Virus record (IMG/VR): IMGVR_UViG_3300025325_000921
Span: 1 to 28,248 of that record
Source: a virus
Length of the DNA: 28,248 nt
Strand: one strand, 5' to 3'
Both the position numbers and the translations under genes were made by a program. A model generated the notes under the pieces. It saw nothing but the letters and a program-made list of their open reading frames with translations, was not told the origin of the DNA and ran no database searches. Positions 1 through 28,248 of the stretch are shown here, piece after piece (position 1 is the first letter of the stretch; every line of letters starts with the position of its first letter).

Positions 1-115
1 TCAATCTTCCAACCACGGTCACTTGTTGGCCCTTCTGAAGCATCGCTGCCCAGTGAAGGACGTGCATAAAGAAATAAAACATCATCTTCCTCTAGCTGAT
101 AAATAACCTATACAG
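1..115. other. Left-edge coding fragment, strand and frame unresolved
   Basis: Several readings stay open to the window edge. On the minus strand, an ATG-ATG pair near position 90 is preceded by an AGAGG-type ribosome site. The frame then runs off the left edge and contains a KGQQVTVVGRL stretch, which loosely resembles the KG-x-x-V-x-V-x-GRL segment of OB-fold single-strand binding proteins. A second minus frame is open but lacks an ATG. Two plus-strand frames are also open from position 1 and stop near 69 and 110, and could be the end of a gene converging on the minus operon. Nothing decides between these. Positions 116-163 show no clear terminator or gene. Confidence 0.3.
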
Positions 116-163
116 AAAGTTATAATACAAATCCATGCTAAAAGTATTCTGTCCATTATCTAC

Positions 164-490
164 CTATGAAGCATGTCGCTTCGTTCCTAGCAACTTGTTA
201 ATTAATCTTCTATACCATGGCATTATAATAGTTGGCCCACGCGTACCCAGACCCATGCATTTTCTTGAACAAAAAATACGACTTCTGCCTCTTTTTCTAT
301 TGTTGTATCCATAAAAAATCTGCTTACATTCAGCACATATAAACTTCTTCTTTTTCTTGCACGGTTTTGGCTTGTCATTTAAATCCGCCCAGGAACATTC
401 TTTGCTACAAAACATCTTGCGACTTCTTGAAGGCATTACCAAAAATTCTTTCTTACAGCGTTTACAGCTCTTCGCTATTCTCTCCTTCAT
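164..490 (-). CDS. Small double zinc-ribbon protein (paralogue of the next gene)
   Basis: Basic protein of 108 aa with two Cys4 sites: C9/C12 with C28/C32, and C52/C55 with C74/C78. Each has the form C-x2-C ... FCS-x2-C. The same type of ribbon is repeated at the front of the HNH endonuclease at 13753-14685, but no HNH or other catalytic domain is present here. The C-terminus (PWYRRLINKLLG) is a short amphipathic basic helix, matched by SWWRRLLKRIW in the upstream neighbour. The chosen ATG overlaps the neighbour's stop codon as TAATG. A longer form from a TTG at 529 is open but lacks a good ribosome site. It is the last gene of the leftward operon. It probably binds nucleic acid; no specific function is recognised. 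Confidence 0.75.
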   Translation of the reverse strand: MKERIAKSCKRCKKEFLVMPSRSRKMFCSKECSWADLNDKPKPCKKKKKFICAECKQIFYGYNNRKRGRSRIFCSRKCMGLGTRGPTIIMPWYRRLINKLLGTKRHAS

Positions 491-777
491 TAGCTGAACC
501 ATATTCTCTTTAATAACCTTCTCCACCAAGAAAGCCGAAATCGTCCTTTACCTGAACAAACCCTGCTACAAAAACGGGGTCGTTGATAGTTCTTGTGGAT
601 ATAACGAAAAAACTGTAACCCACAATATTCACATTTAAAGACATCCTCCCCAGGCTTTTTTATCGGAGTAGCATAGTAACAAATCTTATTACAGTACTGT
701 TTATAGGATCCACGCTTTCCCTTGATGTACTCTATTTTTTTGTTACAGGTTAAGCAGCGAACAAATTTCTTTCTCAT
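490..777 (-). CDS. Small double zinc-ribbon protein
   Basis: Protein of 95 aa with two predicted Cys4 zinc ribbons (C8/C11 with C29/C33, and C49/C52 with C70/C74), joined by a short linker and ending in a Trp/Arg-rich helix. Spacing and C-terminal motif match the following gene, so the two look like a tandem duplication that has diverged strongly. The ATG overlaps the upstream stop as ATGA, implying translational coupling. Such ribbons are common as DNA-binding appendages of phage HNH nucleases. Here they stand alone, so either regulators or relics of homing endonucleases are possible. Function is inferred only. Confidence 0.75.
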   Translation of the reverse strand: MRKKFVRCLTCNKKIEYIKGKRGSYKQYCNKICYYATPIKKPGEDVFKCEYCGLQFFRYIHKNYQRPRFCSRVCSGKGRFRLSWWRRLLKRIWFS

Positions 778-968
778 TTAAATAAGTCCTCTTTATTGAC
801 TAACTCAAGACTCTTTCTAATGTTTCTCCATAACTCTTGCTTTGTTGTAGCATATGCTACACAGTGGGGTATCTCGTTACACTGGGCAAAGAACCCGTCG
901 GGGTCTTGAAAGAGGGTAAATGTTTGCCCACGTACCTTTATAACTGGTTGATGGATCTTAGTCTTCAT
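774..968 (-). CDS. HicB-like small protein
   Basis: Protein of 64 aa. The pattern of two short strands, then DPDGFFAQCNEIPHC, then a helix with ELWRNIRKSLEL, follows the HicB antitoxin fold (strand, D-G-x-hydrophobic, P-x-C, helix). HicB proteins neutralise the HicA mRNA interferase and often repress their own operon. No HicA-like dsRNA-binding partner is visible on either side, and the protein is too short to carry the usual C-terminal DNA-binding domain. It may be an orphan HicB-fold protein with another role. ATG at 968 was chosen over the TTG at 983, with TTGGAG upstream. It overlaps the preceding gene by 11 nt. Confidence 0.6.
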   Translation of the reverse strand: MKTKIHQPVIKVRGQTFTLFQDPDGFFAQCNEIPHCVAYATTKQELWRNIRKSLELVNKEDLFK

Positions 969-1245
969 GGATAGTTGCTCCAATTTGAATCAGGATCGCT
1001 CCCAGCCTCTCTAAGTCATAGTGGTACATGCTATCCCTCTCTTCATAAAGAAGTTGTTTCATACGCTCAATATCATCGTTTGCATCTCCTATGGTGTGGG
1101 TACGCGCTTGATCATTAAGAACTGTATCAATATCCTTGTGCCATATCTTTAAGTAGAGACTATCTTTGAGGGTGATCTCGCTCTTATCGAGAGATTCCAA
1201 TAAAATACGTGTAACCTCTAGCAACTCTTTGATAGTAATGGTCAT
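958..1245 (-). CDS. Unknown 95-aa helical protein, possible partner of the Hint protein
   Basis: A mostly helical, acidic protein of 95 aa with no signal peptide or membrane segment and no family I recognise. The start overlaps the stop of the Hint-domain gene as ATGA, so the two are very likely translated together. In polymorphic toxin loci the small gene directly after the toxin usually encodes the cytosolic immunity protein, and size and position fit that role. This is inference from arrangement only; no immunity-family motif is visible. Confidence 0.65.
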   Translation of the reverse strand: MTITIKELLEVTRILLESLDKSEITLKDSLYLKIWHKDIDTVLNDQARTHTIGDANDDIERMKQLLYEERDSMYHYDLERLGAILIQIGATIHED

Positions 1246-2204
1246 CGTGAACCTCTTCTTCTGATCACTTTTTCATTGGCCTTAAAGCGCGCTTCTTGCG
1301 CCTGCTTTGTTTGGTTATCAATTTCATCCTTCAGGTGCTTGATACGCCTTCTGATAATGTCGTTTCTTCTTGACTGATTACGCCCTGCGTCCCTAAGCTT
1401 GTTTAGATTGTCATGCGCATCGGGATTCTTGCCATATTCATGAAGCTTCACCCTGTGTTCTTCGGCTCTTTTGTCGTGGGATCGCGCGGACTTCTCAAAC
1501 TTGTTACGGTCATATTCTTCGTACTTATAAACCCACTCCCAGTCATCTTCATCATCTTTTTTAGGCGGTTCGCCATCGCCTCCTCCACACGCAAAACCAG
1601 GCTTACAATTCTCTTTAGCAAACCCAAGTCTCCTGGCAAGCTCCTCATTACTCATTGGTCTTTGTTGTGGCCCAAATACGTAACGTGCAGCATAACCAGC
1701 GTATTGTGCTCCAACAGCCATATAGAATTGGTTGTGTACTAACACATCTTCAATGGTCACACAGTAGTTGTGGTACTCTTCTATCGTAAGATCATAGAAC
1801 TCAAACCCCTCCTCAAAGACAGAAAGGCTGCGATCTTTAAAGTTAATGTATACGGGGTGTATACAGTTCTTAAGCAAGATTGTGTTTTGCTCTTTGAGGT
1901 CATCTGCTCTTATCCAGTCTTCGTGCTCTTGATCATAAAAGAAGTGATCCGGGTGTACGTGAATCATAGACCGACCATCAACCATGAGCGTAATACACTC
2001 AGTCCCCGTCATCATGTGCTTATGTAATATCCTGCGGGGGACACAGTGCCCCTCATAGTCATATGAGACTACTAAGTCATTCTCTTTGAGATACGCTATC
2101 TGTGTATAACCTGATGGCGTCTTAACCAGGGTATTACCCACAAAGCCATGACCGAATACCTGTGTTGTTGTTAATAACGCTAGCAATAGATTCTTATAGT
2201 TCAC
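1242..2204 (-). CDS. Secreted Hint-domain protein with charged C-terminal domain (polymorphic-toxin-like)
   Basis: Protein of 320 aa starting at GTG with AGGAG 7 nt upstream. Residues 1-18 look like a signal peptide. Residues 20-158 match a Hint (hedgehog/intein) fold: FVGNTLVKTPSGY and LKENDLVVSYD at the front, HVHPDHFF in the middle, and YDLTIEEYHNYCVT and EDVLVHN at the end. The cysteine that normally precedes the opening F-V is replaced by Gly20, so self-cleavage is probably lost or altered. Residues 159-320 contain an acidic linker and a highly charged helical domain rich in Lys, Arg, Glu and Asn, in the place where polymorphic toxins carry the effector domain. I cannot name that domain. 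The adjacent 95-aa gene could be its immunity partner. A role in lysogenic conversion or exclusion of competitors is inference. Confidence 0.75.
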   Translation of the reverse strand: MNYKNLLLALLTTTQVFGHGFVGNTLVKTPSGYTQIAYLKENDLVVSYDYEGHCVPRRILHKHMMTGTECITLMVDGRSMIHVHPDHFFYDQEHEDWIRADDLKEQNTILLKNCIHPVYINFKDRSLSVFEEGFEFYDLTIEEYHNYCVTIEDVLVHNQFYMAVGAQYAGYAARYVFGPQQRPMSNEELARRLGFAKENCKPGFACGGGDGEPPKKDDEDDWEWVYKYEEYDRNKFEKSARSHDKRAEEHRVKLHEYGKNPDAHDNLNKLRDAGRNQSRRNDIIRRRIKHLKDEIDNQTKQAQEARFKANEKVIRRRGSR

Positions 2205-2383
2205 TGATCATCTCCTATGAAGCATGTCGGCAAAGCCTCCTTTTTATATGCGATATATTTGTCGAAGTTTTTATCGATCATTCTTTCTATGCGTCCAAAT
2301 ATGTATATAAAAAAACTCATATATACAATTCCCAATATTATGGCAGCCGCAATTTTTGATAATCCTTCAATTAGTTCTTCCAT
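2201..2383 (-). CDS. Small single-span membrane protein
   Basis: Protein of 60 aa with one strong hydrophobic segment at about residues 10-31 (AAAIILGIVYMSFFIYIFG), followed by a basic cytoplasmic-type tail. The ATG is preceded by a GGAAGG ribosome site and overlaps the HTH gene; the stop overlaps the start region of the Hint gene. Its place between a repressor-like gene and a secreted protein suggests an accessory membrane role such as exclusion, but no family is recognised. Confidence 0.65.
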   Translation of the reverse strand: MEELIEGLSKIAAAIILGIVYMSFFIYIFGRIERMIDKNFDKYIAYKKEALPTCFIGDDQ

Positions 2384-2627
2384 TTTTTCCTTCCAGTTGT
2401 TTCTCTCTCTTCTCTAACCATTCAACCATTCTTTGAGCCGACTTCACATGCACCTGCTTATTATGATTAATAAATAAGTTAATCGTGTTGCCCGCTAGCC
2501 CCGTTTCTTTGCCCAAATTCCTCATGCTGGAGACTTCTTTGGGGAGCTTCAAAAGAGCTTCACACATACGCTCACGCAGCCAGCTCTGATCTCCCTTAAG
2601 CTTCTTATACATATCCGAGTAGCTCAT
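2367..2627 (-). CDS. Small HTH DNA-binding protein, candidate phage repressor or switch regulator
   Basis: Protein of 86 aa. Residues about 33-58 (SSMRNLGKETGLAGNTINLF) have the shape of a helix-turn-helix of the lambda-repressor/XRE class: a helix with Leu-Gly, a turn at GLAG, then a recognition helix with Asn-Thr. A charged helix follows (SAQRMVEWLEKRE). There is no cleavage or oligomerisation domain of the CI type. It is the first gene of the leftward operon and is transcribed away from the plus-strand early operon across a 138-nt divergent control region, the classic position for a repressor that controls both promoters and itself. The start is supported by AAGGA upstream. Confidence 0.75.
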   Translation of the reverse strand: MSYSDMYKKLKGDQSWLRERMCEALLKLPKEVSSMRNLGKETGLAGNTINLFINHNKQVHVKSAQRMVEWLEKREKQLEGKNGRTN

Positions 2628-2660
2628 ACATTGTCCTTCTTTTAAGTTAAATCTAGGTAT

Positions 2661-2689
2661 AGATTAGACAGATGTACAAAATAAGTCAA
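2661..2689 (-). promoter_or_regulatory. Leftward promoter of the repressor-like operon
   Basis: On the minus strand, TTGACT (plus 2684-2689) is followed after 17 nt by TAATCT (2661-2666). The -35 box is good and the -10 box is weak, as often seen for promoters under activation or autocontrol. It lies in the divergent control region, 34 nt before the HTH gene start. Confidence 0.5.
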
Positions 2690-2709
2690 GTGTCGATAAG
2701 TGTTGACTT
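2683..2709. promoter_or_regulatory. Inverted repeat operator spanning both divergent -35 boxes
   Basis: AAGTCAA (2683-2689) and TTGACTT (2703-2709) are perfect inverted copies, separated by 13 nt. Each arm contains the TTGACT -35 box of one of the two opposed promoters. Within the spacer, AAGTGTCGAT and AAGTGTTGAC form a near-perfect direct repeat. A dimeric repressor bound here would cover both -35 elements at once. Confidence 0.55.
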
Positions 2710-2729
2710 CTATTTAAATTATGTATAAA
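2703..2729 (+). promoter_or_regulatory. Rightward early promoter
   Basis: TTGACT (2703-2708) and TATAAA (2724-2729) are 15 nt apart, slightly short but with strong boxes. The promoter faces the small early genes that begin at 2766, and its -35 lies in one arm of the operator-like inverted repeat. Confidence 0.55.
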
Positions 2730-2765
2730 GTAATTACATGAACACTAACACTAGAGGGAAAACAG

Positions 2766-3011
2766 ATGAACTACATTTTTAATCTTCTCGCCGGCATACA
2801 ATTGAAAAAATATTTAGTTACAGAAGATATGGCCAACAAAATAGAAAGCGATCTTAAGGGACTACGCTATGGTCAAGCAAGAGAAATTGTTTTTACTACC
2901 AAAGGCGGCATCTCCTATAAAATAAATACAAAAGATTATATGGATTTCTATCTAGTGCAAACAAATAGGACTCAACCTGAACATAACGATTTAAGAAACT
3001 TATTATATTAG
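2766..3011 (+). CDS. Early small protein, unknown
   Basis: First gene of the rightward early operon, 81 aa, with AGAGGGA before the ATG. It is rich in Lys, Asn and Tyr and looks like a small alpha/beta protein (a helix with DMANKIESDLKGL, then strands with EIVFTTKGGISYKI). No signal peptide or known motif is visible. Being first behind the regulated promoter it could be a regulator or a host-takeover factor, but nothing in the sequence proves this. Confidence 0.65.
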   Translation: MNYIFNLLAGIQLKKYLVTEDMANKIESDLKGLRYGQAREIVFTTKGGISYKINTKDYMDFYLVQTNRTQPEHNDLRNLLY

Positions 3012-3018
3012 GATATGA

Positions 3019-3261
3019 ATGAATATGTGTTCTATTGAAAAATGTACTTGTTTAGATAAAAATGATCTTTCAAAACAAATCACTCATCATGTTAATAAGC
3101 ATGGTACATGGTCATATATACCACCATGTTATTTTAGACTGAAAGATCATAATGATAAGAAGTTCTCCTTCGAGATATATTTCCCTGATGGTTATGATAC
3201 ATTTCTCGGCCTAACGGCAATAAAACACATCAGTACAAAATTAGATAAACAGGAAGCATAA
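3019..3261 (+). CDS. Early small protein, unknown
   Basis: Protein of 80 aa with three cysteines near the N-terminus (C4, C9, C11), a His-rich stretch (THHVNKHG) and strand-like FSFEIYFPDGYDTFLGL. The Cys/His cluster might bind metal, but the spacing fits no family I know. ATGs at 3019 and 3025 are both possible; TTAGGAT lies just upstream of the first. The stop overlaps the next start as TAATG, so the two are translationally coupled. Confidence 0.6.
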   Translation: MNMCSIEKCTCLDKNDLSKQITHHVNKHGTWSYIPPCYFRLKDHNDKKFSFEIYFPDGYDTFLGLTAIKHISTKLDKQEA

Positions 3262-3497
3262 TGGAAAACGAAGAATTAAAAATATATGACCAAATAAAAC
3301 ATGCTTTTGAACAATATGAATATGCTGTATGGCTCTATGATGATAAAACCAAAAAAGCAGCGGCCGGTTGTATGTGGGAAACTGCGTTAATGCAGGTCTT
3401 AAAAGATAATGTAGCTATTACCCATCAATATTGGAAAGAAACAGAAAAGTTCCTAGAAGTGTTTCGATTTCATAAAAAATATACAGAAGCAGCATAA
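3261..3497 (+). CDS. Early small helical protein, unknown
   Basis: Protein of 78 aa, predicted almost wholly helical and rich in aromatic residues (QYEYAVWLYDD, THQYWKETEKFLEVFRFHKKY). It has TAATG junctions on both sides. No recognised family. Confidence 0.65.
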   Translation: MENEELKIYDQIKHAFEQYEYAVWLYDDKTKKAAAGCMWETALMQVLKDNVAITHQYWKETEKFLEVFRFHKKYTEAA

Positions 3498-3949
3498 TGG
3501 ATGAGACTGAATTTTACAGAATAAAACATACTCCATCGCTTACCGATGAACCTGAAAATGAACCAATGATATTAGAAAAATTAAGGTGTGACCCAATATT
3601 AAGGGCAACATTGATAATGGCTTATGAAGATCGCATGGAAAAGCATAGAAGAACAGGACTAAAGCTGGTAAAATTCATACAAGAACAATATAAAAAACCA
3701 CCTAGAAAAATAGAGATCCCAATGACAAACTTCGACGAAGCCCTAGAAGGCGCACGCATGTTGTATCATGAGGCAATTTACACCTACAATGCTTATGTAA
3801 GAACATGTGGTGTCATGCTTGTGCAAGACTTGAATGCTACACAAAAAGAGGGACTTGAGATTCTTCTACGACGCACCGTTGTTATGCAGGATTATTTTAA
3901 GAATGTACTTGAAGCTAAACGATCTTTTGATCCGTCGGGAGACGAATAA
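3497..3949 (+). CDS. Early helical protein of 150 aa, unknown
   Basis: Helical, charged protein with no cysteine motif, signal or membrane segment. The middle part (IPMTNFDEALEGARMLYHEA) and the C-terminal part (EILLRRTVVMQDYFKNVLEA) look like long amphipathic helices, suggesting a helical bundle. The TAATG overlaps with both neighbours place it in the early operon leading to the Erf gene. No family recognised. Confidence 0.65.
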   Translation: MDETEFYRIKHTPSLTDEPENEPMILEKLRCDPILRATLIMAYEDRMEKHRRTGLKLVKFIQEQYKKPPRKIEIPMTNFDEALEGARMLYHEAIYTYNAYVRTCGVMLVQDLNATQKEGLEILLRRTVVMQDYFKNVLEAKRSFDPSGDE

Positions 3950-4194
3950 TGGATGGGCACAATATCATGCTTACACATTTAGCATGGTTTCAACATCGGG
4001 CAGAAGCACTCGGGTATTTATGGAAAACTACGTGTATACACTGCTTGAAAGAAATCACTAATGGTGAAGAAGTTTGTATTATTGACCATATAACTTATCA
4101 AGTAATGTTTCATAAAGAATGTGTAATGAAAAAAATGTTTGACGCTGCCAAACTGGAGACGAATGATGGAACTACAATCAACGCAGATCAATGA
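3949..4194 (+). CDS. Small putative zinc-binding protein
   Basis: Protein of 81 aa with a central C-x2-C (CIHC), a short beta segment (EEVCIIDHITYQVMFH) and an H-x3-type site ending in HKEC, which together resemble a single treble-clef or RING-like zinc site. It overlaps the start of the Erf gene by 29 nt. It may be a nucleic-acid-binding accessory to the recombination gene that follows, but that is only positional inference. Confidence 0.6.
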   Translation: MDGHNIMLTHLAWFQHRAEALGYLWKTTCIHCLKEITNGEEVCIIDHITYQVMFHKECVMKKMFDAAKLETNDGTTINADQ

Positions 4195-4732
4195 ACTTGC
4201 TGCTGCCCTAGCCAAGGCCCAGGGAGAGATGGATCTTGCAGGCAAGACGTCAGACAATCCGTTCTTTAAGAGTAAATATGCAAAGCTAGATGCCATACAA
4301 AGAGCATCAAGACCAGCATTGACCAAGCATGGCTTATCCATTGTCCAGGGCAAGGCGGTAGAAGATGGTAAAGAACTTCTTATCACCACATTATTACACA
4401 GCTCTGGGCAATGGATCAAGTCAGTGTCTCACATAAAACCCGATAAATCGGGTATTCAAGAGTTGGGCAAACACATCTCTTATCTTTTAAGGTATGACTA
4501 TATGTCAGTGACGGGTTGTATCGTTGTAGACAACGTAGAAGACGATGACGGTGGTCGGCCGATAGAATACATCAGCAACCAGGACATCGTTGATCTCAAG
4601 GCAGCCTTGATGGGATATGGGTCAATTCAAGAACAACTACAGAAGCGATATGCGGATATCAACTTTATACCTGTTGATAAAGTAGATGCTATTTTTGAGT
4701 GGATAGAAAAAGAGAAAGATAAACTCTCTTGA
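4166..4732 (+). CDS. erf: Erf-family single-strand annealing recombinase
   Basis: Protein of 188 aa. The N-terminal part carries the hallmarks of the ERF superfamily: LAAALAKAQ, then NPFFKSKYAKLDAIQ, PALTKHGL, LITTLLHSSGQWI, and a G-x-x-ISYLLRYDYMSV segment in the place of the usual S-Y-x-RRY motif. ERF proteins such as that of P22 anneal complementary single strands and help genome circularisation and recombination. The C-terminal part (ISNQDIVDLKAAL to FEWIEKEKDKL) is a small helical domain separated by an acidic linker (DNVEDDDGG). GGAG lies 7 nt before the chosen ATG; an ATG 3 nt earlier is also possible, and a TTG at 4139 is not supported. Confidence 0.88.
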   Translation: MELQSTQINELAAALAKAQGEMDLAGKTSDNPFFKSKYAKLDAIQRASRPALTKHGLSIVQGKAVEDGKELLITTLLHSSGQWIKSVSHIKPDKSGIQELGKHISYLLRYDYMSVTGCIVVDNVEDDDGGRPIEYISNQDIVDLKAALMGYGSIQEQLQKRYADINFIPVDKVDAIFEWIEKEKDKLS

Positions 4733-4758
4733 GTTAATCAAAACCTTCAGGCTATACT
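4729..4758 (+). promoter_or_regulatory. Candidate promoter of the 4792-5818 operon
   Basis: TTGAGT (4729-4734) and TATACT (4753-4758) are separated by 18 nt. The -35 box overlaps the end of the Erf gene, and the -10 lies in the 59-nt gap before the next gene. Confidence 0.45.
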
Positions 4759-4791
4759 GACGACATAACTTCTAACCAAGCGAGGTGAATC

Positions 4792-5190
4792 ATGGTTGCT
4801 CAGTGGATGCATTCCTTAAGTGATGCCGAAAAACAATTACAATTGTTTGAGGAGAAGGTTGCGGGTAAAAAAGGGTATATTGAGAAAGCGGTCAATACGA
4901 TCTTAGACCTGAAAGACAGAGCTGATAAACTCGCTCTTGAAGGGAACGAGTCGGCCGTGCATGAAACTTATCTTGAGATGTCCGCTTTATGGAAAATGCT
5001 GAGGGGTATTGAAGCTGCTATCAGAACACGGTATCCAATGATCGCGGCAATAGCTGACATGCTCGTGTATATCTATAATCTTGGTACTGCTAATCATTGG
5101 TCGGTTGTAGGGATAGCGGAGCACCTCTGTCTTGATCTCTTTCCCTACATTGAGAGTCTTTTTGTTAAGATAATCGCTCACCGTAAATGA
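4792..5190 (+). CDS. Unknown 132-aa helical protein
   Basis: GAGGTG stands 4 nt before the ATG. The N-terminal half is strongly helical and likely coiled coil (DAEKQLQLFEEKVAGKKGYI, then ILDLKDRADKLALEG). The C-terminal half has a moderately hydrophobic helix (MIAAIADMLVYIYNLG) but no clear membrane span. It is the first of three overlapping genes (ATGA junctions). No family recognised. Confidence 0.65.
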   Translation: MVAQWMHSLSDAEKQLQLFEEKVAGKKGYIEKAVNTILDLKDRADKLALEGNESAVHETYLEMSALWKMLRGIEAAIRTRYPMIAAIADMLVYIYNLGTANHWSVVGIAEHLCLDLFPYIESLFVKIIAHRK

Positions 5191-5468
5191 TGTCATCTAT
5201 GTTTGAGATACGTTACTGTTTACCAAGCAATGACACCAAAAGACCTAAGGGAGCTTTGTGGAAAGCTATCCTTGATGAGGGTAAAGAGATGTTCTTTATC
5301 CAGGTTAACGATGAAGCTGATACGGAGTGGGTTGAGCTTGGCGAGTTTTATAAAGAAGCATTCCATAGCATAACTAACACGAGGCTTATAGAAGACTGTC
5401 TTAAGCTGTATCATACGCAGCAAGAAGTTAACCGAAACCTACAAAAGATAAAAGAGAACGTGTCATGA
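5187..5468 (+). CDS. Unknown 93-aa protein
   Basis: Small alpha/beta protein with strands around FEIRYCLP and MFFIQVND and a C-terminal helix (EVNRNLQKIKENV). Starts at 5187 or 5190 are both possible; the first overlaps the preceding stop as ATGA. It is coupled to both neighbours. No recognised function. Confidence 0.6.
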   Translation: MMSSMFEIRYCLPSNDTKRPKGALWKAILDEGKEMFFIQVNDEADTEWVELGEFYKEAFHSITNTRLIEDCLKLYHTQQEVNRNLQKIKENVS

Positions 5469-5818
5469 AGCGATTATTATTCGTGTGTATGCTTATGGGG
5501 AGTTTTACGTCAGCTATGCAAATACCCATAGATAGAATTGTTCACTCAGACGGAGAAGATAAAGATGAATTGCCGCAAGAATTGCTTGATCTATGGAGAA
5601 GATTTCATGAAGTGAAGGGCTATTATACCCATGTGTTTGGGGTTGCGGTTGATAAGAGCGACTTAGCACTTACCCAATTACGTCTCAAAGCGATTAAGAC
5701 GGAGGTTGACGCTCTCGCTTTAGCCATTGATCAAAAAGCCATGAAAGAAGAACAGCGGGCTTATGTAGCGGGTAACATAAAAAAGCTTAAACAGAAGCTG
5801 CATTATTTTCCTCTCTAA
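5465..5818 (+). CDS. Exported helical protein (signal peptide), unknown
   Basis: Protein of 117 aa with a clear signal peptide (MKRLLFVCMLMGSFTSAM, likely cut after SA or AM). The mature part is acidic then helical and possibly coiled coil (ALTQLRLKAIKTEVDALALA, then IKKLKQKLHYF). Its stop overlaps by 4 nt the stop of a small lipoprotein-like gene on the opposite strand. An exported coiled-coil protein beside a lipoprotein recalls spanin pairs, but spanin partners are normally on the same strand and the inner one has a membrane anchor, so this is weak. Confidence 0.65.
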   Translation: MKRLLFVCMLMGSFTSAMQIPIDRIVHSDGEDKDELPQELLDLWRRFHEVKGYYTHVFGVAVDKSDLALTQLRLKAIKTEVDALALAIDQKAMKEEQRAYVAGNIKKLKQKLHYFPL

Positions 5819-6024
5819 TCTATATCGTTCTTTAAGATTAAGTGGGACGGCTTATCACCGTCCCCTTCTATTCCCGTAACTTCTACTACCGTAATCTCAT
5901 CATCTTCAAATACCGTCTTGCCATAGATGGGCTGAGCTTCGGGCATAGACCATGATGGAGTACTTGGCGGGTTACCGCATGATGGTGTTAAGAGGATGGT
6001 TAAAGCAAGAAGATGCTTAATCAT
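5815..6024 (-). CDS. Small putative lipoprotein
   Basis: Protein of 69 aa: MIKHLLALTILLTPSC, a short signal sequence ending in a weak lipobox (T-P-S-C), then GNPPSTPSWSMPE, a Pro-rich spacer, and a small beta-rich tail. The start overlaps the C1q-like gene's stop as ATGA, so it is the last gene of the fibre operon; a longer reading from 6048 is open but unneeded. It may be an outer-membrane-directed lysis or exclusion lipoprotein. Function not recognised. Confidence 0.6.
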   Translation of the reverse strand: MIKHLLALTILLTPSCGNPPSTPSWSMPEAQPIYGKTVFEDDEITVVEVTGIEGDGDKPSHLILKNDID

Positions 6025-6524
6025 GCAACTAACATTCCTGAAAACCACGTAATCGGGTTAGTCGCTTGACCATCTACTCCAACTGTTTTTGTTGTGCCAC
6101 TACAAAGAAATTTCAATGTTACAGTATTGCCTGAGTTCATATTAATAAAACAACAACCACTTACCGTAAGAATTCCACCTACATTACATGTTGATGGATT
6201 AAGTTCTATAAATGTTGCTACATTTGATGTTGCAGAAATAGTAGCGTTAAAACGAGTTGCAACACCGATAGTACTAATCGTTAATCCTGCCGTGAAATGA
6301 TACCGACCTGTAACAGGTGCCGTAAAAGTACCTGTTCCTGCCGTATAATTTGATGCTTGATCATAAATGACATCATCACAAAGTACAGTATATACGGTAG
6401 CATCCCCTGTTACATTGCCTACCGAAGAAGAAAGATGCGCGAAAAAAGCCGGTTGTGACGGGTAATTTATGGCACCGGCACTTGATACGGTTAGATTTGT
6501 ATTTGAAGAATTCTTATTTGCCAT
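6021..6524 (-). CDS. C1q-like tail or receptor-binding protein
   Basis: Protein of 167 aa. After a short N-terminal part (NLTVSSAGAINYPSQPAFFA) it has the C1q/TNF-like jelly-roll signature: P-x-F-x-A, TGDATVYTVL, DVIYDQASNYTAGTGTFTAPV, GRYHFTAGLTI, and a last strand FSGMLVA. C1q-like domains in phage proteins form trimeric tips that bind the cell surface. It is a tandem paralogue of the next gene upstream (6526-7032). An AAAGGCG ribosome site precedes the ATG. It is probably a terminal adhesin or minor fibre component. Confidence 0.75.
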   Translation of the reverse strand: MANKNSSNTNLTVSSAGAINYPSQPAFFAHLSSSVGNVTGDATVYTVLCDDVIYDQASNYTAGTGTFTAPVTGRYHFTAGLTISTIGVATRFNATISATSNVATFIELNPSTCNVGGILTVSGCCFINMNSGNTVTLKFLCSGTTKTVGVDGQATNPITWFSGMLVA

Positions 6525-6525
6525 G

Positions 6526-7032
6526 TTACGCCTTTAATATTCCACCGATAAAAGTTCTTTCCAGGGTTCCTACAATATCAATAACTTTTGCTCCACCTGA
6601 TACAACAAAAGTCATATAAACAGTATCACCCGCATCCATATCAAGATAAAACGACGATCCTAAAGCTATATTAGCTAATCCCAACGAGATGGCATATGGA
6701 TTCAACGACCATAAGGTAAACGTTCTATTTGATGCTATTGCTTTAAAAACACATGAAGTATGTCCAACAGCAAGGGCGATACCAAATTGAACATTGCAAT
6801 GTATTAAATATTTGCCTGAAACCGGAGCAGTAAATATCCCCGTTGCATTATCATATGAACTTGTTTGGTCATATAACTCACTATTTGGTATCAACGTTAC
6901 AATGGTTCCATCACCTGTTTGATCTACGGATGTTGCGCTATATGTTGCCAAAAAAGCAGGCTGTGATGGATACTTTATAGCACCGGCACTCGATATTGTT
7001 ATATTCGTATTGTCTCTATTTTTTGAAGCCAT
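6526..7032 (-). CDS. C1q-like tail or receptor-binding protein (tandem paralogue)
   Basis: Protein of 168 aa with the same layout as 6021-6524: NITISSAGAIKYPSQPAFLA, then TGDGTIVTLI, ELYDQTSSYDNATGIFTAPV, GKYLIHCNVQFG, and FIGGILKA at the end. The start at 7032 (MASKNRDNTN) has AGAGGA upstream; the longer frame to 7119 would overlap the preceding fibre gene and lacks support. N-terminal parts of the two paralogues are more alike than their middles, as expected when the binding face diverges. Confidence 0.75.
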   Translation of the reverse strand: MASKNRDNTNITISSAGAIKYPSQPAFLATYSATSVDQTGDGTIVTLIPNSELYDQTSSYDNATGIFTAPVSGKYLIHCNVQFGIALAVGHTSCVFKAIASNRTFTLWSLNPYAISLGLANIALGSSFYLDMDAGDTVYMTFVVSGGAKVIDIVGTLERTFIGGILKA

Positions 7033-7040
7033 AGCATCCT

Positions 7041-8747
7041 CTAAACAACGGTAATATTGCCATGAACCGATGATACGGTCCATTCCACGTTTGCAACGGT
7101 GCACATAATCTCTATGCAATCATATTGAGTGGTAGATGCAAGTGACCCACCAACACCAACAGTCGTTGTAGTGCCTAAAAAGTGAATAGATTCAGCAGCG
7201 TTCTGGGCTATCAACCAACCACCTGCACCTTTACCGACCAGTTTGATAACACTTCCAAAAGCAGCAGTATCAGGCAACGTGAGAGTCTGTAGCGTGCCTC
7301 TGTTTGATACATAGGTCTTATTGATAGCAAGTTGTACCGAAGCATCGGTTACTTCTTCAGGTATCCAGTTTAAGAGATTGGTTACTACGGTGCCAGTTGT
7401 TGCTGTTATATTGCCCGTAGTTGCAGTTACACCTGTGGTACCTGTTACGGTAGTTGTAGCAGCAATGGAACCCGGCGCAGTGAATACTGCCGGTATTGAA
7501 AGAGTAACTGCACCTGTAGGAGAGCTTGCGGTTATCTGGTTAGCTGTACCCGTAATAGAGTTAACTAAGCTGCCCCCTGATACGCCAAGATCAATGGTGT
7601 GTGGGCCATTAGTTACTACTACCGTACCATCGCTTGATACAATGTTAGCCCAAGCAGCTGATGTCCCTAAAGAAGCAATAAGCAACTGACCATTTGATCC
7701 TGATGAAGAACTAACAACGCCGGTAGCGTTAGTTTGCATAACACCGGTGCTTAAAGAAGAAAGCGTTGTTGTTCCGGAAGTTACCGTTAAGCCTGTGCCG
7801 GCTGTTACTGTCCCTGAGGATTGAATATTACCTGCTGATGTTATTATGTTACCTGTAGTTGCCGTAACACCGGTTCCTGCTGTTATACTTCCTGCCGTGA
7901 CAACGAGATTTCCTGCCGTAATTGTTTGGCCGCCGGCAGTTATGGTTAACCCAACGCCTGAATCAGGGGCAAGTATAACCATTCCACCGGTATTCGTAAT
8001 TTGAACACGTTGAAGCGAAACGGTACCGGATGAATCAGAATCAGGATGAGTCCAAAAAGAAAGTTCGCCGCCAACTCTATTCGTGGCTACTGTTCCTTTG
8101 ACTGTCAGACGTATCTGACCACCTTGGATATAAGTACCATCGCTATCTTGACCATAAAATATCATCTTACCGATAGTATCATTATGTTGAACAGGATTAC
8201 CATCACGTGTCTTATAAAAATTAAAATGAGCCGGATCGCCTGCATCTATTGTCTGATAGGCTTGAAAGTTGCCAAATAATGGCACGCCGGATACTTCGCT
8301 CTTTGTTGATATGAATGATCCTTCAAGGGCGTACATATTACCTGTGTTTGTCGTAACATTAGATGTAGCAACAATAGTTCCATTCACGGTAACCGCGTCG
8401 CCCGTATCTACCGTGTAGACCGTGAGCATACCATTTTTATCAATCTCCATACGCTTAGCAGATATACTGCCAATCGCATCAGGATGTGTCCAAAATTCAA
8501 GATTAGAACCAAATTCAGTACCTGATATTGTAGACGCCGTAGCAATAATCTTTGATGTCTCAATAGTGGTAGATCCCGTATCACCGGTAGCTAAGATCTT
8601 AAAGTAGGTATCGCCGGTAATCGTAGCACCTCCAACCCCACCATTATTTTTAATACATATAATATTCGGGCCAAGACCTACTGTTTCTTGTTGTATAACA
8701 AATACGCTGTTTAATATGGTTGAGCTAAAACCGCCTGATATTGCCAT
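7041..8747 (-). CDS. Tail-fibre protein with two head-type modules and a shared C-terminal module
   Basis: Protein of 568 aa, rich in Thr, Gly and Ser. Residues about 45-115 and 172-262 are two copies of a beta module seen in phage fibres; both contain L-x-FWTHPD, a segment ending R-x-x-I, then G-x-V/L. The second continues into PDSGVGLTI, a motif also present in the 902-aa fibre. Residues 265-460 are low-complexity Thr/Gly repeats (TAGTGVTATTGN type) that probably form a triple beta helix. Residues 475-568 are the C-terminal module shared with 8757-9299 and 12632-13459. It has no chaperone or enzymatic motif. TAGGAGAAT precedes the ATG. Role in adsorption is inferred from composition and context. 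Confidence 0.8.
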   Translation of the reverse strand: MAISGGFSSTILNSVFVIQQETVGLGPNIICIKNNGGVGGATITGDTYFKILATGDTGSTTIETSKIIATASTISGTEFGSNLEFWTHPDAIGSISAKRMEIDKNGMLTVYTVDTGDAVTVNGTIVATSNVTTNTGNMYALEGSFISTKSEVSGVPLFGNFQAYQTIDAGDPAHFNFYKTRDGNPVQHNDTIGKMIFYGQDSDGTYIQGGQIRLTVKGTVATNRVGGELSFWTHPDSDSSGTVSLQRVQITNTGGMVILAPDSGVGLTITAGGQTITAGNLVVTAGSITAGTGVTATTGNIITSAGNIQSSGTVTAGTGLTVTSGTTTLSSLSTGVMQTNATGVVSSSSGSNGQLLIASLGTSAAWANIVSSDGTVVVTNGPHTIDLGVSGGSLVNSITGTANQITASSPTGAVTLSIPAVFTAPGSIAATTTVTGTTGVTATTGNITATTGTVVTNLLNWIPEEVTDASVQLAINKTYVSNRGTLQTLTLPDTAAFGSVIKLVGKGAGGWLIAQNAAESIHFLGTTTTVGVGGSLASTTQYDCIEIMCTVANVEWTVSSVHGNITVV

Positions 8748-8756
8748 TATATTCTC

Positions 8757-9299
8757 CTATACAACATTAAGATTTCCAATATGTGACAAAACCATAAACT
8801 CAAGATTTGCCACAATGCATATTAACTCAACACAATTATTAGTTGCTGTTGCAGACAATGACCCGAGAATACCCGTAGTAGTAACGTTATCAGCAAGAGT
8901 TTGAGGAATATTATCAAAATGTATTTTCTGATCAGCGTTTTGTTTTATGGTCCATAAAGCAGGGCCCATGCCGGCAACTCGAATAACTCTATTGCGAGGA
9001 CATGTTACAGGTAATGTAAATTGAAGTGCTGCCGGACCTGCAAAATTTGCAAAATAACCTGTATTTGCTGCCATACCTTGAGTTGCTGAAGTAACAGGTA
9101 TCCATGCTAAACCACCACCGGTTACCGTAAATGTAATTGAGTTAGCTCCCTGATTACCATCAATAGCCATACCACCTGAGCCATTAAAGGTAATGTTACC
9201 ACTTGAATTAGGTGAAACAGCGCCACCTGAATTAGCACCGGTAAGTGTCAATACGCCACCTGCAGCAGTATCAGTTGTACGGTAAAATATCTGTGACAT
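8757..9299 (-). CDS. Short tail-fibre protein with the shared C-terminal module
   Basis: Protein of 180 aa. The N-terminal part (GGVLTLTGANSGGAVSP, NITFNGSGGMAIDG) is typical of virion fibre proteins. Residues about 78-180 are the shared module: GYFANFAGPAALQFTLP, R-V-I-R-V-A-G-M-G, WTIKQNADQKIHF, GSLSATATNNCVELICIVAN, then HIGNLNVV at the very end. The matching blocks in the 568-aa fibre are LTLP, KLVGKGAGGW, AQNAAESIHF, GSLAST and VHGNITVV. Good ribosome site (AGGGAG). It probably occupies a different position or specificity from the larger fibres. Confidence 0.75.
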   Translation of the reverse strand: MSQIFYRTTDTAAGGVLTLTGANSGGAVSPNSSGNITFNGSGGMAIDGNQGANSITFTVTGGGLAWIPVTSATQGMAANTGYFANFAGPAALQFTLPVTCPRNRVIRVAGMGPALWTIKQNADQKIHFDNIPQTLADNVTTTGILGSLSATATNNCVELICIVANLEFMVLSHIGNLNVV

Positions 9300-9302
9300 G
9301 AT

Positions 9303-9647
9303 TTATTCTCCCTTGCGGTATAACAAGGATACATATACAGAACCTGTTGTTGGTGCAACGCCAATATGTTTTACCTTAAACTGAATGCCCATACCTAAAA
9401 AGTCACCATGATCGTTAATCGAGTTGCCGGTATTTGCTGTTAGATCAAGCACAACACCACCATTTGCCGCAATAGTAACACACGCAGTATCACCACCATC
9501 AATAGAGAATGTTACTGTCTGATTGGTGAGATTCTGTAGAATTGCTATACGTGCCGGATGTAAAGTAACAGTTTCTATATTAGTGTAGCCGGCTCCTATA
9601 GAACCGGCAGCTAACGAGCGTTCAGCTTCGTTTATAATCTTTCCCAT
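9303..9647 (-). CDS. Small beta-rich virion protein, unknown
   Basis: Protein of 114 aa predicted almost entirely as beta strands (VTLHPARIAILQNL, VTFSIDGGDTACVTIAANGG, SVYVSLLYRKGE). Small beta-sandwich proteins beside fibres often serve as decoration or fibre-connecting proteins. AAAGGAG precedes the ATG. It overlaps by one base with the upstream gene, so the two are coupled. No named family recognised. Confidence 0.65.
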   Translation of the reverse strand: MGKIINEAERSLAAGSIGAGYTNIETVTLHPARIAILQNLTNQTVTFSIDGGDTACVTIAANGGVVLDLTANTGNSINDHGDFLGMGIQFKVKHIGVAPTTGSVYVSLLYRKGE

Positions 9648-9850
9648 TAAGACTCCTTTGGAGCTTCTTCTTGTTTAGCTGCCGCCTCTGCCGCTGCCTT
9701 TTCGGATTCTATCTTTGCAGTCTCAAGAGCTTTTTTGAACTCATCAAGAGCAGCAAATGCATCCTCAAAAGGTGATCCGTTCATAATTTCATAACGATAA
9801 AGACGGTCATTGATAACATGTTCAAGTACAACGATTGATCTCATTTGCAT
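9647..9850 (-). CDS. Small helical protein, possible fibre-module accessory
   Basis: Protein of 67 aa: a short beta part (SIVVLEHVINDRLYRYEIM) then a long helix with an Ala/Glu/Lys-rich tail (ESEKAAAEAAAKQEEAPKES), probably a coiled coil. The start at 9850 has GGAG 6 nt upstream. The ATG 12 nt earlier, at 9862, is preceded by pyrimidines from a hairpin and lacks a ribosome site, so the longer form is unlikely. It could be an assembly factor for the adjacent fibre proteins; this is inference. Confidence 0.65.
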   Translation of the reverse strand: MQMRSIVVLEHVINDRLYRYEIMNGSPFEDAFAALDEFKKALETAKIESEKAAAEAAAKQEEAPKES

Positions 9851-9865
9851 AGCGTTCTCCATTAA

Positions 9866-9891
9866 AGGGGGTGATTATAATTTCACCCCCT
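9866..9891 (-). terminator. G-run hairpin after the large fibre gene (terminator or attenuator)
   Basis: GGGGGTGA (9867-9874) pairs with TCACCCCC (9883-9890), with one further A-T pair and an 8-nt loop. In the minus-strand RNA it follows the fibre stop by 17 nt and is followed only by UUUAAU, so termination would be partial. It sits just before the ribosome site of the next gene. Confidence 0.5.
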
Positions 9892-9907
9892 ATAGTAACA
9901 ATACTAA

Positions 9908-12616
9908 TTAAACAGCGTAAGCAAATTCAACCATCAAGTGTGAACCGTTAAGAACTGTGTCTCCGGCACCACCAGCGTAGTAGATATCGATCGTATCCGC
10001 TGCAGTCAATTCCCACAGAACAGAAACGACCAACTCGCCACGCACGGCTGCACCTACCGTTGCTGTTGCTACATAGTTTGTTGCAACGCCACCATCACGA
10101 AGGGTCAAGGTCTTTGTACCACCACCAACGCCATCAAGACAGCTTACACATGCTGATATGCGATAGATACCGCTTACAGGAGCTGTAAATACACCTGTTG
10201 CATCGTTGTAGTCGTTGCCTGGGTCGAATCCTTCAGTGTTGAAGATGACGATAGCGGCTGCACCGACTGCTTGTGAGCCACCGGTACGAACAGCGTTGAC
10301 ACGGAGATTGCTCTCAAATCGAGCACCGTCTGCATCAAATACACCGGTCATTGCAGCTGCTGCTACCGAGAAGGTAATTCCGCCAGTTGCATTGGAAGCA
10401 GTCAATTGAATCGCATCAGCTACCGCTTCCGCTCCTGAGACGACTACTGAACCGGCAGATGATGCCAAGGTCAAGTCACCGACTGAAGTGCTAAAGTTAG
10501 AAGCTGCTGCTGCATCAATGGATATGGTATTTGTAGAATCAAGCGTCAATCCAAGTGTACCCGCGTCGATGTCTATACCACCGCCTGCTGCCGTATCAAT
10601 GTTGATAGAATCAGCTGCTGCTTCGCCTGCAATCAATAAGATAGAACCGGCTGTTGATTGTACCGTAATATCAAACGCGCCTGTTGCGGTTAAGTTTGTT
10701 GCTCCGGCTGAGTCAATAGACAATAAGCCCGTAGAATCAAGTGTTAAGCCGCCTGTGCCCGCGTTGATGTCTACACCGCCCGCCGCATTGGAAGATGAAA
10801 TTGAAACGGCAGTAAGAATCGCTTCAGAGCCATCAATGACTACTGAGCCACCAACAGATGCTAAGGTTAAGTCAGCACCGGCACCAGTTACGGTGAAGTT
10901 ACTGGCTAAGATACCATCGATAGAAACACCGGCTGCTGCCGAGTTAATATCTACACCGGTTTGACCATCAATATCAACACCACCAAGAGGAGCATTGAGA
11001 TTGATAGCGTCCGCCGTTGCATTAGCTGTGGCTGTTAAGGTGATACCGCCAACGTCGCTTAAAAGGTTAATAGAGGCTACATCAGTGCCTTGATCCGCGT
11101 GCAACTGAATGGTTTCTAGTACGCCACCGTTAGCATGCAAGTAGATAGCTTGTGCAACGTTCTCGCCGGCGTTAACAATAACGGTACCAAGAGTAGATGC
11201 AAGAGTTAAGTCTTGACCTGCTGCAGATGTGCTGAAGTTAGATGCGTTAAGAGCATCAATGGATACTGCGCCAGCTGCTGAGTCAATCGTGACACCTGTT
11301 TGGCCATCAATATCTACGCCGCCGAGAGGAGCGTTTAAGTTAATTGCATCAGCTGTTGCGTTTGCAGTTGCTTCAAGAGTGATGCCGCCAACGTCAGAAA
11401 GGAGATTAATAGATGTTACTGCTGTAGAAAGGTCTGCATGTAATTCTATCGTTTCTGTGACTCCGCCATTGGCATGCAAGTAAATAGCACGTGCGGTATC
11501 TTCACCGGAGTTGATGATAACCGTTCCAAGGGTTGATCCCAAGGTAAGATCAGCAGCTGCTGCAGAAACCGTAAAGTTACTTGCAGTCGCAGCATCAAGG
11601 GAGATACCTGCCGCCGTATCCATGCTTAAAGCACCGGCAAGAGAGTTACCGATGGCAACTGCGCCTGTTGAGGTGCCTGTGTTAATGGATGTATTTACGT
11701 TAATAGAATCGTTGATCAGTGTAATTGCATCGATGTTAATCGTTGTTAGACCATCAGCATTACCAACATTGGCTGTTTTCGTGCCCGTACCGGTCATGAC
11801 ATTAAGTGCCATCGTACCGGCTACACGGTTGCCCGAGGCAATTGCCGTTGTATGTGTACCGGATGTTACAGTGCCAGAAGCAATATTTGTAAGTACCTGT
11901 CCTGTCGTTACACCACCGGTGTTAAGATTGACTGTTTTGACTGAATTTGCGTTTGTGGTTGCGCCATCAGGGGCAAGATCTAAGGTATCTGTTACTGCTG
12001 CTGTTACAACGGTACCACCACTAATCGTGATTGTTCTTGTAGCAGTAGGAGCAATATCACCAATTGATATAGGTGTCGTATCAGCTTCATCGCCAAGGGT
12101 AATGCCACCGGTACCCGCACGAATACGAACACCACCGGCAGCATTAGATGCTTCAAGTGTTAACGCGGTAGCTGAAGCAGCAGAAGCTGTTATTGCAACC
12201 GTTGTTGAAGTAAATGATATTGCGCCAGTTACTGTTAAGCCACCACCTGAGATGGTAAGACCTGTACCCGAGTCCGGTGCTGCAATGGTAATTTCACCTG
12301 CAGGAGAAATAGTAAGACGTGTCGTTAATGCACCTGCAAGAGAGTCAGGGCGCGTCTGAATGATAAGCTGACCTGGCATACGTGTATCTGCTACAGTACC
12401 AAATGCTCGGACAAAGATACGTGCTGCTTCTTCAGTTGAATCGCCATCTGAAGCAAGAAATGATATCTGACCAATATAGTCGTTACTTGAGATTGAACCG
12501 CCGGCTCTTGTTTTTTTAAAATTAAGTTGTGCAGGAGTTGTTATACCATTGGTATCAATAACAATCGTTTCTGATAAATTTATTTCAGAAGCACCTGGGA
12601 ATAAGCCTGTTGCCAT
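9908..12616 (-). CDS. Large repeat-built tail fibre with C1q-like tip
   Basis: Protein of 902 aa. Residues about 28-125 form the fibre head module (LNFKKTRAGG, NDYIGQISF, then PDSGTGLTISGGG), also found in the 568-aa fibre. Residues 338-450 and 451-563 are two tandem copies of a 113-aa unit. Residues 564-751 are three shorter units of about 67 aa with the same skeleton (SID, then ASNF, DLTLAS, G-S-V-V-I, a Gly-Glu turn and a Gly-rich strand). Residues about 770-902 are a C1q-like tip (FNTEGFDPGNDYNDATGVF, TAPVSGIYRISA, FAYAV). The repeats probably build a long beta-solenoid shaft and the tip binds the receptor. AGGAG precedes the ATG. Long open frames on the other strand here are codon-bias shadows. 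Confidence 0.85.
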   Translation of the reverse strand: MATGLFPGASEINLSETIVIDTNGITTPAQLNFKKTRAGGSISSNDYIGQISFLASDGDSTEEAARIFVRAFGTVADTRMPGQLIIQTRPDSLAGALTTRLTISPAGEITIAAPDSGTGLTISGGGLTVTGAISFTSTTVAITASAASATALTLEASNAAGGVRIRAGTGGITLGDEADTTPISIGDIAPTATRTITISGGTVVTAAVTDTLDLAPDGATTNANSVKTVNLNTGGVTTGQVLTNIASGTVTSGTHTTAIASGNRVAGTMALNVMTGTGTKTANVGNADGLTTINIDAITLINDSINVNTSINTGTSTGAVAIGNSLAGALSMDTAAGISLDAATASNFTVSAAAADLTLGSTLGTVIINSGEDTARAIYLHANGGVTETIELHADLSTAVTSINLLSDVGGITLEATANATADAINLNAPLGGVDIDGQTGVTIDSAAGAVSIDALNASNFSTSAAGQDLTLASTLGTVIVNAGENVAQAIYLHANGGVLETIQLHADQGTDVASINLLSDVGGITLTATANATADAINLNAPLGGVDIDGQTGVDINSAAAGVSIDGILASNFTVTGAGADLTLASVGGSVVIDGSEAILTAVSISSSNAAGGVDINAGTGGLTLDSTGLLSIDSAGATNLTATGAFDITVQSTAGSILLIAGEAAADSINIDTAAGGGIDIDAGTLGLTLDSTNTISIDAAAASNFSTSVGDLTLASSAGSVVVSGAEAVADAIQLTASNATGGITFSVAAAAMTGVFDADGARFESNLRVNAVRTGGSQAVGAAAIVIFNTEGFDPGNDYNDATGVFTAPVSGIYRISACVSCLDGVGGGTKTLTLRDGGVATNYVATATVGAAVRGELVVSVLWELTAADTIDIYYAGGAGDTVLNGSHLMVEFAYAV
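10928..11605 (-). repeat. Tandem 339-bp repeat (two copies) inside the large fibre gene
   Basis: Copy 1 covers 11267-11605 and copy 2 covers 10928-11266, in perfect register at 113 codons. Protein blocks such as INLLSDVGGITL, ATADAINLNAPLGGVDIDGQ and AIYLHANGGV are identical or nearly so. Many third codon positions differ, so the duplication is old and kept by protein selection. Three degenerate shorter units lie next to it towards the C-terminus. Confidence 0.8.
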
Positions 12617-12631
12617 TATTTTCTCCTATTA

Positions 12632-13459
12632 TTATGCAAGGTTAAGTTCGCCACTATAAGACAATACATTCCATTCTAAGTCTGCAGTGACACACACTAT
12701 TTCTACATATGCATACCCACTAACAGTAGAATCATTCGGATTGATACAATCAAGATATCCACCAGCACCAGCTGTTGTATTAATTCCAGCAGTCCAAGAG
12801 TTAGCAATACGTATTTGTTGATTAGCTCCTTGAAGGACACGCCATCCAAATGTAGTCCCTTGTAAAACAATCTTAATTATTGATCCAACAACAGCAGAAG
12901 CCGGCAACGTTAAGTCAACACGAACACCTGCTGTAGTGTCATCTACAATGTAACTATGATTAACTTCAAGAACTTGATCTGCATCTACAACTTCCCAATG
13001 ACTACCTGCACCTGGAATCTTAAAATCAATAATCCCGGCACCTGATGAATCAATAGATACTGTATGATCAGATGAGGTTAGCTGAGCAAATGAAGGCGTA
13101 GAACCAACGTCTGCACCGGCAAGAACATAACCCTTAGCGGCGTTGCTTGCTGAAATAAGACCATTAGAATCAGTTAATAAGCTACCGGTGCCTAGATATG
13201 AAAATGTTGCTGTATTGGTAACATCTAAATCAGTTATTGTCGCACCTGCTGCAGCTAAGCCTGTCCATGTTGAACTACCACTACTAATAGAAGTAAGTGC
13301 ATAGAATGTGTTTGATGATGTGTTTACCCAGATTTGTCCAATCTCACCCTGATCTGCACTCGTTGGTGCCCGAGTAGTTATCAGCGGTTCGGGAAAAAGA
13401 TTTATGAACGGCTGCGTCAAACCAGTCGCAATTTGCCTAGCTTGTTTCTTTACTGCCAT
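12632..13459 (-). CDS. Tail-fibre protein with the shared C-terminal module
   Basis: Protein of 275 aa, first gene of the adhesion module. The N-terminal part (GLTQPFINLFPEPLITTRAP, then GQIWVNTSSNTFYALTS) is of a kind often seen at the virion-attachment end of phage structural proteins. Residues about 168-275 carry the shared C-terminal module: NHSYIVDD, LTLPASAVVGSIIKIV, WRVLQGANQQIRI, AYVEIVCVTADLEWNVLSY, ending GELNLA. GAGGAG precedes the ATG. It lies divergent to the RHH/HNH cassette across 120 nt. Confidence 0.75.
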   Translation of the reverse strand: MAVKKQARQIATGLTQPFINLFPEPLITTRAPTSADQGEIGQIWVNTSSNTFYALTSISSGSSTWTGLAAAGATITDLDVTNTATFSYLGTGSLLTDSNGLISASNAAKGYVLAGADVGSTPSFAQLTSSDHTVSIDSSGAGIIDFKIPGAGSHWEVVDADQVLEVNHSYIVDDTTAGVRVDLTLPASAVVGSIIKIVLQGTTFGWRVLQGANQQIRIANSWTAGINTTAGAGGYLDCINPNDSTVSGYAYVEIVCVTADLEWNVLSYSGELNLA

Positions 13460-13517
13460 AATATTTACTCCTCAAAAGAGATAAAACTTGTCTCGTCGCT
13501 AATCATAGATCACTGTA

Positions 13518-13546
13518 TTGACAAAAAGCTATAAGAATCTTAGACT
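13518..13546 (+). promoter_or_regulatory. Strong promoter of the RHH-HNH cassette
   Basis: A perfect TTGACA (13518-13523) and TAGACT (13541-13546) are 17 nt apart, the best sigma-70-like promoter found in this window. It points into the RHH gene, 34 nt downstream. Confidence 0.6.
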
Positions 13547-13565
13547 CGTATACATATATATACGA
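13546..13565. promoter_or_regulatory. Palindromic operator over the cassette's transcription start
   Basis: The 20-nt element TCGTATACATATATATACGA is a palindrome with 9 of 10 matching pairs. It begins at the last base of the -10 box and covers the expected start of transcription. It lies directly before an RHH protein gene; RHH proteins commonly bind such palindromes to repress themselves. Confidence 0.55.
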
Positions 13566-13579
13566 AAGTTGAGTAGAAC

Positions 13580-13756
13580 ATGGATGAAATTAAAAAGAGA
13601 AAGACGCCCAAGCGCATTGTGTTTAATGTATCTAACGAAGTACATACAGCAATAAAGATACGCGCTGCGTTTAGGCATATAACGATAACCAAGTATATTA
13701 TGCGGGCTGTGATGGAAAAGATATTACAAGAGCCGTATCAACCCGAGGAAGAATGA
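13580..13756 (+). CDS. Ribbon-helix-helix (Arc/CopG-like) regulator
   Basis: Protein of 58 aa. A basic arm (KKRKTPKR) is followed by a strand with alternating residues (RIVFNVS), helix A (NEVHTAIKIRAAFRH) and helix B (ITITKYIMRAVMEKIL). This is the RHH layout in which a dimer's paired strands enter the DNA major groove. The stop overlaps the HNH gene's start as ATGA. With the palindrome at its promoter it probably represses its own cassette, limiting nuclease expression. Repression is inferred; the fold is a good match by eye. Confidence 0.75.
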   Translation: MDEIKKRKTPKRIVFNVSNEVHTAIKIRAAFRHITITKYIMRAVMEKILQEPYQPEEE

Positions 13757-14685
13757 TTGAAAAGGTGAGTAGTGTTTGTAAGCAGTGTGGGAATGAGTTT
13801 GAGCATTATCCAAGCGAGAAAAAAATATATTGTTCAAAAGTGTGTTATTTAAAAAATAAACATAAAGATAACACAAAAAGTGTTTGTAACTTTTGTCACA
13901 AAGAATTTTTGTATGGAGATCATAAAAACAGGGCTCGTATTTTTTGCTCTCATCAATGTCAACATGAGACTTCTAAGAAACAAATTAAAAATAACTGTAA
14001 AAACTGTGATAAAGAATTTGAAAGGTGCTTTTCTCAACAATCTATTTTTTGTTCTCAAAATTGTCGACGATATTTTTCAAAAGCAAAAATAGAAAGAACT
14101 ATTTGTAAGAATTGTGATCAAAAATTTCAACACAAAAAAAGTATAAAGCGTATTTTTTGTTCTGATAGATGTGCTACAGAAAAGAATAATCCTAAATTTT
14201 GGGCTACAGCTACCACAGAACAAAAAATGGAACGATTTTTAAAATATTTTAAGAAATATGTTGTCATAAAAGAAGGTTGTTGGGGTTGGGAAGGTCAATC
14301 TTGGGGAAAAGGATATGGAATGATACCTTTAGGCGAACGAATAGCAGCGCATCGATTTTCATATTTATACTATAAAAGTGCAATTACTGAAAATATGTGC
14401 GTTTGCCATACATGTGATAATAGAAAATGTTGTAATCCCGAACATCTTTTTCTTGGAACAAATAAAGACAATTTTGATGATATGGTAGCTAAAGGTCGAT
14501 ATTTTCTCAAAACTAATGGGCGTCCCCGTGCTAAATTATCCGATACAGACATCATTGAAATAAAAAAATTACTAAAAAATGGTGTTTATCAAAAAGAAAT
14601 AGCAAAACAATTTAATGTTTCGAAATCAACAATATGGGCTATCAACACGAATAAAACCTACAAAAACGTACAGGGGTCAGAATGA
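13753..14685 (+). CDS. HNH homing-type endonuclease with four zinc ribbons and C-terminal HTH
   Basis: Protein of 310 aa. Four Cys4 ribbons fill residues 9-140 (C9/C12/C27/C31, C45/C48/C65/C69, C82/C85/C100/C104, C118/C121/C136/C140). An HNH domain of the HNH_3 type follows: AAHRFSY around H200, then CHTCDNRKCCNPEHLFLGT with H219, N228 and H231, and a KGR tail. Residues about 262-305 are an HTH (LSDTDIIEIKKLL, KEIAKQFNVSKSTIWAI) for target recognition. Such enzymes are free-standing homing endonucleases of phages. Base composition is far more AT-rich than neighbouring fibre genes (27% GC in one counted line against 43%), which suggests recent transfer. It lies on the strand opposite to the late genes. 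Confidence 0.88.
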   Translation: MIEKVSSVCKQCGNEFEHYPSEKKIYCSKVCYLKNKHKDNTKSVCNFCHKEFLYGDHKNRARIFCSHQCQHETSKKQIKNNCKNCDKEFERCFSQQSIFCSQNCRRYFSKAKIERTICKNCDQKFQHKKSIKRIFCSDRCATEKNNPKFWATATTEQKMERFLKYFKKYVVIKEGCWGWEGQSWGKGYGMIPLGERIAAHRFSYLYYKSAITENMCVCHTCDNRKCCNPEHLFLGTNKDNFDDMVAKGRYFLKTNGRPRAKLSDTDIIEIKKLLKNGVYQKEIAKQFNVSKSTIWAINTNKTYKNVQGSE

Positions 14686-14858
14686 CTATACTATCCGTCT
14701 GCAGCTTTATGCTAGCACTATCAATGTTTGGAGGGCTTACCTCATTTGACGATGACACGAGCTCCGGGGATGACTCTAAGCTTGCCAAGTTTGTTGCTTA
14801 TGTCTTTTTGTGGGCTATATTCTTTGGTCTTGTTTTCTTTGCCTATCACACTAGCTAA
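14682..14858 (+). CDS. Small two-span membrane ORF at the end of the HNH cassette (tentative)
   Basis: Open frame of 58 aa overlapping the HNH stop as ATGA. It would have two hydrophobic segments (ILSVCSFMLALSMFGGL and FVAYVFLWAIFFGLVFFAY) around an acidic loop (SFDDDTSSGDDSK), which is holin-like. However, 117 nt of it lie antisense to the end of the gene at 14742-16022. The second hydrophobic segment may be only the shadow of a Lys/Asn/Glu-rich coding strand. No strong ribosome site apart from the coupled start. Confidence 0.35.
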   Translation: MTILSVCSFMLALSMFGGLTSFDDDTSSGDDSKLAKFVAYVFLWAIFFGLVFFAYHTS

Positions 14859-16022
14859 TTGTCCGAGATATTTATACATATCCTTTTGACCACCTTCTTC
14901 TACGGCAAACATCAAATCAAAAGCGTGTTTTCTAAAAGTAGGATTCAACATATAACCTACAAATGCTTCGGGGGCTCTGATAACGGGCACAGCAATTTTA
15001 GCAAAATTCTGAGCATTCCCCGGTAGTTTAGGAAATTTATCGACTAAACGTTCAGCCCAATCTGCTACCGGCTGTCTTAAATGTTCAGCTATTTTTAACT
15101 TATCACCCGAACTTACCGCATTCCAATATTTTGGATTAATTATCTTCGCTTCTTCTCCAAGAATAGTAGCATTGATTGCTTTGCGAGTCTTTGTAGCTAA
15201 AGCACTAAACCCGGCATTCTTAAGATCTGAGTATGCTTCTGATAAAGCGGTTCTTGTATCAAATAATTTACCTAACGATACTTTCCCAATACCGGATTGC
15301 GCATTTTCTAGTGATTTATTTAAATTTTCTAAAACTGTACGTTGTGCCGGTTTAATAGCTGCATTATATTTACGTTCTATTTCAGTAAATATTGGTTTAA
15401 GAGGTTCAGAACTTACTTGTGAAGCAACTGCTCCAGGGCCACCCTCGCCAGCAGATTCATAGGCAATAGAAGCTTTCTTTCCTAATCCAGACCTTGTAGC
15501 AGCTCCATATCCACCTTCTGTGATCATCTGAGCAATGTTTTGACCCATAGGTCCAAAGCCTGCCGATCTCGCTCCTGTTGCTCCTAACAAGCCAAGACCA
15601 GTACGGCCTAGTGTTTGCGGATTAACACCACCCATAGCAATAAAAGGTGACTGTTCAGTTCCTCGTTGTAAAAGATACTCAAGGGGATTTTGTGGTTCGT
15701 GCTGTAGGGCTGTTGGAAACTTTTTTTCAAGCTGTTGAGGGATTTGCCCAAGGGGACCCTTTACTGTTTCAGGCAATCCCATTTTAAGTAATTCTTTGGT
15801 GTGTAGTTTCCCGCCACTAAGATAATCAGCTAAAAGAACGGGGCTTGAAATTAACATCCCTAAACCACCCTCTATGCCACCAACTAACCCGCTGACACCT
15901 TTAGCGGCACCTAACGCGCCAGTACTTAGGGCACTCCCTAAAGAACTAAGAAATCCTTGCTGGGGTTGTTGAGGTTGCTGTTCTGGTAATACGCGAGCAC
16001 CTTGGATAACTTTAAGAGCCAC
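14742..16022 (-). CDS. Candidate DNA-ejection / internal virion protein (426 aa)
   Basis: Starts at GTG with AAAGGG 6 nt upstream and overlaps the previous gene by 11 nt. It has a Gln-rich leader (LPEQQPQQPQQG) and a Gly/Ala-rich hydrophobic stretch (about residues 25-70, including LGAAKGVSGLVGGIEGGLGM) typical of proteins that enter membranes. A long helical body follows (PAQRTVLENLNKSLENAQSG, SALATKTRKAINATILGEEA). The motif VI-x-GARV occurs at both ends (residues 5-11 and near the C-terminus). Podoviruses carry three ejected proteins in adjacent genes, and this gene with the next two fits that pattern. No sequence family is recognised. Confidence 0.65.
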   Translation of the reverse strand: MALKVIQGARVLPEQQPQQPQQGFLSSLGSALSTGALGAAKGVSGLVGGIEGGLGMLISSPVLLADYLSGGKLHTKELLKMGLPETVKGPLGQIPQQLEKKFPTALQHEPQNPLEYLLQRGTEQSPFIAMGGVNPQTLGRTGLGLLGATGARSAGFGPMGQNIAQMITEGGYGAATRSGLGKKASIAYESAGEGGPGAVASQVSSEPLKPIFTEIERKYNAAIKPAQRTVLENLNKSLENAQSGIGKVSLGKLFDTRTALSEAYSDLKNAGFSALATKTRKAINATILGEEAKIINPKYWNAVSSGDKLKIAEHLRQPVADWAERLVDKFPKLPGNAQNFAKIAVPVIRAPEAFVGYMLNPTFRKHAFDLMFAVEEGGQKDMYKYLGQLASVIGKENKTKEYSPQKDISNKLGKLRVIPGARVIVK

Positions 16023-17118
16023 GAGCTACCCTTTCAGCTGAAACCTCTACCGGTTGACCATTAACAATGTGATAGTATTTACCTGAGTCTTCATCTTGAA
16101 GAACTTGTCCCTCTTGATATTGACCTTCTTTAGATTCGCCCAAAAGACCCTGTTGTTTCATTGCCTTTCTAACTTGAGCTGCAAGTTGCTTTGGTTCTAT
16201 ACCTTTGTTTTGTGCTACAAGTTGATCTCTGATTTCACCTTCTTTAAGTGATCGATCAGCCATCTCCATTATATGCTCAATTGTTTTGCGTTGAGTCTCA
16301 GGGTCTTGGCTAGAAGTTGGTTTAAGATTCTGTGCAAATTTAATTTTAAAGTTTGTAGCAGGGCCGCGCATAGCCGCTATAAGATTCTTCGCGAGTTCAT
16401 CACTCAAGCGATTAAACTCGATTGTCTCCTGGTTCTGTAGCACATTAGGCACATATTTACCCTTTAAGCGTGTAGCCACTTTACCTGTTTTCCAGATATC
16501 CATCATCTGTTGAGCAATGGCTTTTGATTCTTGTGCAATAGGGAGACGCTCATCTAAAGCTTTATTATAAGGCAGATTAGCTTTAGTAATATTTTCTTGC
16601 TCACGCTCTTGGCGTTTAAACTGCAGTTCTTTTTGTTTTTCCTGACGCGAAATATCAAGTTCTTGTTTTTTTAAACCAAGTTCTGCAAGCTTTGTCGCTT
16701 GCATTTGGTTTAAACCACTTGTACCTAATCCGGTAGGCATTTGTGGCTGTTGAGTCGCTGGCTGCCCTTGTTGTTGACCACCTAAAAGACCTTGAAGAGA
16801 TTGTAAATAAGCAGTATTTTGAGGGGCCGCAAGCTTCTGTTTAACCAACTCATTAAGGGCCTGTGGCGGCAACATAGCAAGCTGTTGAGATTCTTGTGGT
16901 GTAAATCCAAGAGCACCAAGACCCTGTGAAACGTTAGCTGCTTGTTGTTGCTGCTGTTGTTGAGCAAAGCGTAATTCTTGTTGTTTTTGCATCTGACCAA
17001 GTTTATGCTGTGCGAGCATCTGTAGTCCAGTTTGAATACCAGGCATTGTGCTTTCAGCTATTCCACTGAGTGGCGATTGTATTTGTGGGATAGATCCTGA
17101 AAAAAGTGGTAAAGCCAT
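16012..17118 (-). CDS. Candidate ejection protein, Gln-rich and coiled-coil (368 aa)
   Basis: Residues about 40-60 are Gln/Leu-rich, with a run of seven Gln. Residues about 105-200 contain further Gln-rich sequence and a charged coiled coil (KKQELDISRQEKQKELQFKR). The C-terminal half is helical and ends in a small strand region (DSGKYYHIVNGQPVEVSAE). No signal peptide. GGAGAT precedes the ATG. Composition and its place between two Gly/Ala-rich proteins suggest an internal virion protein forming part of the DNA-delivery conduit. Unrecognised at family level. Confidence 0.65.
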   Translation of the reverse strand: MALPLFSGSIPQIQSPLSGIAESTMPGIQTGLQMLAQHKLGQMQKQQELRFAQQQQQQQAANVSQGLGALGFTPQESQQLAMLPPQALNELVKQKLAAPQNTAYLQSLQGLLGGQQQGQPATQQPQMPTGLGTSGLNQMQATKLAELGLKKQELDISRQEKQKELQFKRQEREQENITKANLPYNKALDERLPIAQESKAIAQQMMDIWKTGKVATRLKGKYVPNVLQNQETIEFNRLSDELAKNLIAAMRGPATNFKIKFAQNLKPTSSQDPETQRKTIEHIMEMADRSLKEGEIRDQLVAQNKGIEPKQLAAQVRKAMKQQGLLGESKEGQYQEGQVLQDEDSGKYYHIVNGQPVEVSAERVARGS

Positions 17119-17121
17119 TGT

Positions 17122-17784
17122 TTATCTCCAACCATAAGGATTTGAGGATGTTCCACCAAGCCAACCTAAGCCGCCTTGAGGCTGTTGCTGCCCGCCCATT
17201 CCTCTTAAAGCTAAAAGAGGTGCAAGAGAACCAAACATTTGACCTGAAGTTTGTCCTAATGTTTGCCAACCGCTTGGTTGTTGATAAGGGATTGTTTGCA
17301 TTGTTGGCTGCATTCCCATCTGTAACAACTGAGACAGAATATTTCCACGTTGTCCTTGTTCTTGAAGTCCTAAACCAGCACGTTGGAGTCCGTACGAACT
17401 ACGAAGCCCAGCCAAATCACTTTCAAGCCCAGCTCCGCTTTGGCCCAAGCTTTGAGTAAAGGCTGACGATCCTTGTGATCCGCCAGTTCCCATTGAGGAA
17501 AATCGCTCAGCCAGCGACGGAATCGTACTCTCCTGCCAGCCTTTACGTGCTTGATTTTCAATCCCGCCGAAGTCAAGACCCTGCAGCATCGAGGGTTGTC
17601 CAAGAAGACCTTGTAACCCTGATAAGCCTGCTTGGCCGCCCTGACGGAAAAGTTGTTCTTGCCAATCAGGAACAGTGGGCATCTGTTGCGACTGAATCCC
17701 CTTGTTGCCACCAAAAAAAGAGCCTATTCCCCCTGCAACGGTACCTGCTGCACTTAAAAGTGTGGCCAGAGTCAATGGGTCCAT
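17122..17784 (-). CDS. Candidate ejection protein with hydrophobic N-terminus (220 aa)
   Basis: The N-terminal segment (LATLLSAAGTVAGGIGSFFGG) is a glycine-zipper-like hydrophobic stretch, common in ejected phage proteins that insert into host membranes. The rest is rich in Gln, Gly and Ser (SQGSSAFTQSLGQSGAG, GGQQQPQGGLGWLGG) with little charge. It is the first of the three-gene ejection-like set and has its own candidate promoter. TAGGAGAT precedes the ATG. Role inferred from composition and context. Confidence 0.65.
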   Translation of the reverse strand: MDPLTLATLLSAAGTVAGGIGSFFGGNKGIQSQQMPTVPDWQEQLFRQGGQAGLSGLQGLLGQPSMLQGLDFGGIENQARKGWQESTIPSLAERFSSMGTGGSQGSSAFTQSLGQSGAGLESDLAGLRSSYGLQRAGLGLQEQGQRGNILSQLLQMGMQPTMQTIPYQQPSGWQTLGQTSGQMFGSLAPLLALRGMGGQQQPQGGLGWLGGTSSNPYGWR

Positions 17785-17822
17785 GATAATTATCTCCTAG
17801 TTAAAACTTGTTACTCTGAAGT

Positions 17823-17852
17823 ATGATAACGCATATCACTTAAAAGACTCAA
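17823..17852 (-). promoter_or_regulatory. Candidate leftward promoter of the ejection-protein genes
   Basis: On the minus strand, TTGAGT (plus 17847-17852) and TATCAT (17823-17828) are 18 nt apart. The -10 overlaps a TATGAT (17822-17827) that could serve the plus-strand gene at 17863, whose own -35 is poor. The gap lies between divergent genes. Confidence 0.4.
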
Positions 17853-17862
17853 GGAGAACTTT

Positions 17863-18393
17863 ATGGCAGGATCGTGGCCAAGTAATGTAAATCCCGGAAA
17901 CTTTATTCCGTCTACATCTGATATAACCTCACTGGACACAAACTCTTCTGAGTTTAAAATCCGCTTGTACCAAATTCTTAATTCTCATGCTCTCGCCCTC
18001 AATCAAAAGTCATCAGGACTTTATCAGTTTGATGAAACCGTTGATAATAACCTCTGGGCGCCTATTCCAGCAACAGTAGACTCAACAGCAGCTCAAACAG
18101 CCACTCAAAGGGCTGAGTTTAGAAAGGTATTTGTTATGCCTGCTTTAGTTAATGCGGGGCAAGTTGAGCTTGAGCATGGTATTGATTTTAATTCTGATGT
18201 CACTTTTGTTCATATCTATGGGACTGCTACCGACTCAACAACACCACAAGCACGACCATTGCCCTACGCTTCAACTACGGGCAATAATGCAGAACTATGG
18301 CTTGATGGGACTAAGATATACATAAAGACAACAGGCGCGGGATGGTCAACATTTACCAAGGTTAGGGTGGTTGTTGCGCTTTTAAAAAATTAA
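17863..18393 (+). CDS. Unknown 176-aa beta-rich protein on the strand opposite to the late genes
   Basis: AAGGAGA precedes the ATG. The N-terminal region is polar with a helix (SEFKIRLYQILNSHALALNQ). The C-terminal two thirds look like a beta sandwich (RKVFVMPALVNAGQVELEHG, VTFVHIYGTATD, AELWLDGTKIYIKTT, VRVVVALLKN). That style resembles virion-associated carbohydrate-binding or decoration proteins. It is followed by a strong plus-strand terminator and preceded by a short divergent gap, so it is a separate transcription unit inside the late region. No family recognised. Confidence 0.7.
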   Translation: MAGSWPSNVNPGNFIPSTSDITSLDTNSSEFKIRLYQILNSHALALNQKSSGLYQFDETVDNNLWAPIPATVDSTAAQTATQRAEFRKVFVMPALVNAGQVELEHGIDFNSDVTFVHIYGTATDSTTPQARPLPYASTTGNNAELWLDGTKIYIKTTGAGWSTFTKVRVVVALLKN

Positions 18394-18449
18394 ATGGTAT
18401 CTTGAAAGAAGTGAGACCCTCTTCACGAGATCACTACTCTCCTTTTTTT

Positions 18450-18483
18450 TCACGGTGGCAAAGGCTGCCGTGATTTTTATTTT
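18450..18483 (+). terminator. Rho-independent terminator of the 176-aa gene
   Basis: TCACGGTGGC and GCTGCCGTGA form a 10-bp stem (two G-T wobbles) around AAAG (18450-18473), followed by TTTTTATTTT. It acts only on the plus strand, and its T-tract covers the stop codon of the endolysin gene on the other strand. The 83-nt gap holds nothing else. Confidence 0.8.
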
Positions 18484-18812
18484 ACGTTCATTTCAAAATG
18501 CCCGTGGTCTTTGCGTTTAAATCTACCACCATGCCTGTTGTCGATGTGTAGCGTAGTCCAGTAGTCTCCGAATCTTTTGTAATACTTTCCATCGGTCAGA
18601 TACCTACCCTCAGCATCAAATAAGTTAAGATCGATAGCCAAACGCTTGCAATGGAGCGAATCCTTAATACCTTTACCCTGAGCTTCATAGAGGGCGGCGG
18701 TTTCAGGTGGGCGATATGCATCACCAAGTGTACAGTAGTAGCCTGACTTGAAGATATATTCGATAAGACGCGCAACATTACGGGCGAACATCGCCTGATT
18801 CTGCCAAAGCAT
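18477..18812 (-). CDS. M15-family peptidoglycan peptidase, phage endolysin
   Basis: Protein of 111 aa with the compact M15 catalytic core. GDAYRPPETAALY (R34) leads to the first zinc site DSLHCKRLAIDLN (H54, D61), and DHGHFEMN gives the last zinc ligand (H105) near the C-terminus. The order S-x-H-x4-A-x-D then G-H-F-E is that of L-alanyl-D-glutamate or D-Ala-D-Ala peptidases. It would cut peptide stems or cross-links of the host wall at lysis. No signal peptide or cell-wall-binding domain, so it needs a holin. The start overlaps the previous stop as TAATG. Confidence 0.88.
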   Translation of the reverse strand: MLWQNQAMFARNVARLIEYIFKSGYYCTLGDAYRPPETAALYEAQGKGIKDSLHCKRLAIDLNLFDAEGRYLTDGKYYKRFGDYWTTLHIDNRHGGRFKRKDHGHFEMNVK

Positions 18813-21088
18813 TACTGATACCTATAGCTTGTTGGCATTGCATAAAAGAGCATTGCGTGTAATTCCATTGGAGACCAAGCAACTGCTGAAAGGGTGCCTG
18901 TTACTGTATCATAAGTCGTAGTGATCATCTGATCATTATTAAGATAGATACGCAGCTGCACCACTTCACCTTCAGCTTGTAGATATATAGGGTGCCAAAG
19001 ACGATCCCTATTGGCCTCAGACGGCACGGACGCATAAGGTGAAGTCTCAAGTATAGACGTACCTAAAGTAACTCCCGGAACCGTTGTTTGAGCCAAGACA
19101 CCGGTAGATGATGTTGATAACAGAAAATCAATAGCAAGTTGTCCGTTTGTGGTTCTATCCACCAGAAAATCAACACGGGGAACAAAGATGTTTCTTCCGG
19201 GTGCTTCTTGTGCAAAGAAGTTATATTGCTTAGTGAGAATATCAATTTGAGATACTCGAGAGATCATACCAGCACCGGTATACGTACCCGTATCAAAATC
19301 ATCACCAGGATCAATCACAAACGTGTCTCTTGTTGGAGTCTCGTCAACTCTATAGACACCTTGATAATCTGCGTCTAGCGTGAATCCTTGTGGGTGTTCT
19401 ATAGCAACATAATCACCTTCTTTAAGGTTATGATTAATTGCCGTAACTGTTCCTGAAAGAGTAATGCCGAGCATTGAGAGCGATTCTTCATTGCGGTCTT
19501 CAAGGGTATCGATAATAAACGTATATCCTTGTTGATTGCCTGCGAGTATATTCCTGAAGCGGGCTTGTAGTGTTGGCGAGTTCCAAGCGGCTGACATTGT
19601 TTGCCACTCAGCTGATATTGAACCCCATGTTGCTGCCGTTTGCTGGTTAAAATACCCTAAAGCGGTAAAGCAGTCATCGTTTTGTGCCCATGTCTGATTG
19701 GTATAGTTGAAGACGAGTATACGGTTTGGGTAGATATCATTTTGATTTTCTACCTGTATCGTTGATGCCGGATAAGACCAGTAAACAAGTTCCTTAAAAT
19801 AGTCTCTTATCCCTGCGACTCGAGCGGTCCCATCATTAACCTGAGAAATAGTAAATACTTCATCAGGGATAGCCATATCAATACGGCTAACATTGACACC
19901 GTTACACTCATGTACACCTACTTGACCAATACCAAGTACCGTCTTATCAAAGGGAACCTCAGAAAAAGTTGATTGTGCACCAAGCTCTGTATTGAGTTGT
20001 TGCCAGATCAATGGAAGTACGGGATTCTCAGTATACACAAGCTCCCACGTTGAATTAAGACAGAAAACAATAAGGCGATCACGTAAAATCTGTGCAGTCA
20101 TAATCGGATCTTGTGTCGGTGCGTCTATGTATCCACCCTTACCAACTTTTTGTTCATTCCACGCATCAGCTTCAAGGGCTGAACCATTTTGAGAGAAACG
20201 ACAACGGTTAACAAAATTTGGCGTATTAACACCTACTTCTTCGTAGGTGTTTAATAAGATCAGTCGATTCTTAAATGAGAGAATAATCCGTGCGCTTTTA
20301 ATCTTCTTCCCGGCATTATTATAGACCGGCTCAAAATAATCCCACTCATTAGCAACTACATCAAACGTACGCATACGATCAGCGACATTAAAGTTAGTTA
20401 CAAAAAGACACGGGCTGCTTGCTGCTGCCGCCTGATATGTTTCACCCCAAAAGAACTGTGAGTCTGAGCCTGTCCATGTTGCAGCTCCTGCAACTGTCGC
20501 AGTGCTTAAACGATTCCAGCCTTCAAATCCCGCTGCGCCTTCACGCTGATAGGCAAACTGTGTATCAAAGGCAAACGTTGAGTAGTTATTTATCTCACCC
20601 TTTTCATAAACAATAAGACCCATGACAGGAGTTGCCGGATAAAAATAAACATCGGTTAATGCAGTAGTTCCGTTAATAACAACTGCACCGGTAGTTGTAT
20701 TATAAGTAGCTGTTGTTGCTGTCCCATACTTCAACATTGTTGCGGGAACTCCTGCAACATCAACAGTAAATATATAAGTACCAACAGAGAACATCTGGCC
20801 TATAGTTCCGGCAGTAATAACACCGGGAACAGTAGCTGAAAAATTACCAATGCCGCCCCCAAGATCAGACGTAGTCCCAATCTTTACCCTCAACCGTGAA
20901 TACAGTTGTTGCTCTATTACGGGAACAGTTGTATTCATGAAACGTGAACCAAAACGCTTTACTATACGCCCCCTAAAGCAATAAGCATTGGTTAGTTGAG
21001 CAAAAGCTCTGTCGGGAATTAACCATGGTTTTACGTTGGTTTGTATACCACCATCAACGGGAGCAATAAGTATGCGTTGTTGTGCCAT
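18812..21088 (-). CDS. Large virion protein, tail hub/nozzle candidate with FCCH-like module
   Basis: Protein of 758 aa from the ATG at 21088 with AAAGGC upstream; a TTG start 24 nt earlier is unlikely. The N-terminus (LIAPVDGGIQTNVKPWLIPD, AFAQLTNAYCFRGRIVKRFG) is of a type I know from uncharacterised podovirus tail proteins. The body is beta-rich with many Trp and Tyr. A region near residues 540-600 (GTVTAINHNLKEGDYVAIEH, then YQGVYRVDETPTRDTFVID) has the form often matched to the FCCH domain of ubiquitin-activating enzymes in phage annotation, a fold similarity only. Size and place between connector genes and endolysin suggest the tail nozzle or hub. Confidence 0.7.
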   Translation of the reverse strand: MAQQRILIAPVDGGIQTNVKPWLIPDRAFAQLTNAYCFRGRIVKRFGSRFMNTTVPVIEQQLYSRLRVKIGTTSDLGGGIGNFSATVPGVITAGTIGQMFSVGTYIFTVDVAGVPATMLKYGTATTATYNTTTGAVVINGTTALTDVYFYPATPVMGLIVYEKGEINNYSTFAFDTQFAYQREGAAGFEGWNRLSTATVAGAATWTGSDSQFFWGETYQAAAASSPCLFVTNFNVADRMRTFDVVANEWDYFEPVYNNAGKKIKSARIILSFKNRLILLNTYEEVGVNTPNFVNRCRFSQNGSALEADAWNEQKVGKGGYIDAPTQDPIMTAQILRDRLIVFCLNSTWELVYTENPVLPLIWQQLNTELGAQSTFSEVPFDKTVLGIGQVGVHECNGVNVSRIDMAIPDEVFTISQVNDGTARVAGIRDYFKELVYWSYPASTIQVENQNDIYPNRILVFNYTNQTWAQNDDCFTALGYFNQQTAATWGSISAEWQTMSAAWNSPTLQARFRNILAGNQQGYTFIIDTLEDRNEESLSMLGITLSGTVTAINHNLKEGDYVAIEHPQGFTLDADYQGVYRVDETPTRDTFVIDPGDDFDTGTYTGAGMISRVSQIDILTKQYNFFAQEAPGRNIFVPRVDFLVDRTTNGQLAIDFLLSTSSTGVLAQTTVPGVTLGTSILETSPYASVPSEANRDRLWHPIYLQAEGEVVQLRIYLNNDQMITTTYDTVTGTLSAVAWSPMELHAMLFYAMPTSYRYQ

Positions 21089-21089
21089 G

Positions 21090-21743
21090 TTAATAGCCTT
21101 TACCTGTGGCAAACCAATAAATAGAAGTATCTTGTAATGTAGCCGAACCGTCCATTCTGCTTAAAGAAACCTGGAAAGTCGTTGTTGTTAATGCTGCTGG
21201 ACGCGCTAAAACAACCTCAGCGTTTCTAAGCGATGGAGTATTGGCAGCAGGATTAAATACTGAAACCTGCACATTATAAACTGCTGTAAAAGCAGGAATT
21301 GTTCCTGCTCCAACAGGATATGTTATTGTGATAGTTGAGCCAGGGGTTGAGCCTAAGGCTCTGGTTCCCCATTTAAATAGAATTCCACCGGGTAAAAATG
21401 CCCATCCATTTTCGTTAGCCAAACTTGCAGTTATGGGTATACCTTTGCCCGTTTCATTCATTATGCAAACTTCTTTAGTTGCTAATGTTGCCGCTTCACC
21501 GGCTACCGAACTCGGCTGTTTATAATAAATATTTGCATAAGAAGCTACTCCGGTTGGTGTAGTATTCACAGGCATGGTGATAAGATTATGCATCCCCGCA
21601 TCTGCAGAAGCACCTCCTAACCCAACATGATTAATCGAAAACTCATCGCTAATAGATGAAAAGTTTGTCCTGATTAACGGCTGAGTCGCATTAATCTTCT
21701 GATCTGCTTTCGGTGTGTCATAATAAGTAAATGGACCTGGCAT
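21090..21743 (-). CDS. Tail-knob or short fibre protein (217 aa)
   Basis: The N-terminus (PFTYYDTPKADQKINATQPL) resembles virion-attachment segments. The C-terminal part (ENGWAFLPGGILFKWGTRAL, AVYNVQVSVFNPA, ending SIYWFATGKGY) follows the pattern of gp53-like tail-fibre C-terminal domains: W-x-x-LP-x-G-x-x-x-KWG, then F/Y-x-x-V, then W-x-A-x-G. It is probably an appendage of the tail knob. GAGGAG precedes the ATG. Confidence 0.7.
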   Translation of the reverse strand: MPGPFTYYDTPKADQKINATQPLIRTNFSSISDEFSINHVGLGGASADAGMHNLITMPVNTTPTGVASYANIYYKQPSSVAGEAATLATKEVCIMNETGKGIPITASLANENGWAFLPGGILFKWGTRALGSTPGSTITITYPVGAGTIPAFTAVYNVQVSVFNPAANTPSLRNAEVVLARPAALTTTTFQVSLSRMDGSATLQDTSIYWFATGKGY

Positions 21744-21752
21744 AGTATCTCC

Positions 21753-22775
21753 TCAACCTAGTGGTGTATTCCACCAACCCCAAGACCCAAAATATGGGCT
21801 GTTCTCAAGCTGTGGACTGTAAATTGTTGCATTTCGTTGTGTAGCATTCTGTACATAAGTACGTGACAAAACTAATGATTCTTGTTTAATTAACTCAGGT
21901 GTAATCTGCTGAACGCTATCCATGTCCATTCGATCTTCAAATATCTTCTTAGCTGCAAGATAGGCTATGTATTGCCACCATTGTTTCAAGTCAGGTGAAT
22001 CACCGCTATTGAGCAACTCAGTAGGTAGTCTATACGCCTCAAGATTGATAGCGTATGCACCATCAGGTACAGGACGAACAATGAACTTATCTTCGTAGTA
22101 AAGCAACGCTGTTGGCAATGTTGGTGTATAAGCAACTGACTGTGTCACTATGTTCTGTTCATCAGCAGGTGCAGTAGCAAAATCTACTGACCATACGCCG
22201 GTTATATAATTAATGGTACCAAACGCCGGGCCAAGAATATTGTTCTCAGCAAGAATAATATCACCGGTTCCATCAAGGGGAATATTTGGATTGTCTACGA
22301 ATGTCATTGTCGCATTAGTAGCATCAACTGAAGATACTATGAATGAATTTAATAAGACCGGAGTATTAGTTAACGTACCGCCATACGCAGTTGTAGTCCC
22401 ATCGCCTTGAGCAAAGTTATCTATCTGATTAGTCTGTGGCCATGCACCATAAAATACATCACGGCTTTGAGTATAGAAAGAACGATTGCCGGCAATGTAA
22501 CACGGGGTATCTATGGTAACATACTTGTTTTTAAAGTCATAAAGCGGATCAGTTGTTGATAGCGTGTCATTAGTCAGATAAACATCTTTATATGCTTGCG
22601 TGTACCAGGTAACGGTAGTTTTAAGATCCCTTAAGCGTAAGTGCTCAGGGAGATCATATAATACGGCCGTGTTGATGTACTGATTCAAGTCAGCATTACT
22701 TAAAAGTGTTTCTGATGGACTACGCGTCAATCGTCGTACTTTTTGTTGGATTTCAGTTAAAGTCGTTCCGGCCAT
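21753..22775 (-). CDS. Head-tail adaptor / connector-type protein (340 aa)
   Basis: The N-terminal helices (LTEIQQKVRRLTRSPSETLL, NADLNQYINTAVLYDLPEHL) are typical of phage adaptor proteins that bind below the portal. A beta-rich middle part follows (GDIILAENNILGPAFGTINY), then C-terminal helices (WQYIAYLAAKKIFEDRMDMD, then a segment rich in Gln and Asn). AAGGGAG precedes the ATG. Position among the connector genes agrees. Exact family not established. Confidence 0.7.
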   Translation of the reverse strand: MAGTTLTEIQQKVRRLTRSPSETLLSNADLNQYINTAVLYDLPEHLRLRDLKTTVTWYTQAYKDVYLTNDTLSTTDPLYDFKNKYVTIDTPCYIAGNRSFYTQSRDVFYGAWPQTNQIDNFAQGDGTTTAYGGTLTNTPVLLNSFIVSSVDATNATMTFVDNPNIPLDGTGDIILAENNILGPAFGTINYITGVWSVDFATAPADEQNIVTQSVAYTPTLPTALLYYEDKFIVRPVPDGAYAINLEAYRLPTELLNSGDSPDLKQWWQYIAYLAAKKIFEDRMDMDSVQQITPELIKQESLVLSRTYVQNATQRNATIYSPQLENSPYFGSWGWWNTPLG

Positions 22776-22778
22776 TGC

Positions 22779-23141
22779 TTAGCTCCCTTTGTACGGCAAT
22801 ACATTGCGAAAAGGCTCAGTTACCTGTTCGGCTCGTTCACCGGTTGGTAACACTTGAGCATATATTGATATCGTACCAGAAGGTACGATAAAAACGTCAA
22901 AGTTTGTTGAGTTAATAGGCATCGTAAACTCAGTCGTGCTTGTAACCGTTATATCACCTTGAAGTTTATTAGCTTGTTGCATGCCATAGTTAGATGGTAT
23001 TAACAGCTGTGCGATCATACCGGTGCCATACCGATGGGGTATTGTTGTGGTAACCACCATAGGGCTTGCATTGGTAATACTTGATATTACCCGCATTGGT
23101 GGCCAAAAGGTCGGTTTAGCATCGGTATACGCAACAGCCAT
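22779..23141 (-). CDS. Small virion protein with HGY-type beta module (120 aa)
   Basis: Beta-rich protein. The stretch VISSITNASPMVVTTTIPHR, then NYGMQQANKLQGDITVTS and YAQVLPTGE, parallels the second half of the 337-aa protein at 23653-24666 (THGYQIGQVVLI, NYGTAPSTSFDGKYGTVVS, FAQVLPSGE). It is therefore effectively a single-module version of that protein. AAAGGTG precedes the ATG. Probably a head-tail joining or head-decorating protein. Confidence 0.65.
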   Translation of the reverse strand: MAVAYTDAKPTFWPPMRVISSITNASPMVVTTTIPHRYGTGMIAQLLIPSNYGMQQANKLQGDITVTSTTEFTMPINSTNFDVFIVPSGTISIYAQVLPTGERAEQVTEPFRNVLPYKGS

Positions 23142-23151
23142 TAAAACACCT

Positions 23152-23601
23152 TTATTGCAGTGGAACTGCAGTCATGAGATTAACACTCGGTTCAATATCA
23201 CCAAATTCAGTGGGCACAAAGCTGAAACGTTGTACTTTTTTACCCACAAGCATTGATGGTTTATTGTTCTCATCCATCAAATAGTGGTGTATCGGATAGT
23301 TGCAGTCTTCGTTTATGTGTCGAGCTACACCACGCGACACTTCATATACTTGACCATCCATAAAGGTATGCTTCTCTGGTGTGTCATATTTATAGCGATG
23401 ATAAGTAAACGTAATAGCCGTACCGGGGATTTCATGGTTTCTAAAGATACCACGCACCATCTTGCTGTCTTTTTGCCACAGCTCATATAATTTTTCTTCA
23501 GCAAGCTCACGTTTGCTTTTAATAACTTCCGGAGCTGCTTTTTTGATACCCTTTGAGACAGGTGTAATTTCTGACTGCGACGTCAACATTTCTTCTGACA
23601 T
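23152..23601 (-). CDS. Virion-region protein, unknown (149 aa)
   Basis: The N-terminal third is charged and helical (KRELAEEKLYELWQKDSKMV). The rest is beta-rich (GIFRNHEIPGTAITFTYHRY, FMDGQVYEVSRGVARHIN) and ends in a hydrophilic tail. No enzyme motif or signal. AAGGGA precedes the ATG. Conserved position behind capsid-proximal genes suggests a head completion factor, but it cannot be named. Confidence 0.65.
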   Translation of the reverse strand: MSEEMLTSQSEITPVSKGIKKAAPEVIKSKRELAEEKLYELWQKDSKMVRGIFRNHEIPGTAITFTYHRYKYDTPEKHTFMDGQVYEVSRGVARHINEDCNYPIHHYLMDENNKPSMLVGKKVQRFSFVPTEFGDIEPSVNLMTAVPLQ

Positions 23602-23620
23602 ATAATTCCCTTTTTAATAT

Positions 23621-23643
23621 GGGAGGGGTTTTACACCCCTCCC
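23621..23643 (-). terminator. G-run hairpin behind the capsid-proximal gene (stabiliser or partial terminator)
   Basis: GGGAGGGGT pairs perfectly with ACCCCTCCC around a 5-nt loop. In minus-strand RNA it starts 9 nt after the stop codon of the 337-aa gene and is followed by A-rich sequence without a U-tract, so full termination is unlikely. Confidence 0.5.
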
Positions 23644-23652
23644 TAACTATTA

Positions 23653-24666
23653 TTAGTTATTGCTAAATGAACGACCGGCTTTCCAGTACATAACATCAGC
23701 TGCAGTCTTACCCGCAGGGCCTGATATTGTACCGTTACCCGTTCCAAGAACCAAGTTAATAGCAGCTTGGTTATAGGAAGCATCACCCAAGATAGGTCCA
23801 CTTAATGCTACGGCTTGCTTCATGCTTTCGCCTGAAGGCAATACCTGAGCAAATTGGAACCCGCTTGCGCTTGCTACCGGGAACACAAATGAGCTTGCAT
23901 CTGCATTTGAACTAAAGCGTACCGTCATAGTGTTTGTTGCAGCTGTTGTAGAAACAACTGTTCCATATTTACCATCAAATGATGTTGATGGTGCCGTGCC
24001 ATAGTTAGTTGGCATATTAATCAATACTACCTGACCAATTTGATAGCCATGTGTTACCGACGTTACGATATCAACATCAGTTGAGCTACCGGATGTAGCG
24101 CTAAACTTGGTGATGTATCGATTGCGTGGATAGAACATCACATCGTTAATACGACGTACTGAACCGGCAGTAGCTGCTGTATCAAATCCACTTGAGTCAA
24201 GATAGCCAAGCGTGAATGAGTTTGTGTCTGCTGCTGTAATGGTAAAATCCATACCAGCAACTTGTAGCATGCCCGTTGTACCGTACACGCGTACAATATC
24301 ATTAACCACATAACCATGTGATGTCGATGTTGCTACTGCAGGATCCGCTTTTGTGATCTCAGTACCTGAAAGCGCTTTAGCGGCTTCAGGGTCTTGTGTG
24401 CCAGTATTATAAATATAGATACCGCCAGCAGTGAACAGCCCTGAAATAATCGTTGTGCTTGAGTTGTGCGACTCAACTAGAGCTGCGCCATTCGGCATGC
24501 CTTTTTGCCAGTAATATTTAATACCGGCATTGGCATTTGTTGCGCCATATTCCGTATAGTTAAATACCTCAACCCAGTCAGGATCAATTCGACAGGCAAT
24601 AGTCTTTGTAGGTACGCCCGAGGCTACGGTGAACGAACCTTGTTCAATTATTGTATTATATGACAT
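23653..24666 (-). CDS. Capsid-proximal structural protein with two HGY beta modules (337 aa)
   Basis: Directly after the capsid gene, with a TAGGAGATAA ribosome site. The N-terminal part (EQGSFTVASGVPTKTIACRI, then DPDWVEVFNYT) is beta-rich. Two related modules follow: TSHGYVVNDIVRVYGTTG with FTITAADTNSFTLGYLDSSG, and THGYQIGQVVLINMPTNYG with KYGTVVSTTAATNTMTVRF. These look like the FCCH-like module of the 758-aa tail protein, and the second is duplicated in 22779-23141. The C-terminus (NGTISGPAGKTAADVMYWKA) is short and Gly-rich. Probably a capsid decoration or head fibre protein. Confidence 0.7.
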   Translation of the reverse strand: MSYNTIIEQGSFTVASGVPTKTIACRIDPDWVEVFNYTEYGATNANAGIKYYWQKGMPNGAALVESHNSSTTIISGLFTAGGIYIYNTGTQDPEAAKALSGTEITKADPAVATSTSHGYVVNDIVRVYGTTGMLQVAGMDFTITAADTNSFTLGYLDSSGFDTAATAGSVRRINDVMFYPRNRYITKFSATSGSSTDVDIVTSVTHGYQIGQVVLINMPTNYGTAPSTSFDGKYGTVVSTTAATNTMTVRFSSNADASSFVFPVASASGFQFAQVLPSGESMKQAVALSGPILGDASYNQAAINLVLGTGNGTISGPAGKTAADVMYWKAGRSFSNN

Positions 24667-24676
24667 TAGTTATCTC

Positions 24677-25636
24677 CTAAAGATTTTTGGTACACATTAA
24701 GTTACCAATCCAAGACTCATTTTTGATACCAAATGCCATAGCAGACTTCCAAGCCACAGAACAGTTCTGAGCCAATGGTCCGCCAACGATTTCAGGTGGT
24801 AAATAAATGAACCTTGCTGAAGCGCCATCTTGTTTAACACAAGCTGCTGCTTCAAGACCGGCAAAGGTAACCGCATAAACATCAGCACCATTAATCGAAG
24901 ACGAATTCTTAATAATTGCGCCTTCAGTGGACAAGTGGAAACGTAGGTTTCTAATTGCGCCCCACTCTGTGCGTAAAATAGTTTGTGGTGCAGGATATTC
25001 AGAAACAGGCTTAAATCCTTGAACCGCTTCAAGATCAGCTTGTAAATCAGTATGTGCTAATGCCATGTATGACGAACGAATCGGGCTTGTCCCATAAAGA
25101 TCCTCAGCTCCTACAACATCTTGAATCATCCAAGCATTCGCACTCAACAGTGAGCGAATTGCTTTGTTGATGTCATTAGAGGTGAGCTCCGTCGGGCTGT
25201 CGCCGTCAATCCCGTTGGTACACCAAATACGCGTTGCAGAAGAAAGCAACATGTTACGCATTAAGTTATCTTCGGTGAGTCTTAATGAGGCGCCTAATCT
25301 TTTAGCGGCTGCGTTCAATACGCTGTCCTGATTGCTCAATTGAACTTGTTCATTCAAATATATGAACTGCCCATACCACGATACGCGCATATCAATATCT
25401 ACACGATCAAGATCGGTAGGCGGTGGCGTTGCTCCTGATGTTCCTAGTGGAACGAGGGCTGCCGGTAGTGGGTTATAACGTGAGAATCTCAACGTATCAC
25501 CACCATGCCGAGGAAGCAGTTCAGGATCGGCTACATACTTATAGATGTAATTTGGTGTTGGTGTTGAGAGAAGTTTGAGCGCAAAAGTCTGCTGCACTTG
25601 TGGCGGCATACTTGTTGCAGTGACAATATTTGCCAT
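24677..25636 (-). CDS. Major capsid protein, N4-gp56 family (HK97 fold)
   Basis: Protein of 319 aa matching what I know of the N4-gp56 family: the opening MPPQVQQTFALKLLSTPTPN, the segment LPRHGGDTLRFSRYNPLPAA, VDIDMRVSWYGQFIYLNEQV, SYMALAHTDLQADLEAVQGF, and EWGAIRNLRFHLST. No N-terminal delta or protease domain, so scaffolding is probably external, and the preceding gene is a good candidate. It has its own promoter and a long leader (25637-25774), preceded by a terminator, which would allow high independent expression. AAGGTGAT precedes the ATG, partly within a hairpin. Confidence 0.88.
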   Translation of the reverse strand: MANIVTATSMPPQVQQTFALKLLSTPTPNYIYKYVADPELLPRHGGDTLRFSRYNPLPAALVPLGTSGATPPPTDLDRVDIDMRVSWYGQFIYLNEQVQLSNQDSVLNAAAKRLGASLRLTEDNLMRNMLLSSATRIWCTNGIDGDSPTELTSNDINKAIRSLLSANAWMIQDVVGAEDLYGTSPIRSSYMALAHTDLQADLEAVQGFKPVSEYPAPQTILRTEWGAIRNLRFHLSTEGAIIKNSSSINGADVYAVTFAGLEAAACVKQDGASARFIYLPPEIVGGPLAQNCSVAWKSAMAFGIKNESWIGNLMCTKNL

Positions 25637-25643
25637 AGATCAC

Positions 25644-25668
25644 CTTAAAGTTAAAGTAAAACTTTAAG
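25644..25668 (-). promoter_or_regulatory. Hairpin covering part of the capsid gene's ribosome site
   Basis: CTTAAAGTT (25644-25652) and AACTTTAAG (25660-25668) form a perfect 9-bp stem with a 7-nt loop. In the capsid mRNA the AAG of the AAGGTGAT ribosome site lies in the stem's 3' arm, 7 nt before the ATG. It could moderate or regulate initiation. Confidence 0.5.
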
Positions 25669-25670
25669 TC

Positions 25671-25746
25671 TGGACGAATGACTTAGACCATTTTTGCGTC
25701 CGTAATCTTAAGCGTGGACGAGTCACTTAATTGGCTTTTGCGTCCG
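25671..25746 (-). repeat. Tandem stem-loop repeats in the capsid mRNA leader
   Basis: Two 32-nt copies (25671-25702 and 25715-25746), 44 nt apart, match at 24 of 32 positions. Each begins TGGACGA and ends TTTTGCGTCCG, so GGACG pairs with CGTCC in both. The differences are concentrated in the loop while the stem arms are identical. With the ribosome-site hairpin they make the leader highly structured. Confidence 0.6.
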
Positions 25747-25780
25747 GATGGGTGAATGACGTCCTATTACATTCACAAAG

Positions 25781-25810
25781 ACTATAGCACTTTTCATTGT
25801 TGAATTGCAA
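25781..25810 (-). promoter_or_regulatory. Candidate promoter of the major capsid gene
   Basis: On the minus strand, TTGCAA (25805-25810) and TATAGT (25781-25786) are 18 nt apart. Transcription would start near 25774 and give a leader of about 138 nt. A terminator lies directly upstream, so an independent promoter here is needed for strong capsid expression. Confidence 0.5.
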
Positions 25811-25813
25811 TCC

Positions 25814-25935
25814 GTCTCCGCAGGGCTACGCCGAGACATGAAAAAAGAACCGGCGCTTGTGCTACCGGCTCAATTCTTATAGGTTCAGTACCATAAGAGA
25901 GTACTTTTCCGCCGTCGCCGAGGCTATGGCGCGAC
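25814..25935. repeat. Pair of related GC-rich stem-loops flanking the terminator
   Basis: Elements at 25814-25837 and 25914-25935 start exactly 100 bp apart and match at about 18 of 22 aligned positions, including a shared GGCTA loop. The outer stems are GTCTC/GAGAC and GTCGC/GCGAC; the fourth pair changes from T-A to G-C, a compensatory change. The 302-bp gap 25637-25938 holds no convincing gene; besides these it contains the terminator, the capsid promoter and the leader repeats. Confidence 0.5.
25841..25871 (-). terminator. Rho-independent terminator between scaffold and capsid genes
   Basis: On the minus strand, GAGCCGG (from 25871) pairs with CCGGTTC (to 25847), with one G-T wobble, followed at once by TTTTTT. 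A further two GC pairs are possible inside the loop. It ends transcription coming from the scaffold gene, so the capsid gene must be transcribed separately. Confidence 0.75.
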
Positions 25936-25938
25936 AGG

Positions 25939-26682
25939 TTATCTGCGACCTGACTTAATGCTGTTTTCCATCTCTTCTAGGAGCGATTTCTGCAACTCAG
26001 GAGTCAATTCTGGGCCATTAGCAAAAGCATTAGCCTTGGTAAGCGGGTTAGTCCCCCGTTGAGGCTGTACCGTTGAGATGGATTTAGGCTTCTGTGCATT
26101 ACGATTAATCGCTGCTTGCTCATAATCGTAATCATCGTTTGGCTTGGTGATTATATCAGAAGACTTAATAAGTTTATAGGCTAGAACACCCTTAGCATAA
26201 AGCGTAGGAGCAGCTTCAACAGCCATATAAGCTTCAGGATCAACCTGTTTAAGCTTTTCCAGGTTCTGCATGCTGACTATAGTATCTATGTCAGAATACT
26301 TAGTCTGAAGGCGTTGTATCTCTGATTGCTGCTTAAGCTGATCAAGTTCAGACTTAAGGCGATTAAACTCTTTCTTTACGTGACGATACTCAACAATATC
26401 AGTATCACCAAGCTCAGGTTCTTGTGGTTGTTGAACCTGTTGTGGTTGTTGATAGACGCGCGCACGCTCAAGTTCTTGACGGTAGAAACGCTCCTGTTCA
26501 TACATGCGTTTTTCAAGATCTTCGTTCTTTGTTCTCAGCTCCTTAAAGGACTGTGACGGTGCTTTTGTTTGCTGTTGTTCAGGTTGCTCATCAGGAGTAG
26601 GTTGAACTTCTTCAACTTGTTCTACTTCAGTAGCTTGTTCTGCCAGCTCTTGCAATGCTTCATTCTTGATATCATCTGACAT
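25939..26682 (-). CDS. Candidate capsid scaffolding protein (247 aa)
   Basis: Immediately upstream of the capsid gene. The N-terminal region is acidic and Glu/Gln-rich (ELAEQATEVEQVEEVQPTPD). Coiled-coil helices follow (FKELRTKNEDLEKRMYEQER, VKKEFNRLKSELDQLKQQSE), and a C-terminal part with basic residues ends KSLLEEMENSIKSGRR. This acidic-coil-basic layout with no enzyme motif is that of external scaffold proteins, which direct capsid assembly and leave before packaging. AAGGAG precedes the ATG. Confidence 0.78.
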   Translation of the reverse strand: MSDDIKNEALQELAEQATEVEQVEEVQPTPDEQPEQQQTKAPSQSFKELRTKNEDLEKRMYEQERFYRQELERARVYQQPQQVQQPQEPELGDTDIVEYRHVKKEFNRLKSELDQLKQQSEIQRLQTKYSDIDTIVSMQNLEKLKQVDPEAYMAVEAAPTLYAKGVLAYKLIKSSDIITKPNDDYDYEQAAINRNAQKPKSISTVQPQRGTNPLTKANAFANGPELTPELQKSLLEEMENSIKSGRR

Positions 26683-26698
26683 GCATCGGCTCCTTGGG

Positions 26699-27217
26699 TT
26701 AATGCTCGATTATTTTTAACTCTATCTGTGGTGATTCTAGCGTTTCACCATTTAATTTCATAGCTAATCTTAAGAGTGTGCCATCATAGTAATCAAGAAT
26801 ATGCCCCAAAAGAGCGCGTTCTTCAGGCACCACTTCAAGTGCATAATTACGATATATTCGACACGCTTCTTCTACGGGGAGAGCCCATAATAGCTCCAGC
26901 TTGTCATCATACCAGTGATACATATACACCGATTGATCAAAAAACGGCGTTGGGCATGCTAAACGTCCCGCAAAGAAATTGCGAACTACATTCTTTATAA
27001 GTGGTTCTTTCTTAGTCAACACCTCTATAAAGAAATCAGAGTGTTTAAAGATTTGTTTATGCGTTTCAAGACACTCAAAGAGATTCTTTATATAGTCTTG
27101 CTCGTTTATCCTGGCTAACTCTATCGGGTCGCGTGAGTCTTGCGGCTTCTCCATAATCTCACGAGCTATTTTGCCAAGAGTCTCTTTACGGGGAGCTAAT
27201 ATTTTCTTTTTCATCAT
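26699..27217 (-). CDS. Head-module protein of unknown function (172 aa)
   Basis: Helical protein; key blocks are NEQDYIKNLFECLETHKQIF, DFFIEVLTKKEPLIKNVVRN, ACPTPFFDQSVYMYHW, and LEVVPEERALLGHILDYYDG. I have the impression that similar proteins sit upstream of scaffold genes in uncultured podoviruses, but no biochemical role is known to me. AGAGG precedes the ATG. It is the first gene after the terminator at 27272, so it should have a promoter in 27218-27270. A TATTAT -10-like box exists (minus strand, 27245-27250), but no good -35. Confidence 0.65.
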   Translation of the reverse strand: MMKKKILAPRKETLGKIAREIMEKPQDSRDPIELARINEQDYIKNLFECLETHKQIFKHSDFFIEVLTKKEPLIKNVVRNFFAGRLACPTPFFDQSVYMYHWYDDKLELLWALPVEEACRIYRNYALEVVPEERALLGHILDYYDGTLLRLAMKLNGETLESPQIELKIIEH

Positions 27218-27271
27218 GTGCTACCTCTCAATTTGCCTTAAAAGATAATACAATCGGTGTATAAACACAAT

Positions 27272-27302
27272 AAAAATACCCACGCTGTTACACATGGGTA
27301 TT
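27272..27302 (-). terminator. Rho-independent terminator
   Basis: AATACCCA (27275-27282) pairs with TGGGTATT (27295-27302) over a 12-nt loop. On the minus strand the stem runs into TTTTTATTG. It follows the small basic gene (stop at 27329) and separates it from the 172-aa gene. Confidence 0.65.
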
Positions 27303-27328
27303 AACATGATTTCTATCTGAAAGAAGAG

Positions 27329-27529
27329 CTATTTGACCATCATTACTGCTTTCTTTTTAATGGGTTTCTTCTTAGTTTTACGCCGACTAACAGAGAGGCT
27401 GATCGCTAGAGCCTGCTTAGGACTCTTCACAAGAGGCCCTTTTTTAGAACCGCTGTGTAGTTCATCAGCTTTAAATTTCTGCATCTCTGACTTAATAACT
27501 TTTGCTTTTTTACTCATCTTCTTTGCCAT
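27329..27529 (-). CDS. Small basic protein, DUF6496-like
   Basis: Protein of 66 aa, rich in Lys. A FKADELHSGSKKGPLVKSPK segment followed by QALAISLSVSRRK matches my memory of the small DUF6496 family (ELHSGS, KS-x-KQA-x-AI-x-LS-x-x-R). The family name is from memory and should be checked. ATG at 27529 with GGTGGTG upstream was preferred over a GTG at 27541. Role unknown; its charge suggests nucleic acid binding. Confidence 0.7.
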   Translation of the reverse strand: MAKKMSKKAKVIKSEMQKFKADELHSGSKKGPLVKSPKQALAISLSVSRRKTKKKPIKKKAVMMVK

Positions 27530-27530
27530 A

Positions 27531-27617
27531 TTATTCACCACCGAATTTATAAAAAGCCACCATAATAATGGTAACTATTACTGCCACGCCTGACATTAGG
27601 TATATATATTTTGACAT
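27531..27617 (-). CDS. Tiny membrane protein (28 aa)
   Basis: MSKYIYLMSGVAVIVTIIMV, then AFYKFGGE: a single membrane span with a very short N-terminus. AAAGGG precedes the ATG and the stop lies one base before the start of the next gene. It could be a small holin or accessory membrane peptide. Its reality rests on ribosome site, spacing and hydrophobicity. Confidence 0.55.
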   Translation of the reverse strand: MSKYIYLMSGVAVIVTIIMVAFYKFGGE

Positions 27618-27641
27618 GATAAACCCTTTGAGGTTTTGTTG

Positions 27642-27665
27642 GGGGGGTAATGAAGGATACCCCCC
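27642..27665 (-). terminator. G-run hairpin (stabiliser or partial terminator)
   Basis: GGGGGGTA (27642-27649) pairs perfectly with TACCCCCC (27658-27665) around an 8-nt loop. It lies 36 nt after the stop of the 52-aa gene on the minus strand and is not followed by a U-tract. Confidence 0.5.
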
Positions 27666-27701
27666 GTAGGAATTAGACGTTAGACGTCTCATCGCAGTGC
27701 A

Positions 27702-27860
27702 TCAACCAAGCCCACCATCAAAGGTCGCATTTAAGGGAGTTTTTACTTGCTCTTGAAGTGGTACCTGATTTTGTTTATTACGCTTTTTAGGTTTCAGTTT
27801 CCCTAAAACACGTAATGCTATCTCTTTAGCCTTGTTATTAGGACGAGGTGCGCCAGGCAT
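27702..27860 (-). CDS. Small basic protein (52 aa)
   Basis: MPGAPRPNNKAKEIALRVLG leads a Lys/Arg-rich middle part (KLKPKKRNKQNQ) and a short tail ending FDGGLG. The start overlaps the preceding stop as TAATG, with AGGA 7 nt upstream, so it is coupled to the 82-aa gene. Probably a virion- or DNA-associated peptide; function unknown. Confidence 0.6.
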   Translation of the reverse strand: MPGAPRPNNKAKEIALRVLGKLKPKKRNKQNQVPLQEQVKTPLNATFDGGLG

Positions 27861-28108
27861 TAGTATGTCCTGGTCTTCTTGCCATTACTCAACTTAGCGG
27901 CATCGCTATTCAGCTGCCCATCAATACCCGAGATACCATCATAAGGCGTAGGCGCGGTATGATAGCCGGCTTGTGGGAATTCTTTCACAACAACGTCCCT
28001 AGGAAAGAGACCGTCGCTTGATGAGACAGGATAATCAGAAGAGTTTGAGCCTTCCCTGAAGCCTGCAACCATAGATTTTGTTTTTGAATCGTAACGTCTT
28101 TTTGCCAT
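27860..28108 (-). CDS. Small head-region protein, unknown (82 aa)
   Basis: The start is ATG at 28108 with AAGGAG 6 nt upstream; longer readings towards 28165 are not needed. The protein is polar: MAKRRYDSKTKSMVAGFREG at the front, then a Ser/Pro/Gly-rich part with VVKEFPQAGYHTAPTPYDG. No helix-rich or catalytic motif. Its place at the entry of the head module, where portal-proximal genes are expected, suggests a virion-associated role. Confidence 0.65.
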   Translation of the reverse strand: MAKRRYDSKTKSMVAGFREGSNSSDYPVSSSDGLFPRDVVVKEFPQAGYHTAPTPYDGISGIDGQLNSDAAKLSNGKKTRTY

Positions 28109-28150
28109 GGGGCACTCCTTGTAGTAACTGCGGCTTGACCCGCAAGGTTG

Positions 28151-28171
28151 TTCCTCTAACCACAAGAGGAA
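28151..28171 (-). other. Hairpin between the tRNA and the first head-module gene
   Basis: TTCCTCT (28151-28157) and AGAGGAA (28165-28171) form a 7-bp stem with a 7-nt loop. A second weaker stem (TGCGG/CCGCA) lies nearer the 82-aa gene. There is no U-tract, so it may be a processing or leader structure rather than a terminator. Confidence 0.4.
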
Positions 28172-28211
28172 GATACGACAAGCTTATAACAGATGAGTTA
28201 AGTTTTGCTAG

Positions 28212-28248
28212 TGGCGGGATAAGTGGGACTCGAACCCACGCTCTCACG
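28212..28248 (-). tRNA. tRNA, 3' part only (isotype not determinable)
   Basis: On the minus strand the sequence shows a T-arm (GTGGG, loop TTCGAGT, CCCAC), then the acceptor strand TTATCCC, discriminator G and an encoded CCA. The anticodon lies beyond the window edge. The reading frame through this region (starting MRAWVRVPLIPP) is the usual artefact of translating a tRNA. Confidence 0.85.

Follow-up and report, generated by a model that had tools for sequence, protein, structure and literature searches.

The capsid locus

The window analysed here, a stretch of 28,248 nt, is the entire IMG/VR record IMGVR_UViG_3300025325_000921. Its minus strand carries a gene for a major capsid protein of the N4-gp56 family, whose product scores 156 bits against the TIGR04387 model (cut-off 60), and all elements of the leader described below lie on the same strand (Table 1). 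The gene preceding the leader gave no match to a PHROGs, Pfam or NCBIfam family; a preliminary description of the locus had called it the scaffold gene, and we keep that name by position only, as the gene before the capsid gene. Near-identical contigs extend the window through a tRNA-Asp gene, a P22-like portal gene and an intein-bearing terminase gene (terminase and intein were read off the sequence). The window phage belongs to a large uncultured group whose phages combine a P22-like portal with a capsid protein of the N4-gp56 family.

The tRNA-Asp gene straddles the end of the window, continuing in contig L007 (6623-6699), and sits between the portal and capsid genes; the diverged relative L009 has this gene too. 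The terminase gene of L007 (9174-11792) contains an apparent large in-frame intein, and a separate gene for a Hint/intein-like domain is found in the window.

Between the putative scaffold gene and the capsid gene, the preliminary description had reported a terminator, a promoter pair, two repeats with identical arms and a 9-bp hairpin overlapping the ribosome site, and all of them are present. The Rho-independent terminator-like hairpin, which would end the upstream transcript, is also found in the relative L005, and terminator-like signals lie upstream of 20 of 56 related leaders, compared with 7.8 in shuffles. The promoter is of the extended -10 type. Bare consensus matches of this kind are not above chance (24 found versus 28.4 expected), but the position of the promoter is conserved in relatives, as detailed below, and both hexamers are kept in L005.

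Two GC-rich palindromic segments of about 31 nt lie in the same region and are missing in L005. They have a common core with a compensatory change (GTCTC/GAGAC versus GTCGC/GCGAC), and no additional copies were found in the window or in the near contigs searched. From their sequence they look like a tiny mobile palindromic element.

Table 1. Positions of the genes, signals and RNA elements in the window.
Feature	Position	Strand	Elements and evidence
Hint/intein-like domain gene	1242-2204		PT-HINT E 1e-9
Major capsid protein gene, N4-gp56 family, 319 aa	24677..25636	-	TIGR04387 E 1.1e-45; PHROG 1357 major head protein E 5.5e-36
Shine-Dalgarno	25646-25641	-	AAGGTG; entered by the 3' arm of the 9-bp hairpin
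9-bp hairpin	25644..25668	-	CTTAAAGTT/AACTTTAAG; 5' arm overlaps S2' of pseudoknot 3
Pseudoknot 3 (last)	25665..25701	-	S1 GGACG 25701-25697 / CGTCC 25676-25672; S2 TAAGTC 25685-25680 / GACTTA 25670-25665
Pseudoknot 2	25709..25745	-	S1 GGACG 25745-25741 / CGTCC 25720-25716; S2 TAAGTG 25729-25724 / CGCTTA 25714-25709
Repeats, 39-nt family	25664-25702 / 25708-25746	-	spacing 44 nt; arms GGACG/CGTCC identical
Probable degenerate pseudoknot 1	25746..25776	-	stem 1 GTGAATG/CATTCAC, 25776-25770 / 25758-25752; fold
Promoter	25781..25810	-	TTGCAA-18-TATAGT; TG one base before the -10 (extended -10)
Palindromic segment	25811-25841		GTCTCGGCGTAGCCCTGCGGAGACGG
Rho-independent terminator-like hairpin	~25871-25841	-	GAGCCGGTAGCACAAGCGCCGGTTC + TTTTTT; sequence and fold
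Palindromic segment	25908-25938		GTCGCGCCATAGCCTCGGCGACGG
tRNA-Asp gene	28211-28248		straddles the window end

Tandem pseudoknots in the leader

The pattern GGACGCAAAAN6TAAGTNANTCGTCC, which describes the two repeats, occurs twice in the window even when three mismatches are allowed, and was found in none of 100 shuffles. The leader also folds better than shuffled sequence (z of -2.8 for 153 nt and -3.4 for 246 nt). In the diverged relative L005/L009 the promoter and repeats are 97% identical; the repeats are unchanged and hairpin 1 still pairs.

Relatives were gathered by portal and capsid protein searches (capsid identity about 37-60%), and 56 non-redundant capsid leaders were taken just upstream of the capsid starts. 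These leaders contain a repeated unit, GRCG-UAN-GAG-NYU-CGYC-AN-CUC, with the H-type topology S1-S2-S1'-S2': GRCG pairs with CGYC to form S1, and a GAG-like strand in the loop pairs with a CUC-like strand after the stem-loop to form S2. Most leaders have two to four units, with a maximum of eight, and the loop bases (CGUA...UCG) are conserved across units. A search with a unit grammar, tuned on these same leaders, yielded 89 units in 46 leaders, compared with a mean of 1.5 (maximum 5) in 50 shuffled sets.

The one test free of this circularity is a permutation of S2, for which units were picked by S1 and its flanking bases alone and the downstream strands were permuted among units (1000 permutations). 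An S2 of at least 3 bp was present in 85 of the 95 units (35 expected, maximum 49) and one of at least 4 bp in 64 of them (13.5 expected). Furthermore, two gap-free sets, one of 37 distinct units and the other of 27, gave 94-95% pairing in S2, with two-sided changes at every pair. The covariation scores of S2 (0.455 and 0.630, versus 0.177 and 0.264 in shuffles) were equalled in none of 500 shuffles and exceed by far all slid-register controls. The outer positions of S1 hold GC, AU and UA pairs while its inner CG is invariant, counts that are less independent because S1 pairing was used to pick the units. The structure of the tandem pseudoknot units is well supported by comparison of sequences. 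The preliminary description had seen tandem stem-loops with divergent loops. The tandem, structured nature of the units stands, and the loop sequences do differ (UAAGUG versus UAAGUC), but these loops hold a second conserved helix, formed with nucleotides 3' of the stem-loop, and the units are pseudoknots, the last of which overlaps the ribosome-site hairpin. Plain stem-loops with variable loops were dropped once this second helix was seen in relatives. Missing conservation of the stems in related phages had been named as evidence against the original proposal; the stems are conserved, and S2 covaries.

In the window, the S2 helices of pseudoknots 2 and 3 differ from each other through paired changes (AAGUG/CGCUU versus AAGUC/GACUU), that is, changes that are compensatory between tandem copies. 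For unit 3 the minimum-energy fold favours a local AAUGG/UCAUU pairing over the pseudoknot, in a program that scores no pseudoknots. The hairpin at 25776-25752 probably opens the series as a degenerate element, which would make the window array one of three units. Its stem is retained in L005 through compatible changes, and its second helix is weak in the window (GGA/UCC), the L005 counterpart being UGG/CCA.

The units are placed precisely with respect to the promoter. In 25 of the 29 leaders checked, a gap of 5-7 nt separates the end of a -10-like hexamer from the first S1, and the mean match to TATAAT across leaders shows a sharp peak at a gap of 6 nt. The window has the same spacing (TATAGT-CTTTGT-GAATG), with GAATG beginning 6 nt past the -10. 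With the usual promoter geometry, transcription would begin at the first base of the first S1, and the first pseudoknot therefore sits at the predicted 5' end of the transcript. The position of the -10 and the units themselves, both conserved in relatives, support the earlier proposal of a structured leader and a separate promoter for the capsid gene.

Occurrence of the leader

Counted over both strands, 1.9 Mb of related sequence yields 93 strict units within capsid leaders and 49 outside them. The latter are scattered singles, save for three loci and one palindromic chance pair. The tandem pairs at these three loci (L071, L096 and L112) do precede capsid genes; an intron-like insertion within each gene had led to a wrong assignment of its start. 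A blind scan of 2.9 million viral contigs of IMG/VR with one common unit sequence matched 42 contigs. In 38 of them the match was directly upstream of an N4-gp56-type capsid gene, and the other four, two unrelated pairs, have the unit only once each. Among the published isolates inspected that have the same capsid family, no such leader was seen; the gaps before their capsid gene are roughly 5-25 nt, so the leader marks the uncultured group.

The longest array (L172, 4589-4880) has eight tandem units, seven of them nearly identical at an exact period of 24 nt, and judged by this regularity it is a recent amplification of units within a capsid leader; another leader (L136) has five units. In two relatives, L026 (10632-12000) and L030 (4840-5325), extra genes are inserted between the scaffold and the capsid leader, so that leader and capsid gene remain together even where the surrounding genes differ. 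These extra genes include a small ORF common to both (144-161 aa), with an apparent hydrophobic N-terminal segment.

Intron-like insertions, a number of which seem to contain a homing endonuclease ORF, split the capsid genes of many relatives, often at a conserved FYG site (L040, 1718-2500; L041, 1790-2500; L046, 1716-2500; L047, 175-420 and 650-900). Insertions of this kind also occur in the capsid genes of L071, L096, L112, L145 and L153. None of the Rfam intron models reached its gathering score in the capsid-insertion loci scanned. The sole hint of a host, the Methylococcaceae MAG contig L047, which contains a capsid fragment, is too weak to use.

Overlap with the Shine-Dalgarno hairpin

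As the preliminary description had noted, a hairpin overlaps the ribosome site. In 43 of 56 leaders (44 with L040, assigned by eye) the 5' arm of this hairpin, whose 3' arm enters the Shine-Dalgarno, doubles as the S2' strand of the last unit; the place of S2' in that unit was set partly by visual inspection. The overlap is missing in 12 or 13 of the 56, about a fifth. Since the S2' strand is common to the last pseudoknot and to the hairpin, the two structures exclude each other. In the window the free energy of the hairpin is -6.2 kcal/mol when whole and -0.5 once pseudoknot 3 takes its first four bases (CUUA). The stem of the hairpin changes in a compensatory manner between leaders (CUUAAAG/CUUUAAG in the window, CUUGAG/CUCAAG in L041, CUUGAA/UUCAAG in L104). 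Many leaders have CUUAAG/CUUAAG, and the loop sometimes exceeds 60 nt (L148, L151). The median fold z of the leader tails is -1.5. Read from these sequences, the anatomy of the leader is that of a putative expression platform, in which one strand of a structural element would serve as the anti-Shine-Dalgarno.

The promoter and its position, both helices with their covariation, the restriction to capsid leaders and the overlap with the Shine-Dalgarno hairpin are all read from sequence, and on them we base the following model. The capsid mRNA would have its own leader of tandem small H-type pseudoknots, of which the window has three, and the first of them would be located at the 5' end or close beside it. 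When the last pseudoknot is folded, the anti-Shine-Dalgarno strand would be captured, leaving the ribosome site open, and capsid would be made; when it is undone, the hairpin would close the ribosome site. The balance could be set by a factor such as a phage protein (capsid or scaffold, for instance) or by the folding path of the nascent RNA, protein binding being the likeliest single effector, a putative one. The pseudoknot array may also protect the 5' end of the transcript against decay. On balance, we consider it fairly probable that the tandem pseudoknot leader of the capsid mRNA is a cis-acting translational switch and a 5'-end protector.

Alternative explanations

In the first alternative, the units would be a protein operator, bound cooperatively by capsid, scaffold or another phage protein that represses or activates capsid translation. 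The units are repeated with the same loop bases, vary in copy number and occur only before the capsid gene, and there is a precedent in T4 gene 32, where gp32 acts at a leader pseudoknot (PMC3014915). However, such a protein is one possible effector of the switch model rather than a wholly separate mechanism, and the binding partner is hypothetical; as an explanation of its own we regard the operator as possible, though not the probable one.

A static 5' stabiliser, in which decay from the 5' end (by RppH/RNase E or RNase J) is blocked because the pseudoknots leave no nucleotides unpaired there, while the Shine-Dalgarno hairpin is incidental and nothing switches, appears rather unlikely. Unit 1 does begin at the predicted +1, capsid is the most needed virion protein, and 5'-terminal stem-loops are known to stabilise bacterial mRNA, the RppH of B. 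subtilis requiring at least two unpaired 5' nucleotides (PMC3997798). Yet one terminal structure would be enough for this role, and two to eight units with conserved loop bases go beyond it. It also leaves unexplained the overlap of S2' with the Shine-Dalgarno arm in most leaders.

The geometry of the unit raises another alternative. A loop of only 1-3 nt joins S1' to S2' where S1 has 3-5 bp, which is tight for a classical coaxial H-type fold, and some pairs may not coexist. Taken to the extreme, S1 and S2 would never form together and each unit would be a bistable pair of alternative hairpins. We find this improbable: the length of S1 trades off with the loop (a loop of 3 nt where S1 has 3 bp, of 1 nt where it has 5 bp), suggesting one fixed geometry, and both helices are conserved in every unit, in up to eight consecutive ones. 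Finally, DNA-level binding sites (an operator or origin iterons) might be suspected from repeats near a promoter and the 24-nt period of one array, but the units are placed after the -10, the Shine-Dalgarno hairpin and the last helix overlap, and the stems are free to differ in sequence, both helices showing compensatory changes, so that this reading is very improbable.

Relation to known RNAs

Rfam 15 gave no match to the leader at gathering or relaxed thresholds. A likeness of GGACGCAAAAGCC to the core of the c-di-GMP-I riboswitch, noticed by eye, was set aside, with no Rfam match even at E<=5. Translational riboswitches such as preQ1-I and SAM/SAH contain an H-type pseudoknot, one strand of which sequesters the Shine-Dalgarno or competes with it, and the upstream pseudoknot domain of tobacco mosaic virus is a series of consecutive small pseudoknots. 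Compared with these riboswitches (PMC11625349), the capsid leader is without metabolic gene context, its units are in tandem and it has no Rfam match. The tobacco mosaic virus domain belongs to the 3' UTR (PMC4683447) of a plant RNA virus and is likened to the leader by architecture alone.

The closest analogue in architecture is the STAXI RNA motif (RF01728), a small pseudoknot that occurs as a tandem series, most often of three, close to DNA-handling genes of Enterobacteriales and that frequently has UUCG tetraloops (PMC2864571). Both have a tandem pseudoknot unit, but the arrays described here are directly before capsid genes and not before DNA-handling or DNA-binding genes. Homology was rejected: the RF01728 covariance model matched 0 of 11 records, window included, at E<=10, and the Rfam scans contained no STAXI match. 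Nearest in function is the leader pseudoknot of T4 gene 32, the autogenous operator of gp32, which lies upstream of the ribosome site and controls translation (PMC3014915). The capsid leader likewise has a 5' pseudoknot upstream of the ribosome site. In contrast, T4 has a single pseudoknot followed by unstructured A+U-rich repeats, before the gene of a single-stranded DNA-binding protein and not of a capsid protein. The corresponding region is a hairpin in most capsid leaders, and PMC3014915 describes no overlap with a Shine-Dalgarno hairpin for T4. Neither of the two is the same thing as the capsid leader, which is therefore a new family of a known kind, the cis-acting leader RNAs, and not categorically new. 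No description of a leader of this kind was found in open-access papers, a part of the whole literature.

In dsDNA phages, the excess of capsid over scaffold and other virion proteins is usually credited to promoters and ribosome sites. Here, the capsid gene of a large uncultured group bears a dedicated, covarying tandem pseudoknot leader with what appears to be a built-in Shine-Dalgarno competition. According to a 2010 review, the pseudoknot of T4 gene 32 may be the sole viral one with a role in translational autoregulation (PMC3014915); beside that single case, the leaders would form a whole family. The leaders are short, are built from modules of about 24 nt each and can be tested with reporters in E. 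coli, and the tandem array would be a ready anchor to find such phages in metagenomes. In a bolder reading, to which we give little weight, the leaders would be a new and widespread class of phage cis-regulatory RNA: tandem 5'-terminal pseudoknots would sense the state of virion assembly from the free protein, capsid or scaffold, and adjust the translation of capsid by switching between pseudoknot and anti-Shine-Dalgarno hairpin, the number of units being an evolvable dosage dial.
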